A DNA stretch of 64,000 bases from an uncultured Clostridium sp. (GTDB lineage: Bacteria; Bacillota; Clostridia; Clostridiales; Clostridiaceae). Positions 1 to 64,000 of the stretch are shown piece after piece (position 1 is the first letter of the stretch; each line of letters begins with the position of its first letter). The translations under genes were made by a program, and so were the position numbers. Below the pieces are notes generated by a model. The model was not told where the DNA came from, searched no databases, and saw nothing but the letters and a program-made list of their open reading frames with translations. The DNA lies in the NCBI RefSeq assembly GCF_947072515.1, contig NZ_CAMTIG010000010.1:1-64000 (forward strand), read 5' to 3'.

Positions 1-3000
1 AAGTTTCTGGTACTCCATTTACTACTTCACCTTCACCATTAACTACTTTTACTAAGTGATATCCATTTGGTATTACTGGATTTATACTCGTGTCCTTACT
101 TCCTACAACTCCTGTTGTAGTTTTAGCCGGTACTAATATTTCTCCATCTGTAGTTTCTACGATTGTTGTTACTGAACTATTTTTAACTACTGGTTTCTCT
201 GGCTTAGTAGGTTTTTCTGGATTTACTGGTTTAACTGGTTTCTCTGGACTTACCGGTTTTTCTGGCTTAACTGGCTTTTCTGGTACCACCGGTTTATCAG
301 CATTCTTTTCAACTATCCATGTTATAGTTTCCGATTTAGCTCCATAAGTTTCTGGTACTCCATTTACTACTTCACCTTCACCATTAACTACTTTTACTAA
401 ATGATATCCATTTGGTACTTCTGGATTTATACTTGTATCTTTAAATCCATTATATCCGCTTGTTGTAACTGGATTTACTAGTACATTTCCCATAGTATCT
501 ACTACTTCTGTTGTTACTGATCCTATTTCTCTTTTCACTACATGATAAACTATAGTATTTGGAGTTCCTAAAGCATCCCCTGTCACTGTAGTTCCTTCTT
601 TACCATTTGTAGTTATTCCGACTATTTTCCATCCTCCTGGAATAGTTGGTACTACTACACTTCCAAGTTTAGTTCCAATTTTTATTTCTGCTGGTTTTGA
701 TACTGGTACTACAACCTGGCCTTTTGGTCCTACAACTTCTGTTGTTACACTTGAATATACTTGTTTAACTATAATAATTATATGGTTAGCTACGCTTCCG
801 TCTTTTCCGACTATAGCATTTCCTTCAACTTTATTTAAAAGTTTTCCACCATCAGTTTCATAACCGATTATTTCATAATCTTTCGGTATCTTTGGTAATT
901 TAACCTTTGATAATTCTGATCCTGTTTTTATAGTTTTCACTTTCGATGTTGGTACTACTATTGTTCCATTGTCTGTTTTAACTGTAGTATCTACATTTGT
1001 TTCATTCTTTTCTACAATCCAAGTTATTTTTTGATTTCCATCTATATAATTTGAAGGAAGTCCTGTAACATCTTTATTTTCCTCATTTACTATTTTAACT
1101 AAATGATATCCATTTGGTATTTTAGGTGCTACACTCGTATCTTTAAATCCATTATATCCACTTGTTGTAACTGGATTTACTATTACATTTCCCATAGTAT
1201 CTACTGCTTCTGTTGTTACTGATCCTATTTCTCTTTTCACTACATGATAAACTATAGTATTTGGAGTTCCTAAAGCATCCCCTGTCACTGTAGTTCCTTC
1301 TTTACCATTTGTAGTTATTCCGACTATTTTCCATCCTCCTGGAATAGTTGGTACTACTACACTTCCAAGTTTAGTTCCAATTTTTATTTCTGCTGGTTTT
1401 GATACTGGTACCACAACCTCGCCTTTTGCTCCTATAACTTCTGTTGTTACACTTGAATATACTTGTTTAACTATAACAATTATTTGAACATTATAGTTTC
1501 TATATGCTGAAACAGTATTTACCTTATCCATAGTAGTTGAAATAAGCTTATTTGTATCAATATCTATTACCTTTGTCTCATCTATTTCATAACCATCAGG
1601 AATATTTATTTCTTTCCCATCAAAACTTATAGATTTTCCATTAAAACTCATTCCTGTTTTTTCGCTTGGAATTCCTGAATTCTCTATTTCTCCATGATTT
1701 AAAATTTCTCCATTTGGATATTCTACTTTTAAATCTATTTTTGTTGGTGCTTTTCTTATATAGTAAACTACCTCTTCACCACTTTGCCCTAATATTTCTG
1801 GAATAGTTGTCCCATCTGCATTAGGTGCAATTTTTTCTCCATTTATAGTTTCCTTAACTAGCTCGTACCCTTTTGGAATATCTATTTTACATAGTCCTCT
1901 ATTTAAATAACTTCCAACTACTCCATTAAATACAGTATGTTCTTTAATAGTATTGGCACTTTGTATAACTTCATTTTTACTATTCACTACCTTTACACTC
2001 ACTGTTACTGGTACTGATTTTAAAGGTGACATTATAAATTTAATTTTTGTAAGAGTTGTATTATTTGAAATCCCTGTGTTTTCCATCCAATTCATTACTG
2101 ATTGCTCATTCATTGAATACTCACCTAAATTTCCTGGTGCAATATTTACTCCATTGACACTTATATAATCTAATTTATATCCCATTTTCTCAAATGCTTC
2201 TTTATTATTAACTGCAAATTTTATTAATTTCATTAACTTTTCTGGAGTTTTTACATCTATATTATTCTCAATATCGTCTCCATTACTAATTAAATCATTT
2301 AATTTAGGATTATTATTAAATGTATCATTTGCATTTTTAATAGTTTCATTTAATATATTTTCTGGTAATTCTGACGTAGATTCTATAATTGTTTTTCCTT
2401 TTGAATCTTTTCCATAGTTTTGAACCACAATAGATGACATCCAATCAGTTCCTTCATTTACACCATTTGGCGTTAATGTTATAACTGGTGATGTTGATCC
2501 AACATTATTTGTATTATCATAATATTTATACTCTGCATTTGTTGCTTGAAATTTTTTTATATCTACATTAGTTAGCTTTATTTTATAATGCATAGTATAA
2601 CTAGCTCCTGGATTTACACCCACTTTAACCAAATATGCACCTATATTTTTTAAATCCATTCCTTTTTTATATTTAATCCAGCCTAATTTCTCTAATTCAT
2701 TTTGAGTTAATCCTGCTAATGTATTTGGATATGGATTATCTAATATTTCTTTATTCCCTATCTCTTCTGTTTTTGAACTCCTTAACACCCATGTATCTGC
2801 TCCATTGGTATCTATATTCTCTAACGTAGACCCTAAATTCCCTACATTTAAATCTCCTACACTTGCTGGAAGTGTATCATTATTTGCTGATGGTATTCTT
2901 CCTGCAATTACATATGTAGTTTTTTCACTACCTAAATTATTCACAACATTTGTAATTGTTGTTGTATTGTTTTTTGCAACTCCATTACTATATTGCTGGC

Positions 3001-5332
3001 AAACATTCGCAGTATTATGTATAAAATTCACAGTGTCAGTAAATGCTGTATTATCAGCATATCCAGCCATTCCCCATGAATTCATATATCCATTTATTCG
3101 AGTTATAGGATATATTCCCCTTTGCTCTACTCCAGAACTATTACATGGTGCCATTGATGTTGTTATACTCTTTAAACTCATATCCGTATATTGAACTGGA
3201 ATAGTTACCTTAATTAAATTAACCAATGTTCCCTTTGGTATTTTTATTACTGCATATGTATTATTAATTTGAACATCTTCACTTGGAACTACTTTCCCAT
3301 TGAAAGTAATATTTCCTGTTACTATTGCATTTCCCCCAAAGTTCACTCTAATATAACTATCTTTTTTATACATATTTCCATCTGTAGCAACGTTAACTCC
3401 CATACTTCCATTTATAGTATGAGGCTGACTCAACCAATCTGCTTGTTTATATTCATTTAACCATTGTTCCGATATTCCATGACCTCTTTCATTATACGTT
3501 GTTGCTCCTTCATCAAATTTATCAAATCTTGTATCTGACACTGCCCAAGTTAAAATCGAAGAAGCAGAAACTCCATGTGAAAATTCACCGTCTCTAAAAA
3601 AAGTAGATTGAGTATAGTTCCATGGTAATACCCCATTCATTGTAGACTGTATAAGTTCATTAGGAGAGGATATTAATGCTAAAATTGAATCACTATTCTT
3701 AATTTTTTCAATTCCATCATAATCTGATTTTTTAAAAGCTTCCATTGTCTCATCAGAAATATTAGCTTTATTATATAGAATTCCTACTACAGTATTTGAT
3801 GCTGAAACAGGATACATATTCCATCCTTCATAATTTTTAGGTATTTTTATATAGCTTCCACCAATAACTTTACTTTCTCCTTTTTCTATACTACTCGTTG
3901 TATATACAAAATTAGGTGAAAAATTTGTTTTTAAAGATTCGCCTTCTTTATAACTAGGATATTCATTATTTATAATCCCTTCCATTACGCTCATTTTTTC
4001 AGCTATAGTTCCTGTAGTCAATTCATTTAATATATTAGTAGGCAATTGCACATATATCATATTTTTTGAAACTAAATTTTTATTATTTTGTGTAATAACG
4101 CCTTCTCCATTAGTTATACAAGATCCAACATATGCTATTCCTGCTCCACCTTCTGAATTTATCTTTGCTGAAAATTTAGTTTTAATCCCATTAGTCATAT
4201 TTCCATCGCCTAATACAATTCCACTATCTAATGATTCTAAATTAAATTTATCTTGCTTTTTATTCTCTATATTTTTTGGAATATATTGAACTGGAACTTC
4301 TCCACCTTCATAATTTACCAGCGTTCCATTTTCTGTTTCTTCACCATTATTAAACGTTGTCCCATTAGGTTCAGATATTAAATTTATTCCTATATTGTTT
4401 GAAATGGGTTTGTTCTCGTATTCTATGTTAAACAACTTCACATTTCCTTCTAATGCCTCGTTCAATAAATTTCCTTTAATTAAATATGTATTATTTTTAT
4501 TTATTATAAAGTCCGGATTACTTATAGGACTTAACTTCATCCCTTCCGGTACTGATATACTAAAAGTTAAACTTTTAATATTATGTTTACTATCTATGTA
4601 GCCTAAATTATTTATGTCATACTTAGCTATATTTCCTTCATCTTTTGAGTAATTTATATGTAATGCTAATGCCCCATTTTCCAAAATAGGATTAGTTTTT
4701 ATGTTTGCTGAGTATTTTTTAGTTAATAAAATTTTACCTAACGGAATACTATCTTCCTTTTTTTCACCATTAATCTTATAATTTAAAGTCATTATTGGAT
4801 TTAATTGCACTCCATTTAAAGCATTATTTATTTTAATTAAAGTACTAAATATATAGCTTCCTGAACTATTCCACTCTTGACTATATTTTTGTACTTGTAC
4901 ATTTATACTATTTTCTAATGCCTCTACTCCTAATTGTTGCGCATTAGTTAAAGTTTTTCCATCTACTCCAGAAGGATTTAAATCTACTGTTATTGTTGGA
5001 TTTTCTAAATTATATAGTTTACCTGTCTTACTACTAAATTCAATAGGTACATTATATTGAAAACTTGTTCCTGTCGTTCCTATATCTCCCGTTGCAGGAA
5101 CCTGATTTTCTGGTACATATGTAGTATTCTCTGTTGTTCCATTAGATACATTTTTTAAAACTTGTATCTTTCCAACTTCTATTCCTATTTTTGATTCATT
5201 ATTTTTATTATCTTTAACTTCATTTTTATTATGTACTTGTATAGGTGCTGCAGCTGCCATTATATTTGGCATCATTATACTTGCAGACACCGTTGTAGCT
5301 ACTATTATTTTATTCACCTTTATTTTTTTCAT
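1..5332 (-). CDS. Giant secreted repeat protein, adhesin type (3' end outside window)
   Basis: One open frame of about 1,777 codons runs off the left edge, so the C-terminus and any LPXTG anchor are not visible. The start is an ATG behind AAGGAGG. The first 27 residues form a signal peptide (MKKIKVNKII, then a hydrophobic stretch ending in MAAAAP). A long Asn/Thr-rich N-terminal region follows, and from about residue 1280 a tandem series of beta-type modules with GYHLVK, SVTTEV and GWKIVG motifs, resembling MucBP-like surface repeats. A Pro-rich spacer of KPEKPV units lies near residues 1678-1717. Two repeat blocks are almost identical at DNA level. The likely role is cell-surface binding or wall-linked scaffolding; this is inferred from architecture only, as I do not recognise the N-terminal domain. 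It is transcribed alone, with no gene immediately upstream on the same transcript. Confidence 0.9.
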   Translation of the reverse strand, partial: MKKIKVNKIIVATTVSASIMMPNIMAAAAPIQVHNKNEVKDNKNNESKIGIEVGKIQVLKNVSNGTTENTTYVPENQVPATGDIGTTGTSFQYNVPIEFSSKTGKLYNLENPTITVDLNPSGVDGKTLTNAQQLGVEALENSINVQVQKYSQEWNSSGSYIFSTLIKINNALNGVQLNPIMTLNYKINGEKKEDSIPLGKILLTKKYSANIKTNPILENGALALHINYSKDEGNIAKYDINNLGYIDSKHNIKSLTFSISVPEGMKLSPISNPDFIINKNNTYLIKGNLLNEALEGNVKLFNIEYENKPISNNIGINLISEPNGTTFNNGEETENGTLVNYEGGEVPVQYIPKNIENKKQDKFNLESLDSGIVLGDGNMTNGIKTKFSAKINSEGGAGIAYVGSCITNGEGVITQNNKNLVSKNMIYVQLPTNILNELTTGTIAEKMSVMEGIINNEYPSYKEGESLKTNFSPNFVYTTSSIEKGESKVIGGSYIKIPKNYEGWNMYPVSASNTVVGILYNKANISDETMEAFKKSDYDGIEKIKNSDSILALISSPNELIQSTMNGVLPWNYTQSTFFRDGEFSHGVSASSILTWAVSDTRFDKFDEGATTYNERGHGISEQWLNEYKQADWLSQPHTINGSMGVNVATDGNMYKKDSYIRVNFGGNAIVTGNITFNGKVVPSEDVQINNTYAVIKIPKGTLVNLIKVTIPVQYTDMSLKSITTSMAPCNSSGVEQRGIYPITRINGYMNSWGMAGYADNTAFTDTVNFIHNTANVCQQYSNGVAKNNTTTITNVVNNLGSEKTTYVIAGRIPSANNDTLPASVGDLNVGNLGSTLENIDTNGADTWVLRSSKTEEIGNKEILDNPYPNTLAGLTQNELEKLGWIKYKKGMDLKNIGAYLVKVGVNPGASYTMHYKIKLTNVDIKKFQATNAEYKYYDNTNNVGSTSPVITLTPNGVNEGTDWMSSIVVQNYGKDSKGKTIIESTSELPENILNETIKNANDTFNNNPKLNDLISNGDDIENNIDVKTPEKLMKLIKFAVNNKEAFEKMGYKLDYISVNGVNIAPGNLGEYSMNEQSVMNWMENTGISNNTTLTKIKFIMSPLKSVPVTVSVKVVNSKNEVIQSANTIKEHTVFNGVVGSYLNRGLCKIDIPKGYELVKETINGEKIAPNADGTTIPEILGQSGEEVVYYIRKAPTKIDLKVEYPNGEILNHGEIENSGIPSEKTGMSFNGKSISFDGKEINIPDGYEIDETKVIDIDTNKLISTTMDKVNTVSAYRNYNVQIIVIVKQVYSSVTTEVIGAKGEVVVPVSKPAEIKIGTKLGSVVVPTIPGGWKIVGITTNGKEGTTVTGDALGTPNTIVYHVVKREIGSVTTEAVDTMGNVIVNPVTTSGYNGFKDTSVAPKIPNGYHLVKIVNEENKDVTGLPSNYIDGNQKITWIVEKNETNVDTTVKTDNGTIVVPTSKVKTIKTGSELSKVKLPKIPKDYEIIGYETDGGKLLNKVEGNAIVGKDGSVANHIIIIVKQVYSSVTTEVVGPKGQVVVPVSKPAEIKIGTKLGSVVVPTIPGGWKIVGITTNGKEGTTVTGDALGTPNTIVYHVVKREIGSVTTEVVDTMGNVLVNPVTTSGYNGFKDTSINPEVPNGYHLVKVVNGEGEVVNGVPETYGAKSETITWIVEKNADKPVVPEKPVKPEKPVSPEKPVKPVNPEKPTKPEKPVVKNSSVTTIVETTDGEILVPAKTTTGVVGSKDTSINPVIPNGYHLVKVVNGEGEVVNGVPET
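438..782 (-). repeat. Near-identical internal repeat, copy 2 (702-bp period)
   Basis: About 345 bp nearly identical to 1140-1484, offset by 702 bp (234 codons). It encodes the module with motifs VVVPTIPGGWKIVG, TTVTGDALGTPN and VYHVVKRE plus the start of the following GYNGFKD module. Only a few bases differ, which points to recent duplication or gene conversion inside the surface-protein gene. Confidence 0.9.
1140..1484 (-). repeat. Near-identical internal repeat, copy 1
   Basis: Upstream copy (in gene direction) of the block at 438-782. The two copies are separated by a divergent module with motif KIPKDYEIIG. A shorter related repeat of about 80 bp is also present at 1-80 and 346-425, encoding the HLVKVVNGEGEVVNGVPET segment. 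Confidence 0.88.
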
Positions 5333-5520
5333 AAAAGCCTCCTTGTAATAAGTCTATCGAAATATCCATTATTAATTTAAGCAAGCCAAATTTAATTTTT
5401 ATGTCATTTTAACAGCATCCACAATTATCACATATTTCTCTCTATTTTATTTCACTTTCATTATTATTTAATTAAAATTTAAAAAAATTTAAATTAAATC
5501 CTATATTTTTTTGTGAATAT

Positions 5521-5555
5521 AAAAAAAGTTGCATACTATTTCTAGTACACAACTT
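5521..5555 (-). terminator. Rho-independent terminator of the yccF-like gene
   Basis: On the minus strand, AAGTTG..TACTA pairs with TAGTA..CAACTT around a GAAA loop with a two-base internal mismatch, followed by a run of T. It lies just after the stop codon of the YccF gene and isolates it from the giant surface gene. Confidence 0.75.
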
Positions 5556-5564
5556 CCTTTTTAT

Positions 5565-5927
5565 TTATCTAATTTCTTTTCCAAAAGGCATTAATGAAAG
5601 TTTAGCCAATTTAAAACTTTGTAATCCAAATGGTATTCCTACTATTGTTATACAAAAGATAACTCCACTGACTAAGTTACCTATACAAAGTGCTATTCCT
5701 CCAAAAATTAACCATAATATATTCAAAATAAAGCTAGTCCCGCTATCATCTACTGTTACAACTTCTTTTCCAAAAGGAAATAACTGAAGTTTTGCAATTT
5801 TAAAACATTGTAATCCCACAGGAATCCCTATAATTGTTACACACCATATTAATCCTGCGCAAAACCATCCAATTGCATTAATAAAACCTCCAAAAATAAA
5901 CCATAATAAATTTCCTAAACAACTCAT
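5565..5927 (-). CDS. YccF domain-containing inner membrane protein
   Basis: A 120-residue membrane protein made of two similar halves. Each half begins with a hydrophobic helix containing a LW.IFGG motif and ends in the signature GIP.GLQ.FK.AKL...PFGKE. This duplicated signature identifies the YccF (DUF307) family. The biochemical role is unknown; the family is a small integral membrane protein of the cytoplasmic membrane. The length is normal. It stands alone between a terminator and an intergenic stretch of about 200 bases. Confidence 0.88.
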   Translation of the reverse strand: MSCLGNLLWFIFGGFINAIGWFCAGLIWCVTIIGIPVGLQCFKIAKLQLFPFGKEVVTVDDSGTSFILNILWLIFGGIALCIGNLVSGVIFCITIVGIPFGLQSFKLAKLSLMPFGKEIR

Positions 5928-6130
5928 TACCTACTTCTCCATTTCATAAATCATTTTATATCTATTCTATCTAGTATTTATCTTCTTTTCAACTAAATTT
6001 AATAGTTATATAAGTGAAAAGGTTTATAATTAATGCTAATTTCTAATATTCGAAATTTATCTCTTTTAACTGTACTCTGCTATTAAAAAAACTTTTATAC
6101 CCTAAATATACTACAATCATACTCCTATTT

Positions 6131-7084
6131 TTATGTCGTTGAAATATATCCAAGTAAATTTATTACTTGTCCTTCTGTTAATCTTATATTCATTTTAGCT
6201 TTTGCTAATGCATTTTCCGGATCATTTGGATATGCTTCATTTACAGTATTTATCATTTGCTCCTTAAATGTTACCCATGGAACTTCTTCTTGATATATTT
6301 GCGAACTAAATTGAGGATTCACTCCATTATCAAATAAATAATTATATATGTTAAAAGCCACTTCATTACCTTCAATAGCTCCATAATTATTAGCTTCTTC
6401 TACAGGCACTATACTTCCACCGTTATTATTTATCGCACTGTTTTCAGCCTTAATATAATTTTGCCAAATAGTATTTTGACTCTTCAGCATATTAGCTACA
6501 TTAACAGTATCATTATTATTTATCTCTTCATTTAATTTTGCTCCAACTGCCAAATAATCCTTAGCAGTATCTACACCTAACGCTTGCATTCCATACCCAC
6601 TTTGAAACTTTTGTTCTTGTCCAGCTTTTTCTTCCCAATTTCCTACTGCATTAAATTTATCTACAAAGCTATTTCCCACACTATTTAATTCTGGATTTGC
6701 AGCTACATTGATTGCTTTAGCTCCATCTAGTTCTATTTCAAATTCACTTTGTACATTATTATTTTTCTTTTCTACTATTGCCTTATTCTTGCTGTTAGTA
6801 TTTTCATTCTCTACTTTTTTTACATTTCCCGAAGATTTTTCCGTTGCTACATTCCCATTATTCTCATTCTTAGTATTAGCTACATCCTTACTATTAGTAT
6901 TAGCTACATCCTTATTATTTGTTGTCTTTTCAGAATTTATTGTTTTTTCAGAATTTGTAGGCTTTTCAGCATTTGTCGTAACTGTATTTTCTTTGTTTGT
7001 AGTTTTTGTACTTGCATAAGCTTCATATCCAATACCACTTCCTGCTATAACAACTACACAAACTACAACTATAATTCCTATAAT
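6131..7084 (-). CDS. Secreted Asn/Lys-rich protein lacking a canonical start codon (possible 5' lesion)
   Basis: The frame is open for 317 codons and reads as a hydrophobic N-terminal segment (IIGIIVVVCVVVIAG), a low-complexity linker with NSEKT and DVANTNSK repeats, then a soluble C-terminal domain of about 190 residues that I do not recognise. No ATG, GTG or TTG lies before the hydrophobic segment after the preceding in-frame TAA. An ATG at 7114 is in the same frame but is followed by TAG and TAA within ten codons (MTSRSK-stop-KR-stop-IIGII). Either an AUA/AUU start is used behind AAGAGG, or small deletions in A-tracts have broken the 5' end. The first usable canonical start (GTG at 6679) would lack the signal. 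The general layout resembles the secreted protein at the right edge of the window. Confidence 0.55.
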   Translation of the reverse strand: MIGIIVVVCVVVIAGSGIGYEAYASTKTTNKENTVTTNAEKPTNSEKTINSEKTTNNKDVANTNSKDVANTKNENNGNVATEKSSGNVKKVENENTNSKNKAIVEKKNNNVQSEFEIELDGAKAINVAANPELNSVGNSFVDKFNAVGNWEEKAGQEQKFQSGYGMQALGVDTAKDYLAVGAKLNEEINNNDTVNVANMLKSQNTIWQNYIKAENSAINNNGGSIVPVEEANNYGAIEGNEVAFNIYNYLFDNGVNPQFSSQIYQEEVPWVTFKEQMINTVNEAYPNDPENALAKAKMNIRLTEGQVINLLGYISTT

Positions 7085-7245
7085 TTACCTCTTCTATTTG
7101 CTTCTACTAGTCATCTCTTATATTAAGTAAAATCTTAATTCACCTTTATTTTACTCTTATAGTAATTTTTATAGTAACAAATAGATTAAAAACATATAAC
7201 ATTTTTGTAAATAATATCTTTTAAATATTTTTATTTCTATTTTTT

Positions 7246-8136
7246 CTAAAAAAAGCTTATTTGTGTTTTATCATAATCCTTTTTATAATCCTCTATAATA
7301 TCATCCATTTTATATAAAATATTATATCTTTCACATTCCTCTTTAAATATCCCCATTAGCTTTTCATGATTTGTAGATGGACATACATAATCTTCTCCAT
7401 ATAACTCTTTATATCTCTTTATTATATCTTTTCCATATTGTTCTTTTATCTTTTCATAATAATAAACTCTCTGATTACTTCTTAATGTTACCCCAATTCC
7501 ATGAGTATAAATAAATTTAACTCCACTTTCATAAGCTTTCTTTACTATCCCCTTTACGTTTTCCTCTGTATCGTTTATAAAGGGTAGAATAGGCATAAAA
7601 AGTATTCCAACATATATTCCATTATCACTTAGTTCTTTAACTGCTTTAAATCTTTCACTAGATGGATTTACACCAGGTTCTATAACTTTAGAAATTTCAT
7701 CATCTATTGCTGTTATAGTTATTTTAATTAATACTTCTGAATGCTCTTGTATTCTTTTTAAAATATCTATATCTCTAGTAATTAAACTGCTCTTTGTTGC
7801 AATACTAATTCCAAATCTATGTTTATCTACAAGTTCTAATGCTTTTCTCGTTAATTTATATTTTTTCTCAAATAGATTATAAGGATCGCTCATAGCTCCT
7901 GTTCCTATTACACCTTTTTTTCTCTTTTTGCTTAAATCCTTTTCTATAATTTCTGCTGAATTCTCCTTTGCTCTCACAGTATCAAAATCGATTATATTAT
8001 AACAATTACTTCTAGAGTCACAATAAATACATCCATGATTGCATCCTCTATAAATGTTCATTGTATAATTTAATCCAAACCATGGATTGTTATCTATATA
8101 ACTTGAAACTATATTACTAGCTTTAATAAACTCCAT
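7246..8136 (-). CDS. SPL family radical SAM protein
   Basis: A 296-residue radical SAM enzyme of the spore-photoproduct-lyase-like (SplB/COG1533) group. The CxxxCxxC cluster motif is RGCNHGCIYC (Cys32, Cys36, Cys39), preceded by the typical NPWFGLNYTMNIYRG. The SAM-binding region follows (GTGAMSDPY, then ISIATKSSLITRD). These enzymes cleave SAM reductively through a 4Fe-4S cluster; the substrate of this subgroup is not established, and the protein is not the canonical sporulation SplB. It is transcribed alone on the minus strand, back to back with the DUF402 gene. Confidence 0.85.
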   Translation of the reverse strand: MEFIKASNIVSSYIDNNPWFGLNYTMNIYRGCNHGCIYCDSRSNCYNIIDFDTVRAKENSAEIIEKDLSKKRKKGVIGTGAMSDPYNLFEKKYKLTRKALELVDKHRFGISIATKSSLITRDIDILKRIQEHSEVLIKITITAIDDEISKVIEPGVNPSSERFKAVKELSDNGIYVGILFMPILPFINDTEENVKGIVKKAYESGVKFIYTHGIGVTLRSNQRVYYYEKIKEQYGKDIIKRYKELYGEDYVCPSTNHEKLMGIFKEECERYNILYKMDDIIEDYKKDYDKTQISFF

Positions 8137-8251
8137 CTCTCTTCTCCCTTATCAACTTCATCGAACTTATGTTTCTATTATATCATTCTATTTTAAAAGA
8201 TTTAATATTTTAATGATATAATTTAATCATTAAATATAAGTAGGTGAACAT

Positions 8252-8791
8252 ATGAAAAGAAAATATATAAATAAAGCTTTTTGGGCAAGAATTATTGAAG
8301 GTAAGTCTATCTTAATTAATAATTTTACCCCTCGCTTTGAAGGTTATGCTGCTGCTATTTTCATAGAAACTACACACGAACCTTTAATGTGTGAAATTGA
8401 AACACATAGGATTCCTCTTGCTAATGATGGCTATACTTGGATTCAAAGATTGCCTATAGATAAAAATTATGCAATATCAACTATGTTTGATGAAAATGAT
8501 AATATCATCCAATGGTATATTGACATAACTAAACAAAATTCTATTGATAAAAATAATGAACCTTTCTATGATGACTTATATCTTGATGTGGTAGTCTTTC
8601 CAAATGGAGATATCTTTTTATTAGATGAAGATGAACTCCAAGAAGCTTTAGATTGCGGAAAAATTACTAAAGATGATTTTAATTTAGCTTATCAAGAAGC
8701 TAATAAAATTTTAAACGGAATAGCTAAAGATATCCCTACACTCTCAAAAATGAGTCTTGATGATTTTAATTTTTTTAAATCATTTTTATAA
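8252..8791 (+). CDS. DUF402 domain-containing protein
   Basis: A 179-residue cytoplasmic protein. The core WYIDITKQ..., FYDDLYLDVVVFPNGDIFLLDEDEL is the DUF402 signature (a beta-barrel hydrolase fold shared with Ntdp-type nucleoside phosphatases and FAU-1). The acidic residues that would bind metal are present in DDLYLDVVV and LDEDEL. Nucleotide phosphatase activity is known for some relatives and is only an inference here. It is preceded by AGTAGGTGA and followed by a hairpin terminator, so it forms a single-gene unit. Confidence 0.8.
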   Translation: MKRKYINKAFWARIIEGKSILINNFTPRFEGYAAAIFIETTHEPLMCEIETHRIPLANDGYTWIQRLPIDKNYAISTMFDENDNIIQWYIDITKQNSIDKNNEPFYDDLYLDVVVFPNGDIFLLDEDELQEALDCGKITKDDFNLAYQEANKILNGIAKDIPTLSKMSLDDFNFFKSFL

Positions 8792-8798
8792 ATAATAT

Positions 8799-8836
8799 GG
8801 TGATGCAAATTAATTTTGTGTCACCTTTATTTTTTA
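8799..8836 (+). terminator. Terminator after the DUF402 gene
   Basis: GGTGATGCAAA pairs with TTTGTGTCACC (two G-T wobbles) around a short AT loop, followed by TTTATTTTTT. Confidence 0.75.
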
Positions 8837-8878
8837 CAAATATTTTTTTAATTTATGCACCTTTTCTTTTTTTCTAAA

Positions 8879-8898
8879 TATAATATGAACATAGTTCA
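8879..8898 (+). promoter_or_regulatory. Promoter -10 and candidate TetR operator
   Basis: A TATAAT box at 8879-8884 directly abuts a perfect 13-bp palindrome, TGAAC-ATA-GTTCA (8886-8898). The palindrome lies between -10 and the RBS of the TetR gene, the usual place for autoregulation. I do not see a good -35 box. Confidence 0.55.
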
Positions 8899-8924
8899 AA
8901 TAAAAAAGTTAGGGATGATCGATT

Positions 8925-9452
8925 ATGCCAAAAATTATTAAAGATGTAGAAAATAAAATTTTACTAGAAGCTAAAAATTTACTTGTTAATAGTAATTATG
9001 CCTCTTTTAACATTAGAGAGCTCTCAAAAAAATCTGGTTTTTCCACTGGTACTATTTATAATTATTTTACTAATAAAAAGGAATTAGTCAATTCAGTATT
9101 TTTTAAAGATTGGGATGATGCATTAGAGCGAATGTCTAAAATCAATGTAACTTACAGTACTTTTGAAGAGAAACTTTTTCAAATTTACTTAGAAATGGAT
9201 AATTTTTTAAAAGTTTTTTTCCAAATTTTCTTAGAAATTTCTTCTCTTTCTCATTCCAATTGCCATCCAGCTTGTTTAAATTCCTTAAAAGATTTGCTTG
9301 ATGAAATAGTTACTTGTGAAAAATTAAATAAAAATCTTACAAGCAACTTATCAAATGAAACAATCTGCAAATTTCTTATTAGTAATTTAATGTTACTTTG
9401 CACCGATAAAACATTAAACTTCGATGAGTTTTATTCAATGATTAAACTATAA
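8925..9452 (+). CDS. TetR/AcrR family transcriptional regulator
   Basis: A 175-residue one-component repressor. The N-terminal helix-turn-helix reads FNIRELSKKSGFSTGTIYNYFTNK, the typical TetR DNA-recognition segment, followed by a divergent ligand-binding domain. It stands 60 bp upstream of the 14-helix efflux gene on the same strand and probably represses both itself and the pump through the palindrome at 8886-8898. The inducing compound is unknown. Confidence 0.85.
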   Translation: MPKIIKDVENKILLEAKNLLVNSNYASFNIRELSKKSGFSTGTIYNYFTNKKELVNSVFFKDWDDALERMSKINVTYSTFEEKLFQIYLEMDNFLKVFFQIFLEISSLSHSNCHPACLNSLKDLLDEIVTCEKLNKNLTSNLSNETICKFLISNLMLLCTDKTLNFDEFYSMIKL

Positions 9453-9512
9453 ATATTTTATTTATATCAACTATTTATCTAATAAACATAAACGATAAGG
9501 AGGAATATATTT

Positions 9513-11183
9513 ATGAAGAAAAAATCTACTGTCATCGCGATTATTATTTTCTTATTAGGAATTTTTATGGGGGCCATGGACTCAGGAATTGTTTCCCCTG
9601 CTAGGACTATAATTGCTAATAGTTTAAATTTAACTGATACTATGAGCATTTGGGTTATAACTATTTACACCCTTGCATATGCAGTTTCTATGCCTATTAC
9701 AGGTAAGCTTTCTGATAGATATGGTAGACGAAAAGTCTATATGATTTCAATTTCACTTTTTGCTATTGGTTCCCTTATGTGCGGATTATCTAATTTTTTA
9801 GGTAATTATGAATTTCTACTTTTCTCTAGAGTAATTCAAGCTCTTGGTGGTGGTGGAATAATGCCTATTGCAACAGCTTATATAGGCTCTTCATTTCCTA
9901 TTGAAAAACGTGGTTCTGCTTTAGGTTTAGTTGGTGCAGTATTTGGGATATCAACGATTCTTGGACCTAGTATAGGATCATTTGTATTAGATATAGTTGG
10001 AACAAATAACTGGGGCTATTTATTTTTTATAAACTTACCTATCAGTATTATTATTTTAGCCCTTGCCTTTACTTTAAATGAAAATAAAAATGAAGGTCCT
10101 ACAAAAAAAATGGACATACTTGGTTCTGCTGCTATAACTATAGTAATAGTTTCACTTATGTATGGATTAACAAATTTAAATTTTCATGATTTAGCAAACT
10201 CTTTTCAAAGTTTAGATGTATGGCCTTTCCTATTAATATTTATCATTTCATTACCAATATTTATTTTAATTGAGAAAAAGGCTCAAGATCCAATCCTAAA
10301 TCTTCATTATTTTACTAATAAACAAATAGTTTTAACTTTAATAATTAGTTTCATTGTTGGATGTGGTTTGATGGGAACAGTATTTTTACCTCAATTTGGT
10401 GAAAATATTCTTAAAATCAAAGCTGGAAACGGTGGTTATCTAGTAACTTTATTTGCTATTTTTACTGGTTTTGCTGCTCCATTTGGCGGGAAAATCATTG
10501 ATAAGTTTGGTGTAAAAAAAGTTCTTATAACTGGTTTTACTTGCACTATGCTCGGAACATTATATCAAGCTTTTATAACTGCTAATAATCCAACATTTAT
10601 TAACCTTTTTATAGGTCTTGTTTTAATGGGCTTTGGTATGGGATTCACTATGGGAACTCCTGTAAATTATCTAATGATGTCTTTAGTCCCACCTGATGAA
10701 ATTTCTTCTGGGCAATCTACAGTATCTTTAATTCGTTCTATCGGTGTAGCTATATCACCAAATATTTTAGTTAACTTTATATCCGATGCTGGAAGTAAGG
10801 TTCCTGATGCAATTCAAAAAGTTTTACCACCTATTACCGGCATGCCATCTGATATATTTACTAATGCAAATACTGCCTCTAATAGTTTAGCATCCTTTCA
10901 ATCATCCGATGTAACTACAATCTTTAATACAGTAAAAGATTTTGTAAGTACCATGTTAGATGGATTAAAGCCTGTTTTATCTAAGGTTCCTCATATGAAT
11001 TTTGATGCAGTAAAATCTAGTTATATGACTTCTCTAGACGGATCAAGATCCGCTATAGAAGGAGCATATCAATCAACTATGAATTCTGGTTTTGCCAATC
11101 TTTTTATAGCTGCTGCCATAATTGCTGCTATTGGCTTATTAGTCACTTTATTTATTAAAAATCAAAAGAAATCTATATCATAA
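9513..11183 (+). CDS. MFS multidrug efflux transporter, DHA2 (EmrB/QacA-like) type
   Basis: A 556-residue proton-coupled drug exporter of the 14-helix DHA2 group. The MFS signature after helix 2 is GKLSDRYGRRK, motif C is visible as GAVFGISTILGPSIG, and the N-terminal D.GIV.PAR motif of the family is MDSGIVSPAR. A long hydrophilic loop of roughly 110 residues lies before the last helix (from about SDAGSK to STMNSG), a feature of several clostridial members. It sits in an operon with the upstream TetR regulator, and the RBS is AAGGAGG. Confidence 0.88.
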   Translation: MKKKSTVIAIIIFLLGIFMGAMDSGIVSPARTIIANSLNLTDTMSIWVITIYTLAYAVSMPITGKLSDRYGRRKVYMISISLFAIGSLMCGLSNFLGNYEFLLFSRVIQALGGGGIMPIATAYIGSSFPIEKRGSALGLVGAVFGISTILGPSIGSFVLDIVGTNNWGYLFFINLPISIIILALAFTLNENKNEGPTKKMDILGSAAITIVIVSLMYGLTNLNFHDLANSFQSLDVWPFLLIFIISLPIFILIEKKAQDPILNLHYFTNKQIVLTLIISFIVGCGLMGTVFLPQFGENILKIKAGNGGYLVTLFAIFTGFAAPFGGKIIDKFGVKKVLITGFTCTMLGTLYQAFITANNPTFINLFIGLVLMGFGMGFTMGTPVNYLMMSLVPPDEISSGQSTVSLIRSIGVAISPNILVNFISDAGSKVPDAIQKVLPPITGMPSDIFTNANTASNSLASFQSSDVTTIFNTVKDFVSTMLDGLKPVLSKVPHMNFDAVKSSYMTSLDGSRSAIEGAYQSTMNSGFANLFIAAAIIAAIGLLVTLFIKNQKKSIS

Positions 11184-11202
11184 ATCATATATTTTTTTAT
11201 AA

Positions 11203-11232
11203 TAAAAAAAGGTTGTAGTTAAAACTACAACC
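11203..11232. terminator. Bidirectional terminator
   Basis: GGTTGTAGTT pairs perfectly with AACTACAACC across a two-base loop. The minus-strand side ends in a run of seven T and therefore serves the zinc-ribbon gene best; it also lies after the plus-strand efflux gene. Confidence 0.8.
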
Positions 11233-11247
11233 TTCTATAATCAGAAA

Positions 11248-11400
11248 CTATCTTCTGTTTTGTTCTTTTTTAGCTCTTCTGCAAGCAGCACATCTAGTTG
11301 GTTCGTTTTCGAATCCTTTTTCTTTGTAGAATTCTTGCTCACCTACTGTAAATACGAATTCTGCTCCACAATCTCTGCATGTTAATGTTTTATCTGTCAT
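11248..11400 (-). CDS. Zinc-ribbon microprotein (zf-trcl-like), 50 aa
   Basis: A short gene of 50 codons starting MTDKTLTCRDCGAEF and ending RCAACRRAKKEQNRR. Two CxxC pairs (Cys8/Cys11 and Cys38/Cys41) form a zinc ribbon; the intervening FTVGEQEFY..KGF segment is characteristic of the probable zinc-ribbon family PF13451. Such proteins are widespread in Firmicutes; the function is unknown, possibly nucleic-acid or ribosome related. It has AGGAGG upstream and a strong terminator downstream, so it is monocistronic. Confidence 0.88.
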   Translation of the reverse strand: MTDKTLTCRDCGAEFVFTVGEQEFYKEKGFENEPTRCAACRRAKKEQNRR

Positions 11401-11548
11401 AATATGTTCCTCCTAAAATTAAAGAATCTAAATGGATATAATAATCTCTAATTTCTGAGAAACTATCTACCTAAATGAAACTTTTTTTGTTAGCATTTCT
11501 GCTACTCACTTAGAATAACATATCTTTTATTCTTTTACAAGCTTTTTT

Positions 11549-12046
11549 TTAAATATATTCTTTTCCAGCTTTTAAACATTCTTTCACATTTACTTTTATA
11601 CCACCAAAAGAAACATTAATTTCATCCTTTTCAACGTCTATTCTTCTCACATTAGCATCTTCTAATATTTCTATATCTAACTCATTACAATACTTTTCTA
11701 TAAATTTAAATATATCTATTTTAAAACAATTATCATCAAAAGTTATTCCTTCTAAATCTGCAAAAGCATTCCCTAAGTATCCTATTATCCTTTTAGATAC
11801 TGAATTCATTAAACTAAAATTTAATACCTTAAAATCATCAATAATCATATATACATTATTATTCATTAAATCTATTATCTTTAAGGTTAAATCAAAATGA
11901 ATGCTCTTTCCAAAAACTTTAACATACCCCTTAAAAATCACCTCTTTATCAATTTCTACTTTATATAATTGGACTTTACTTTGTATCTTACTAAAGATTA
12001 ATATATCTTCGCCTGATAAACTTATATCAACATTTTTAACTTTCAT
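11549..12046 (-). CDS. Conserved hypothetical protein
   Basis: A 165-residue soluble protein without signal peptide or membrane segment. It is rich in alternating beta-type segments (VKNVDISLSGEDILIF, VKVFGKSIHFDLTLKI), suggesting a beta-sandwich or lipid-binding-like fold. I do not recognise a family. It lies 52 bp downstream of the lipoprotein gene on the same strand, so the two may share a transcript. Confidence 0.65.
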   Translation of the reverse strand: MKVKNVDISLSGEDILIFSKIQSKVQLYKVEIDKEVIFKGYVKVFGKSIHFDLTLKIIDLMNNNVYMIIDDFKVLNFSLMNSVSKRIIGYLGNAFADLEGITFDDNCFKIDIFKFIEKYCNELDIEILEDANVRRIDVEKDEINVSFGGIKVNVKECLKAGKEYI

Positions 12047-12098
12047 CTATCCGTCTCCCAAATAGTTTTCTATATTATAACATATTAAAATTTTTCTT

Positions 12099-12683
12099 TT
12101 AAATATCATTACTCGCTTTAAAGCTCTTATATATCCTATTTACTATTGGATCAAACTCTTTTATTTTACTCTTATCGTATTCTAAAACAAATCCTTGTAT
12201 CATGTTTTTACCAATCTTTTTATATTGATATATAACCATATCTCCTTCAAGCCATGATGCTACAAAAAAATCTTTCCCCTTTTCTTTATAACTAATATTA
12301 TCTTTTCCATTTACTAATTCTTTCTCCATACTATCTGGTGTTTCATTTAATACGTTATATCCCCCACTTACAGTTAATTTTAAATCTTCATTTCCTACTT
12401 GTATTCCATCACCATTATCCGGATCCACCATCACTTTTAAATAATCTGGATATTCAATAGAAAATCCAAATCTTTCATTATTATATTTTTTATAGTTTAT
12501 TTCTTTAGCTTTTTCACTTAATTCACTTTTTTCATCATTTTGTTTTTCTTTACTCTCTACTTTATCTATACTTACTTCTTCTACACTACACTCTACCTTT
12601 TTTTCCTTAGTAACAGCCATTCCACATCCTACCAAATTACATATGATACATACTATTCCTATACCCTTAAATATCTTATTCAT
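12099..12683 (-). CDS. Lipoprotein with PsbP-like domain
   Basis: A 194-residue exported lipoprotein. The signal peptide ends in the lipobox LVGC (Cys20), followed by a charged linker rich in Glu and Lys, then a C-terminal domain beginning YNNERFGFSIEYPDYL and ending NRIYKSF. This opening and closing pattern is that of PsbP-like/PsbP-related beta domains common in Gram-positive lipoproteins. The protein should be anchored on the outer face of the membrane. Function unknown; the gene context gives no clear hint. Confidence 0.7.
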   Translation of the reverse strand: MNKIFKGIGIVCIICNLVGCGMAVTKEKKVECSVEEVSIDKVESKEKQNDEKSELSEKAKEINYKKYNNERFGFSIEYPDYLKVMVDPDNGDGIQVGNEDLKLTVSGGYNVLNETPDSMEKELVNGKDNISYKEKGKDFFVASWLEGDMVIYQYKKIGKNMIQGFVLEYDKSKIKEFDPIVNRIYKSFKASNDI

Positions 12684-12850
12684 TTACCTTCTCCTAAAAA
12701 AAACATTTCTTCATTTTAGTCTTAAATCACATATATTATGCTTACTTTTATCAATTTTAATATCAAAATTAAAAAATATTTCTTTCTCAAGCCAGTTTTC
12801 CTTTTATTTAGCCTGCTTTTTATCTATCTGATTAAACTAACATTATTCAG

Positions 12851-12895
12851 TAAAAAAATACAAGCTTTAAGATTTAAACCTCTCAAAGCTTGTAT
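12851..12895 (-). terminator. Terminator of the flavoprotein gene
   Basis: ATACAAGCTTT pairs with AAAGCTTGTAT around a 16-base loop, with a T-run on the minus strand just after the stop codon. Confidence 0.75.
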
Positions 12896-12897
12896 TC

Positions 12898-13650
12898 CTA
12901 TTTTTTTGTTGCTTTTTTCATTACTTTATATCCAAACTTCCCAACTACCTTAGATATCAAACCTATCTTAACATTCTCATCATATAGCACATCTTTAGTA
13001 GCCTTCCATTTCCAATGTTTATAATCGGCACTTTCATGACTTGAATTCATAGCCATAGCCTTCCAACCATTATACATAAACACAGATTTAAGTCTTGGTT
13101 TTCTCAATTTCTTACTTTCTAACTCTAATGCAAATTCCTTACCCATTTTTTCTATCTTCTTAATATTTTTATCTGTTAATATTTCACTTCTATAAGCTAT
13201 TGGTAGAACCTTTATAGAATTTATTCCCCAATATTCTAAAACTTCTTTTATATAATTCCCAACTTTCTCATGTCCTGCTCCTGCTGTTGTTGTTACTACT
13301 AAAGCTTTTTTCTCAAAATATGTTGGTCTATGAAACTTAAACGACATATGATCTAAAAAAGTCTTAAGTGTTCCTGTTACATTCATAGAGTATACTGATG
13401 AAGTAACAATTAAGCATTCTGCTTCATCTACCTTACTAATAATATTCTCCATCCTCTCACTATGAGGGCATGTCTCCTCCCCTTTTAAAATACAATTAAA
13501 GCATCCTATACAATTAGGAATTTTTTCTTTAGCTAATTCTATTACTTCAAACTCAAACTCACCATATTTATTCATTTCTTCTTTAACTTTTTCTAATACA
13601 TCCCATGTGTTTCCTCTCCTTGGACTTCCATGAATGACTACGCATTTCAT
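12898..13650 (-). CDS. Iron-sulfur flavoprotein / NADPH-dependent FMN reductase family
   Basis: A 250-residue flavodoxin-fold oxidoreductase. The FMN phosphate loop is GSPRRGNTW (residues 8-16). The compact cluster motif Cys47-x2-Cys50-x2-Cys53-x7-Cys61 is the hallmark of Isf-type iron-sulfur flavoproteins, which carry one 4Fe-4S cluster and FMN. SSVYSMNVTGTLKTFLDH is the second flavin-contacting region. A C-terminal extension of about 70 residues carries two Trp-containing motifs. The likely role is electron transfer in the cytoplasm; partners are unknown. A paralogue with a slightly tighter motif lies at 57253. Confidence 0.82.
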   Translation of the reverse strand: MKCVVIHGSPRRGNTWDVLEKVKEEMNKYGEFEFEVIELAKEKIPNCIGCFNCILKGEETCPHSERMENIISKVDEAECLIVTSSVYSMNVTGTLKTFLDHMSFKFHRPTYFEKKALVVTTTAGAGHEKVGNYIKEVLEYWGINSIKVLPIAYRSEILTDKNIKKIEKMGKEFALELESKKLRKPRLKSVFMYNGWKAMAMNSSHESADYKHWKWKATKDVLYDENVKIGLISKVVGKFGYKVMKKATKK

Positions 13651-13726
13651 TAAATCTAACCTCCATATATATCACTACTATCAGTTTATTTAATCCACGT
13701 AAAAAAATTCCTCTATATTTTACTAT

Positions 13727-14653
13727 TCACTTAATTTTTTTCTCTAATAATTTCTTTAAAAATTCTATATTTTCACTATAATACTTATGTGCTTTTTCAT
13801 AAGACCAACTGCAATGTTCTATCCCCATAATCATCAAATATACTCGTAATTTTTTATAAAAACTTTCATCTACTCTCATATATTTTTTATACCCATCCAA
13901 AAAAACTTTTTCATAGTCTCTATTTTGAGTAAAATATTTAAAATATAAATTTGCTAAATCATTTTCATTATTATCAGGATAACTTTGCTCAAAATCAATT
14001 ATTGCACTAATATTATAAATCCCCTTACTCTCTTTAACCAATATATTTCTTCCATCAAAATCATTATGAGTTAGTCTAAATACAGTATCACTAAATAATT
14101 CAATATAGTTTTCTCTTATAATTTTTATTGCTTTAAACAATACCTTTTCATCTGGTAATTTTTGATTTTCGATCTCTTTTATCCGCTCTTCCATTTTTTC
14201 TATTTTATATTCTATATAATCATTAGACTTTATGCTTTCGTCCCATTTCAATGCATAATCAAAAATTTTATATTTATGTAACTTTCCTAGTTCCTCTCCC
14301 ATTTCTTCAAATAATGTTAATCTATTTTCATAATCTATTTCTTCTAACACTTTCTCTAATACAACACCTTCAATATATTCAATTAAAATCCACTTTTTCT
14401 TATCTTTTTCTCCAACCTTTATTATTTGAGGAGTTTTAACATCACTCTTTTCTAATATTTTCAATGAATTAATTTCTCTTACACTCTTTCCTTCAATACC
14501 ATATATCTTCAAAATATAAATTCTATTATTAACCTTAATTTTATATACCGAATGTCTTCCAAGCTCACGATTTCCTACTTCAGTTATTGTGCTATTTTTT
14601 ATACCTATCTCTTTTTCAATTATTCTTTCTATATCTATAATTGAATTTTGCAT
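13727..14653 (-). CDS. Phosphotransferase of the APH (aminoglycoside/choline kinase-like) family
   Basis: A 308-residue kinase-like enzyme. Visible are the nucleotide-loop region RHSVYKIKVNNRIYILK, the catalytic Brenner motif LTHNDFDGRNIL (His-x-Asp-x5-Asn) and the metal-binding IIDFEQSYP. The substrate cannot be deduced; relatives phosphorylate aminoglycosides, choline, homoserine or sugars, so resistance should not be assumed. I chose the start MQNSII because it follows AGAAGGTGTGAAG. An in-frame extension upstream would run through the trpS terminator hairpin and is unlikely to be translated. Confidence 0.8.
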   Translation of the reverse strand: MQNSIIDIERIIEKEIGIKNSTITEVGNRELGRHSVYKIKVNNRIYILKIYGIEGKSVREINSLKILEKSDVKTPQIIKVGEKDKKKWILIEYIEGVVLEKVLEEIDYENRLTLFEEMGEELGKLHKYKIFDYALKWDESIKSNDYIEYKIEKMEERIKEIENQKLPDEKVLFKAIKIIRENYIELFSDTVFRLTHNDFDGRNILVKESKGIYNISAIIDFEQSYPDNNENDLANLYFKYFTQNRDYEKVFLDGYKKYMRVDESFYKKLRVYLMIMGIEHCSWSYEKAHKYYSENIEFLKKLLEKKIK

Positions 14654-14723
14654 CTTCACACCTTCTAACCTATTTTTCCCTAAAATACAATTTATTTTCA
14701 TTATATCATATTCTTTAAATAGC

Positions 14724-14752
14724 AAAAACACTAGAATTTTACTTCTAGTGTT
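14724..14752 (-). terminator. Terminator of trpS
   Basis: AACACTAGAA and TTCTAGTGTT form a perfect 10-bp stem; a T-run follows on the minus strand. Confidence 0.85.
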
Positions 14753-14822
14753 CTTAAAACAAATCATTAAAACGTCCCTATTTATCTAATATCTTTATTT
14801 ATATAGTTATTTCCTTGAACCT

Positions 14823-15839
14823 CTATTTAAAATAATTTATTCCCATACTATCTCTAACTTCATCTAAAGTTCCACTTGCTATTCCTCTTGCTTTTCTACT
14901 TCCCTTTTGTAATATTTCATATACATAGTCTATATTTTTCTCAAACTCTCTTCTTCTTTCTCTTATAGGTCTAAGTTCTTCTTGCATAACTTCATTTAAA
15001 TATTTTTTTACTTTCATATCACCAAGCCCACCTCTCATATAATGAGCTTTCATTTCTTCAAGAACTTCTTTATCTTTACAAAATGCATTTAAATATATGA
15101 ATACTGGATTTCCTTCAACTTGTCCTGGATCCTCAACTCTAATATGATTTGGATCAGTATACATTGACATTATTTTCTTCTTAACATCCTCTTCACTATC
15201 TGATAAATATATAGCATTTCCTAAAGATTTTCCCATTTTTAAGTTACCATCTATTCCTGGAAGTCTTCCTAATCCTTCTTTAGGTAATATAGCTTTTGGT
15301 TCTACTAAAATTTCTTTATTATAAGTTGTATTAAACGTTCTTACTATTTCTCTAGTTTGCTCTATCATTGGTAATTGATCTTCTCCAACTGGCACTATAC
15401 TAGCTTTAAATGCTGTAATATCAGCAGCTTGACTTACTGGATAAATTAAAAAACCTGCTGGAATACTTAAATTAAACTTCTTTTCTTTAATTTCATTTTT
15501 TACTGTTGGGTTTCTTTCAAGCCTTGCAACAGTAACTAAATTTAAATAATGCATTGTAAGTTCATTTAATTCTGGTATTTGAGATTGCACAAAAATTGTT
15601 GATTTATTTGGATCTATTCCTACTGATAAATAATCTAATGTTACTTCTACTAAACTTTTTCTTATCTTTTCTGGATTCCTAGCATTATCTGTTAATGCTT
15701 GTTGATCCGCAACCATTATAAACGGATCATATATTTCTTTGTTTTGAAGTTCAACTCTGTTAAGTAATGACCCTACATAATGTCCTATATGTAGTTTTCC
15801 TGTTGGTCTATCTCCTGTTAATAAAATTTCTTTACTCAT
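14823..15839 (-). CDS. trpS: Tryptophanyl-tRNA synthetase
   Basis: A 338-residue class I aminoacyl-tRNA synthetase that charges tRNA-Trp. The HIGH signature is [10 protein letters not shown] near residue 17 and the KMSKS loop is LKMGKSLGN. The tryptophan-pocket region contains [12 protein letters not shown] and PVSQAADI. The length is normal for bacterial TrpRS. The start ATG-AGT-AAA is preceded by GGAAGGTGA; an upstream GTG lies inside this RBS and is rejected. Expression is controlled by the Trp T-box leader immediately upstream, so the gene responds to uncharged tRNA-Trp. Confidence 0.95.
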
Positions 15840-15870
15840 TAAAATCACCTTCCATTTTTAATTCTTTATA

Positions 15871-16145
15871 AAATAAAAAAACTCCCTCCTAAAAATATAG
15901 GACGAAGATTATATCCGTGTTGCCACCTAAATTGTATAATTTTAAAATTATACCACTCATTTTCAAGTACTAACATACTCTAGCTACTATAAGGTGTAGC
16001 ACACCACTTTACTAATTTCTTAAAAGATTTCATATCGTTCCTCAAAGGTCCATTCACTAATCTCTTCTTGCTAGGATTTCACCATTTCCTACACTCTCTT
16101 TATTGAAGCTAAATTACCTACTTCTCCTTCTCACAGGATATTAAA
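15871..16145 (-). ncRNA. T-box leader (tRNA-Trp-sensing) of trpS
   Basis: The leader carries the conserved T-box element (TTTAGGTGGCAACACGG on the minus strand, 15917-15935) and an overlapping terminator hairpin (CTTCGTCCTA with TAGGAGGGAG, then a T-run). The Stem I region contains GTGAATGGACC, with TGG at 16050-16052 in the specifier position, matching tryptophan. Uncharged tRNA-Trp should stabilise the antiterminator and allow trpS transcription. Confidence 0.92.
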
Positions 16146-16162
16146 TTATTTCTTTTTTTACA

Positions 16163-16191
16163 ATTATACACCTATAAAATTTAAATGTCTA
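16163..16191 (-). promoter_or_regulatory. Promoter of the T-box/trpS unit
   Basis: TAGACA (-35), 17 bp, TATAAT (-10) on the minus strand, ending a few bases upstream of the T-box transcript. It is a good sigma-A type match. Confidence 0.75.
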
Positions 16192-16253
16192 TAAAATAGT
16201 TTCCCTTAATTTTAGACTAATATAACTATATAATCCTACTTTACATAATCCAT

Positions 16254-16301
16254 AAATAAAAAATCATCAGTTTAAAATGAATTCTTCAAAACTGATGATT
16301 T
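16254..16301 (-). terminator. Terminator of the Bax inhibitor-1 gene
   Basis: AAATCATCAGTTT pairs with AAACTGATGATTT around a 15-base loop; a T-rich tract follows on the minus strand. Confidence 0.8.
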
Positions 16302-16311
16302 TTAGTGTATC

Positions 16312-17016
16312 TTATCTGTTATCTAAGTAACCTGCGATATTTAATAAGTTAAGTATTAAGTTTATTAAATCTAAGTATAAGTTTAATACAAAGATTGATA
16401 AATCATTTTTATCTCTTACATACCCACTATTCAAAGCCATTTTCATAATGCTTATATCATACATTACATATGCAGCAAAAATAACTACTGATACAGCACT
16501 TATAATTACTGATACAAAACTACTAAATACAAATATATTTATTACTGAAGCTACTATTATAGCAATAAGTCCAGCAAATAATACATTTCCCATACTCATA
16601 TAATATCCAGCTTCTTTTCTAGATGCTTGGAATGCAAGAATTGCAAATAATACAATTGCTCCTGCTATTACTGAGAAAAATACTGGTGCTCCTAATGCTT
16701 GTAAATAGTACATTAATACTGGATATAATATTACTCCATATATAAATGTAAAACCATATACAAATCCAATTGGAAAACTTCTAGGTATTACAGATTTTCT
16801 ACTAAACATAGATAAAACTATGAGTCCTATAAAAACTATTCCTATAAGTCTATTTGCCATATATGCTACTTGAATTGGTACAAAAAATATACCAAATAAA
16901 AATCCTAATCCCATAAATACTAATGAAATTGCTAACGAAGTAAATATAGTTTGCATTGGATTTACCATATAATTATTCGCTTTTGAATTAACGTTCATAT
17001 TCATCATTCCTTTCAT
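16312..17016 (-). CDS. Bax inhibitor-1/YccA family membrane protein
   Basis: A 234-residue integral membrane protein with about seven helices. The family traits are the VFMGLGFLFG first helix, a central GFVYGFTFIYG segment and the C-terminal VMYDISIMK..., LYLDLINLILNLL region with the conserved Asp pair thought to act as the pH/Ca2+ sensor in BsYetJ-type proteins. The protein is related to TMBIM calcium-leak channels; a role in membrane protein quality control or ion homeostasis is inferred. Several in-frame ATG codons (MKGMMNMNV) leave the exact start uncertain by up to six residues. Confidence 0.85.
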   Translation of the reverse strand: MKGMMNMNVNSKANNYMVNPMQTIFTSLAISLVFMGLGFLFGIFFVPIQVAYMANRLIGIVFIGLIVLSMFSRKSVIPRSFPIGFVYGFTFIYGVILYPVLMYYLQALGAPVFFSVIAGAIVLFAILAFQASRKEAGYYMSMGNVLFAGLIAIIVASVINIFVFSSFVSVIISAVSVVIFAAYVMYDISIMKMALNSGYVRDKNDLSIFVLNLYLDLINLILNLLNIAGYLDNR

Positions 17017-17104
17017 TTGCTTCTTATTAAATAATGATACTCTAAAATTAGCTTTATTTGGTTAAAAATTTATTAATATTTTTCCCTAAATTTAGATTTC
17101 TAAT

Positions 17105-17554
17105 CTATTTCTCTTTTTCTATTTCTAATGACTTTTGAATTAAATTATCTAATATTCCCTTTAGCTCCATTAATTCATTTACTTCCATTCCTGTTGAGCA
17201 ATAAATCTCTCTTGGAATATCTTTAACCTTTTCCTTAAGATTAACTCCTTCTTCTGTTAACTCTACTAAAACAATTCTATCATCTTCATCGCTTCGATAT
17301 TTTTTAACTAAGTTCATTCCCTCAAGTTTTTTTATTACAGGAGTTAATGTACCTGAATCTAAATATAACTTATCTCCAATCTCTTTTACACTTAATTTTT
17401 TATGTTCCCATAAAACAAGCATTGTTATGTACTGTGTATATGTTAAGTTATATCTTCCAAGTATAGGTTTATATTTTTTTATAACCCCCTTAGATGCAGC
17501 ATATAAACTAAAGCAAACTTGATTTTCTAACTTTAAAACTTCATCATAATTCAT
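17105..17554 (-). CDS. ohrR: OhrR-type MarR regulator, organic peroxide sensor
   Basis: A 149-residue winged-helix repressor closely matching OhrR. The sensing cysteine is Cys14 in LENQVCFSLYAAS, in the position of Cys15 of Bacillus OhrR. The tyrosines that surround it are present (YNLTYTQY), and the DNA-binding region reads KLYLDSGTLTPVIKKLE. No further redox-partner cysteine is evident near the C-terminal dimer interface (one Cys at about 125), so it may be of the one-Cys class. It is the last gene of the rubrerythrin-like/glutathione peroxidase operon and should act on the operator at 18565-18579, making the circuit autoregulatory. Confidence 0.88.
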   Translation of the reverse strand: MNYDEVLKLENQVCFSLYAASKGVIKKYKPILGRYNLTYTQYITMLVLWEHKKLSVKEIGDKLYLDSGTLTPVIKKLEGMNLVKKYRSDEDDRIVLVELTEEGVNLKEKVKDIPREIYCSTGMEVNELMELKGILDNLIQKSLEIEKEK

Positions 17555-17593
17555 CTCTTACCTCTCCATTACTAAAAATACTTCTATATAAAT

Positions 17594-17640
17594 AATATAC
17601 CTTAACTTAATCTTTTTATAAAGATAAGTTAAGGTATATT
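17594..17640 (-). terminator. Long hairpin between gpx and ohrR
   Basis: A stem of more than 20 bp with one bulge (AATATACCTTAACTTA pairing with TAAGTTAAGGTATATT, extended inward by ATCTTT/AAAGAT) starts directly after the gpx stop codon. The T-tract after it is weak, so it may attenuate read-through into ohrR or stabilise the upstream mRNA rather than stop transcription fully. Confidence 0.6.
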
Positions 17641-17642
17641 TC

Positions 17643-18119
17643 TTATTTTAATAATTTTTCTATATCCTTTTCCATACTAAGTGGTTTTGTCATAGATGCA
17701 TATCTTTCAATTACAGTACCTTCTGAATCTATTAAAAACTTAGTAAAATTCCATTTTATTTTAGAGCCTAAAGCTCCTTTTTTATTTTCTTTTAAAAATT
17801 TATAAATTGGATGTGTATTCTCTCCATTAACTTCTATTTTTTCAAACATAGGGAATGTAACCCCATAATTCAATTTACAAAAACTATCTATTTCTTCATT
17901 GCTTTTAGGATCTTGACTTAAAAATTGATTACATGGAAATCCTAATACAATAAATTTTTTCTCTTTATACTTTTTATATAATTCTTCTAACTCTGCAAAC
18001 TGTGGTGTAAACCCACATTTACTAGCAGTATTTACTATAAGAATTACTTGCCCTTTAAACTCTTCCATTTTTATTTCTTTACCTTGCATATTTTTAGCAT
18101 TTAAATCATAAAAATTCAT
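17643..18119 (-). CDS. Glutathione peroxidase family thiol peroxidase
   Basis: A 158-residue thioredoxin-fold peroxidase. The peroxidatic cysteine is Cys35 in [11 protein letters not shown]; the other catalytic residues of the GPx tetrad are visible as Gln65 in FPCNQF and Trp123-Asn124 in KWNFTKF. Bacterial Cys-type enzymes mostly use thioredoxin rather than glutathione, and clostridia generally lack glutathione, so reduction of hydrogen or lipid peroxides with thioredoxin is the likely reaction. It lies 16 bp after the rubrerythrin-like gene and before ohrR, in the place where an Ohr gene would normally be found. Confidence 0.88.
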
Positions 18120-18135
18120 TTTAAAACACCTCTTC

Positions 18136-18534
18136 TTAATTCTTATTAACTAATACTTCTAATAATTTTTGATGTCCTTTTTCATCTAATGCTGCACTTT
18201 TCACTAAATCAGCTGCATCACCTAATCCTAATTCTCTAATCTTTTCTGATAACTCTAAAATCTTAGGATATGCTCCTTCTTCTTCTTTTATAAACATAGG
18301 TAATACTGACATTATATCCTCATTCATCATTCCATTTAAATAAGCATATAATCCACTATGTCTTGCCTCATCGCTTCCTATTTTAGTAAAGCTTTTAGCT
18401 AATTCATCTTTTCCTTGTTCTTTAGCTATATGTGCTAATGCAAAATACATTCCAGCGGCCATTGCTTCACCTTTTGATAATTCTTCTATTACTTTTTCTA
18501 ATTCTGTTCCTTTAGTCGATCCATATATTTTCAT
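18136..18534 (-). CDS. Rubrerythrin-like ferritin-fold diiron protein
   Basis: A 132-residue four-helix-bundle protein without a rubredoxin domain. Metal ligands typical of rubrerythrin are visible: Glu in [12 protein letters not shown], the SDEARHSG motif (Glu-x2-His), Glu residues in [10 protein letters not shown] and DEKGHQKLL (Glu-x2-His). Rubrerythrins reduce hydrogen peroxide in anaerobes. I chose the ATG before KIYGST because AAAGAGG is correctly spaced; an upstream TTG overlaps that RBS. It is the first gene of the peroxide operon and follows an OhrR-type operator. Confidence 0.82.
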
Positions 18535-18564
18535 AATAATACCTCTTTTCAAATTTCAATTGTG

Positions 18565-18579
18565 TACAATTAAATTGTA
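18565..18579 (-). promoter_or_regulatory. OhrR operator overlapping the -10 box
   Basis: A perfect palindrome TACAATT-A-AATTGTA, the consensus half-sites of Bacillus OhrR. The -10 hexamer TACAAT (minus strand, 18574-18579) is part of the palindrome, so OhrR binding would exclude RNA polymerase. Confidence 0.85.
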
Positions 18580-18602
18580 TGTCATTAATTATATTCTGTC
18601 AA
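18574..18602 (-). promoter_or_regulatory. Sigma-A promoter of the peroxide operon
   Basis: TTGACA (-35) and TACAAT (-10) with a 17-bp spacer, about 40 bases upstream of the rubrerythrin-like gene. Ideal spacing and a consensus -35 indicate a strong promoter held off by OhrR. Confidence 0.82.
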
Positions 18603-18654
18603 ATACTTTTTGTAGAAATAACAATAAAATATTTTCCTCTCCATTTTTATCTGT

Positions 18655-20085
18655 TTAATCTTTCCAAATATCTTCTCCATAACTCTTCCTTAAAGGGCAT
18701 CCCTCCTCCAGCTTAAATGTTCTCTCCCTACTTGCTCTTAAAAATTTTATTTTCTCTTTCTTTAAATTCCAAAGTTCATCTGAAAAACTATAATTATGAG
18801 TTACAAAAAACACCATGACTTTCGATTCTATTAAACCATTAATAATATTATCTGAAATAACTTTCCCCTCCCTATCATTAGTTGAACTAAATGCTTCATT
18901 AAATAAAACTAGAGAGTCTTTTTTTATTTCTTCCATTAAATCCCTCATTCTTTTTAATTCTTCCTCAAGCTTTCCTCCTGTTAACCCTTTATCTTCTTCT
19001 CTTTTAAAATGTGTAAATATATTTTTAAACACCTTGCTTTTATACTCTGTTGCTAAAGTTATCAACCCACTTTGGAAGAGAATTTGATTTTCCCCAATAC
19101 TTTTTAAGAATATTGTTTTTCCGCCTCTATTTGCTCCAGTTATAATAATTAATTCTTCATTGTTACAAACTAAATCATTTCCCTTTACATCTATATCTTT
19201 CTTTAAACTTAAAACAATTTCTTTTACATTCTTAACTTTAAAATTCTCTCCTTCTTCTCCATAAGAAATATCAATTTTATTTTCCATACAACTTTCATAT
19301 AACTTTATTCCACCTATATAAAACTTTAATTCAAAACTTAAATTAATAAAAAACTCTTTTATTCCATTACAAGCATTTTCTATTACATTTCCAATTTCAT
19401 TTAAACTTTTATTCTTTATTAAAGTTATTGTATCTAATGCTCCACTATCTCTTTCATTAACTAAAAAAAACTCTTTTTCTTTCTTATGAATTATTTTTCT
19501 CATTAATGAATCTTCTTTTTTCTTATCTACTAATGCTAGTTCATTCAATTTATTTCCTTTTCCAAGCCTACCTTTTATAAATATTCCTTCATTAAACTTT
19601 AGCTCAGTCAGTATTCTCTTTAATTTTTTTAAATAGCTTTCATCTAGCACCATAGCTATTTCTTTGGATAGTCTAATTAATCCTTCACTCTTTAATTCTC
19701 TTATTCTTAATTCATCTTCTATTTTTCTAAGCTTTTCTAAAAACTTTTCAATTACTAAGATTCCTCTATTCACTCTATTTATTGGATATTCTGAAAACAA
19801 ACTATGGAGTACTTTCTCTTCTTCTTCTATGGCTTCATCTGCTATACTTTTTAATTTCAATGCTAACTTATCATTATTTATAAAATCTTTTAATATAGAT
19901 TGCCTCCATTTTATATCTTCTATTTTAGTTAATGGATTTAAAAGTATCTCTTCTAACTCCCTATCATCCATTATCTCTAATATCCATTCCATTTCTAAAT
20001 CAAATATTTTATTTTCATCATTTATAGTTTTTTTATAATTTCTTATAAAATCTTTTTCTCTAAAAAGTAGATAACTCTTAATCAT
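18655..20085 (-). CDS. MutS-family ATPase, second of a tandem pair
   Basis: A 476-residue protein with a C-terminal MutS domain V ATPase and no mismatch-binding (domain I) region. The Walker A loop is ITGANRGGKTIFLKSIG; the Walker B-like segment is LVLFNEAFSSTND, followed by the switch histidine in VFFVTHNYSF. The upstream half is helical and corresponds to the core/lever part of MutS proteins, with LKSEGLIRL near residue 130. Its start overlaps the previous gene by 8 bp, so the two are translationally coupled and may form a heterodimer. Both are downstream of a fluoride riboswitch. DNA-repair activity is an inference. Confidence 0.82.
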   Translation of the reverse strand: MIKSYLLFREKDFIRNYKKTINDENKIFDLEMEWILEIMDDRELEEILLNPLTKIEDIKWRQSILKDFINNDKLALKLKSIADEAIEEEEKVLHSLFSEYPINRVNRGILVIEKFLEKLRKIEDELRIRELKSEGLIRLSKEIAMVLDESYLKKLKRILTELKFNEGIFIKGRLGKGNKLNELALVDKKKEDSLMRKIIHKKEKEFFLVNERDSGALDTITLIKNKSLNEIGNVIENACNGIKEFFINLSFELKFYIGGIKLYESCMENKIDISYGEEGENFKVKNVKEIVLSLKKDIDVKGNDLVCNNEELIIITGANRGGKTIFLKSIGENQILFQSGLITLATEYKSKVFKNIFTHFKREEDKGLTGGKLEEELKRMRDLMEEIKKDSLVLFNEAFSSTNDREGKVISDNIINGLIESKVMVFFVTHNYSFSDELWNLKKEKIKFLRASRERTFKLEEGCPLRKSYGEDIWKD

Positions 20086-21607
20086 TTAAAATTCGCTCCT
20101 TTATACTTTTATAGTCCAATCCATATTTTTTCACTATATCTATGGCATAAACTTCCCCTAAAGCTTCTTTTCTCTCTATTTTATAAGTTCTCTTATTGTC
20201 AGAAGCAGATGCTACTAAAGAAACTGTTTTTGGATACTCATTAAGCTCTTTAATAAATGTTACGTATATACAAATACAATCTTTCTTTACTATTTCCTCC
20301 ATAACTTTTCCGCCTAAAAGAATTCCATCATCCACTGCTGTAGATGAAAACAACTCATTTAAAATGACAATAGAATCTTTTGTTATTTCATCTAAAATAC
20401 TTTTTATTTTAACAACATCTTTCTCTAACATGCTTTTTAAATCCATAGCTTTTTCCCCTCTTCCAAAGTGGGTAAACATCTCTTTCCATAAAAAAAGTTT
20501 GCTTTCTCTTCCTTGAACCTTTCCACCAAGACTTGCAAAGAAATGTATTTGTCCAAATGTTTTTGCAAAGGTTGTTTTTCCCCCACTATTAGGGCCACAT
20601 ACTATGAAAATCCTTTCATCTTTTTCTAATAAAAAATCATTTGTTATTATCTCCTTTTTAGAATAAATATTTTTATTTGCTAAAGATAAAGAGAAAATTT
20701 CTTTCCCATATATTTCTTTATCTTTATTTATTTTGGGATAGTTAAACTTTAATTTATTAAACCTTTTCATAAACTTTAAATAAGAAATATAAAATCTCAC
20801 TTCTTTATAAAATAATCTTATCTTCTCATCAATAAACTCTTTATATTTATTTTTATATTCATTTAACCTTCTGAATATATTTTCATTTTCATTTTTAATA
20901 AGATCTAAAATTCTTTTTTCTAATGAACCCATTTCTATTTTCTCATTAAAAGAACCTCTATAATCTTTATATTTATTTATAAATGGCTCAAGTACTTCTT
21001 TAATATCATTATCGCTCTCTTTATAATCTTCAAACTCTTTACTTTGAAAATTTATTAAACTTATCTTTAATCCCTTTATAGATAAAATGTATTCTATTTT
21101 TCCTAATTCCTCTTTAATGTCTTTTGTTTCTTGTAATAGTAAATTAAATCCCTTTGTTTTTACATATTCATTTATCATTCCTTTTATATAATTTAATCCT
21201 TCTGACTTTAATCTTCTTTCATTTAATCTTTCATTTAATTCTCCTATCTCTATTAGATATTCCTCTATAACTTCTAAAAATATTCTATCTTTTTGAGCTT
21301 CTAAATCTAATTTATTTACCCTTACAATACTCTTATCTATTCTATTAATTACTTGTATAAACTTTTCAATACTCTCAAACAATTTTTCATTTTCTAAATC
21401 CTTAAATATCTCTTGCCTATATAAAATCTCCTCTTTACTTTTTAATGGAGATTTATATATCTCTTCTAAAAAAGAATCATCATATTCCCCTACAAACTCT
21501 TTTATTAAATCACCTATCTCTAAATCAATTAAAATTTCCTCCTTTACTTTATTTACCCTCTTTTCTTTCTGAGCTAAATCCTTAAATAAAATACTTTTCT
21601 TTTCCAT
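20078..21607 (-). CDS. MutS-family ATPase, first of a tandem pair
   Basis: A 509-residue paralogue of the downstream gene. The Walker A loop is VCGPNSGGKTTFAKTFG and the Walker B region IVILNELFSSTAVDDG; the post-Walker B histidine is replaced (IYVTFIKEL), which may indicate an ATPase asymmetry between partners. The N-terminal half is helical with coiled-coil-like stretches and the shared RLKSEGLNYI motif. No domain I mismatch-recognition or Smr nuclease domain is present. The start at ATG-GAA follows TTTAGGTGA; a GTG three codons upstream is inside the RBS. It is the first gene after the fluoride riboswitch terminator at 21649-21677, so expression should rise with fluoride. Confidence 0.82.
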   Translation of the reverse strand: MEKKSILFKDLAQKEKRVNKVKEEILIDLEIGDLIKEFVGEYDDSFLEEIYKSPLKSKEEILYRQEIFKDLENEKLFESIEKFIQVINRIDKSIVRVNKLDLEAQKDRIFLEVIEEYLIEIGELNERLNERRLKSEGLNYIKGMINEYVKTKGFNLLLQETKDIKEELGKIEYILSIKGLKISLINFQSKEFEDYKESDNDIKEVLEPFINKYKDYRGSFNEKIEMGSLEKRILDLIKNENENIFRRLNEYKNKYKEFIDEKIRLFYKEVRFYISYLKFMKRFNKLKFNYPKINKDKEIYGKEIFSLSLANKNIYSKKEIITNDFLLEKDERIFIVCGPNSGGKTTFAKTFGQIHFFASLGGKVQGRESKLFLWKEMFTHFGRGEKAMDLKSMLEKDVVKIKSILDEITKDSIVILNELFSSTAVDDGILLGGKVMEEIVKKDCICIYVTFIKELNEYPKTVSLVASASDNKRTYKIERKEALGEVYAIDIVKKYGLDYKSIKERILND

Positions 21608-21640
21608 TTTATTCACCTAAACTTTCAATTTATTTTGAAA

Positions 21641-21735
21641 ATAAAAATGACTTCTACTTAAAACTTAAGTAGAAGTCATCAGCTAAAATTAGCATTTAAG
21701 ATATTATCTAAAGGAGCACTTCATTCCTCTTTTTT
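21641..21735 (-). ncRNA. Fluoride riboswitch (crcB motif) before the MutS-like pair
   Basis: On the minus strand the aptamer reads GGA-ATGAAGTGC-TCC (P1), a linker with a small hairpin, GCTAA/TTAGC (P2), then the hallmark TGATGACTTCTAC. GAAGT in the P1 loop pairs with ACTTC of the 3' segment, the diagnostic pseudoknot. The same 3' segment is captured by a 13-bp terminator stem (GACTTCTACTTAA with TTAAGTAGAAGTC, 21649-21677) followed by a T-rich tract. Fluoride binding should prevent termination. The linker between P1 and P2 is longer than in the second copy. Confidence 0.85.
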
Positions 21736-21781
21736 CTTTTATTATAACTCTTTTATTTACAATAATATCTTTTTTTTACAA

Positions 21782-23008
21782 TTATTCATTTTTATTTTTC
21801 ATTTCACTAATTTGATCAACCTTTTTCACTATTTTTTCTGCTAGGAATGCTGCTATTAATATAATAATCCAACTATTACAACTAAAGAAAAATATTAATA
21901 ATACTATTGAAATCTTATAATTTCTAAGAACTCCAGCAAGCATAGTTCCCATAATTATAGATGCTGCAAAAGACATATTAAGTCCTAACATATATGCACT
22001 AGCCATACCTATAGCTGCCCCTGAAAACATAATTGGGAAAATAGGTCCACCAAGCCAGCCTGTATTTATACATATTTTACTTGCAACTGGTTTTATTAAT
22101 CCAATAATTATAAGCATTCCAATCCCTAACCCCACACTTGTATTTATTAATGCTCGTAATGTATGTTCTCCTGAAAACAATACAAATGGAAGTGAAATTG
22201 CTAGTCCTCCTAAAATTAATCCACCAACAACTGCATTTGCTATTTTATATTTCTTTAATGGTTTAAATACTCTCACTATAATTTTATCTAACACAGCCAT
22301 ATATAAAACCATTACCAACCCTATTATAAATAAAGGAATTAAATATTCTATCTCTTTTTTACCTATAATAACTTTAGAAAACTTAGTTATAAAAGAAACT
22401 TTATCATCTAATTTTTCTAAAAGTAAAAACATTATAGTTGAAAAGAAAATAATACTTCCATATAAAACCCTCTTAAAATTTTTAATTTTCTTTTGATCAG
22501 TTTCATCAATAAAATTATAAAATCCATAATACGGTACTTCAAAAATCCTTTTAAACTTTGATTTAATCTCTACTTTCTCATGCTTTTCTCTTTTAAATCC
22601 ATACTTTAAATATTCACCAGTTAAAGTTGACGTTCCACCTATAATTCCACTTAAAGCTGCTTCTGGTCCTACTGTTCCTCCAAACCATAAAACTGCAAAT
22701 ATTTTAACGATTGCTTTAGGTAAAGTTCTATATTCTACCCTTTTTGTCTTTTTAAATTCATGTAAAATCTCTTCCATTGATTTTGGATAACTTCCAATAT
22801 ACTTTTCGCATAGTCCTACTACAATTCCACCTATTATACATACTATTAAAATTAATATTTTACTGTTTTTCTCTAAAATAAAATTTTCCCAAAATATATG
22901 TATTCCTAAATAAACTAGTAATAAGAATAGCCATATTATAAACCCTATTATTGCTCCTATTAAAATAGCATATAATAAAGTCCCTATTCCTCTCAGCAAT
23001 TTATTCAT
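21782..23008 (-). CDS. CLC family anion channel/antiporter, divergent branch
   Basis: A 408-residue membrane protein with about ten helices. CLC landmarks are present but atypical: GSYPKS in place of GSGIP, TVGPEAALSG in place of GREGP, and GWLGGPIFPIMF for the third anion-binding motif. The GPEA form is typical of a divergent CLC branch. It lies next to two fluoride riboswitches, so fluoride export is an attractive role, but the diagnostic residues of characterised CLC-F proteins are not evident and the riboswitch does not precede this gene. It is transcribed 20 bp after its TetR regulator. Confidence 0.75.
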   Translation of the reverse strand: MNKLLRGIGTLLYAILIGAIIGFIIWLFLLLVYLGIHIFWENFILEKNSKILILIVCIIGGIVVGLCEKYIGSYPKSMEEILHEFKKTKRVEYRTLPKAIVKIFAVLWFGGTVGPEAALSGIIGGTSTLTGEYLKYGFKREKHEKVEIKSKFKRIFEVPYYGFYNFIDETDQKKIKNFKRVLYGSIIFFSTIMFLLLEKLDDKVSFITKFSKVIIGKKEIEYLIPLFIIGLVMVLYMAVLDKIIVRVFKPLKKYKIANAVVGGLILGGLAISLPFVLFSGEHTLRALINTSVGLGIGMLIIIGLIKPVASKICINTGWLGGPIFPIMFSGAAIGMASAYMLGLNMSFAASIIMGTMLAGVLRNYKISIVLLIFFFSCNSWIIILIAAFLAEKIVKKVDQISEMKNKNE

Positions 23009-23028
23009 TTTTCTCCTCCTAAGTTTTT

Positions 23029-23646
23029 TTATAAATTTTCTATAATCTCATAAAATGCAATTAATCCACTTTCTAAAACTCTTATATCTCCCTTAGTTAA
23101 ACACCATTGAAATGCAAGTCCTCTAGTAAAACTATCTATTATTAAAAAAACTTCACCTTTCGTTCTTCCTTTTTTAAACTCACCACTATCAATTCCTTGC
23201 TCAATTAGAAACTTTAATGGTTCTGAGTATGCCCTATTATCAAAATTACTTTTTCTATCATTTATGCTATCTGTTAAATTTGTTATAAATGCTCTAGATG
23301 TTAATTTATACCCCATTTTTTCTATATATTCATTTTCTAATTTTACAAAAAACTTTATTTTTTCTTTTATCTGAATATTATTATTTTCTAAATCAAATTT
23401 CCTATACTTCTCTAACACATATATATCTAACTTTTTAAATATATATTTACTCATATCTTCATAATAGTTAGCTTTTATAATATCGTCTTTTGACTCAAAA
23501 TGTACATAAAAGGTTCCTTTAGCAACTCCCGCTTCTTTACAAATTTCACTTACAGTAATATTTTCATAGCCCTTCTTATCTACTAAATCCATTGCTACTT
23601 TAAATAATTTTTCTTTCGTTAATCTTGATTTTTCTTCTCTTTTCAT
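23029..23646 (-). CDS. TetR/AcrR family regulator of the CLC gene
   Basis: A 205-residue repressor. The N-terminal helix-turn-helix is ITVSEICKEAGVAKGTFYVHFESKDDI, a textbook TetR sequence. The C-terminal ligand-binding domain is unremarkable, with IDSFTRGLAFQWCL near the end. The gene is first in a two-gene operon with the CLC transporter and has a perfect palindromic operator between its promoter and RBS, indicating autoregulation. The ligand is not known. Confidence 0.87.
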   Translation of the reverse strand: MKREEKSRLTKEKLFKVAMDLVDKKGYENITVSEICKEAGVAKGTFYVHFESKDDIIKANYYEDMSKYIFKKLDIYVLEKYRKFDLENNNIQIKEKIKFFVKLENEYIEKMGYKLTSRAFITNLTDSINDRKSNFDNRAYSEPLKFLIEQGIDSGEFKKGRTKGEVFLIIDSFTRGLAFQWCLTKGDIRVLESGLIAFYEIIENL

Positions 23647-23656
23647 TTCTCCTCCT

Positions 23657-23674
23657 AAATGACCGCGGTCATTT
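23657..23674 (-). promoter_or_regulatory. Palindromic TetR operator
   Basis: A perfect 18-bp palindrome with half-site AAATGACCG. Its GC-rich centre (GACCGCGGTC) stands out sharply in AT-rich surroundings. It lies between the promoter and the RBS of the tetR gene. Confidence 0.8.
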
Positions 23675-23681
23675 TTATATT

Positions 23682-23710
23682 ATTATAATACTTTTATTCT
23701 TTTTTAACAA
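23682..23710 (-). promoter_or_regulatory. Promoter of the tetR-CLC operon
   Basis: TTGTTA (-35), 17 bp, TATAAT (-10) on the minus strand, with the operator just downstream. Confidence 0.7.
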
Positions 23711-23711
23711 T

Positions 23712-23761
23712 AAAAAAAACCTCAAAGCAAAATTAGTATATAACTAATCTTACTTTAAGGT
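23712..23761 (-). terminator. Terminator of the small fluoride-linked operon
   Basis: ACCT..AAAG pairs with CTTT..AGGT, extended by ATTAGT/ACTAAT, followed by eight T on the minus strand. It separates the two small genes from tetR. Confidence 0.8.
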
Positions 23762-23775
23762 CTTTATCTATCAAC

Positions 23776-24201
23776 TTATTTTCCCAGTGTATTTATCCAC
23801 TTATCTGCTATTTTTTCTTCATGTTTTTTAAACTTCTCATATTTTTTATATTTTCTTAAAACATTTTTTATTTCTTTATCTAAATCTCTAATTTCCATAT
23901 ATTCTACAATGCCTTCATGAGCGTAAATATCACGTATTGCTTCACTTTCTGCTCTTTTTTCCTTAACATCATTTAGGTTATTTAATAATCTCTTGAATAA
24001 ATCCTTTTTACTAGCAACCTCTGGATCTGCTCCTTCATTTGCTATTGCTAAAAGAGTCTCTAACCTCTTTTTTGTATGTTTAAGTGTTACATCATTCAAA
24101 TCATCTTCTATTCCATATTCCTTAAGGTACTTATGAAAATTTTCTAAATTATCTTCACCTTCAAAAACTTTTAAAATTTCTACTTTTGTTAACTCTTCCA
24201 T
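23776..24201 (-). CDS. Uncharacterised 141-aa helical protein under a fluoride riboswitch
   Basis: A soluble, strongly charged, mostly helical protein (many Lys/Glu; segments HTKKRLETLLAIANEG and KEIKNVLRKYKKYEKF). No signal peptide, membrane segment or recognised domain. The start ATG-GAA-GAG is preceded by GAGGTGG at good spacing; a GTG three codons upstream lies in the RBS. It is the second gene of a two-gene transcript that begins with a fluoride riboswitch, so a role in fluoride tolerance is suggested by regulation only. Confidence 0.75.
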   Translation of the reverse strand: MEELTKVEILKVFEGEDNLENFHKYLKEYGIEDDLNDVTLKHTKKRLETLLAIANEGADPEVASKKDLFKRLLNNLNDVKEKRAESEAIRDIYAHEGIVEYMEIRDLDKEIKNVLRKYKKYEKFKKHEEKIADKWINTLGK

Positions 24202-24221
24202 CTTTACCACCTCAATAAAAT

Positions 24222-24359
24222 TTAATGTTTTCTATGATTATATTTATTTCCTTCGAGTTTATGTTCAGCCTTTTCTTCTTCTTTTCTAATTTCATCTAGC
24301 TTAACTCTTTTTTTAATAACCATTTCCTCTTTATATCTTCTATCTCCTGTATTACTCAT
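24222..24359 (-). CDS. 45-aa charged microprotein under a fluoride riboswitch
   Basis: A short gene starting MSNTGDRRYKEEMV and ending GNKYNHRKH, with a well-placed GAGGTG upstream. The protein is very basic/acidic mixed charge (K, R, E about half of the residues), probably a single helix. It has no recognised family. It is the first gene after the terminator of the fluoride riboswitch and lies 20 bp before the 141-residue gene. Confidence 0.72.
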   Translation of the reverse strand: MSNTGDRRYKEEMVIKKRVKLDEIRKEEEKAEHKLEGNKYNHRKH

Positions 24360-24415
24360 TTTTTTCACCTCTAAATTTATTTTTTTAAATTCATCATGAT
24401 AAATTTTTAGAAATA

Positions 24416-24503
24416 CAAAAAAAAGCCAATAATATCTACACGTGTAATCTTTATATATGTAGAAGTCATTAGCTTATAGCGGTTAAAGGTTAACTTCATA
24501 ACC
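24416..24503 (-). ncRNA. Fluoride riboswitch (crcB motif) before two small genes
   Basis: The minus strand reads GGTT-ATGAAGT-TAACC (P1), TTTAACC, GCT-ATA-AGC (P2), then TAATGACTTCTAC. GAAGT in the P1 loop pairs with ACTTC, forming the fluoride-site pseudoknot. The expression platform pairs AGCTAAT and TCTACA of the aptamer with TGTAGA and ATTGGCT downstream (24424-24474), followed by seven T. This closely fits the published crcB consensus. Confidence 0.93.
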
Positions 24504-24532
24504 TATTATTTACTTTTTTTCTTTCTGTTATC

Positions 24533-24561
24533 AGTATATCTCTTTTATACCTTTTTTTCAA
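24533..24561 (-). promoter_or_regulatory. Promoter of the riboswitch transcript
   Basis: TTGAAA (-35), 17 bp, TATACT (-10) on the minus strand, about 30 bases upstream of the aptamer. Confidence 0.68.
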
Positions 24562-24590
24562 ATAAATACTTGTTAACTTTATGTGAAGTC

Positions 24591-25016
24591 TTATTTCTTC
24601 ACATTAAACAATTCATAAAAATAATCCCAATCTTCTTTTAATTCATCCTTTTCTTTTTTTCTTTCCTCATCTACTTCTTTATCATATACACAATATATAT
24701 GCTTGCTTGTAAATCTTTCTGTAACCTCAACTTTATATGCTGTAATTACGCATTTAACATTTCTTTTATAGCTCTTTATAACAACTCTTAATATCTTTCC
24801 ATTATAATTTTTTTCATAATAATAAACTTCTGATTTTCTAGATGATTTATATACATAATCTGGATTTTCTAATATATCTACTATTTTTTTTAATGTTATC
24901 TCTCCATGCTTTAAATGTATGTGCTTTTTATAATTTCTATAATATAAAACTACCTTTCTATGTAATTTAGCTTCTATTTTGAAAACCAACAATTTATTTT
25001 CGTAATAAAATCCCAT
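24591..25016 (-). CDS. Small basic protein, possible PBECR/BECR-fold nuclease
   Basis: A 141-residue soluble protein. The core has HIHLKHGEITLKKIVDILENPDYVY, a YYYEK beta strand, then LRVVIKS and CVITAYKV. This order (conserved His, then helix ending in NP-D-V, then VVIK and TAY strands) resembles the phage-type Barnase-EndoU-ColicinE5/D-RelE-like families. RNase activity is an inference from this similarity. The C-terminal tail is highly charged. It is a single gene with no recognisable antitoxin neighbour, so it may be a housekeeping relative rather than a toxin. Confidence 0.6.
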   Translation of the reverse strand: MGFYYENKLLVFKIEAKLHRKVVLYYRNYKKHIHLKHGEITLKKIVDILENPDYVYKSSRKSEVYYYEKNYNGKILRVVIKSYKRNVKCVITAYKVEVTERFTSKHIYCVYDKEVDEERKKEKDELKEDWDYFYELFNVKK

Positions 25017-25197
25017 ACCATATTACTTCTTTCTTTACATATTTTTCTTTTATTATATCACAAAACCCATAAATTATTTTGTATTAAATCCCCATACTTT
25101 TATAGCTGCAAAGCACACACACTCTCTCTTCTAGAAATATTATTTTAACTTTATTTTATACTAAATTTTCCTTTTAATTATTTCTATTAGAAATAAA

Positions 25198-25236
25198 CAA
25201 AAAATAAGCTAGAAAAGTAAAATACTTTTCTAGCTT
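25198..25236 (-). terminator. Terminator of the Eis-type acetyltransferase gene
   Basis: AAGCTAGAAAAGTA pairs perfectly with TACTTTTCTAGCTT across a 3-base loop, followed by a T-run on the minus strand. Confidence 0.88.
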
Positions 25237-25247
25237 TGTTATCTTAT

Positions 25248-26459
25248 TTAAAAATAATCTGAAAAATATGCTGCTTGTTGTTCTATAGAGTCTTCTAACA
25301 TATCTAAAGTCTTTCTATCACATGAAAGCCTTCCTATTTTATATAAATAATCTGGACTCTTATACCCAAGTAGCATTGTTGTCATTGTTTGTATATCTAT
25401 TTTATCCGTTGTCTTTTCATTTACACGTGCAATGCTTCCTTTTCCTTCATTATCAATTTCTAACTTAAATGTTCCTTGATTCCATGATAAAATCGGATCA
25501 TCCATTACAAAAGTCCATTTTCTTTCAACTGTATCTGGTTTAAATGGATACTGTTTTATAAACTCCTCTAAATCAACGATTCTCGCCATGTAATAAGGTG
25601 ATATTGTTTCTTTTATATCTGCATCTTCAAGTAAAAATGCTAATGGTTCATCTGTAAATGTATTTCCTACAACCTTTGTTATCATTGAAAAATGTGCACT
25701 TATAAAATTCCATAATCCTAGACGTGCTTCTTCATTAACGAAAATCATATCTTTAATATGGAAAACTTCATCTTTTATCCAATATAAAACATATCCTTCT
25801 TCTTCATATTTCTCATTATAATATACAGCTGCTGTTAAGTCGTCTGTATCCCAAAGCCAATATTCATTCCATGCTAAATCATCTCTTATTAATGCTCCAT
25901 GAGTTTGAAGAGCGAATCTTTCATAAGCCCTTTTTATTTCCTCACCCTCAACATCAACTCTTTGTACTTCACCTGTTACTCTTTTATTTTTTGGTAATTG
26001 ATAATCTTTGATTTCATAAACAATCTTATCAGATATAATTTCCCAACCTTTTCTTCTATAGTAAGGTATTGAGTATGGATAAAGGTAAGATATTGTTTGA
26101 TTTTTTTCTTTCATTTCTTTTAATGCTTGATATAATAATTTATGCATTAATCCTTGATTCGAATACTCTGGATATGTTCCTACTCCTGTAAGTCCACCCA
26201 TATCATAAGTTCTATCAAATATTCTAACTTTCATTGGATATACTGCTACTTGTGATATTAATTTATCTTTATCAAACCACCCTAAAACTTCTGCCTTTAC
26301 TAATGTAGGTGATTTAGCTCTAATCATTTCTTTTTCTTCCCAACCTACTCTTTGTAAATCTAAATCTGTTACTTGAAAAACATATCTTAATAATTGATTG
26401 TACTGCTCTAAATGTTCAATACCAACCTTTTTCATTTTTAATTCTCTTCTGCTAAACAT
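25248..26459 (-). CDS. Eis-like GNAT N-acetyltransferase
   Basis: A 403-residue enzyme of the Eis (enhanced intracellular survival) family: an N-terminal GNAT domain with the acetyl-CoA motif GVGTYPEYSNQGLMHKLL, a second degenerate GNAT domain, and a C-terminal SCP2-like domain ending in a carboxylate that serves catalysis in Eis proteins. YLYPYSIPYYRRKGWE is the typical family motif. Members acetylate amines of aminoglycosides or other polyamines; the natural substrate here is unknown. The start ATG before FSRREL follows GGGAGTGG, preferred over an upstream in-frame ATG without an RBS. Confidence 0.85.
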   Translation of the reverse strand: MFSRRELKMKKVGIEHLEQYNQLLRYVFQVTDLDLQRVGWEEKEMIRAKSPTLVKAEVLGWFDKDKLISQVAVYPMKVRIFDRTYDMGGLTGVGTYPEYSNQGLMHKLLYQALKEMKEKNQTISYLYPYSIPYYRRKGWEIISDKIVYEIKDYQLPKNKRVTGEVQRVDVEGEEIKRAYERFALQTHGALIRDDLAWNEYWLWDTDDLTAAVYYNEKYEEEGYVLYWIKDEVFHIKDMIFVNEEARLGLWNFISAHFSMITKVVGNTFTDEPLAFLLEDADIKETISPYYMARIVDLEEFIKQYPFKPDTVERKWTFVMDDPILSWNQGTFKLEIDNEGKGSIARVNEKTTDKIDIQTMTTMLLGYKSPDYLYKIGRLSCDRKTLDMLEDSIEQQAAYFSDYF

Positions 26460-26643
26460 ATAATTTCCACTCCCTTTCATTATCTTTTTTATATATTATA
26501 GTTTATCTTTATTATAAATTAATACTCTTTTTTAATCCTTAAAATTTTCTTCCCACCATTTTACTTATTTAGCTTTATTTAAGTTGCCAACATTTTTGCA
26601 ATTTGTTATATTTAATATCCAATTTTAAATAAGGAAGTGACTT

Positions 26644-27153
26644 ATGAAATTATATTTCAAAAAATTTATTACTAATGAACGTTCACCACTCAAAGTTAAT
26701 TTTACTGATAGTTTTATTGGCTTTATAGGTGGTTTTATAACTATTTCGATTTTAGGATATCTATCTTTCAAAAGTTCTGCCCCTTGGATTGTAGCACCAT
26801 TTGGTGCCAGTTGTGTTTTAGCCTTTGGTGTTTGGAACGCTCCACTATCACAACCTCGTAATATTATAGGTGGCCATCTTATTTCGTCATTTATTGGAAT
26901 ATCTATTTATCAAATTTTTGGTGCTAATTATTGGTCTGTTGGATTAGGTGTTGGGCTTGCTATTGGTGCCATGCTTTTAACTAAAACTACTCACCCGCCT
27001 GCTGGTGCTGATCCTATAGTCACTATTTTAGGGAAATCTACCTTTGGCTTTTTAATTCACCCAATTCTTTTAGGTTCTATTATTATAGTAATTTTAGCTT
27101 TATTCATAAATAACTTTAGTAAAAAAAGAAGTTATCCTACTTTTTGGATTTAA
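26644..27153 (+). CDS. HPP family membrane protein
   Basis: A 169-residue protein with four to five membrane helices. The family motif TTHPPAGADP is present at about residue 117, with the conserved SAPWIVAPFGASCVLAF and QPRNIIGGH segments. HPP proteins are linked to nitrite or other small-ion transport in cyanobacteria and plants; in clostridia the substrate is unknown. It is a single-gene unit ending in a strong palindromic terminator. Confidence 0.87.
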   Translation: MKLYFKKFITNERSPLKVNFTDSFIGFIGGFITISILGYLSFKSSAPWIVAPFGASCVLAFGVWNAPLSQPRNIIGGHLISSFIGISIYQIFGANYWSVGLGVGLAIGAMLLTKTTHPPAGADPIVTILGKSTFGFLIHPILLGSIIIVILALFINNFSKKRSYPTFWI

Positions 27154-27169
27154 ATGTACATATTATTAG

Positions 27170-27203
27170 AGCACTTTATTTAAATAAAGTGCTTTATATT
27201 TTT
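27170..27203. terminator. Palindromic terminator between convergent genes
   Basis: AGCACTTTATTT is followed directly by its complement AAATAAAGTGCT, then TTATATTTTTT on the plus strand. It serves the HPP gene and lies after the convergent DsrE gene. Confidence 0.8.
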
Positions 27204-27541
27204 TAAACTCTAAGATAAGAATATCCTTCTTGTTGTTTTTCCATAATTTCTATTACTGCTGCTTTCACTATTATTACTTCTTCTAAAAGTTCCTCTTTTT
27301 TTAAATCAAAAGTTTTAAGTGAATTATTACATGCTTTTATCTTTACATTTAAATCCTTTAATTCCTTAAATCCATCTATTAGCCCTAAATTTCCTGCTAT
27401 TTTTTCTTTTAACGCTACTACTGAAGCACTATTAGCAACTATTTCAATTTCACAATCTTCTTTAATTTTCTTTGCATTTTTTGCATTTCCTATAGCTGTT
27501 TTCCACTTATCTATTTCCCCTACATGTATTAACAATTTCAT
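27203..27541 (-). CDS. DsrE/YchN family protein
   Basis: A 112-residue soluble protein of the DsrE-like fold: an N-terminal strand MKLLIHVGE, an alternating alpha/beta core with IEIVANSASVVAL, and the segment VKIKACNNSLK containing a Cys in the position used for sulfur relay in DsrE/TusD-type proteins. Relatives act in sulfur transfer or as small oligomeric binding proteins. No sulfur-relay partners are nearby, so the role is open. Confidence 0.75.
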   Translation of the reverse strand: MKLLIHVGEIDKWKTAIGNAKNAKKIKEDCEIEIVANSASVVALKEKIAGNLGLIDGFKELKDLNVKIKACNNSLKTFDLKKEELLEEVIIVKAAVIEIMEKQQEGYSYLRV

Positions 27542-27611
27542 ACCATCATCTTCTTTCGTTAATTTTTTCTTTTAACTACTCTTATTATACTACATTATTC
27601 TATAAATTTTA

Positions 27612-27650
27612 TTTCAAAATTTAAAAGAACAAGCCTTTTAAGCTTGTTCT
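27612..27650 (-). terminator. Terminator of the papain-fold protein gene
   Basis: AGAACAAGC pairs with GCTTGTTCT; a T-rich tract follows on the minus strand directly after the stop codon. Confidence 0.8.
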
Positions 27651-27653
27651 TAT

Positions 27654-28235
27654 CTATTGTATATCTAATAAATATTGTGTTTTTTCTAAGTATGGCATTT
27701 TTTCACCATACATTATTTCTTTTAAATCACCTTCATAAACTATTCTTCCTGGTAAATTTAATAGTTGTTGTGGTCTTATGAGATTTGCGGGCATATCCCA
27801 TTCTACAATTCCACACTGATTTAAAATGTAATATACAAATTCTGAACATAAAAATTTGTTTTCCACACTCATTTCTTTATTTAATAATACGTAAATCAAT
27901 CCTTTTGGATTATATTTATATCTATAGCTATTTATTATAAATTCATCTATTATGGTTTTAAATTTTATATATTGTTCTTTTGTAACTTCTATTTCTATTA
28001 TACTGCCTGGTAATACTTTTTGATGCTTATATAATCCTTTTGTTACATTTTCTTTCTTAAACACTCCTATAAAAGGGTTATACGTATATTTTCTGCTAAA
28101 CCCATACATTTCATTTAATTCTTTATCTAATGAAATAGCTGCATGAGTATATTTATCTTTTGTTATCAATTTTACAGCATTAGATAAACCAGAGTTTGTT
28201 CTAGTTAGAACCACATATATCTTCTCTTTTTTCAT
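27654..28235 (-). CDS. Permuted papain-fold (YiiX/NlpC-P60-like) hydrolase
   Basis: A 193-residue cytoplasmic protein. The conserved His is in DKYTHAAISLD and the catalytic-type Cys in KFLCSEFVYYIL, in the His-before-Cys order of permuted NlpC/P60 (YiiX/YaeF-like) enzymes. PANLIRPQQLLNLP after the Cys matches many clostridial homologues. These may act as amidases or acyl-transferases on lipids or peptides; the substrate is unknown. The start ATG before KKEKIYV follows TTGAGGGG; an upstream alternative has no RBS. Confidence 0.75.
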   Translation of the reverse strand: MKKEKIYVVLTRTNSGLSNAVKLITKDKYTHAAISLDKELNEMYGFSRKYTYNPFIGVFKKENVTKGLYKHQKVLPGSIIEIEVTKEQYIKFKTIIDEFIINSYRYKYNPKGLIYVLLNKEMSVENKFLCSEFVYYILNQCGIVEWDMPANLIRPQQLLNLPGRIVYEGDLKEIMYGEKMPYLEKTQYLLDIQ

Positions 28236-28462
28236 GTTTATTCCCCTCAAATCCCCTATACATAATATCTATTAACTCTTATAACTTCTCACTTTTATAA
28301 ACTTCATTTCTTTTTTATACTACCATATTTTTTCATTTTTTGTACATCTTTTATTCATTTTTTGTACATTTTTTGCAACTTTTATAAATTTCATATTTTA
28401 CAACTTCCTTTTTTCCACATTTTATATGTAATTACTAATTAATTTAATTTTTTACTTTTATT

Positions 28463-28483
28463 TTTTACCAAATAATGGTAAAA
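28463..28483. promoter_or_regulatory. Inverted repeat in the promoter of the acidic protein gene
   Basis: TTTTACC-7 bp-GGTAAAA; the right arm overlaps a TAAAAT -10 box. It is a likely operator for an unidentified regulator. Confidence 0.45.
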
Positions 28484-28516
28484 TAGACTTAACATAAATG
28501 TAAGGGTGATTGAATT

Positions 28517-29026
28517 ATGAAAAAGAAAAAAATTAAAAAAAGAAAATATAATAAAAAAGTCTATTTAAATAACTTAAAAGAAGAAATCATAAATTTAGAA
28601 GATGAAATACTTAACTTAGAAGAAATAACTATTGGTGATTATTTAGAAGAACAGGCAAGTAATCTTATGTTACAAGTCAAAGATCATGAAGAACCTACTT
28701 TAGATATAAAAGATTTAATCCAAAATAATATAACTATCGAGGAAATACCAACTTTAATTGACTGTAGTAGCGATATTCAAGAATCAGAACCTATTGAACA
28801 AGCTCCAGCCATGTATGAAGAGGAAGTTGCTGCTACTACTGAAATTATTCTAGATGCTGATATTAAGAAAAAAGAATTAGATTTATATCTTAAAGAGGAA
28901 ACCAAGTATATGGAATTTGATAAAAAACTAATTAATCTTGCGCGTCCATCTACCGAGCCTAAAACATCTTCATTTAAAAGATATCTTGGACGTTTTTTTA
29001 CAGACGATGTTAAAATTTTCAAATGA
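28517..29026 (+). CDS. Uncharacterised acidic coiled-coil-like protein
   Basis: A 169-residue soluble protein with a very basic N-terminus (MKKKKIKKRKYNKKVY), a Glu/Asp-rich central part (EEIINLEDEILNLEEITIGD) and a basic C-terminus (SSFKRYLGRFFTDDVK). The charge pattern suggests nucleic-acid or ribosome contact at the N-terminus, but I recognise no family. It is a monocistronic unit with its own promoter and a strong terminator. Confidence 0.65.
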   Translation: MKKKKIKKRKYNKKVYLNNLKEEIINLEDEILNLEEITIGDYLEEQASNLMLQVKDHEEPTLDIKDLIQNNITIEEIPTLIDCSSDIQESEPIEQAPAMYEEEVAATTEIILDADIKKKELDLYLKEETKYMEFDKKLINLARPSTEPKTSSFKRYLGRFFTDDVKIFK

Positions 29027-29089
29027 TAAAATTTAAATTATAGTTATCATACTATTAATTTAAAATATATAAATTTCTACGTATAAAAA

Positions 29090-29131
29090 CTACAATCTTA
29101 ACCTTTAAAGTTAAGATTGTAGCTTTTTTAT
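29090..29131 (+). terminator. Terminator of the acidic protein gene
   Basis: CTACAATCTTAAC pairs perfectly with GTTAAGATTGTAG, followed by TTTTTTT. Confidence 0.9.
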
Positions 29132-29179
29132 TTTCACTCATAATTCTATTTATTACGTATATTAAATGTATTTTTTTCT

Positions 29180-29404
29180 TTATTTTAATCTTTTATCATC
29201 ATCCTCTACATATTCTAAAATTTCGGCTGGCTGACAATTTAATACTTTACAGATAGATTCTAATGTAGAAAATCTTATTGCCTTCGCTTTATTGTTTTTT
29301 AAGATAGATAAGTTTGCTTTTGTTATTCCTACTTTTTCTGAAAGTTCATTTGAACTTATTTTTCTTTTAGCCATCACTATATCTAAATTCACTAATATGG
29401 GCAT
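29180..29404 (-). CDS. XRE-family HTH regulator (YozG-like)
   Basis: A 74-residue single-domain Cro/C1-type DNA-binding protein. The helix-turn-helix is NELSEKVGITKANLSILKNNK, followed by IRFSTLESICKVLNCQPAEILEY, the classic short YozG-type form. It lies 12 bp after a DUF2975 membrane-protein gene; this pair is a common module in Firmicutes in which the regulator controls its own operon. Confidence 0.87.
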   Translation of the reverse strand: MPILVNLDIVMAKRKISSNELSEKVGITKANLSILKNNKAKAIRFSTLESICKVLNCQPAEILEYVEDDDKRLK

Positions 29405-29416
29405 GATTTTCCTCCT

Positions 29417-29905
29417 CTATATGGTCATATCATTTTCAATTTTTATTTTTCTAGCATTACTAAAAACCGTTGCAAGTACTGCAAATAATAATCCGATAGT
29501 TATACAAATAAATCCAATTACAACTGTAGGTCCAACTAATAATGCATCATGAAATTCAATTATATTATACTTCATAAAATTACTACAACATATAAAAATT
29601 ATAATCTCTAAAAAAGATAATATTGATATAACCTTTAGAATTTTTATACTCTTTTCTGAAAAAGCTTCATCTTTCATTGTTAAACTTACTAATCTTCTTA
29701 ATTTAAATAATGCTATAACATATGGTATTCCTAACAAATATCCTGATATTAATAAAATTAAGAAGGTATTACTTCCTGTTCTACTTATCATAGACACTTT
29801 TATAAAAGCTCCTACAATAAAGGGTAACCAAACTAATAATGCTATGGTTACTACAATTCCAATAATTAAAATTAAATTTAAAATTTTTGAATTAAAATTT
29901 TTCAT
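29417..29905 (-). CDS. DUF2975 family membrane protein
   Basis: A 162-residue protein with four predicted membrane helices. The central LRRLVSLTMKDEAFSEKSIKILKVI is the typical DUF2975 cytosolic loop (F....V..L+.I). The pairing with a short XRE regulator is characteristic. The function is unknown; a sensory or signal-relay role for the partner regulator is inferred from gene association. The start ATG-AAA-AAT follows GGGGGA; an upstream in-frame ATG is too close to its RBS. Confidence 0.8.
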   Translation of the reverse strand: MKNFNSKILNLILIIGIVVTIALLVWLPFIVGAFIKVSMISRTGSNTFLILLISGYLLGIPYVIALFKLRRLVSLTMKDEAFSEKSIKILKVISILSFLEIIIFICCSNFMKYNIIEFHDALLVGPTVVIGFICITIGLLFAVLATVFSNARKIKIENDMTI

Positions 29906-30051
29906 CTTTTGTTCCCCCATTTCCTTTTACAATATTTATTATACATATTTTTTATTGTTTTTCAATATATTTTTATTTTAATTCAATCTAACTTTCAATT
30001 TTTATTATGAATTTAAATCTTCTTATGTATGTTTAAATACTTTAATTAAAT

Positions 30052-30085
30052 AAAAAAACACTATATCGCCAAATTAGCGACATAG
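30052..30085 (-). terminator. Terminator of the peptide deformylase gene
   Basis: CTATATCGC pairs with GCGACATAG (one G-T pair) around a 7-base loop, followed by seven T on the minus strand. Confidence 0.82.
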
Positions 30086-30093
30086 CATTTTAT

Positions 30094-30504
30094 TTAAATT
30101 ATTATTCCTTCAAAATGATCCATTTCATGCTGAATTATTTGTGCTGGAAAATCTGTATATATTTCTTTATGTTTTTTAAAGTTTTTATCGAAATATTCTA
30201 CTTCTATTTTTTTATATCTTTTTGTTTTTCTAAATCCAATTAATGAAAGACAGCTCTCTTCTGTTTCATACTCTCCTTCATTTTTCAATATAACAGGATT
30301 AATCATAGGAATTATAACCGGTCCTATACAAAAGACTAATATTCTCTTTTTTACCCCTATCATATTTGCTGCAAGCCCAACACATCTATCTAAATTTGCT
30401 CTTAATGTGTCCATTAAATCATTAACAACATTTATATCTTCTTTTGTAGCTATTTTTGATTTTTGATTTAAAAATAATATATCTTTTACTATTTTCTTTT
30501 CCAT
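30094..30504 (-). CDS. Peptide deformylase, divergent
   Basis: A 136-residue metalloenzyme that removes the formyl group from nascent protein N-termini. Metal ligands are intact: Cys85 in ESCLS and His126/His130 with catalytic Glu127 in QHEMDH. Motif 1 is altered: GLAANMIG replaces the usual GLAAPQIG, so the oxyanion-hole Gln is Met, and motif 2 is ESCLS rather than EGCLS. Such variants are often second deformylase copies in clostridia. Reduced or altered activity is possible. Single-gene transcript. Confidence 0.85.
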   Translation of the reverse strand: MEKKIVKDILFLNQKSKIATKEDINVVNDLMDTLRANLDRCVGLAANMIGVKKRILVFCIGPVIIPMINPVILKNEGEYETEESCLSLIGFRKTKRYKKIEVEYFDKNFKKHKEIYTDFPAQIIQHEMDHFEGIII

Positions 30505-30636
30505 ACTTATCTACACCTCACCTTATTAATTATATATTTTTTATTATAACCTATTATGAGGCTATGTAGTACTTTCAAGAATTTAACTTATTAAAAGATA
30601 TTATCTATTAAATTTATTTTTTATATGCTTTTAGTT

Positions 30637-31593
30637 TTAAGATTTATTTATACTTTTATTTATCTCATCTAACATTATATATGTTGATTGAATTCCTCCA
30701 TCACTAATATACCAAGCTACTGTATTTAAATATATTATATTTCCCTTTTTATACACTTCACTTGAGTTAACTAATTCATTATTCAATAATTCTTTAGCTG
30801 TTTTTTTATCATTAGTTATAGCACCTTTATCTATAACAAACATATAATCCGCTTTTTGATTTTTTATATATTCATACGAGACAGTCTGTCCATGATCTGC
30901 TGCTTTAACATTCTCATCAGTATTTTCAAACCCTAGTTCATTATAAATTACACCAAATCTTGATTCTTTTCCAAATACACTTAATTCACCATTACTAGCC
31001 ATTATTGTAGTTGCTGAATACCCATTTTCTTTCACCTTTTTATTTATATCTTCTACCTTTTCATTAATTTTCTTTAATTCTTCTGAAATCTCATCTTCTT
31101 TATTAAATATATCACCTAAATACTTAAGATTCTTTGTAGTTGATTCTATATATTCCCCATCTTTTTTAGCTAAAGATATTGTTGGTGCTATTTGAGATAA
31201 TTTTTCATAAAAGCTATGCTGTCTTCCATTTATTATTATTAAATCTGGTTTTAGTTCATTTATTTTTTCTAAATCTGGTTCTTTTAGCCCCCCAACACTT
31301 TCATATTCATCACTTTTATACTTACTTAAATATTCTGGTATTGTTGAAGATTTTGGTATGCCTACAATACCCTCTATCCCTAATTTATCTAATGTATCTA
31401 ATGCTGCAAAATCGAATACTACTATTCTTTTAGGTTCTTCATTAACTTCTGTTGTCCCTACTTCATGCTCTATTTTAACTACAGCTTTAGTTTTCTCCTC
31501 CTTATCTTCTTTTTCCTTATTTGAAAATAATAAAGCCCCTCCAAAAAGTACTGCTACAGCTCCCCCTGCTATTATCCCTATCTTTTTATTCAT
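30637..31593 (-). CDS. Siderophore ABC transporter substrate-binding protein (YclQ-like)
   Basis: A 318-residue periplasmic-binding-type protein. After an N-terminal membrane anchor come PKRIVVFDFAALDTLDKLG, VGGLKEPDLEKINELKPDLIIINGRQ and the C-terminal WYISDGGIQSTYIMLDEI, all typical of the FatB/YclQ group that binds petrobactin-like catecholate siderophores. Oddly there is no lipobox Cys; the first 25 residues (GGAVAVLFGGALLFSNKE) look like an uncleaved anchor. It is the last gene of the four-gene iron-uptake operon controlled by the Fur box at 34411-34425. Confidence 0.88.
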   Translation of the reverse strand: MNKKIGIIAGGAVAVLFGGALLFSNKEKEDKEEKTKAVVKIEHEVGTTEVNEEPKRIVVFDFAALDTLDKLGIEGIVGIPKSSTIPEYLSKYKSDEYESVGGLKEPDLEKINELKPDLIIINGRQHSFYEKLSQIAPTISLAKKDGEYIESTTKNLKYLGDIFNKEDEISEELKKINEKVEDINKKVKENGYSATTIMASNGELSVFGKESRFGVIYNELGFENTDENVKAADHGQTVSYEYIKNQKADYMFVIDKGAITNDKKTAKELLNNELVNSSEVYKKGNIIYLNTVAWYISDGGIQSTYIMLDEINKSINKS

Positions 31594-31661
31594 TTTACCC
31601 TTCTCCTTTTAATCATATTATTTATAAACTATTTTCTTTTAAAATTGATTATCTTTCTCAA

Positions 31662-32417
31662 TTAAAAATAAACGCATATCTCTTGTCCATTTATATTTTG
31701 AATATTAAAATCCATTTCATAAATCTCTTCTAAAACATCCTTTTTTATTATTTCTTCTCTACTACCTACTTTAGCTATCTTCCCATTTTTAAGTGCTACT
31801 ATATAATCTGAATAACAAGATGTATAATTTATGTCATGCATAACTAATACTACTGTTTTCTTTAACTCATCACAAAGATTTCTAAGGACTTTCATCATTT
31901 CTACAGAATGCTTCATATCCAAATTATTAAGAGGTTCATCTAAAAATATATATTCTGTATTTTGAGCTATAACCATTGCAATATATGCTCTTTGTCTTTG
32001 TCCCCCACTTAACTCATCTAAATATTTCTCTTCTATTTCTTTAAGTTTCATATATTCTATGGCTTCATCTATATATTTTTCATCCTCTTTTGTTAATTTC
32101 CCTTCACTATATGGAAACCTTCCAAAACTAACTAGTTCCCTTATTGTTAATCTTAAATTTATATTATTAGTTTGTTTTAAAATTGCAATCTTAGTTGATA
32201 ATTCTTTACTATTCCAATCATCTAATTTTTTACCTTCTATTAAGATTTCGCCACCATCTTTTTTCATAAGCCTTGTAATCATTGATAAAACTGTACTTTT
32301 TCCTGCTCCATTTGGTCCTATAAAAGAAGTTATCTTACCTTTTTCTATATCTACTGATACTTTATCAACAACATTTTTATCTGTATATTTTTTTATCAAA
32401 TTTTTTATTCTTATCAT
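31662..32417 (-). CDS. Siderophore ABC transporter ATP-binding protein (YclP-like)
   Basis: A 251-residue ATPase. Walker A is GPNGAGKSTVL, the signature motif LSGGQRQRAYIAM, Walker B EYIFLDEPLNNLD, and the switch His in VMHDINYTS. The family is FecE/FhuC-like; it powers siderophore import with the two permeases just upstream (4 bp from the second permease gene). Confidence 0.92.
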   Translation of the reverse strand: MIRIKNLIKKYTDKNVVDKVSVDIEKGKITSFIGPNGAGKSTVLSMITRLMKKDGGEILIEGKKLDDWNSKELSTKIAILKQTNNINLRLTIRELVSFGRFPYSEGKLTKEDEKYIDEAIEYMKLKEIEEKYLDELSGGQRQRAYIAMVIAQNTEYIFLDEPLNNLDMKHSVEMMKVLRNLCDELKKTVVLVMHDINYTSCYSDYIVALKNGKIAKVGSREEIIKKDVLEEIYEMDFNIQNINGQEICVYF

Positions 32418-32420
32418 TTT

Positions 32421-33407
32421 TTATTTTTCCTCCCTTAAAAGTAAATATATAAAATATATTCCTCCTGCAAAATTTATAATCACACTTAGAGTAGTTGAGA
32501 AAGTAAATATTTTTTCAACTAGAAATTGTCCTCCTATAATGATAAATATACTTATTAAAATTGATGTACTTATTAAATAACTATGCTTATATGTCTTTAA
32601 TAACTTTCTACTTACATTTACTACAATTAATCCTAAAAATGTTATTGGACCTACTAATGCCGTAGATATAGATATTAATATCGCTACTAATATAATCATT
32701 TTTTTTGAAACTCTATCATAATCTATACCTAGGTTTATGGCATGTTCCTTTCCTAATGCCATTACATCTAAATATTTCATATCATCATAAATAAATGGAA
32801 TTACTATAATTAACATTACACTTCCTAGTAAAAGTATTTCTGTATTTATATTTCCAAAGCTTGCATATAAATTATTTTGAAGTGCTGCATATTCATTTGG
32901 ATCTATTACTACTTGCATAAAATTTGATACGCTTTTAAATAAAGTGCTAAATATCATTCCTACTAAAAGTAAAAATACAATGTTGTTTCCACTTTTTTTA
33001 AAAAGCTTTCTATAAAGGATATAGGATACCAATATCATAGAAATTACCGATAATAAGAAATTATAATTCTTATTAGTTATAAACTTATTGCTTGTCCCTA
33101 AAACAAAAACTATTACTGTCTGAATAAGCACATATAAAGAATCTAATCCTAAAACACTTGGTGTAAGAATATTATTATTTGTTATAGTTTGAAATACCAT
33201 TGATGCAAAAGCTATACACCCACCAGTTAAGATCATTGCCAAAAGTTTTGGAATTCTTTGACTCATAGCATATTCTAAATTTTCTAACTTAACACCGAAT
33301 GTTAAATATATAATTGATGTTATACAAATCATGCCTATGATTATTAAAATAATTCTTTTTTGTCTAGTTTCTTTTAACATCGTATTTTTCTCTATCTTAA
33401 GCTGCAT
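32421..33407 (-). CDS. Siderophore ABC transporter permease (YclO-like)
   Basis: A 328-residue FecCD-type permease with about nine helices. Conserved points include GGCIAFASMVFQTITNNNILTPSVLGLDS, the coupling-helix segment VMALGKEHAINLGIDYD and GPITFLGLIVVNVSR. The first residues overlap the end of the preceding permease gene by 11 bp, indicating translational coupling and a heterodimeric channel. Confidence 0.9.
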   Translation of the reverse strand: MQLKIEKNTMLKETRQKRIILIIIGMICITSIIYLTFGVKLENLEYAMSQRIPKLLAMILTGGCIAFASMVFQTITNNNILTPSVLGLDSLYVLIQTVIVFVLGTSNKFITNKNYNFLLSVISMILVSYILYRKLFKKSGNNIVFLLLVGMIFSTLFKSVSNFMQVVIDPNEYAALQNNLYASFGNINTEILLLGSVMLIIVIPFIYDDMKYLDVMALGKEHAINLGIDYDRVSKKMIILVAILISISTALVGPITFLGLIVVNVSRKLLKTYKHSYLISTSILISIFIIIGGQFLVEKIFTFSTTLSVIINFAGGIYFIYLLLREEK

Positions 33408-34350
33408 ATACTTTCCTCCTAAGTATCATATAAAGGAACATTACACTTCCTATAACTCCTACAGTTAATCCAATAGGAATTTCATAAGGATATATAATCA
33501 CTCTTGAAAATATGTCACAAATCAAAACAAATATTGCTCCAAATAATCCTGTATACCAAATATTCTTTTTTGTATTATCGCCTTTATACATAGAAACTAT
33601 ATTTGGAACTATAAGTCCTATAAATGGTATACTTCCAACTGTTATTACTATACTAGCTGTAACTATAGCCACAATCCCTAATCCTAAATTTACGATACTA
33701 CTATAATTCAATCCTAAATTTGTTGCAAAATCTTCTCCCATACCAGCAATGCTAAATTTATTAGCATAAATATATGCAATAAAAATAAATGGAATCACTA
33801 TATATAGCATCTCATAATTTCCTTTAAGAATCATTGAAAAATTTCCTTGCATAAAACTTGTTATATCTTGCATTAAATCATACTTATATGCAATAAAATT
33901 TGTTATTGAACCTATTATATTTCCAAACATTATACCTACTAAAGGTACTAATACAGCATTTTTAAACTTCAATCTTTTAAGAATTTTCATAAATATAAAT
34001 GTTCCAATAAGTGAAAAAATAAATGCTATCACAACTTGTCCACCCATTCCTATATTAGGTAAAAACATTAATGAAAATACTAGCCCTAACTGTGCTGCAT
34101 CTATAGTTGCCCCAGTAGTTGGTGATACAAACTTATTTCTGCTTATTTGTTGCATTATAAGTCCACATATACTCATTCCCATACCTGAAGCTATTATACT
34201 TATAAGCCTTGGTATTCTACTCACTCCTAAAACCATAAGTTGCTCATTAGTTAAATTAAAAATATGATTTATTTTTATATCTTGCACTCCTATAAAAATA
34301 GATATGATAGATAATATTATTATTAAAATTATCAAATATCTCTTCTTCAT
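33397..34350 (-). CDS. Siderophore ABC transporter permease (YclN-like)
   Basis: A 317-residue FecCD-type permease, first gene of the operon. Family features are RIPRLISIIASGMGMSICGLIMQQISRNKFVSPTTGAT, the coupling segment AGMGEDFATNLGLNYS and GSIPFIGLIVPNIV. The order permease-permease-ATPase-binding protein matches Bacillus yclNOPQ. The gene has AAGGAGG and sits downstream of a Fur-controlled promoter. Confidence 0.9.
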   Translation of the reverse strand: MKKRYLIILIIILSIISIFIGVQDIKINHIFNLTNEQLMVLGVSRIPRLISIIASGMGMSICGLIMQQISRNKFVSPTTGATIDAAQLGLVFSLMFLPNIGMGGQVVIAFIFSLIGTFIFMKILKRLKFKNAVLVPLVGIMFGNIIGSITNFIAYKYDLMQDITSFMQGNFSMILKGNYEMLYIVIPFIFIAYIYANKFSIAGMGEDFATNLGLNYSSIVNLGLGIVAIVTASIVITVGSIPFIGLIVPNIVSMYKGDNTKKNIWYTGLFGAIFVLICDIFSRVIIYPYEIPIGLTVGVIGSVMFLYMILRRKVYAA

Positions 34351-34403
34351 ATATCCTCCTTAGCATCTCTTCTTCATATATTATTAATTTTTTATTCGCA
34401 CTT

Positions 34404-34432
34404 ATTATATTGATAATAATTCTCAATGTCAA
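34404..34432 (-). promoter_or_regulatory. Promoter with Fur box for the siderophore operon
   Basis: TTGACA (-35), 17 bp, TATAAT (-10) on the minus strand. The spacer holds TGATAATAATTCTCA (plus strand, 34411-34425), which matches the Fur 7-1-7 consensus at 14 of 15 positions, so iron-loaded Fur would block the promoter. Confidence 0.88.
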
Positions 34433-34455
34433 TATAAATTCAAAAATATTTTATA

Positions 34456-34490
34456 CAAAAAAATACTCTATCTACTAAAAGATAGAGTAT
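34456..34490 (-). terminator. Terminator of a small membrane protein gene
   Basis: ATACTCTATCT pairs with AGATAGAGTAT, followed by seven T on the minus strand, immediately after the stop codon. Confidence 0.88.
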
Positions 34491-34661
34491 TCATCGTTCT
34501 TTATCATTTAAATATTCTTTTCTCACATAATATATGCTTATTATAAATACTATAAGTAAGCTTCCTTGTATAAAATAACTTCCCTCTGTTTCTAAAAATA
34601 TACTTCCTATAAACAATATGATAGTTAAAATTGTTACTGGACTTTGTAAAATACTTTTCAT
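34491..34661 (-). CDS. Small membrane protein, 56 aa
   Basis: Two hydrophobic helices (VTILTIILFIGSIFL and SLLIVFIISIYYV) with a short basic/acidic tail, RKEYLNDKER. The start ATG-AAA-AGT follows GGGGA; an upstream in-frame ATG overlaps this RBS. No family recognised. It lies just upstream of the siderophore operon promoter but is terminated separately. Confidence 0.62.
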   Translation of the reverse strand: MKSILQSPVTILTIILFIGSIFLETEGSYFIQGSLLIVFIISIYYVRKEYLNDKER

Positions 34662-34762
34662 TTCAATATTCCCCATATTATTTTTGACTTAAAATATTAT
34701 ATGAACTATATTTTCTATAGTTTCATCAATTTATATTTTTTATAACTCTTAAAATTTTATGC

Positions 34763-34796
34763 AAAAAAACCACAGCTATAGTTTTAGCTGCAGTTT
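34763..34796. terminator. Bidirectional hairpin terminator
   Basis: AAACCACAGCTA pairs with TAGCTGCAGTTT (two wobble pairs); T-runs on both sides. On the minus strand it ends the transcript of the 43-residue membrane protein about 100 bp upstream. Confidence 0.7.
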
Positions 34797-34894
34797 TTTA
34801 TTTTCTAAGAACTCTCTATATAAACTCATTAGATTTTTATTTACTATAATTTCTTTTACTATTTATTACTTCGATTTTTTCTCAATATAATATG

Positions 34895-35026
34895 TTATTT
34901 ATTTAAATTCTTCATTTTTTTTCTATTTATTTTCGTTCCTATAAAATAAAAAAATACAGCGCTTCCACTTATTCCTATAAAAAATCCTAAATAATACATA
35001 AAGTTATTTATCAATTCATTAAGCAT
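34895..35026 (-). CDS. Small membrane protein, 43 aa
   Basis: One hydrophobic helix (FMYYLGFFIGISGSAVFFYFIG) followed by a basic tail (TKINRKKMKNLNK). The start ATG-CTT-AAT is preceded by AAAGGAG at correct distance. Similar single-helix proteins with basic tails are common in clostridia; no function is known. Confidence 0.55.
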   Translation of the reverse strand: MLNELINNFMYYLGFFIGISGSAVFFYFIGTKINRKKMKNLNK

Positions 35027-35126
35027 TACATACACTCCTTTATTTATATAATAACTTATAGTAATCACTCCAAATATTAACATTTATTTAATTTATTCAT
35101 CTTTCTATAATTTAATTAACATTTTA

Positions 35127-35154
35127 AATAAAAAAGGGAAGCTTTACGCTTCCC
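35127..35154 (-). terminator. Terminator overlapping the stop codon of the YcxB-repeat gene
   Basis: GGGAAGC pairs with GCTTCCC around a 5-base loop, followed by a T-run on the minus strand. The right arm contains the last sense codons of the gene. Confidence 0.85.
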
Positions 35155-37180
35155 ACTGCATTCTCCACAAATGCTTTCTTATTTCATCATTACCATTAAT
35201 TAATAATAATTTGTTTTTTTCATCCCTTATAATAAGATTTTCTCCTTCTTCTTCTATCATTAATCGTTTTAAATCATATTCCTCTAATTTTTTTTCATCT
35301 TCTATATACAATTTATTTTTCCATATAAACATTTCTATATCACTATTTATATTTTCTAAATACTCACTCTTAATTGATTTCATTAATATTATATACATAA
35401 GAAAAATACCTATACAAACTCCAATTCCCATGGCTCTTTCTATACTAATTCCTATTCCTATACTTAATATTACTCCTACTAAAAATGTCCCTCTAACTAA
35501 GTTTATAATAATTTTTCTAAATATTTTCCCTATACTTTCTTTAACTTCACTTAAATATCTACCTTGTATATTAATTTCCTTATTTCTATCTAGTATAGTA
35601 TTCTCCTTTTCTAAATTCTTCAATATCTTTAATTCTTCTTCACTAAATTTTTCTTTATCTATCTCTAGATTATCCCCAAATATAATTTTCTTTTCTCCTA
35701 TTTCAATTGCATCTATAGGATAAATACTTCTCAAGTACTCCATATTTTTCTGTATTATAATTTTTTCTTTATATATTTTAATATTTACTTCTATTTCTTC
35801 TTCATTTTTCCCATAAACTTTTTGTATATCTTTGAAGCCTTTATCTATTTTCTTTTTTTGTCTCATTCCATTAATATAAAAAATACTATATCCTATTATA
35901 ATAAATACTGCTCCTATAAATCCTTTTACACTTGTTTTCCCTAAAACAAGTAATGCTGTTATATATATTATAGCCAGTTTTTTCACTTTACTATTAGAAT
36001 ATAATTCTTTAAATTTACTATTTGCATCTCTCTTGCCCTTTTCTAGATATTCTTCTAACTCCATTTTTTTATTTAACTCTAAAAGCACTTTCCCATTTTT
36101 TTCTTCTACAAATTCAAACACTTTTTCATTAAATAACCTTATCTGTATACTTTCCTCTTTCCTTATAATATCTAAATCTTCTCTATTTATTACTGTTATA
36201 TCATCACCAATAAATATGTATGCTCTTAGTTCACCTAAATAAATTTTCATATTTCTCAAATTTAAGTTTGACATAAATTTATTTTTTTCTTTTACATTAT
36301 TCAGTCCACTTATTTTAATATCTTCTGATGCAATAATAATTGGTGTAATTATAAAAAAGAGTATTAAGAATATTCCTACTCTAAAAAAATCACTTTTTAA
36401 TCCACTCATTCCTAATAATACTATTATTAATCCTAAACAACTAATTTCCTTTACTACTAATCTTTCTTTTTTCATTTCTTTTTTTATATTAGCTTCAAAT
36501 TCTATTGGATTTATTTCTGTTTTTTCCCCTAATATGTATTTTTTAAAATTAATTTCTTCTATTATTTTTTCTCTTATTTCATAAGGCGCTTTTTCTCTCT
36601 TTAATTTAATTAAATTTTTAAGCTCATCTATCTCTTCTTCTCTAAACATATTTCTATCAATAAAATATTTGATAGTTTTAAACTCTAATACTACATTTTC
36701 ATTTTCTACTATCACATTCTTTAGAGAATCTATCCCATAAACTTTTTTTATTTTATCAAATGTTATTTCTATAAACTCATCTTTTACTTCTAAAATTCCA
36801 TATACTGAAAAAGATTCTTTTTTATCATTTCCCGTTGCCAAAAGGATATCTTTATTTCTATGTCTTATAGTCTTAAATCTTTCTCTCTCAATATAATCAA
36901 CCAAGAACTTGTCCCTATATTTAAAAGAACAAATTACGCCAATAGCTGAAATTAGTACTCCTAATGCTATAAATATTATTTTTTCTTTATTATAAATTCC
37001 TATGGAAATATAAAAAATAAAAATACTAAATATAAATATTCCCACACTAATCATATTTTGTATCAGACTATCTTTTCCATGATATTTTTCTCCTAAAATT
37101 ATTTTTTTTAGGATAATTTCATTTTCTTTTCTCAAATCTTTTTTTAGCATTGTCTCTTTAACATTAAAATTTACTCTCAT
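35144..37180 (-). CDS. Membrane protein with four tandem YcxB-like units
   Basis: A 678-residue protein built from four repeats, each a pair of hydrophobic helices followed by a soluble beta-type domain and a short acidic helix. Helix pairs lie near residues 42-86, 244-286, 400-436 and 560-600. The soluble parts share the pattern of a strand pair (IEITFDKIKKVYGIDSL, VEFIDRNMFREEEI; YPIDAIEIGEKKIIFGDNL, FSEEELKIL). This helix-hairpin plus PH-like domain is the YcxB-like architecture, usually present once in about 170 residues. Function unknown. The start ATG-AGA-GTA follows GGGGAGTGGGT. Monocistronic. Confidence 0.7.
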   Translation of the reverse strand: MRVNFNVKETMLKKDLRKENEIILKKIILGEKYHGKDSLIQNMISVGIFIFSIFIFYISIGIYNKEKIIFIALGVLISAIGVICSFKYRDKFLVDYIERERFKTIRHRNKDILLATGNDKKESFSVYGILEVKDEFIEITFDKIKKVYGIDSLKNVIVENENVVLEFKTIKYFIDRNMFREEEIDELKNLIKLKREKAPYEIREKIIEEINFKKYILGEKTEINPIEFEANIKKEMKKERLVVKEISCLGLIIVLLGMSGLKSDFFRVGIFLILFFIITPIIIASEDIKISGLNNVKEKNKFMSNLNLRNMKIYLGELRAYIFIGDDITVINREDLDIIRKEESIQIRLFNEKVFEFVEEKNGKVLLELNKKMELEEYLEKGKRDANSKFKELYSNSKVKKLAIIYITALLVLGKTSVKGFIGAVFIIIGYSIFYINGMRQKKKIDKGFKDIQKVYGKNEEEIEVNIKIYKEKIIIQKNMEYLRSIYPIDAIEIGEKKIIFGDNLEIDKEKFSEEELKILKNLEKENTILDRNKEINIQGRYLSEVKESIGKIFRKIIINLVRGTFLVGVILSIGIGISIERAMGIGVCIGIFLMYIILMKSIKSEYLENINSDIEMFIWKNKLYIEDEKKLEEYDLKRLMIEEEGENLIIRDEKNKLLLINGNDEIRKHLWRMQWEA

Positions 37181-37306
37181 ACCCACTCCCCATAAAAAAC
37201 TAATTTTAACTTAATTTAATTTTAACATATTATTAAATAAAAGTTAATATTTTATAAAATTTTTCTTTTTTTCCTACCTATTTAAACTTTATATTCTATA
37301 GTACAC

Positions 37307-37342
37307 GAAAAGATTGGGACTTATTGTAAGTCCCAACCTTTT
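37307..37342 (-). terminator. Terminator of the oleate hydratase gene
   Basis: GATTGGGACTTA pairs with TAAGTCCCAACC across a 3-base loop, extended by A/T pairs; Ts at the end of the stem form the tail on the minus strand. Confidence 0.8.
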
Positions 37343-37368
37343 TAAATTTCCCTATTTTCAATTTTTTT

Positions 37369-39066
37369 CTAAATTAACCCATCTAATGTTGTATCTTTTA
37401 AAAGTTTTTTAACTATTCCTTCTCCTGGTATTTGTCTTCCACAATTTAAAGTTTTCATAGAATTAGATAATGCACGAATATCATATTGTGAAGGATGCAT
37501 TTCTGGTGCCACTTTATTAACTTTTAATAGTTCATAAGTTGCCATCATAGCTGAACGAATAGAATATTCGACTGTAAATACAACATCTCCAGGTATTTCT
37601 GAGAATTGTCCTAAAAATGCTAAGTTCTTTGAACCATCTGGTACAACTTTTGGTCTATCACCTAAAACTCTAGGCATAAACTGTGAAGTTATATATGGCA
37701 TCATAACAGGTATAACTTTATCAGTTTCTAGTATTTCATCTATATCATTTTCAAGACCTAAGTGATATAGTAATTCTTTTAATAACTCTTCACCTGTACA
37801 GTCAACCATTTTTTTCTTTATATAATTTCCTTCTACATCTAAGAATAATCCATATGCCCATAATACAATTACGTCATCTGGTTGAGTTCTAAAATGTGGT
37901 TGTCTATTACAAGTTATACTCATTAACCAATTAGAATCAACCATAGTTACTACTCCACCAGTAACTGTTTTTCCTGAGTGAGGATCTCTTCCTGTTAATT
38001 CACGAATTTTATCTACTAACTTAGAATCTTTACATGTTATAGTAAATGATTCCCATTTTGATTTATCTACATCACCACAGAATACATCTGGATTACCAAA
38101 AGCTTTATCTTTTTCAGCTATATTTTTCCATAGACTCCATACTGAACCTAAGTCTCTTCTTAATTTTGGTACTGTTTTATTATCTCCCATATCAGAACAT
38201 TCAGTCATTGATCCATTTGTTATCATTACTACATCATCTTTATTTACATTTATTAAAGTTTTTTCTCCATTTAAATTTAAATGAATCTTAGTAACAACTT
38301 TTTCAGTTTCTGTTATATCAATATCTAAATCTACAACTTCAGTATTATAAGTAAAGTTAACATTTTTATCTTTTAAATAATCTGTTAGTGGTGTTATAAA
38401 TGTTTCATATTGATTATATTTTGGGAATACTAAACAGCTCATATCGCTGAACCCTGGAAGAGCGTGAATAAAACGATGCATATAACGTTTCATTTCAACA
38501 ACGCTGTGCCAAGGTTCAAAAGCAAACATTGATGCCCAAAGGAACCAAAATTTAGTTTCAAAAAAAGTTTTATCAAAGAATTGTTCAATTGTTATATTGC
38601 CTAAATCCTTTTCTGTAGCTAAAAATAGCTTCATCATTTCTTTTGTATGAATAGATTCTAATCCTACATTGTCAACTGGAATTTTTTCTCCACAGTTATG
38701 AATTAATCTACAATTTGATGAATTTGGATCTGCATCATTTAATTCTTTAAATTCATCTAATACTGAGTAACCTGGTTTTTCTAAGGCTGGAATATCTGCA
38801 AAAAGATCCCATGTACATTCATAGAACTCTTCCATTTCTCTTCCACCACGACATACATACCCTGTTTCCGCATTTCCTGAACCATCCATAGAGCCACCTT
38901 CAATAGAAGATTTTTCTAATATGGTTATATTTTCACCTTTCATATGTCCATCTCTCATTAAATAAAAGGCTGCCGCTAGTGAACCAATTCCACCACCAAC
39001 TAAATAAGCTTTTTTGTTTTCTATTCCTTCTGGAATATTAGTTTTATTTCTTCTATAATTACCCAT
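37369..39066 (-). CDS. ohyA: Oleate hydratase (MCRA family)
   Basis: A 565-residue FAD enzyme that adds water to the cis-9 double bond of oleate and linoleate to give 10-hydroxy fatty acids. The dinucleotide-binding motif is YLVGGGIGSLAAAFYL near residue 22, and the catalytic region GYVCRGGREMEEFYECTWDLF carries the conserved Glu and Tyr. The length is normal. The enzyme acts at the membrane interface and may detoxify host unsaturated fatty acids. The start ATG-GGT-AAT follows GGAGGATATGAAA; a further upstream ATG lies before the RBS. It is divergent from a TetR regulator gene. Confidence 0.95.
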   Translation of the reverse strand: MGNYRRNKTNIPEGIENKKAYLVGGGIGSLAAAFYLMRDGHMKGENITILEKSSIEGGSMDGSGNAETGYVCRGGREMEEFYECTWDLFADIPALEKPGYSVLDEFKELNDADPNSSNCRLIHNCGEKIPVDNVGLESIHTKEMMKLFLATEKDLGNITIEQFFDKTFFETKFWFLWASMFAFEPWHSVVEMKRYMHRFIHALPGFSDMSCLVFPKYNQYETFITPLTDYLKDKNVNFTYNTEVVDLDIDITETEKVVTKIHLNLNGEKTLINVNKDDVVMITNGSMTECSDMGDNKTVPKLRRDLGSVWSLWKNIAEKDKAFGNPDVFCGDVDKSKWESFTITCKDSKLVDKIRELTGRDPHSGKTVTGGVVTMVDSNWLMSITCNRQPHFRTQPDDVIVLWAYGLFLDVEGNYIKKKMVDCTGEELLKELLYHLGLENDIDEILETDKVIPVMMPYITSQFMPRVLGDRPKVVPDGSKNLAFLGQFSEIPGDVVFTVEYSIRSAMMATYELLKVNKVAPEMHPSQYDIRALSNSMKTLNCGRQIPGEGIVKKLLKDTTLDGLI

Positions 39067-39163
39067 TTTCATATCCTCCATTCTTTTTTGAAATTGTTTA
39101 CTTATCCCTTATTGACATTATATCTCTCTGGTAATATCATTGAAATAATCAATTTAAACATTC

Positions 39164-39180
39164 TGTGGCAACTTGTCACA
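39164..39180. promoter_or_regulatory. Candidate operator between ohyA and tetR
   Basis: An inverted repeat TGTGGCAA-C-TTGTCACA with one mismatch, located in the divergent intergenic region. It is a plausible site for the adjacent TetR protein. Confidence 0.5.
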
Positions 39181-39221
39181 AATATAGAATATTGTGCATT
39201 TTTATTAAAGGTGGTGTTTAT

Positions 39222-39788
39222 ATGCAAAGTGTAGTGATTTCAAATATGACAAAGGAACTTTTCTCTAACGCATTAAAAATTCATATAAAAGTAAAACCAA
39301 TAAATAAAATAACTATTCAAGAATTATCTACAGAGTGTGGTCTAAGTAGAAGAACATTCTACAGACATTTTCAAGATATCTATGACTTATTAGAATGGAG
39401 TTACCAAACTGAAATTAAAAATAAAATAGAACCTTATATGGATTTTGACCATTGGCAAAAAGGTTTATTAGATTTATTTGACTATTTCTACTCTAATAAA
39501 GAGACAAGCATTTCAATAATAAAATATTCTAGACGTGAATACTTAGAAAAATTTTTAAATTCTATTCTTATGGACTCTATTAAGCCTGTAATGGAACAAG
39601 AATCCCATTATATTAATCTTCCTAATGATAAAAAAAATTTCCTTATAAAATTTTATACTTTAAGTTTTACAACATTACTAATAAATTGGATTGAAGAAGG
39701 AATGCAAGACTCTCCTGAGAAAATTATAGATTCTGTATGGAAAATATTAAATGGAAGTATTTTACGAATTAGCTCTGATTCTCTCTAA
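39222..39788 (+). CDS. TetR family regulator, divergent from oleate hydratase
   Basis: A 188-residue regulator. The helix-turn-helix is ITIQELSTECGLSRRTFYRHFQDIYDLLEW, of the DhaS/TetR_C_8 type. The C-terminal domain ends NWIEEGMQDSPEKIIDSVWKIL. Oleate hydratase genes are often paired with such regulators, so control by fatty acids is likely but inferred. The start ATG-CAA-AGT follows AAAGGTGGTG; an upstream ATG would begin inside the operator. Confidence 0.85.
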   Translation: MQSVVISNMTKELFSNALKIHIKVKPINKITIQELSTECGLSRRTFYRHFQDIYDLLEWSYQTEIKNKIEPYMDFDHWQKGLLDLFDYFYSNKETSISIIKYSRREYLEKFLNSILMDSIKPVMEQESHYINLPNDKKNFLIKFYTLSFTTLLINWIEEGMQDSPEKIIDSVWKILNGSILRISSDSL

Positions 39789-39805
39789 TTCTTTCTTTAT
39801 AATGT

Positions 39806-39853
39806 AAAAAGAATTTATATATATTAATTTATTTAAAAATTCTTTTTATTCTT
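39806..39853 (+). terminator. Terminator after the tetR gene
   Basis: AAAAAGAATTT pairs with AAATTCTTTTT around a 20-base AT loop, followed by a T-rich tail. The stem is AT only, so strength is uncertain. Confidence 0.55.
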
Positions 39854-40000
39854 ATATCCTTTTCCTCTCAAAGTTTAAATTTTATTTAACATTATGTTAA
39901 ACGTATACAATTACCTTTGTAATCGTTGTATAATAGATTTATAGAAATACTAGTATTTCATTTAAGTTATTATAATTTTTTTATTTAAGAGGTGGTTTTT

Positions 40001-40189
40001 ATGAACTTATATAAAGATTTTTTAATGTATTCTTCTGATGACCTTATTAATCTAGCAAAAAAATCAGGTACTTTTGAAGAAAAACACTTTTATGAATTAT
40101 TAGTTAATTTATGTTTCTCTAATGATGTTCAAAATTCGATTACAGACAGAAAAATTGAAACATTAGGTCATATATCTAAAAATATATAA
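40001..40189 (+). CDS. Small hypothetical protein, 62 aa
   Basis: A soluble helical protein (MNLYKDFLMYSSDDLINL, FYELLVNLCFSND). The start ATG-AAC follows AAGAGGTGG; a GTG three codons upstream is inside the RBS. A TATAAT box with a TATACAA/TTGTATA inverted repeat lies about 60 bp upstream, suggesting regulated expression. No family recognised. Strong terminator downstream. Confidence 0.65.
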   Translation: MNLYKDFLMYSSDDLINLAKKSGTFEEKHFYELLVNLCFSNDVQNSITDRKIETLGHISKNI

Positions 40190-40191
40190 AT

Positions 40192-40228
40192 AAAAGAGGT
40201 TGATTTATTTTCAACCTCTTTTATTTAT
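40192..40228. terminator. Bidirectional terminator between convergent genes
   Basis: AAAAGAGGTTGA pairs perfectly with TCAACCTCTTTT; T-rich on both sides. Confidence 0.88.
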
Positions 40229-41419
40229 TAATTTTCTTTCCCACTCTGTATCAGACTCGTACTTTCCCCTATTATTTTTTATATAATATTCTAATAACAT
40301 CTTCTCTTCAATTCTAAGTTTTCTTATAAACTCATCTATTTCATCCTTCCATACGCAATTGTTCAATATTTCTATAAAATCTTCTAAGCTTCTTATTTCA
40401 TCCCTTACTATAATTAATTTATCATCGACACATTTACAATTATTTATCTCTTCTATTATTTCTCTCAACTTATCATCTTCCATTTTTTCATTATCTATAA
40501 AAAATTTTTCTTCTAAAATTTCTTTTTCAAAACTTAAAAACACTTTATCTAAATTATTGTTTCTAACTCCCTCTTGAACCCTAGACACAATATTAAGAGT
40601 TACCTTTCTAATATATTCTTTTTCTTCTTCCATTTTTAAATATCTACATATTTTTTCTGTCCCATTAATCATAATTTCTTCAATATTATTATTTTCAAAA
40701 ATCTTTAATAATCTTCTTCTTTGAAATTCTGTTACTTCTAATATAAATATATCTTCATTTAAAATGGCTAATCCAATTGCATTAGTTAATATTGGTTCAA
40801 ATATGTTAATCAATAGCCCTACATAATCCTCGCAATAATTTTCTAAAAGTAACTCAACCTTTTCTTTCTGAAATTTATTGCAAAATTTATTTTCAATTAA
40901 TAAACTTCCAAGATATTTTTTTATATACTCAATTCCCAATAACTCTTCTGATATGGGATTTGCAAGTTGATAATCTATACTACATTCTATTTCTTGTGCC
41001 AAAAATTTATAATCATACTTCTTAAATCCTAATGCAATTTCTATTAGAGTATCTTCATATGATTGATTCTCTACACCTAAATCTTCCTGTATCACATTTT
41101 GCAATAACTTCTTTCCCTCTTCTATATCCCTTTCAAAGCCTTTCCATGACTTCTTTAATTCCTCTTCTAAATCATCAATAACTAATATTTTTCTAAAATC
41201 CTTTATCTCTCTTTTTAATGAAAAACAAATAGATTTAAAAAGTTCTTCTCCTATTTCTACAGGTACAGAACTACTATCACCCATTGTATATCTCTCTATT
41301 CTTTTACCAAGAAGTTCCCATAGCCTTATTTTTATAATTTCTAAATCATCATTTTTTATATCTCTTATATTCGTATCATTAAATACTTCTAAATATATAT
41401 CTCTATCCTCTTCTAACAT
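40211..41419 (-). CDS. DUF6179-like protein
   Basis: A 402-residue soluble protein, helical throughout. The region RYTMGDSSSVPVEIGEELFKSICFSL near residue 40 fits the DUF6179 family, and the later IEYIKKYLGSLLIENKFCNKF matches its central motif. Function unknown. It starts 3 bp after a DUF6323-like gene; the two families occur together in clostridia, so a two-protein complex is plausible. Convergent with the small plus-strand gene. Confidence 0.68.
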   Translation of the reverse strand: MLEEDRDIYLEVFNDTNIRDIKNDDLEIIKIRLWELLGKRIERYTMGDSSSVPVEIGEELFKSICFSLKREIKDFRKILVIDDLEEELKKSWKGFERDIEEGKKLLQNVIQEDLGVENQSYEDTLIEIALGFKKYDYKFLAQEIECSIDYQLANPISEELLGIEYIKKYLGSLLIENKFCNKFQKEKVELLLENYCEDYVGLLINIFEPILTNAIGLAILNEDIFILEVTEFQRRRLLKIFENNNIEEIMINGTEKICRYLKMEEEKEYIRKVTLNIVSRVQEGVRNNNLDKVFLSFEKEILEEKFFIDNEKMEDDKLREIIEEINNCKCVDDKLIIVRDEIRSLEDFIEILNNCVWKDEIDEFIRKLRIEEKMLLEYYIKNNRGKYESDTEWERKLINKRG

Positions 41420-41422
41420 AAA

Positions 41423-41872
41423 CTATTCCTTTCTATGTCTAAGCCCATATCTAGTATTACGGCAAAGCTCTTCAAGATTTGTTCCTGCTAAATATTCTAC
41501 TGATCCTTGACACATTCCATTAAAATATTCTTTCATAAACTGAATTAGTTCATCATCTGCAATTTGCTCCATTGCTTCTCCCTTAAAGAAATAGAAAATA
41601 TCTTGAAGTTCTTCTAAAGTTTCTTCATAATTTTCTTGCATAATATAAGGTGAATCACAAAATGCATCTATTAACTCCTTCAGCACTCCATTACCTATTT
41701 CCATTCTTCCAGTACTCTTTAAACTTTCAAACCTTTTATTAATTAAATTTTCAATTTGGTTGTCTGATAAAACTACTCCATATTCCATAGTTAATTTATT
41801 GCTTTCTTTTATATTAGATATCATTTTCTGTTTCTGCATATTTTGAATAGTTACCATAATTTTTTCTTCCAT
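41423..41872 (-). CDS. DUF6323-like protein
   Basis: A 149-residue helical protein. The segment TMEYGVVLSDNQIENLINKRFESLKSTGRMEIG, followed by CDSPYIMQENYEETLEELQDIFYFFK, is typical of DUF6323. Its partner gene follows within 3 bp. The start ATG-GAA-GAA follows GAGGTGA; two earlier in-frame starts lie in the RBS. No catalytic motif visible. Confidence 0.66.
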   Translation of the reverse strand: MEEKIMVTIQNMQKQKMISNIKESNKLTMEYGVVLSDNQIENLINKRFESLKSTGRMEIGNGVLKELIDAFCDSPYIMQENYEETLEELQDIFYFFKGEAMEQIADDELIQFMKEYFNGMCQGSVEYLAGTNLEELCRNTRYGLRHRKE

Positions 41873-41958
41873 ATACATCACCTCTAACCTATCTTACACC
41901 TTCTTTCAAAACCTTTCCAGACTTGATTTTTTGGCAAATTTATGGTAATATATAAATA

Positions 41959-42026
41959 TAGCAAAAGCAATGTAACCTTAGTAAATATCAAGTGTTACAT
42001 TGCTTTTGCTATATTATTATTTTTTT
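41959..42026 (+). terminator. Strong hairpin with plus-strand T-run, no obvious plus-strand gene
   Basis: A stem of about 20 bp (ATAGCAAAAGCAATGTAAC pairs with GTTACATTGCTTTTGCTAT) around a 17-base loop, followed by ATTATTATTTTTTT on the plus strand. No plus-strand gene ends here. On the minus strand the flank is not T-rich. It may end an antisense or small RNA, or act as the terminator of the minus-strand DUF421 gene 65 bp away. Confidence 0.5.
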
Positions 42027-42077
42027 CTTAATTCTAGACTTTGTTCATCCAGCTTCAAGGGATAATAAATTATATTC

Positions 42078-42767
42078 CTAGTATTTTATCTTTTGTGATA
42101 TAACAATTTTTTTATTTGAATCTATTCCAGCATAAAATATTTCAGATATATCTTTTATTTTATTTTTATTTAAATATTCTTTTAGCCACTCAAAATCTAA
42201 CCCTTCTGCAACTAAATTTTTTTCTATTAAAATTCCATCTATTATTAAATCTTTCAATAATCCACTACTATTTACTTCTATATTCATATCATAAGGTGTT
42301 ATAGCTTTCTTTTCTGCTTTTATTAAAAGAGAAATTTGACCATCACCTTCCATTATTGCATATTGAACTTCCTCTAAGTTAAATGTTCCCTTTTCTCTAA
42401 GCTTCATCATAAGCTCATCAATACTAACTCTAAGCTTTAATAAATTATTATTTAGTATTATTCCATCTTTAACTAAAATTACAGGTTTTGAACTGATTAT
42501 ACTTCTTGCCTTAATACTTTTTAAACTTATATAGCTAGTAATTATAGTTAAAGCTCCAAATAAAATTAATGCTATTATTTCAGATTGTATAGGTGAATCC
42601 TTATCAATAACCGCATTAGCAATCATTGATCCCATAGATACTCCCATAACTAAATCAACAAAATTCATTTTTGAAATAATTTTTCTCCCTATTATTTTAC
42701 TTAAAAGTAATGCTAACAAAAATCCAATTATACATTTTATAATAGTCAAACTATATATATTTCCCAT
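42078..42767 (-). CDS. DUF421 (YetF-like) membrane protein
   Basis: A 229-residue protein with three N-terminal helices (FLLALLLSKIIGRK, FVDLVMGVSMGSMIANAVI, the typical YetF core) and a cytosolic domain with KPVILVKDGIILNNNLLKLRVSIDELMMKLREKG. Members of this family occur in several copies in spore formers; some are spore membrane proteins. Function unknown. The start ATG-GGA-AAT follows AGGAG. Confidence 0.84.
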   Translation of the reverse strand: MGNIYSLTIIKCIIGFLLALLLSKIIGRKIISKMNFVDLVMGVSMGSMIANAVIDKDSPIQSEIIALILFGALTIITSYISLKSIKARSIISSKPVILVKDGIILNNNLLKLRVSIDELMMKLREKGTFNLEEVQYAIMEGDGQISLLIKAEKKAITPYDMNIEVNSSGLLKDLIIDGILIEKNLVAEGLDFEWLKEYLNKNKIKDISEIFYAGIDSNKKIVISQKIKY

Positions 42768-43002
42768 TTTTATAACTCCTATAATTATATTATCTTTTAG
42801 TATAAACAATCGTCTTATTATTATGCTGAATTTAATATCACTTTCTATTTTTCTTTAATTAAAATTAATTCATTTATAATATTTACTATTAAATTAATTT
42901 TATTTTAATCTTATTTAAATCTTTAATTTAATTTTTCTTATTTTAACAAATAAAATAAATCCTTTATAATAAAAATATCTTATTATAAAGGAGCATTATC
43001 AT

Positions 43003-43419
43003 ATGAATAAACTATCTATTTTAATGATAATTTTATCATTAATTTTAATTATAAGTTTTATTAAATACAAAAAGAAAATGGATATTATTACAAAAATAGC
43101 TTCTAGTCTTTTATTTTTAGGAATAACTTTATCTATTTTCTTTTCAAAAGGAATCTTCTTTTCTCTTAGTCAAAGTTTCACTTCATTAGGAATAATCCTA
43201 TATCTTTCAAATTTTTTATTAAAACCTGTAAACTATAAATTTACAAAACTTAATGGCTCAAGAAAATTTTCTCTAATCTTAATGCTTACGTTTTTTATTT
43301 TTATAGGTTTCTCAAGCTATCTTCCAACCTTTATTCTACCTTATCTATTAATCGGAGGTCCTATTCTTTTACCTTTCATACTTATCTTTATCTACCTAAA
43401 ATGTATGAAACATGAATAG
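43003..43419 (+). CDS. Hypothetical membrane protein, 138 aa
   Basis: Four hydrophobic helices separated by short basic loops (IIKYKKKMDIITK, LLKPVNYKFTKLNGSRK). No family recognised. AAAGGAG is well placed before ATG. It has its own terminator and does not appear to be co-transcribed with its neighbours. Confidence 0.68.
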   Translation: MNKLSILMIILSLILIISFIKYKKKMDIITKIASSLLFLGITLSIFFSKGIFFSLSQSFTSLGIILYLSNFLLKPVNYKFTKLNGSRKFSLILMLTFFIFIGFSSYLPTFILPYLLIGGPILLPFILIFIYLKCMKHE

Positions 43420-43460
43420 AGAGTATTAAATCTACATTTAATACTCTCTATTTCATTTTT
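43418..43460 (+). terminator. Terminator of the 138-aa membrane protein gene
   Basis: AGAGAGTATTAAA pairs with TTTAATACTCTCT, followed by a T-rich tail; the left arm overlaps the stop codon. Confidence 0.82.
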
Positions 43461-43559
43461 CTATTAAATAAATTTTTCACTTTATATTTCCTTTATTCAT
43501 TATCATTTCTATTTTATAGGTTAAAATAATACTAAAATAAAATTTAAAGGAGAGTTATT

Positions 43560-44114
43560 ATGAGTGACCATAAATTTGATGTAAAAAAACTTGAAAAATT
43601 AAATAATCCTAAAAGGTTAGATGCTTTAGACTTAGATCTTTTGATAAAAAATCTAGATTTACCTAAAAATAGTACTTTAGTTGATATTGGTACTGGGACT
43701 GGATTTTTTGCCCAAGCTATATTAGATAAATTACCATCTTCAACATGTATTGGATTTGATATTTCACAAGACATGTTAAACTGGACCACAGAAAATATAG
43801 TACCTAAATTAAATTCTAGATACAGTGTTAAGTTAATGCCAGAAAATGAAATTCCAGCTAAAGATAATTCTGCTGATCTTGTATTTATGATTGCAGTTTA
43901 TCATGAACTTCTTAATCCTGAAATCTTATTAAAAGAAGTGAAAAGAATCTTAAAGCCTACAGGAAAACTATTAATATGTGACTGGAAGGAAGGCTCTCAT
44001 CATCATTTTGTAAAAAAAGATGATATTTTAAAAACTTTAGATCAAACAAACTTTAAAAATATAAAAGAAATCAATGCATCTGAACCTTTTTTATGCTTAA
44101 TTTCTTCACTATAA
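43560..44114 (+). CDS. Class I SAM-dependent methyltransferase
   Basis: A 184-residue enzyme. SAM-binding motif I is LVDIGTGTGFFAQ; motif II acidic residue in GFDISQDML; post motifs SADLVFMIAVYHEL and LKPTGKLLICDWK. It is of the UbiE/Methyltransf_11 type. The substrate is unknown. AAAGGAG precedes ATG; monocistronic with a shared terminator. Confidence 0.84.
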   Translation: MSDHKFDVKKLEKLNNPKRLDALDLDLLIKNLDLPKNSTLVDIGTGTGFFAQAILDKLPSSTCIGFDISQDMLNWTTENIVPKLNSRYSVKLMPENEIPAKDNSADLVFMIAVYHELLNPEILLKEVKRILKPTGKLLICDWKEGSHHHFVKKDDILKTLDQTNFKNIKEINASEPFLCLISSL

Positions 44115-44115
44115 A

Positions 44116-44146
44116 AATAAAGCTAGGAATTTCCTAGCTTTATTCT
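44116..44146. terminator. Palindromic bidirectional terminator
   Basis: AATAAAGCTAGGAA-T-TTCCTAGCTTTATT, a 14-bp perfect stem. It separates the convergent methyltransferase and 40-residue membrane protein genes. Confidence 0.88.
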
Positions 44147-44151
44147 TTATT

Positions 44152-44274
44152 TCATAGATTTTTAATTTTATATTTCTTCATTGCTAAATAACCAATATAT
44201 ACTATTCCAAGAATGATTCCACATCCTAGTACCTCTCCAATTCCATAAGCAAATGAATTTAAAATAGTACTCAT
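44152..44274 (-). CDS. 40-aa membrane microprotein
   Basis: A short gene starting MSTILNSFAYGIG behind AGGAGG. One helix (GEVLGCGIILGIVYIGYLAM) is followed by a basic tail KKYKIKNL. The strong RBS, ideal spacing and dedicated terminator support expression. No family recognised. Confidence 0.6.
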   Translation of the reverse strand: MSTILNSFAYGIGEVLGCGIILGIVYIGYLAMKKYKIKNL

Positions 44275-44399
44275 ATTTCATTCCTCCTATCCAATAAAGA
44301 CTTCATTTTAATATATAAATTATATCATCCTAATTTACAATAAATTGGATTTATATTTAATATTTTCTATTTATTAATATTTATACCTATATAAATTAT

Positions 44400-45041
44400 T
44401 TAATATAAGTATAGAAGCTCTTTAGATATTTTCCCATATACAAAAGTGCATTCTCTTTCTACTCTAAATCTATATAAATCTCTTTCTTCACATGTTAAAA
44501 TTACTTCTTTTTTATTAACATAATCTATTACACTAACATAATATAAATCTTCTCTATTTTTTCTCCCTTGTCTTCCTATACCATTACATACACCTGTTAT
44601 TTTAGTGTAATTTTTAAATACCCTATCTACACCATTAAACATTTCTTTATCTGCAATTATCATACCTATTATTAATGGAAGCACTGCATCTTTTACTCCA
44701 ACTATAAGTAGTATTAAAAAAAATAAATTCCAATTACCTGAAAACTTATTTTTGCCTTCTAAATAATTATTAATTCTAAGTTTTTCCCCTTCTCCTAGCG
44801 ATTCACTTTTCCCATTTAAAATCCAAAATACATTAATATCTCTACTATCTATATTTCTATTATCATTTGTTATTTCTGAAGAAAGCTCACTTACAGAAAA
44901 TATTGTTACAAAAAATGGTATCATATATAATTCTTCATTTCTATATATTAATCTATCTATTATAAATACTATTAAAAATACTACTCCTATTTTCATCCCC
45001 ATTTGCATTTTCCATCTCTTTGAAAATTTTCTTTCCCACAT
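44400..45041 (-). CDS. Hypothetical membrane protein, 213 aa
   Basis: Three to four hydrophobic helices (KIGVVFLIVFIIDRLIY, YMIPFFVTIFSVS, WNLFFLILLIVGV) and a soluble C-terminal part with VERECTFVYGKISKELLYLY. Not recognised. The start ATG-TGG-GAA follows GAGAGGTGAG; an upstream GTG is inside the RBS. Single-gene transcript. Confidence 0.65.
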   Translation of the reverse strand: MWERKFSKRWKMQMGMKIGVVFLIVFIIDRLIYRNEELYMIPFFVTIFSVSELSSEITNDNRNIDSRDINVFWILNGKSESLGEGEKLRINNYLEGKNKFSGNWNLFFLILLIVGVKDAVLPLIIGMIIADKEMFNGVDRVFKNYTKITGVCNGIGRQGRKNREDLYYVSVIDYVNKKEVILTCEERDLYRFRVERECTFVYGKISKELLYLY

Positions 45042-45184
45042 TTCTCTCACCTCTCATCCTTATAATACCATTTAATTTAATATTTGTAAACTCTTTATAT
45101 AGTATTAAATATCTTTTATACCATTTTTATTTAATTGAATATATTATAAATAATAGTCTAATAAAGGTGCTAACTATGAGAAAT

Positions 45185-45216
45185 AAAAAAAAGAATCAAA
45201 TAATTTTGATTCTTTT
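45185..45216 (-). terminator. Terminator of the Nudix gene
   Basis: AAAAGAATCAAA pairs with TTTGATTCTTTT, with a T-run on the minus strand just after the stop codon. Confidence 0.85.
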
Positions 45217-45226
45217 TTCATTCCTT

Positions 45227-45613
45227 TTATTTTAATTTTTTTAAAGGCTCTATTACTGCTATATCCGCTGGAACCCACTTTTGATTTTCTAATTTATCAA
45301 AAGTAACCCATTTAACCTTATTATGTGCATTTAATTTTAGCTCTCCTCCTATTACTTCGCATAGGAAGCAATCCATAGAAAGATGGAATGTATCATAATC
45401 ATATTCTACTTTAGTTACAAAATCTGAAACCTTTATATCTAATTCAAGTTCTTCTTTTATTTCGCGAATAAGAGCTTCTTCTTTTGATTCTCCATCTTCA
45501 ATCTTTCCACCTGGGAATTCCCACATATCTATAAATTCTCCATATCCTCTACGTGTTATAAATATCTCATCTTCTTTTCTTATAATAGCTGCTACTACGT
45601 TTATAGTTTTCAT
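45227..45613 (-). CDS. Nudix hydrolase, MutT/CTP pyrophosphohydrolase type
   Basis: A 128-residue enzyme with an intact Nudix box, starting GGKIEDGESKEEALIREI and ending KEEL (G-x5-E-x7-REUxEE-x-U). Together with VVAAIIRKEDEIFITRRG it fits the NTP/8-oxo-dGTP pyrophosphatase group (MutT-like/NudG). It removes damaged or excess nucleotides. It lies 15 bp downstream of the broken PLD-helicase gene; association of this helicase type with Nudix enzymes is seen in other genomes, suggesting a shared DNA-maintenance or defence role. Confidence 0.88.
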   Translation of the reverse strand: MKTINVVAAIIRKEDEIFITRRGYGEFIDMWEFPGGKIEDGESKEEALIREIKEELELDIKVSDFVTKVEYDYDTFHLSMDCFLCEVIGGELKLNAHNKVKWVTFDKLENQKWVPADIAVIEPLKKLK

Positions 45614-45628
45614 TTTTCTTCCTCCGTT

Positions 45629-48520
45629 TTATACTTTCTCTACAAATTCTCTATATAAATTTACAGGAACCTTATTCTCTAGTTTTATTAAAACTGTTAT
45701 AGGTTTTTCTCCTTTATATTCTACAACATTTCCTCTACCTATATAAATATAAGATTGTACTTCTCCATCTATTTTTTTATACTTCCTTATAAATATGTGA
45801 AGATTAACGCCTCTTTTCGTATTGAATATGATATCCTTTCCTCTTTCTGAGTCTTGTTTTGTACTATTAGGTGATTCCCATTGAAGAATATCTCTACTTT
45901 TAAATTCGTCTTTATAGTTAATACTTTCTTTTATATCCTCTTCCTTATGCAAATCTATAAATAAAAAATATTCTTTTCCATTAGTTATAAGTCCACTCCC
46001 TCTAAAAGAACTATGCATCTTTTCATAATTTGATAAAAGGGCTGCCTCCCTCATTCCATATTGAGCATATCTTTTTAAAAATGGAACTCCATAATTTTCA
46101 CTTCCGTACTCTCTTTCATATCTTACTAATCCATAATTTATAACATCTTCTATATATAATCTATATTCCTTTTTATTTATCAATCTTTCAAAATCTAAAA
46201 GTCTTATTAATTTATCCTCTCTAAACTGGAACATTTTTGTATATGCCTTTACTTCCCCTGAATCATAATAATTTTGACTTAAAGTTTTCATAGCATGAAT
46301 TACTGTTTTATCATCCACTTCATCTAAATATTTTAATACTTCTTTTTTTCCCTCTTCTAAAGTTATATATGATTTTTTTAAAAGAGCTTTTAGTAAAACA
46401 AACTCATGTGGTCTTTTTATCCCTAATTTAATAGATATCTCTTTTTAAAATTTTATAAACTTGTCATCCTTAATATATTTCTCTAAAGTCACATCCTTTT
46501 CTACTTTAGCTATAAAGCCTAAATAAGTTTTACTTTCTGGATAATTACTAAATTTAAGTGGATCTGGTGCTCCTTCATATTCTATATAATCCATTAAATA
46601 GTATGGAATCTTTTCTCCTCTTTCCTTTTTAAATTCCATATATTCTTCCTTTAAATATTTTAAAGAATTAAAATTTTCATTATTTAACTGCTCTAATATT
46701 CTCTCTTGTGAAATTCTATCCATTTGAATATTAGTACATCCTTTTATCTTTGCAAAATCTGTTGCTACTGCTACCTTTAAACTATCTTTATCATAATATC
46801 TTCTTCCATTTAAAGCTATTGCAATTAAAAATGCTTTATTATGATTTCCTATAAAATCTAATACTGTTAAAAACTCTTTGCTTTTATGTTTTCTAAGACC
46901 TCTTCCTAATTGTTGTATAAAAACTATTGGTGAACTTGTTGGTCTTAACATTAATACTTGATTTACAGAAGGGATATCAACTCCTTCATTAAATATATCT
47001 ACAGTAAAAATAACTTTTAAACTATCTTCATCACTTTCTAATCTTTTTATAGTTTCCTCTCTTTTATCTCCAGAATCTTCACCAGTTAAACAGATACTTT
47101 CTATTCCTCGTTTATTAAACTCACTTGTCATATATTTTGCATGATTAATATCTATACAAAATCCTATGCATTTTTGAACTTGTCCATCATATCCATAAAA
47201 ATTCATCTTTTCTACTATAAATTCAACTCTTCTATTAATCTGCAATCTTTTTGAAACTTCTGCAATATTATCTAACTTAATATTACTTAGATCAATTCCT
47301 TCTATATCAGTTATCCCAAAGTAATGAAATGGAATAACTAAATCTTCTTCTAAAGCTTCATGAAGTCTTACTTCTAGAGCAATGTTATTATCAAATATTT
47401 CAAATATATTTCCATTGTCACTTCTTTCAGGAGTTGCAGTCATTCCTAATAAAAATTTAGGATTAAAGTATTCTAAAACCTTTGTATAACTTGGACTAGA
47501 TGCATGGTGAGCTTCATCAATAATAATATATTCAAATTCATCCCTTTTAAATTCATCTAAGCTATTATTCATAGATTGAATAGTTGAGAATAAATAATCT
47601 CCATCTATTTCTTTACTTGTCCCAGTTAATAATCCCATATTCAAATTTTTATTTTTAACAAGCTTAGTAAAAGTTTCTTTAGCTTTTCTTAAAATATCTT
47701 CTCTATGTACTAAAAAAAGCATCTTTTTAGGCTTATAATTTAAAACATCAAATGCAGACATATATGTTTTTCCAGTTCCTGTTGCTGCAATTACAAGAGC
47801 CTTATCTTCTTCCCCTGCTCTCAGTCTTTGAAGATTTAGAGTAGCCTTGCTCTGCATACTATTTGGCTTTATCACATTATAATCTTCAAAAATTAATGCT
47901 TCCTTTTCATAAACTTTCTTTATTTCACTTAAGAACTTCTCATATTTACTTAAAAATTCTTCATTAACAACTTCTGTACTCTCCCAAAGCTTTTTATACT
48001 CTAGAATCACTTCATTAATAAAAGAATCTTCTCTTTTTGAAATAACAAGAACATTCCATTCAATATTGCTTTTAAGAGCACTTTGAGTAATATTAGATGA
48101 CCCTATAATAATCTTATACTCTTCTTTATTCTCAAAAATATATGCTTTAGTATGAAATCCAATTTCATTAGCTACAAATACTTTTAAATCTATATTTTTA
48201 AACTCATCTAACCTTTTTAAAGCTTTTGGTTCTGTAAAATTTAAATATGTAGAGGTTATAATTTTTCCTTTTACTCCTCTTTCCTCTGCTTCTTTAAATG
48301 AATCTAATAAAAGTTGTATTCCACTAAAATTAATAAATGCTACACTAAAGTAAAACTTCTCACATTCTTCTAATGCTATTTTCAACTCATTTAAAAGATT
48401 TCCACTTTCAGAATTAGTAATTAATTTATTATTAACTAAATACTTTTCTTCTATCTCTTTATAATTTAACTCTTCATTTATTTCAATTTCTATATTTTCT
48501 AAACTTTTAATCTCATTCAT
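45629..48520 (-). pseudogene. PLD-nuclease/SF2 helicase/DUF3427 protein interrupted by one in-frame stop
   Basis: One reading frame of 963 codons with a single TAA at 46445-46447. The first 691 residues hold a PLD-type HKD nuclease region (FHTKAYIFENKEE...GSSNITQSAL, about 120-150), then an SF2 helicase with Walker A AATGTGKTY, DEAH box IIDEAHHAS and motif VI QQLGRGLRKH. After the stop the same frame continues as KEISIKLGIKRPHEFVLLK and the C-terminal DUF3427 domain (YYDSGEVKAYTKMFQF, YGLVRYEREYG). No other stop is present, and the joined length fits full-size family members. The break is one nonsense codon, so it is recent, a sequencing error, or read through. A GTG at 46318 could restart only part of the domain. 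Confidence 0.85.
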
Positions 48521-48641
48521 CTTTTCTCACATCCAAACTTATTTATATAATTAATAATATTACTAAAATTCATTTTTTTGAATATATTTATCCATTTTTA
48601 CTAATAATACCTTTAAATATTTAATTTGGAGAATTGAAATT

Positions 48642-48980
48642 ATGACTATTGAAAGTATTATGGAAAAAATAATTCTTATAATGGATGGTATTGCTATTAT
48701 CATTCTTATTTTTGGTGTTTGCTTAACTACCTTTTATTTTATTAAAGCAAGCTTAAAATCTAATGATTTAAACTCGCTTTCTCAAAACAATAAAAATTTA
48801 CGTAATCAAATTGCTTCATATATACTTCTATCTTTTGAAATTTTAATAGCTAGCGATATAATTCGCTCTATAATAAAGCCTGATTTACAAGATCTTCTTA
48901 TATTAGGTACTTTAGTTATAATTAGAACTTTAATATCTTACTTTTTAGATAAAGAAATGAAACAATCTTCTAAAGTATAA
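48642..48980 (+). CDS. DUF1622 family membrane protein
   Basis: A 112-residue protein with three helices. The segment FEILIASDIIRSIIKPDLQDLLILGTLVIIRTLISYFLDKE is the signature of DUF1622. Small inner-membrane protein of unknown role, found widely in bacteria and archaea. Its 3' end overlaps the remnant gene on the other strand. Confidence 0.85.
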   Translation: MTIESIMEKIILIMDGIAIIILIFGVCLTTFYFIKASLKSNDLNSLSQNNKNLRNQIASYILLSFEILIASDIIRSIIKPDLQDLLILGTLVIIRTLISYFLDKEMKQSSKV

Positions 48981-49119
48981 TATTTCCACTTTGTATATAT
49001 GTTTTTACATCTATATATCCATTTGATTCTAAAGCTTTCTTTAATTCACTCATTATAACTCTATTTTTCCCACCTACATTTACTCCTCGTAAAAATGCAA
49101 CTACTTTTTCTTCCATCAT
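48970..49119 (-). pseudogene. Remnant of a DUF1697 gene
   Basis: The frame reads MMEEKVVAFLRGVNVGGKNR, then KKALESNGYIDVKTYIQSGN and stops after IIL. This is the exact N-terminus of DUF1697 proteins, which are about 180 residues long; only 49 codons remain. GGAG lies eight bases before the ATG, so the start is intact. The end of the plus-strand DUF1622 gene overlaps it by 11 bp, which marks a deletion or rearrangement junction. Confidence 0.8.
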
Positions 49120-49182
49120 ATATTTTACTCCTCTAGCTTATCTTCTATCTCTTTTGCTTTAATCATATATAATTATAAAATA

Positions 49183-49219
49183 TTTCAAAATAAAAAGCTG
49201 TCTTAAAGAGACAGCTTTT
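49183..49219 (-). terminator. Terminator of the HAD phosphatase gene
   Basis: AAAAGCTGTCT pairs with AGACAGCTTTT around TAAAG, followed by a T-rich stretch on the minus strand. Confidence 0.82.
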
Positions 49220-49227
49220 ATATCATA

Positions 49228-50019
49228 TTAAATTACATATTTTTCAATACCTACTGCAACTCCATCATTATATACAGTATCAGTAATTTCATTTGCATGT
49301 TTTTTCACTTCATCTGAAGCATTTCCCATAGCTATTCCACATCCAACTGTAGAAAGCATTTCTATATCATTTTTCCCATCACCAAAAGCATAGCTATCTT
49401 TTATATCTATTCCTAAGTACTCTAATGCTTTTAATATTCCTACTGCCTTTGTGTTTTTCTTTGAATAAAGTTCAAATGCTCTTATATCTACACTACTTAC
49501 ATAAGCATAATCTTTATTATTACTTACAATCGCTAAACATTTTTCTGATGTTTCATCATCTAAACATAACATTTCAACTTTATATGTATTTGCTTCTTCT
49601 AATGAATATTCACTCTTAAATAATGTTCTTTCAATTCCTACCTTCTTATAAAAATCATAAAATTCTTTAAATGATTCTTTCATATAACAATATTTTTCGC
49701 CTTGCAAAATATATTGAATATTCTCTTTTTCAAGAACCTCTACTAAGCTTTTAATAGTTTTTTTAGGAATATAATCACTATAAATAGTTTTATTATTTAT
49801 AATAACTTGTGCTCCATTTGCTAAAACAAATCCATCAAATCCAAAATCCATTATAGCTTGACTTAAAAATGCATAAGGTCTCCCAGTTGCAATAAAAACA
49901 TAATCTCCTTTTGCTTGAATTGCTCGAATTACAACCTTAACTCTCGGTGTAATATCTAATATTCCCTTAAAACAATCGATTAATGTTCCATCAATATCTA
50001 AAAATATAGCTTTTTTCAA
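49228..50019 (-). CDS. Cof-type HAD family hydrolase
   Basis: A 263-residue phosphatase of the Cof/HAD-IIB group. The nucleophile motif is FLDIDGTL, motif II FIATGRP, motif III a Lys at about 190, and motif IV FGDGKNDIEML. Substrates are usually sugar phosphates or cofactor phosphates. The start appears to be TTG-AAA-AAA after GAGGGGGA; another TTG two codons upstream is too close to the RBS. Confidence 0.88.
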   Translation of the reverse strand: MKKAIFLDIDGTLIDCFKGILDITPRVKVVIRAIQAKGDYVFIATGRPYAFLSQAIMDFGFDGFVLANGAQVIINNKTIYSDYIPKKTIKSLVEVLEKENIQYILQGEKYCYMKESFKEFYDFYKKVGIERTLFKSEYSLEEANTYKVEMLCLDDETSEKCLAIVSNNKDYAYVSSVDIRAFELYSKKNTKAVGILKALEYLGIDIKDSYAFGDGKNDIEMLSTVGCGIAMGNASDEVKKHANEITDTVYNDGVAVGIEKYVI

Positions 50020-50188
50020 AATCAATTCCCCCTCTTTATATTCCTCTTCATTTTATATCATTTACTCTTCCTAGTCGATAACATATGTTTTTAATTTATA
50101 TAATCTTTCTAGTTTTTTTATTAAAAATGTATTATTTTTAATTTTTTTAGACAAACTATAAGTATAAATTTTATAGGAGGTTTTTATT

Positions 50189-50554
50189 ATGGTAACTAAT
50201 TTTCCTAACAAAGGTGATAATAAAAAAATTTCATTATCTAATAGTAAGTTCAGACAATTTAATTATGAATTTGCCGAATCTTTAAAAACTGACTATCCCG
50301 AAATTTGGAAAGCAGGTGGAAATCAATATGGAAATACTGCTTTTAAAAATTGGACAAAAGCCAGAAAAAAAGATTCCTCTAAATCATTAGAAAAATGGAT
50401 AGTTCGTAGAGAAAGATTTTTAGAACGCCATGCTCATGATAAGAATTTACCAGGTATTGTTGCTACTATAAAATGGGGTGGAATTGTAGAAAAAGGTTCT
50501 GCTTACATGAAAAAAGTAATTAATGAAGAAAAGAAAACTTTAAAAGAAAAATAA
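50189..50554 (+). CDS. Conserved hypothetical basic protein, 121 aa
   Basis: A soluble protein with the core SNSKFRQFNYEFAESLKTDYPEIWKAGGN, VRRERFLERHAHD and LPGIVATIKWGG. The pattern KWG-x6-G-x-YMK near the C-terminus is shared with small proteins seen in some phage regions and chromosomes, but I cannot name a family. TAGGAGG is well placed; monocistronic with a strong terminator. Confidence 0.65.
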   Translation: MVTNFPNKGDNKKISLSNSKFRQFNYEFAESLKTDYPEIWKAGGNQYGNTAFKNWTKARKKDSSKSLEKWIVRRERFLERHAHDKNLPGIVATIKWGGIVEKGSAYMKKVINEEKKTLKEK

Positions 50555-50592
50555 AAAAATTGTTTTAAAACAACTTTAAAAACTTTTTAGAT

Positions 50593-50630
50593 AAGCCCGT
50601 AGAATTTAGTTTTTCTACGGGCTTATTATC
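50593..50630 (+). terminator. GC-rich terminator
   Basis: AAGCCCGTAGAA pairs perfectly with TTCTACGGGCTT around an 8-base loop; Ts follow. It is unusually GC-rich for this region and probably works in both directions. Confidence 0.88.
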
Positions 50631-50692
50631 TTTATTTAATTATTTTATAAATAGATTTTTCATTTAAAAATATTCGTCTATATTTTAATAAA

Positions 50693-51892
50693 TCAGTTAA
50701 AAGTATTTGTATATGCTATGATTTGAAGAGATCCTACATTGTTACTTGTACTTACAAATGTCATAATTCCATTTGCACTTGACGTAGGAATACTCGCATT
50801 AATTAACCTTACTGTTCTAGGTTCTGTAACTGTAATCATACCTTGTCCAACAACTTGACCTACCATAATAATTGGAAGTTCACAATGCACTAATGGATTT
50901 TGATAATTTGGTATATTGTTATCTACGCTAATAACATCAAATCCAATATATGCAACTTGTGAAATCCCCTCTATATTAACATACCAATTAAAAGTATATA
51001 GTCCTGCTTCTAATAATTGTATATCTCCATTTCCCAATAAATTAATAGCTGAAGTACTAGAAAATCCTGTAGAATTCATTACAAAATTATTATTTGATTG
51101 AGCAAAATTAATGACTCCTTGATATGGTATTATAAGTGATGGATTGTATATTAAAGAATTATTTATTGCTGAAATCTTTCCTATTGCTCCTGATGGACCC
51201 GGAATTCCTTGTACTCCTTGAGGTCCTCTTGGCCCTTGTGGTCCAACTCCTCCTCTTGGTCCTGCAATTCCTTGTGGTCCTCTATCTCCTCTTTGACCTT
51301 GATATCCTTGTGGCCCTATTGGCCCAATTTCACCTTGAATTCCTTGTGGACCCGTTAAGCCTATTTCACCTGTTATTCCTTGTATTCCCTGTGGACCCGT
51401 TGCACCTATTGGTCCTTCTGGTCCTGGAATGCTCTCATTTAATTTACTTATAGTAATACCTGCTTGTGCTGTTGTATAAAGTGCTAAAACAACAGCCGAT
51501 TGTAATCCTTGAGAATATCCTGTTATATTAATTAATTGAATCTTAAATGGTATTTCACTTTCTACTAATGATAGTATTGAACTTCCTGTTATTTCTCCTG
51601 TTTTTAAAGGATTCACTGCTGCTTGATAATCATGATAACTTCCATCTGGATCTTTTCCCCTTACTGCAAATCCTACTGCATATCCTGTTTCAGCAGTTTG
51701 TGTTACTACCCACCAATTAATTAGATAATTTCCTGATTTTAATATAGTTATTTCTCCTGTAATTAAGTCTCTACTAAATGTTTCTTTATCAACTGTATAA
51801 TCATAATTAAAAATAATTGGATCTTCATAATTTAATGTAGAGGTTTTTGTGGGATCCATTGTATATAAAAGACAATCTAAAACTCCACTCAT
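50693..51892 (-). CDS. Collagen-like (Gly-X-Y) surface or exosporium protein
   Basis: A 399-residue protein with three parts: an N-terminal globular beta domain (about 1-150), 27 uninterrupted Gly-X-Y triplets (residues about 157-237, with GPQGIQG and GPRGPQG units), and a second beta domain (about 240-399). The two globular parts are similar to each other (SGNYLINWWVV and AGLYTFNWYVN, each near the start of a strand series), resembling BclA/C1q-TNF-like domains. No signal peptide is visible, as in several exosporium proteins. A spore-surface location is inferred. Single-gene transcript with AGGAGG. Confidence 0.85.
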   Translation of the reverse strand: MSGVLDCLLYTMDPTKTSTLNYEDPIIFNYDYTVDKETFSRDLITGEITILKSGNYLINWWVVTQTAETGYAVGFAVRGKDPDGSYHDYQAAVNPLKTGEITGSSILSLVESEIPFKIQLINITGYSQGLQSAVVLALYTTAQAGITISKLNESIPGPEGPIGATGPQGIQGITGEIGLTGPQGIQGEIGPIGPQGYQGQRGDRGPQGIAGPRGGVGPQGPRGPQGVQGIPGPSGAIGKISAINNSLIYNPSLIIPYQGVINFAQSNNNFVMNSTGFSSTSAINLLGNGDIQLLEAGLYTFNWYVNIEGISQVAYIGFDVISVDNNIPNYQNPLVHCELPIIMVGQVVGQGMITVTEPRTVRLINASIPTSSANGIMTFVSTSNNVGSLQIIAYTNTFN

Positions 51893-52124
51893 AATTTATT
51901 CCTCCTAATTTTTTATATTACAGTATAATTTATGTATTATATCTTTACTATGTTAATTAAATCTACTTTGTAGATTTCTTATTTCCCCATTTTTATAAAT
52001 TAATAATATTTATTAATTGATACTTTATTTACATCTTGTTTGTAATTTTTTTTTTGAAGAATGGTACACTAAATATAAATATATTTAATTTTTAAAAGGA
52101 GGAATTGGCTTTTGCCAAAAATTT

Positions 52125-52652
52125 ATGAAAAAATCAAACAATAATTTTACAAAAAATATTACAACTCTTGGAATATTACTTGCAATCGGTATAGTCCTTC
52201 CATATTTCTTTATGATTTTTGGAACCGGTGCTGGTAAAATGTTCTCTCCAATGGATTTAACAGTTCTTTTAGGAGGATTATTACTTGGTTGGAGATATGG
52301 GCTTATTTTAGGTATATTTACACCACTTTTATCATCAATTTTAACAGGAATGCCACCTTTATTTCCCATAGCAACTACAATGATGATTCAACTTGCTATA
52401 ATAGGACTTATAACTGGTTTATTAAGAAATAAAGTAAATAATTTTATCAATGTTATAATTGCTGAAATTATAGGTAATTTAATTTATGCTTTCGTTTTAA
52501 CACAGTTTTTAACTCTAGCACATCATCATGCTGCTTTTACAGGAATTTTAATAAGCCTATTTACAATAGGATTACCAGGTATTATAATTCAAATAATAGC
52601 AATACCATATATTGCTAAATTGTTAAAAAAAGCAGGTATTTATAATGGATAA
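52125..52652 (+). CDS. ECF transporter S component-like membrane protein
   Basis: A 175-residue protein with about six helices. The motifs KMFSPMDLTVLLGGLLLGWRYGLILGIFTPLLSSILTGMPPLFP and GLPGIIIQIIAIPYIAKLL are typical of ECF S components, which capture vitamins or other small molecules and share a general energising module elsewhere. A LAHHHAAF segment is notable. The ATG is 24 bases after AAAAGGAGG, with a small TTGGC/GCCAA hairpin between; a TTG-initiated 7-codon leader ends in TGA overlapping this ATG. Ligand unknown. Confidence 0.78.
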   Translation: MKKSNNNFTKNITTLGILLAIGIVLPYFFMIFGTGAGKMFSPMDLTVLLGGLLLGWRYGLILGIFTPLLSSILTGMPPLFPIATTMMIQLAIIGLITGLLRNKVNNFINVIIAEIIGNLIYAFVLTQFLTLAHHHAAFTGILISLFTIGLPGIIIQIIAIPYIAKLLKKAGIYNG

Positions 52653-53226
52653 AATAAAAGAGTTTTTTAATTCAAAGGCTCAAAATTGGGATAAAGAATC
52701 TATTGCAGATGGGAATAAAATAAAAGCAATTTTAAATATTTCTGATTTAACTAAAGATTTAAAAATACTTGATGTTGCTTGTGGAACAGGAGTTTTAGAA
52801 GAATTTTTATCCGACTATTCTCCAAAAAAAATAAAAGCAATCGATATTTCCGAAAATATGATTAAAGTCGCAAAAGAAAAATATTCAAATACAGATATAG
52901 AATTTCTTTGTGAAGATTTACATAACCTGAAAGATGAGACTTTTGATTATATAATCATTTATAATGCTTTCCCTCATTTTTTAGATCAGAAAAAAACAAT
53001 AAATCACATATATAAACTTCTAGTTCCAGGTGGTACTTTTGTCATTTGCCATGGAACAGGAAGAAAAAACATAGATGCACATCATAAGAAAGTTGCAAGT
53101 GAAATCTCTTTAGGACTTCAACCTGCAATAGATAATGCAATACTTTTAAAAGATAACTTCCATATAAAAACTCTTATTGATAAGGAAGATTTATATGTGA
53201 TTTATTCGATAAAAAAATCTTTATAA
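52645..53226 (+). CDS. Class I SAM-dependent methyltransferase coupled to an ECF S component
   Basis: A 193-residue enzyme. The SAM-binding motif is LKILDVACGTGVLEEFL, motif II AIDISENMI, and later DYIIIYNAFPHFLD and LVPGGTFVICHGTG. Its start overlaps the end of the transporter gene by 8 bp, so the two are translated together and may act on one compound, for example a methylated cofactor precursor. This is inferred from context only. Confidence 0.82.
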   Translation: MDKIKEFFNSKAQNWDKESIADGNKIKAILNISDLTKDLKILDVACGTGVLEEFLSDYSPKKIKAIDISENMIKVAKEKYSNTDIEFLCEDLHNLKDETFDYIIIYNAFPHFLDQKKTINHIYKLLVPGGTFVICHGTGRKNIDAHHKKVASEISLGLQPAIDNAILLKDNFHIKTLIDKEDLYVIYSIKKSL

Positions 53227-53238
53227 ATAAACTTAAAT

Positions 53239-53280
53239 AGAAAATAAGAGCTTAGAAATTTTCCTAAGCTCTTATTTTCT
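53239..53280 (+). terminator. Terminator of the ECF/methyltransferase operon
   Basis: AGAAAATAAGAGCTTAG pairs with CTAAGCTCTTATTTTCT, a 17-bp stem with an 8-base loop. Confidence 0.85.
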
Positions 53281-53337
53281 ATAATTTATTATATTCTTCA
53301 CTATCTACTTCCTAGAATTTTATATTCTCTTAATCCT

Positions 53338-53368
53338 AAAAAAAAGTGATACCTTAAGCATCACTTTT
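53338..53368 (-). terminator. Terminator of the 163-aa gene
   Basis: AAAAGTGAT pairs with ATCACTTTT around a 9-base loop; a run of eight T follows on the minus strand. Confidence 0.82.
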
Positions 53369-53398
53369 CGTTGTTTTATAAAAGAATTTTTATTTCTT

Positions 53399-53890
53399 TT
53401 ATTCTATTCCTTGTATTCTTTTTATAATTATTTTATTTCTATCCTCTTCTACAGTTAAAACATTATTTTTAAAATACTTTATATCCTTATTAAATAAATT
53501 TATTACATTTTCTCTTATATATTCTTTTAATGCAACCTTCACTTTTACTTCTCTTACTCTAATATTTATCTTAGTTTCCGTACAAAGTTTTAATGTATCT
53601 ATTTGAGTTTTCTGTATAAAACCCTCTACATATTCCTCAAATAATATCTTGCTTATTTCTTTATTTAATTTCGTTTTATTTATTTCTTTTACTGTTAAAT
53701 TTCCTTCTATAGCTAAATCCACTGCAATTTTTTCTATCATATCTCTGTCTTTATCCCATGCATCTAAAAGCTTTATAAGTTCATCCATTCTCTCATACTT
53801 TATTTCTTTTAAATATACTTCGTTTATATAGCCCACTATTTCATTTTTAAAATTTTCTATTTTTCTGTAATGTAGTTCATCAAAATTCAT
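53399..53890 (-). CDS. Hypothetical protein, 163 aa
   Basis: A soluble, helical and highly charged protein (segments YRKIENFKNEIVGYINEVYLKE, VREVKVKVALKEYIRENVINLF). No signal peptide or recognised motif. The start ATG-AAT-TTT follows AAAGGAG at normal spacing; an upstream in-frame start has no RBS. Monocistronic. Confidence 0.65.
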   Translation of the reverse strand: MNFDELHYRKIENFKNEIVGYINEVYLKEIKYERMDELIKLLDAWDKDRDMIEKIAVDLAIEGNLTVKEINKTKLNKEISKILFEEYVEGFIQKTQIDTLKLCTETKINIRVREVKVKVALKEYIRENVINLFNKDIKYFKNNVLTVEEDRNKIIIKRIQGIE

Positions 53891-54060
53891 CGTAAAATCT
53901 CCTTTATAAAATGTTACCACTAATTTTTTGCCTTTTTATTAACATATACAAAAGATTATTATCTAATATTTCTTTTTACTCCAATGTTTTCTACTTACAA
54001 AAAAACTATTTATTAATTTCATCATTTTTTCCCTCATAAAATTATTGCTCTTATATAATT

Positions 54061-55038
54061 TTATGCAAAAATTCCTTTTTTATAATTATTACTTCCTATA
54101 TAAATTCCTATAATAACAAATATTATTATGCTACTTATTACAAAAATTAAATCACCATTATTAAAATCTCTTACAAAATCTAATAGTCTTTTTTGAGGTA
54201 AAATATTTCTTACAGTTTCTATTATTTTGCTACTTCCTTCAACATTCATTAAGCATCCACTAAATAGACTAGTTATCATTCCAATTATTGCAGCATTCAT
54301 TTGAACTTCATTGGTCTTTTTAAATATATTACCTATAAGAATTATCATACTACTACATAATGTTCCAAGCAAAGTAAGTATTCCTAGAAAAGTCATATAG
54401 CTCATATTAATATCTACACTTAAAATTTTTATCATTCCTATAGAAATAATACTTGCAGGCACTATAACTACTAATAAAATATATAAGATTTGCCCTAATG
54501 TATATTGAAAGAATGATACATTTCCACTTAAAACTCTTATATATATTCCATTCTCTCTATCTTGCAAAAAGAAACTTGAAGAAGCTAAAGCTCCATAAAA
54601 TAAAAACATCATTAAAAATCCTGTGATTTTTTCTACAACTCCTACATTATTCTCTGAAGCTATATATTCCTTTCCATAAAAAATCGAATCTATTATTTCT
54701 TTTATATTTTGATTAGAATATTCATTTACCTTAACTTTTCCATCCTCAAATTTAATTTCTGCTAAATAAGCTCCTGTTATTAAGGATGTATTTTTTATTT
54801 CACTATTTAAAGCTTCTATTTTTATTCCTTCATTTTCTTTAAATATATTTTCAATCATCATTTTCTCTTCATTTGTAGATTTTATAACTGCTATTTTTCC
54901 TTTTACATTATTTGCACTTCCAAAATATACTCCTAAACTAACTATTATAGGAAGTACTATTATAATCATTAATAATGTAACCTTATCTTTTTTTAATCTT
55001 AATATATTTCCTTTTATTATTAATAGAATATTTCTCAT
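54061..55038 (-). CDS. ABC-2 type transporter permease
   Basis: A 325-residue protein with an N-terminal helix, a large extracellular domain (about residues 45-140) and five C-terminal helices including FLMMFLFYGALASSSFFLQDRENGIYIRVLSG, the typical ABC-2 segment. Third gene of an exporter operon, 9 bp after the other permease. Likely forms a heterodimer with it. Confidence 0.85.
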   Translation of the reverse strand: MRNILLIIKGNILRLKKDKVTLLMIIIVLPIIVSLGVYFGSANNVKGKIAVIKSTNEEKMMIENIFKENEGIKIEALNSEIKNTSLITGAYLAEIKFEDGKVKVNEYSNQNIKEIIDSIFYGKEYIASENNVGVVEKITGFLMMFLFYGALASSSFFLQDRENGIYIRVLSGNVSFFQYTLGQILYILLVVIVPASIISIGMIKILSVDINMSYMTFLGILTLLGTLCSSMIILIGNIFKKTNEVQMNAAIIGMITSLFSGCLMNVEGSSKIIETVRNILPQKRLLDFVRDFNNGDLIFVISSIIIFVIIGIYIGSNNYKKGIFA

Positions 55039-55047
55039 ATCTCTCTC

Positions 55048-55779
55048 CTATAAATATTTTTCTACTTTAAAAGTTTTCTTTGTAATTACTAAAAAGAATA
55101 ACCCTAAAAGAATATTAATCATTATTATTATCCACAACATTCCTGTACTATTATCATAAATTGAATTTAAGATTCCTTCTATAAGATACTTTACGGGAGA
55201 AAGTTTCGTTAAAAAGCTTAAAATTCCTCCAAAACCTTCTAAAGAAATGAATGCTCCTCCTAAAGTACATAAAATTGCTTGTATTAAATTAAAAACTCCA
55301 TTACAAATTCCAATCTCCTTTACTAAGCTTAAAAGAAACATTCCAAGTCCATTTGATAAAAAAGCTAATGTTATAAAGCTTAAAATTATAATCAACTCAT
55401 TCCCTGCATAATTGACTTTAAATAAATATTTGAAAATCAAAATGTTTAAAACTATTGAAATAGCTGAAAATATAGTTGAGGATATTATTTGTGAAATATA
55501 AATATATCTTTTAGGTACTGGCATATACATAGTTCTTAAATTTCCACCAACTACCTCTACATCACCTAAATTATATATTCCCAAAAGACCAGCTCCCATA
55601 AATAAAAATATCATCATACTATTTGAATAATATTCATAAGAGGTTATTCCCGAATTAAAGTAACTTTCTGCTAAATATCCAATTATAAAAGTTAAGAGAC
55701 TTGGATATATTACAAAATTTATTATCATTATTTTATTTTTAAATAATGCTTTTAATTGCATTTCGATCATATTTTTCAT
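55048..55779 (-). CDS. ABC-2 type transporter permease
   Basis: A 243-residue protein with six helices and no large extracellular domain. VVGGNLRTMYMPVPKRYIYISQIISS and the final VKYLIEGILNSIYDN are typical of ABC-2 permeases. It lies 13 bp after the ATPase gene and 9 bp before the larger permease. Confidence 0.85.
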   Translation of the reverse strand: MKNMIEMQLKALFKNKIMIINFVIYPSLLTFIIGYLAESYFNSGITSYEYYSNSMMIFLFMGAGLLGIYNLGDVEVVGGNLRTMYMPVPKRYIYISQIISSTIFSAISIVLNILIFKYLFKVNYAGNELIIILSFITLAFLSNGLGMFLLSLVKEIGICNGVFNLIQAILCTLGGAFISLEGFGGILSFLTKLSPVKYLIEGILNSIYDNSTGMLWIIIMINILLGLFFLVITKKTFKVEKYL

Positions 55780-55792
55780 ATTAAATTCTCCT

Positions 55793-56539
55793 CTAATCCC
55801 TTAACTTTTTACCAGTTAAACATAAAAATACTTCTTCTAAATTTTTTTCATCATTTTCTTCACAATTCTTTTCTATAACATCTCTAATACTTCCATCTTC
55901 AATAACTCTGCCTAAATCTACAATAACAACTCTGTCACAAATAGTTTGGACTTCCTCCATATAATGAGTTGTATATATAACTGTTGTTCCTTCTTCTCTA
56001 AGCTTTTTTATAGATTCTAATATATGATTTCTTGACTGTGGATCTATTCCAACTGTAGGCTCATCTAAAATCAATATTTCTGGCTTATGTGCAAGTGCAC
56101 AAGCAATATTAAGTCTTCTCTTCATTCCACCTGAATAAGTCTTAGGACACTCATCCTTCTTATCTAATAGCCCTACCATATCTAATGCTTCTAATACTCT
56201 ATCTTTTAATAAAGCTCCTTTTAGTCCATAAAAACTTGCAAAGTATTTTACATTTTCATATGCAGTTAGATTATGGAATAAAGCTAATCTTTGAGGCACT
56301 ATTCCTAAAGCTTTCTTGTACTCTCTCACATTTTTATAAATATCTTTTCCCTTAAATTTAATCTCCCCACTATCTTTTTTTAATGTGGTAGATAAAATAT
56401 TTATAGTCGTACTTTTTCCTGCTCCATTTGGACCTAAAAAGCCTAATATTTCTCCTTTTAAAACATAAAAACTAACATCCTTCACTGCTATCTTTTCCCC
56501 ATATGTTTTCTTTAAATTATTAACCTCTAAAATTTTCAT
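55793..56539 (-). CDS. ABC transporter ATP-binding protein, drug-exporter type (DrrA/CcmA-like)
   Basis: A 248-residue ATPase. Walker A is GPNGAGKSTT, the signature YSGGMKRRLNIACALAHKP, Walker B ILILDEPTVGIDPQSRN and the switch His in TTHYMEE. The GIDP form after Walker B is typical of DrrA-type exporters. First gene of a three-gene operon with two permeases; divergent from a MarR/flavoprotein operon, which may respond to the same compound. Confidence 0.9.
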   Translation of the reverse strand: MKILEVNNLKKTYGEKIAVKDVSFYVLKGEILGFLGPNGAGKSTTINILSTTLKKDSGEIKFKGKDIYKNVREYKKALGIVPQRLALFHNLTAYENVKYFASFYGLKGALLKDRVLEALDMVGLLDKKDECPKTYSGGMKRRLNIACALAHKPEILILDEPTVGIDPQSRNHILESIKKLREEGTTVIYTTHYMEEVQTICDRVVIVDLGRVIEDGSIRDVIEKNCEENDEKNLEEVFLCLTGKKLRD

Positions 56540-56740
56540 ATTAAATTCTCTCCTTTTAATTAATTCTTTTTATACCCTTATAAATTTCTTTAATTTATTT
56601 CATTATATTTCTTGAAGCTTTTTTATATCTTAAGTTTAATGGTAGGAGTAAGTCCTAGGTCAATATATTTTTTCTATTATATTTTATGCTTATATTTTCA
56701 TCTTTATTTTTAATCTGTACTAAAAAAATTACATATGCTA

Positions 56741-56775
56741 TTGCCATAAAGGTAATAGTACTATATAGTACTATT
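56741..56775 (+). promoter_or_regulatory. Promoter and palindromic operator of the marR operon
   Basis: TTGCCA (-35, 56741-56746), 17 bp, TATAGT (-10). A perfect 22-bp palindrome with half-site AATAGTACTAT (56754-56775) covers the -10 box, consistent with MarR autoregulation. Confidence 0.72.
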
Positions 56776-56806
56776 TATACTTTTAATTTATAAAGGAGGT
56801 TTTCAT

Positions 56807-57238
56807 TTGAATAATAAAGGTGGTTTTTTAATTAATAAAATAAATTTTTTATCTGGAAGAATGTTTAATAATATAATGAAAAATCAAGAAAATTTAGATA
56901 TAAATCATTCTCAAGGAAAAATTTTATTTATAATAAGCATTTACAAAGAACTCTCTATAAATGAATTATGTAATGAACTTTCACTAAGAAAATCAACTCT
57001 AACTAGTATGTTAGATAGATTGGAATTACAAGGTTATATATCTAAAAAAATATGTGAAAAAGATAAAAGAATTACACTCATATCAAATACTGAAAAAGCA
57101 AATAAAGCAGTTAAAATATTTGATGATGTTGTAAAAAAAATGAATCTAGTATTTTATGAAAACTTTAATGATAAAGATATAGAAATTTTTGAATCCTATC
57201 TACAAAAAATATATTTCAACTTAGAAAAATTAGATTAA
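56807..57238 (+). CDS. MarR family regulator
   Basis: A 143-residue winged-helix protein. Recognition helix and wing are visible in LSINELCNELSLRKSTLTSMLDRLELQGYISKKICEKDKRITLIS. It appears to start at TTG behind AAAGGAGG. It precedes an iron-sulfur flavoprotein gene by 14 bp and is divergent from an ABC-2 exporter, so it may regulate both. No OhrR-type sensing Cys is present near the N-terminus. Confidence 0.85.
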   Translation: MNNKGGFLINKINFLSGRMFNNIMKNQENLDINHSQGKILFIISIYKELSINELCNELSLRKSTLTSMLDRLELQGYISKKICEKDKRITLISNTEKANKAVKIFDDVVKKMNLVFYENFNDKDIEIFESYLQKIYFNLEKLD

Positions 57239-57252
57239 TTAGGAGAATTAAT

Positions 57253-57819
57253 ATGGTAAAAATAGTAGTGTTTATGGGTAGTCCAAGAAAAAATGGCAAT
57301 GTAGATACAATATTAGATGAAATAATAAAAGGTGCAAATGAAAATACTGTTGATATTAAAAAATATTATTTAAATGATATGAATATAAAGGGTTGTCAAG
57401 GATGCTTATATTGCAGAAAAACCCCTACTTGTGCATTCAAGGATGATATGGTAGATGTATATGAGGATATAAAAGATGCAGATTACGTAATAATAGGTTC
57501 CCCTGTTTATATATGTCAGGTATCAGCTCAAACTAAATTACTTTTAGACAGATTATATCCTTTAACTGAAATTAATAAAGCAAAACATACTCCAAGATTT
57601 GGAGTTAAAAAATTAATAATGGTCTATACTCAAGCAGCCCCTTTTGGATTTCTATTTAAAAAATATTTTAAATACACTGAAAAGCACTTAAAAGGAATGG
57701 GCTTAATCCATTATAAATCTATAATAGCAACAAAAGCCTTTGAAAAGAACTCAACTAAAAGCAATTTAAAGATATTAAAAAAAGCCTATAACCTTGGTGT
57801 TAAAATATCTAGTAGCTAA
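57253..57819 (+). CDS. Iron-sulfur flavoprotein / NADPH-dependent FMN reductase family
   Basis: A 188-residue flavodoxin-fold protein with FMN-binding GSPRKNGNVD and the cluster motif Cys48-x2-Cys51-x2-Cys54-x5-Cys60. GSPVYICQVSAQTKLLLDR is the second flavin-contact region. It is shorter than the paralogue at 12898. Its pairing with a MarR gene suggests a role in reducing quinones, nitro compounds or other toxic electrophiles; inferred from context. Confidence 0.85.
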   Translation: MVKIVVFMGSPRKNGNVDTILDEIIKGANENTVDIKKYYLNDMNIKGCQGCLYCRKTPTCAFKDDMVDVYEDIKDADYVIIGSPVYICQVSAQTKLLLDRLYPLTEINKAKHTPRFGVKKLIMVYTQAAPFGFLFKKYFKYTEKHLKGMGLIHYKSIIATKAFEKNSTKSNLKILKKAYNLGVKISSS

Positions 57820-57928
57820 AGTTTATACTTTGTCTTTTTATTGTTTCATTGCTAGGGAATACCTAAGCTTAGATTACCTTTTGCTATAAATAAAAATATA
57901 GCTTAATATCAAAAATAAACTTCTAAAT

Positions 57929-57968
57929 AAATACACTTATTAAATCATAATTTAATGAGTGTATTTTC
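57929..57968 (+). terminator. Terminator of the marR-flavoprotein operon
   Basis: AAATACACTTATTAAAT pairs with ATTTAATGAGTGTATTT (one wobble) around a 3-base loop. Confidence 0.8.
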
Positions 57969-58025
57969 TCTATTTTCCAGTTCTATTTCATCACCTTCTT
58001 TTACTTGAAAATAATTTCAAATTCT

Positions 58026-58064
58026 AAAAAAACAATCTAATCCTTTATGAATTTAGATTGTTTT
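58026..58064 (-). terminator. Terminator of the hxlR gene
   Basis: AAAACAATCTAA pairs with TTAGATTGTTTT, followed by a T-run on the minus strand. The 57 bases between this and the previous terminator hold no intact gene. Confidence 0.8.
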
Positions 58065-58080
58065 CTATTATGTTTATTTA

Positions 58081-58404
58081 TCATTTTAAATTTTCACTTC
58101 CCCAATCAGACATAAGATCTAAAATTGGAATGAGGCTTTTTCCTTTTTCAGTTAAAGAATATTCAACCTTTGGTGGTACTGAAGGATATTCTTTTCTAAG
58201 TATTAATTCCTCTACTTGTAAATCCTTTAAATATGAACTAAGCATTTTGTGCGAAATAGACGGCAATTCTCTTTTAAGTTCACCGTATCTAATAATACTT
58301 TCTTTGTGAATTTTACATATAATAAGCCATTTCCATCTTCCTCCTAAGACATTTAATGTATAGGAAATGGGACACTTACTTTCATCCTCTGACCAATTTT
58401 TCAT
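58081..58404 (-). CDS. HxlR family transcriptional regulator
   Basis: A 107-residue winged-helix regulator. The signature KCPISYTLNVLGGRWKWLIICKI with Cys11 is diagnostic of HxlR/YodB-type proteins, in which this Cys senses electrophiles or quinones; wing region YPSVPPKVEYSLTEKGKSL. Divergent from a Bcr/CflA-type MFS gene with a shared operator between them, indicating regulation of that pump. Confidence 0.9.
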   Translation of the reverse strand: MKNWSEDESKCPISYTLNVLGGRWKWLIICKIHKESIIRYGELKRELPSISHKMLSSYLKDLQVEELILRKEYPSVPPKVEYSLTEKGKSLIPILDLMSDWGSENLK

Positions 58405-58421
58405 ATGTTACTCTCCTTCTA

Positions 58422-58452
58422 GTAAGTACCTTACACTAAAGTGCGTACTTAC
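58422..58452. promoter_or_regulatory. HxlR-type operator in the divergent promoter region
   Basis: A perfect inverted repeat GTAAGTAC-15 bp-GTACTTAC, with a smaller CACT-AA-AGTG palindrome inside. The spacing fits two sites on successive helix turns for a winged-helix dimer. Confidence 0.68.
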
Positions 58453-58534
58453 ATCTCTAATCAATATCTTATATTATAATACTATGTTAACATAATTTTC
58501 AGCAAAATTTTGCATACTTTAAGGAGAGAGCAAA

Positions 58535-59713
58535 ATGACAAAAAACGAAAAAATTTCTTTTAGTTTAATTATTCTTATACCATTTTTAATGGGGCTTGGA
58601 GTTGATTTATATGTACCTTCTTTACCTATAATTACTTCTTACTTTCATTCTACTAGTGGTATTTCTTATTTAACTGTTGGAATATATATGCTTGGCTATG
58701 GACTTGGTCAAGCTATTTTAGGACCAATATCTGATCTTCATGGAAGAAGAAAGATTCTTATAATTTCAGCTTTTATATTTTTAATTGTAAGCTTCCTTGC
58801 AATTTTTTCAATAAATATAGCCTTTTTAATATTTATGCGATTTTTACAAGGTATTAGTATAGGCGGGCTTGGTGTTTGTGTAAGATCTATTATGGTTGAT
58901 GTTTTCTATGGTGAGAAACTTAGATATGTTTCAAATTACCTAACTTTAAGTTGGTCAATTGGTCCAATAATAGCTCCCTTTATCGGTGCTACTTTAGAGA
59001 AATATTTTGGTTGGAAGTCAAATTTTTATTTATTTTTTATTTATGGATTAATTATATATATCTATATTTTAAAATGCTTTAAAGAAACTCATCCAAATCA
59101 TAAAAATAAAACCCTCAATAATATAAAAAATGATTTATTAGATATTCTAAAAGAAACTAGTTTCACATTAACAGTTATACTTTCTGCAATAGGCTATAGT
59201 CTAGTAATTATTTTTAATATGGTTGGTCCTTTTATAATAGAAAAAACTTTAAATAAATCAATAGAAATCTATGGATACATCGCTATGTTTTTAGGTACTG
59301 CATATTTTTTAGGCACTATAGTAAATAGAATTTTAATAAAAAAAGAAACCGAAATCCGCCTCATAAAATACGGGATTTGCTTAGTATCTATATTTTCATT
59401 TTTAATGATACTTATAAACTTAAAGCACTCATATTTACTGGTTGTCATTCTACCAGTATATTTAATTTTTATGTCAGTTGGCTTTGTAGTTCCTAATGCT
59501 GTCAGCTTTTCTATGGGGAAGTTCAAAGATAAAGGGGGTATTGCCAGCTCACTTTTTGGACTTATAAATGGTCTTGTTGTTTTTACAATAAGTAATTTAG
59601 TTGGGCTATTTAAAATTTTCCATGGTTTAGAACTTGGAATAGTTTATCTTATCTTAGGAATATTATCGATTTTAATATTTTTAGTCTTAAAAAAAGATAA
59701 AAGTTTTAATTAA
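58535..59713 (+). CDS. MFS transporter, DHA1 (Bcr/CflA-like) type
   Basis: A 392-residue 12-helix drug/proton antiporter. VDLYVPSLP at the N-terminus and GQAILGPISDLHGRRK after helix 2 are Bcr/CflA signatures; the motif C-like SWSIGPIIAPFIGATLE follows in helix 5. Likely exports small antimicrobials or electrophiles under HxlR control. AAGGAGAG precedes ATG. Confidence 0.88.
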   Translation: MTKNEKISFSLIILIPFLMGLGVDLYVPSLPIITSYFHSTSGISYLTVGIYMLGYGLGQAILGPISDLHGRRKILIISAFIFLIVSFLAIFSINIAFLIFMRFLQGISIGGLGVCVRSIMVDVFYGEKLRYVSNYLTLSWSIGPIIAPFIGATLEKYFGWKSNFYLFFIYGLIIYIYILKCFKETHPNHKNKTLNNIKNDLLDILKETSFTLTVILSAIGYSLVIIFNMVGPFIIEKTLNKSIEIYGYIAMFLGTAYFLGTIVNRILIKKETEIRLIKYGICLVSIFSFLMILINLKHSYLLVVILPVYLIFMSVGFVVPNAVSFSMGKFKDKGGIASSLFGLINGLVVFTISNLVGLFKIFHGLELGIVYLILGILSILIFLVLKKDKSFN

Positions 59714-59720
59714 CTATAAA

Positions 59721-59783
59721 AACCACACATTATTGAACTTTTTCTTCCTTATAGGCAGTAATTCAGTTCAATAGTATGTGGTT
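59721..59783. terminator. Long bidirectional hairpin
   Basis: AACCACACATTATTGAACT pairs with AGTTCAATAGTATGTGGTT over 19 bp with two mismatches and a 25-base loop; T-run on the minus strand. It lies between convergent genes. Confidence 0.75.
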
Positions 59784-59791
59784 CATCTTCT

Positions 59792-60622
59792 CTATTTTTC
59801 TAAATGTTTTATTGGTGCAAAGGCTTCTAAATACATAATTTCTTCTCCATTTTCAAAACTTCCTAGTATCATCTTTAAATAAACTTTTCCTAAAGATTTT
59901 AATTTCATTTCCTTCATCTTTTTTTTAAACAAATTAAAGTTTTCCATAGTAGCTTTTTCACCTTGTTCTGGTGTTTCTATAACTGGAATCTTTATCACCG
60001 AATATAAGCAGCTTTCATAAAAAAGTCCTTTATCTTTATTTTTTATTTCTTTTATCACTAAATGCTTTGCCCCTAAAATCTCTTCTTTGTTAAAACTAAA
60101 TTCTTTTAATAAATTATCTAATGTATGTGCTCTCTTTGAAAGCCCACTATTTTCAAGCTTATTCTTATATTTTTTAACTACTTCATTTGCATCTTCTATA
60201 GCTCTTTCATCTATTTCTTCTAATATCTTAAAAGGACCTAGACTCTTTATAGAAAACTTCCCTATATTATTTATGATATTTAAGTAATCGCCTCTAGTTT
60301 TTTTAATTTTTTTTAAGATTTCTCTTTTTTCTTTTATTTCTAGTTCTAACTTTTCTTCTTGTTCCTTTAAAATTACATCTATTTTAATAAGCTCTTCATT
60401 ATCTTTAATCTCTTTTATCCTTTTAATTTCTATATTTAATTCTCTATAAAAATTAATTAAAAAAAGATTGTGTATCTCTCCCATACTATATTTTCTATAT
60501 CCATTTTCATTATCCTTTACAGAATTTATTAATCCTTTTTCTTCATAAAATTTTATAGTATCTCTTGATATACCTAGCATTTCTGAAACTTGTCCTATCC
60601 CACAATATAATTCTTTTCTCAT
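59792..60622 (-). CDS. MerR family regulator with C-terminal effector domain
   Basis: A 276-residue regulator. The MerR helix-turn-helix and wing are GIGQVSEMLGISRDTIKFYEEKGL and NGYRKYSMGEI. A coiled coil (EEKLELEIKEKREILKKIKK) leads to a GyrI-like C-terminal domain (LVIKEIKNKDKG, YLEAFAPIKH), as in BltR/BmrR-type activators of drug pumps. No pump is adjacent except the convergent MFS gene. GGGGAG precedes ATG. Confidence 0.85.
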   Translation of the reverse strand: MRKELYCGIGQVSEMLGISRDTIKFYEEKGLINSVKDNENGYRKYSMGEIHNLFLINFYRELNIEIKRIKEIKDNEELIKIDVILKEQEEKLELEIKEKREILKKIKKTRGDYLNIINNIGKFSIKSLGPFKILEEIDERAIEDANEVVKKYKNKLENSGLSKRAHTLDNLLKEFSFNKEEILGAKHLVIKEIKNKDKGLFYESCLYSVIKIPVIETPEQGEKATMENFNLFKKKMKEMKLKSLGKVYLKMILGSFENGEEIMYLEAFAPIKHLEK

Positions 60623-60761
60623 ATTCTCCCCTATCTTTCTCCATTATTAACGCTTTATCTTACAAATAATTATCCTAATAAAATTCTTTATTTTTTCTAA
60701 AAAAATCACTTTAACTAATATCTTTATTATAACTCACTTTCCAATTTAACCCAATAATTTA

Positions 60762-60800
60762 TAAAAGCTATTAAGAAATTTTTCTTAATAGCTTTTATAT
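60762..60800 (-). terminator. Terminator of the LysR-type gene
   Basis: ATAAAAGCTATTAAGAAA pairs with TTTCTTAATAGCTTTTAT, almost no loop; T-rich on the minus side. Confidence 0.82.
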
Positions 60801-60808
60801 TTAAAAAT

Positions 60809-61660
60809 TTATTTTACATTAAATATTTTCTTCATCCTACAAATCTTTTCTTCATTTATGTTTTCTTTTCTTTCAGCATATAATTTCATTTTATATAGAT
60901 TACTAATATCAATCCTCTTCAAAGTTTCTTCTTCTATTATATTATTAATAGATAATCCAATACCTATATTTTTTCTAATCATTAACTTTAAAGTTTCAAG
61001 ACTATCACTATATACTATTTTTACATTTAGCCTATTTTCTTTTATAATTTCATCTAACATCATTTTATAATAACTACCATTCTTTAATGATATAATCGTC
61101 TTATTATTTAAATCTTTTATCTCATCTATTTTTCTTTTTCTATTAAATACTATCTCAACAGGCATATCTTGTAAAAAAATCATTACATTTCTACTTTCCG
61201 TTTTTTTAATATAACAACTCATACAATAATCTACTTCTTTTAATTCTATTACTTCATCAAATTTTTCTATAGGATACTCTTCAAAAATTATATCAACTAA
61301 TTCTTCCGTATATATATTAGTTAAATATTTATTCGTTACCATAAAGCTTTCATCTTTTGGAACTCCTATGATTATCTGTTTTTTATTTGATTTTTGAATT
61401 TCTTCTTTTAAAGTCTTCAAGCTCGCTTCAAAATATTCAATAAACTCTAATAATTCATATCCACTTTCTTTAAGTAAATATCCTTTTGTAAATTTCTCTC
61501 TATAAATTAAGTTTGTTCCACATTCCTTTTCTAATCGTTGAATTGCTCTAGAAACTTTTGATTGAGAAATTCCATATCTCTTAGCCATTTCATTAAAACT
61601 TTTTGTATACATTAAATATTTAAAATAATATAAATCCTCTATTTGCATATCTTTTAACAT
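60809..61660 (-). CDS. LysR family regulator (first of two paralogues by position)
   Basis: A 283-residue LysR-type protein. The N-terminal HTH is KSFNEMAKRYGISQSKVSRAIQRLEKECGTNLIYRE. The effector-binding half is divergent, with NNKTIISLKNGSYYKMMLDEIIKE matching a similar segment in the neighbouring paralogue. No metabolic target gene is adjacent. AGGAGA precedes ATG. It lies 38 bp after the second LysR gene on the same strand, so they form an operon. Confidence 0.85.
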   Translation of the reverse strand: MLKDMQIEDLYYFKYLMYTKSFNEMAKRYGISQSKVSRAIQRLEKECGTNLIYREKFTKGYLLKESGYELLEFIEYFEASLKTLKEEIQKSNKKQIIIGVPKDESFMVTNKYLTNIYTEELVDIIFEEYPIEKFDEVIELKEVDYCMSCYIKKTESRNVMIFLQDMPVEIVFNRKRKIDEIKDLNNKTIISLKNGSYYKMMLDEIIKENRLNVKIVYSDSLETLKLMIRKNIGIGLSINNIIEEETLKRIDISNLYKMKLYAERKENINEEKICRMKKIFNVK

Positions 61661-61698
61661 TCTTTTTCTCCTACTGCCTCTATCTTCCTAAGCTTAAA

Positions 61699-62574
61699 CT
61701 ACGTTATCACTTCTTCTAGTTCCCCTATAACTTCTCTTTCATAATCAGTAAGATTTCTATATTTATAATATTCTAAACAAATATTTATTTTTAAACTACA
61801 CTCTATTTGAATCATTTTAATCTTTTTAGATTCATTAATTTTATCAATACACAGTATGCTCCAACCAATACCTGCTTCTATTAGCTTGTTTAACGTTTCC
61901 ATATCATGTACATAAATTATTTTTCTAGGCTTTATTTTATAATTTCGTATAATCTCTTCTATAACATCAAAATGTACTGATCCTCGTTTAAGAGATATTA
62001 TGGTCTTATCATTTAATATCTGCATAGATACTTTTTCATCTTTTATTGTCTCTTCCTTACTCATACAAATATTAAAAGGTACTTCCTTTAATATAATCCT
62101 TTTAATTTCTTCATCTTCAATTGATGTATTTAAATAATATCCTAGTAAAAAGTTTATCTCTTTGTTTTTTATGATTTCTTTTAAGTTCATGAATGTACAC
62201 TCTACTAATTCTATATAATTTTTTTCTTTATCAATTAAAGAATTTATATATTCCATAATATAGTCATTTCCACTACCTTCTACGTAACCTATTATCAATT
62301 TATTATTTTCATTTATCTTATTTATCTTTCCTTCAAGTTTATCTAACTTTTTAAGTACATCTTTAGACAATTTATAAACTAATTCTCCGTCTTTTGTAAA
62401 TCCAATAATTGTTGAGAATTTCGCTCTTTTAACTAATTTTGTCTCAAAAAATTCTTCCATTTTCTTTATAGATTTTGAAATCATGGATTGTGAAGTAAAA
62501 TTTTTTTCTGCAACTTTAGTAAAACTTTTTAGTTCATATAAATCAATAAAATATTTAAATTCCCTAAACCTCAT
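61699..62574 (-). CDS. LysR family regulator (second paralogue)
   Basis: A 291-residue LysR-type protein. HTH: KSFTKVAEKNFTSQSMISKSIKKMEEFFETKLVKR. The effector half shares NDKTIISLKRGSVHFDVIEEIIRN with its neighbour but otherwise differs. The pair arose by tandem duplication followed by divergence. Target unknown. It is the first gene of the two-regulator transcript. Confidence 0.85.
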   Translation of the reverse strand: MRFREFKYFIDLYELKSFTKVAEKNFTSQSMISKSIKKMEEFFETKLVKRAKFSTIIGFTKDGELVYKLSKDVLKKLDKLEGKINKINENNKLIIGYVEGSGNDYIMEYINSLIDKEKNYIELVECTFMNLKEIIKNKEINFLLGYYLNTSIEDEEIKRIILKEVPFNICMSKEETIKDEKVSMQILNDKTIISLKRGSVHFDVIEEIIRNYKIKPRKIIYVHDMETLNKLIEAGIGWSILCIDKINESKKIKMIQIECSLKINICLEYYKYRNLTDYEREVIGELEEVIT

Positions 62575-62724
62575 TATATGTTTCCTTTCAGGTTATCTTA
62601 TTTACTTTTATTCTATATTATCTTGTCTACAAAGTCTATTTCAAATCTACTTATTCAAATATGATTTTTAAATAATTTTTATATTTCTCCTATTCCTCAA
62701 AATACTTTCACATTAATTTCATAT

Positions 62725-63408
62725 TTATATTGCTTTATTCATATTTTCCGAATACTCCAAAAATTTTTTAGGACTGTTATTAAAAAATTTTTTCAAAGGT
62801 GTTCCTAAACCATATTTCATTAGCTCTTTAGCTGTTGGAATTTTCTCATTTTCTTTTCTTTTTTTCAAGTAAATATCATTTGCTATCTGTTTATTCCAAA
62901 ACCCCTTAAACATTATCTTTCTTTCAAATCCTATTCCTCCCATATAAATATCTTTTATAAATAAATATGGACTATTCCTATACATCTTTGATAATGGTGT
63001 ACTTAATTTATGTTCATAAAACCAATCTTTTTTTAAATTCAATATTTCTAATCTTTTTAAATCTTTTGTATAAAATTCAAAAACTTCTTTTATATTCTCT
63101 TTATTTTTCCAATAACTCTTCGGTAAATTTTCCATTTCAAAAGCTTTTAATTTATTTGGATAACAATAATTAATTACTTCAAAAATATTACCATTAAAAT
63201 ATTTTTTTAATGGTATATAAATATGATTTTCTTTAAAATATCTTAATGTTAATTTCTTTAACTCTCCCTTAGAGTTTTCATTTCTTCTCAAATATTTAAA
63301 CAACTCAATGAAATTTTTCTTTCCATCTATTCCAATCCATATATTTTTAGGAAATCTTCCATTATTATTTTTAACTTCTTCATATAATTGAACTATATTT
63401 TTTTTCAT
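62725..63408 (-). CDS. DUF4046-like repeat protein
   Basis: A 227-residue soluble basic protein with three related units, each ending in PL.K.F..SP..F (PLKKYFNGNIFEVINYCYP, TPLSKMYRNSPYLFIKDIY, TPLKKFFNNSPKKFLEYSE). The opening GRFPKNIWIG and the KAFEMENLPKSYWKNKENIKE segments fit DUF4046, seen mainly in bacilli and clostridia. The repeats look like small helical DNA-binding units; function unknown. AGGATGTGA precedes ATG. Monocistronic. Confidence 0.68.
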   Translation of the reverse strand: MKKNIVQLYEEVKNNNGRFPKNIWIGIDGKKNFIELFKYLRRNENSKGELKKLTLRYFKENHIYIPLKKYFNGNIFEVINYCYPNKLKAFEMENLPKSYWKNKENIKEVFEFYTKDLKRLEILNLKKDWFYEHKLSTPLSKMYRNSPYLFIKDIYMGGIGFERKIMFKGFWNKQIANDIYLKKRKENEKIPTAKELMKYGLGTPLKKFFNNSPKKFLEYSENMNKAI

Positions 63409-63457
63409 TTAAATCACATCCTATACATTGTCCTCTAGTATAGCAAAGATTTTTTCA

Positions 63458-63503
63458 TAAAATAAAATTCCAATAATGAATTTTATAATACATTATTGGA
63501 ATT
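63458..63503 (-). terminator. Terminator of the right-edge secreted protein gene
   Basis: AATTCCAATAATG pairs with CATTATTGGAATT around a 12-base loop, followed by TTTATTTT on the minus strand. Confidence 0.82.
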
Positions 63504-63549
63504 ACATGTTTCTAATTTTTTTACTTTTCTTCTTCTCTTAATTATTTTT

Positions 63550-64000
63550 TTATTTAACCCCACTTAAACTATTAGCTAAAGATGCAATTTGTTTTTGAAG
63601 CCCTTTAAAATGAGTATAAATATTTTTATCTATCTCATAAGCATTTGTTCCTATATCTGTAGTAGTTCCTATAAAATATTTTTGTCCATTTATTACCTTA
63701 GTGATTTTATTGTCTAAAATATTATACCCATCTACTCTTTCCTTTTCTATTGTACATATAAGACCTTCTACTGCTGGATTAGATTTATTTATATAATTAA
63801 AAGTTATACTTTCATCATCTTCTTCAACTTCATAATATCCAGACCATGATGCCGGTATAGTCATTGCCACTCCATGTCTTTTACTTGTATATGTTTTAGC
63901 AGTTGCAACTGGTTTCTCTACTTGTACACTACTTGTTGAAGTATTTTCCTTTGCTACATTAGCTTCATCAATTTGTTTTTTTGCTTCTGCTTCTCTTTTC
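63550..64000 (-). CDS. C-terminal part of a secreted or wall-associated protein (5' end outside window)
   Basis: The frame is open to the right edge. The visible part reads as a charged linker (KREAEAKKQIDEANVAKENTSTSSV) and a C-terminal domain starting GVAMTIPASWSGYYEVEEDDESITFNY and ending LQKQIASLANSLSGVK. The GVAMTIP.SW.G.Y pattern is typical of clostridial secreted domains that follow such linkers. A GTG and an ATG inside the frame are not likely starts because the linker is continuous upstream. Signal peptide not visible. Confidence 0.75.
   Translation of the reverse strand, partial: KREAEAKKQIDEANVAKENTSTSSVQVEKPVATAKTYTSKRHGVAMTIPASWSGYYEVEEDDESITFNYINKSNPAVEGLICTIEKERVDGYNILDNKITKVINGQKYFIGTTTDIGTNAYEIDKNIYTHFKGLQKQIASLANSLSGVK

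Follow-up and report, generated by a model that had tools for sequence, protein, structure and literature searches.

The locus lies on the minus strand of a 64,000-nucleotide stretch of contig NZ_CAMTIG010000010.1 from an uncultured Clostridium sp. (the whole stretch analysed, hereafter the window), where a fluoride riboswitch is followed by two small genes, designated orfA and orfB, and then by a TetR-family regulator, a CLC-type gene and a second fluoride riboswitch standing before two MutS-like genes. The features are listed below in the direction of transcription, the last one being located on another contig of the same genome.

24533..24561 (-), sigma-A-type promoter-like site TTGAAA-17-TATACT, recognised solely from its similarity to the consensus
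24453..24512 (-), fluoride riboswitch aptamer RS1 (RF01734, crcB motif), Rfam covariance model, 54 bits
24416..24475 (-), expression platform in the minimum-energy fold: terminator hairpin and U run, sharing the aptamer 3' strand
24222..24359 (-), orfA, 45 amino acids, highly charged (pI 9.6), without a Pfam or NCBIfam family
23776..24201 (-), orfB, 141 amino acids, predicted all-helical, no family over cut-off, narrow clostridial family
23717..23763 (-), intrinsic terminator closing the orfA-orfB unit, 20 pairs and a T run
23657..23674 (unstranded), perfect 18-base palindrome AAATGACCGCGGTCATTT, placed after the promoter-like site of tetR and before its start
23029..23646 (-), TetR-family regulator gene, a unit of its own, preceded by a promoter-like site (23710-23682)
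21782..23008 (-), CLC-type channel/antiporter gene, outside the riboswitch-preceded CLC group of the genus
21663..21737 (-), fluoride riboswitch aptamer RS2 (RF01734), Rfam, 40 bits against a cut-off of 34
21646..21680 (-), RS2 terminator, overlapping the aptamer 3' strand
20078..21616 (-), first gene after RS2, MutS-domain-V ATPase A
18655..20085 (-), second gene after RS2, MutS-domain-V ATPase B, overlapping that of A
L104 15882-18739 (G000:C27), fluoride riboswitch and the Hsp70/actin-like ATPase gene behind it, 900 amino acids, no Pfam family

The Rfam search of the window matched RS1 to RF01734 over the entire model (positions 1-64 of 64) with 54 bits (E 3.5e-12), the gathering score being 34 bits. 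The minimum-energy fold of 24512-24416 forms a long hairpin (24475-24423) followed by a U run, with -22.9 kcal/mol (z -3.9), and none of 200 shuffled sequences was as stable. The 5' arm of this terminator is the aptamer 3' strand itself (GCUAAUGACUUCUAC), which is the arrangement of an ON switch, while the pseudoknot is formed by the loop GAAGU pairing with ACUUC. Across the 64 genus aptamers, classified by a simple pattern and counted without correction for relatedness, this pseudoknot is the commonest form (30 GAAGU/ACUUC, 21 GGAGU/ACUCC, one mismatched combination and 12 unresolved by the pattern). The sequence-only reading of this DNA had called the aptamer, the pseudoknot and the terminator, all of which are borne out here; the aptamer model begins at 24512 and not at 24503, and the second fluoride riboswitch of the window (21737-21663, minus strand) was absent from it. 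The overlap of the terminator with the aptamer 3' strand is reported for the fluoride riboswitch class in a passage of PMC2864571 and also in a passage of PMC13273304. RS1 shares the aptamer, the pseudoknot and the overlapping terminator with those members of the class that have a terminator platform, but differs from them in its targets, two genes that do not belong to the classes usually found behind this riboswitch. From these features, RS1 is predicted to be a standard transcriptional fluoride ON switch. The promoter-like site agrees with the consensus at 10 of 12 letters; it ends 20 bases ahead of RS1 and is the best such site just upstream, in a region where promoter-like sites are no commoner than chance (25 observed and 21.3 in shuffles). 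Just upstream of RS1, positions 24591-25016 (minus strand) encode a protein of 141 amino acids whose match to PBECR3, a nuclease domain of the phage type, stays below the threshold.

The orfA and orfB frames show a GC content by codon position of 0.43/0.22/0.13 and 0.44/0.20/0.16, respectively, and GAGGTG stands ahead of both starts. Because the promoter-like site, RS1, orfA and orfB are succeeded by a 20-pair terminator, orfA-orfB is, judging from this layout, a dedicated bicistron behind RS1. Neither protein reached any Pfam or NCBIfam cut-off, and OrfA had no best Pfam match at all, in agreement with the previous claim that the genes led by RS1 fit none of the known fluoride families. The best Pfam match of OrfB was DUF1967 (PF09269), which we take to be the C-terminal part of Obg, with 16.3 bits against a cut-off of 27 (E 0.01; residues 16-40 of a 144-amino-acid frame). 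An assignment of OrfB as an Obg C-terminal domain was rejected, as DUF1967 remained below its gathering cut-off and the NCBIfam ObgE match had an E-value of 0.36. Moreover, the best PHROGs E-value for OrfB was 0.26, and no solved structure matched its profile up to E 1. The predicted structure of OrfB is all-helical (pLDDT 84) and without a clear fold relative, its sequence is hydrophilic as judged from hydropathy alone (mean -0.89), and neither a catalytic residue nor a confident fold relative was found for OrfA or OrfB. OrfB is most likely a small, soluble, helical protein of the cytoplasm and no exporter. The fluoride-riboswitch targets given in a passage of PMC11139923 comprise Fluc/CrcB, CLC-F, Na+/H+ antiporters, enolase, pyrophosphatase and formate hydrogen lyase; orfA-orfB are placed under the same kind of control, but neither OrfA nor OrfB matches any of them, and OrfB is hydrophilic, unlike an exporter.

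Fluoride aptamers of the genus were surveyed with filters that lose some weak matches, yielding 64 matches (three under the cut-off) in 51 of 67 genomes, and the downstream DNA was inspected for all of them (up to 3.6 kb for 60 and 1.5 kb for four). As many as 53 of the 64 aptamers lead CLC (20), Na+/H+ exchanger (22) or crcB (11) genes, crcB being the first gene in nine cases and a later gene in two, and the remaining ones precede MutS-like genes (2), Hsp70-like genes (2), enolase (1), orfA-orfB (1) and other or no clear genes (5). These target groups result from BLAST clustering; Pfam checks covered a single CLC, two exchangers and a single MutS, and the names of three exchangers and of the enolase come from inspection of their sequences. 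The placement of orfA-orfB behind a fluoride aptamer is a singleton, RS1 itself being the only such match. The genome studied here carries four fluoride riboswitches. Contig C27 harbours the two outside the window, of which one stands before crcB genes and the other before the gene of the 900-residue protein. Besides, close orthologues of MutS-like A were found in three genomes (G031, G198 and G127), and the gene lies behind RF01734 in all four genomes in which it was found, including that of the window (40, 38, 36 and 34.6 bits, with a cut-off of 34). As early as 2010, a passage of PMC2864571 listed mutS among the crcB-motif genes, and RS2 likewise precedes a MutS-domain pair, which is a feature of RS2 and not of RS1. 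In G127, the MutS-like pair behind the aptamer (L202 1100-2764) looks disrupted by a stop and frame changes. Because four fluoride riboswitches are present in the genome and RS2 stands before the MutS-like pair, the neighbourhood supports a putative fluoride link for orfA-orfB.

Relatives of OrfB with 53-57% identity occur in four genomes of the genus (G017, G024, G030 and G056), with second copies of 37-39% identity in G017 and G030. A 13-row profile detected OrfB in nine of 225 order-level genomes (15 matches, including that of the window), and an earlier seven-row profile had detected it in 10 of 206 family-level genomes, one of them marginal; OrfB is, by these profile searches, a narrow clostridial family. 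Thirteen of the 14 other matches are confident, two of them in G200, inside identical stretches of 8390 bases. These stretches, which contain orfA-orfB, are shared by two contigs of one metagenome-assembled genome (L013 and L014) and may be an assembly duplicate, with one locus assembled twice, or a recent duplication. No fluoride aptamer above the gathering level was found by cmscan at any of the 13 confident loci, nor at the six of them scanned down to E 0.5. The flanks covered reached about 4 kb in both directions at 10 loci, 2.5 and 4 kb at one locus and 1.1-1.5 kb at two. The check proposed in the sequence-only reading, a search for homologues that also sit behind crcB motifs in other clostridia, thus gave no case over the cut-off at these 13 loci. 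Fluoride riboswitches are nevertheless found elsewhere in seven of the eight other carrier genomes, G024 having none.

Small charged ORFs similar to OrfA stand just before orfB at four of the 13 other loci, namely in G017 (68 amino acids with two CGCH motifs, 31% identity), in both identical copies of G200 (57 amino acids, 44%) and in G201 (72 amino acids as called, 25%). An OrfA-profile search matched three of the 67 genus genomes: the present one, G017 and, weakly and elsewhere in the genome (E 0.008), G030. Since OrfA-like ORFs precede orfB in other genomes, the orfA-orfB unit is probably older than this lineage, the short length of OrfA making the distant pairs less sure. The fourteenth OrfB match is a diverged homologue in G030 (C17:72385-72795; L111 2374-2805) with an E-value of 8e-6, calculated for a single genome; hhalign gives it a probability of 94 (E 1.4e-7). 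It is convergent with a riboswitch-crcB operon at a distance of 0.9 kb, and no convergent OrfB homologue is present at that place in the related genome G056. We regard this arrangement as a hint of a link to fluoride rather than a proof.

Upstream of orfB in G024, G030 and G056, we found the palindrome TGTGATTNNAATCACA in its strict form, and a degenerate form of it is present in G198 and G197. The distance from palindrome to orfB start is 145 bases in G024 and 134 bases in G030, as read by script, and approximately 135-150 bases in G056, G198 and G197, as derived from coordinates. L012-L022, 90,988 bases in total, contain three copies of the strict form, always before orfB. This form resembles sites of the Crp/Fnr type, following what we take to be their consensus, and is considered a candidate only. 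In L015-L019, a short conserved stretch was observed ahead of the orfB ribosome-binding site. Because Crp/Fnr-like palindromes stand upstream of orfB elsewhere, fluoride control would not be common to all orfB members, or may have been replaced in some of them.

The aptamers most similar to RS1 are the two that precede the Hsp70-like gene in this genome and in G064 (48 each, with 42 for the next), in a comparison that covered 26 of the 63 other genus matches. The Hsp70-like gene was found in eight of 200 family-level genomes, with an aptamer before it in these two only; in the other six, the 1.5 kb of adjoining sequence retrieved contained no aptamer, four of these matches beginning inside the gene and thus exposing less of the leader. 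The ATPase-fold motifs of the actin/Hsp70 kind in the 900-residue protein were read by eye, its phmmer matches to DnaK are weak (E 0.014), and Pfam gives no family of this kind. The aptamer similarity suggests, as a modest inference, that the fluoride regulon of one lineage was expanded when a riboswitch was copied, considering that the aptamer comprises 60 bases of AT-rich DNA and that aptamers within one clade resemble each other anyway.

Because 13 other loci are without a fluoride aptamer over the cut-off and three orthologues have a Crp/Fnr-like palindrome, orfA-orfB was most likely recruited to the fluoride regulon in this lineage specifically. The explanation that we favour as a whole, and consider somewhat more probable than its negation, is that RS1 acts as an ON switch under which orfA-orfB was recruited in this lineage as an accessory to fluoride stress. 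Fluoride riboswitches bind fluoride as a Mg-fluoride complex. At low fluoride, transcription would stop, the aptamer 3' strand being drawn into the terminator hairpin (24475-24423), whereas binding of the complex would hold the GAAGU/ACUUC pseudoknot and prevent the terminator from forming, allowing orfA-orfB to be transcribed as far as the terminator at 23763-23717. The two genes would be an older unit of a few Clostridiaceae, under other control elsewhere, that came under a riboswitch in this lineage, probably a copy of the one belonging to the Hsp70-like gene (present in this genome and in G064), and OrfB together with the small charged OrfA may act in the cytoplasm as accessory proteins. 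Against this explanation, the seven carrier genomes with fluoride riboswitches elsewhere have none over the cut-off near orfB, where one might be expected if orfAB were generally useful against fluoride.

These same seven genomes also speak against OrfA and OrfB being general fluoride-response factors that other genomes either ceased to keep under a riboswitch or have yet to place under one, as do the 13 confident loci without an aptamer over the cut-off and the missing convergent gene in G056. An intact and dedicated RS1, the diverged homologue facing the crcB operon of G030, and a neighbouring MutS-like pair of a known target kind all speak for such a general role, which we nonetheless regard as unlikely. 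A chance rearrangement that left the riboswitch ahead of orfAB, with neutral control, would account for an arrangement seen in one genome only and for the unrelated Crp/Fnr-like palindrome at three orthologues; it is harder to reconcile with a promoter-like site, aptamer, platform and downstream terminator that are all intact and with two open frames showing codon periodicity, and we judge it quite improbable.

CLC genes are often targets of fluoride riboswitches, and RS1 might have been meant for the TetR-CLC genes, with orfAB inserted between them. The palindrome AAATGACCGCGGTCATTT is probably the operator of the tetR-CLC unit, a putative TetR operator. Because this perfect palindrome (23657-23674) is accompanied by a separate promoter-like site, the tetR and CLC genes probably lie outside the RS1 transcript, and the 20-pair terminator likewise stands between orfB and tetR. 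In addition, this CLC falls outside the riboswitch-preceded group, and its four genus homologues (G064, G011, G067 and G014) are located away from the riboswitches of those genomes, making a TetR-CLC target very improbable.

Returning to the recruitment of orfA-orfB, the riboswitch class is known and its target genes are new. The claim of the sequence-only reading that the two proteins are new fluoride-response factors stands in so far as they are fluoride-switched in this genome, by prediction, and finds no support as a general rule. The 13 loci without a switch weaken it, while the neighbourhood and G030 lend it slight support, and a fluoride-response role of OrfA and OrfB may be proposed for this lineage only. 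A bolder possibility, which we consider doubtful but worth stating, is that orfA-orfB forms an undescribed cytoplasmic module of fluoride tolerance that protects or reactivates a fluoride-inhibited, metal- or phosphate-dependent target, in a lineage that would have enlarged its fluoride regulon by riboswitch copying. If so, a helical OrfB and its charged partner OrfA, with Cys-His motifs in the G017 relative, would be switched on together with the exporters, the MutS-like pair and the Hsp70-like ATPase. Riboswitches hint at the roles of uncharacterised genes, and RS1 provides a cheap and testable hint for an unnamed two-gene unit. Moreover, the occurrence of orfB with a Crp/Fnr-like palindrome in some species and, together with orfA, behind a riboswitch here suggests how a regulon may grow.
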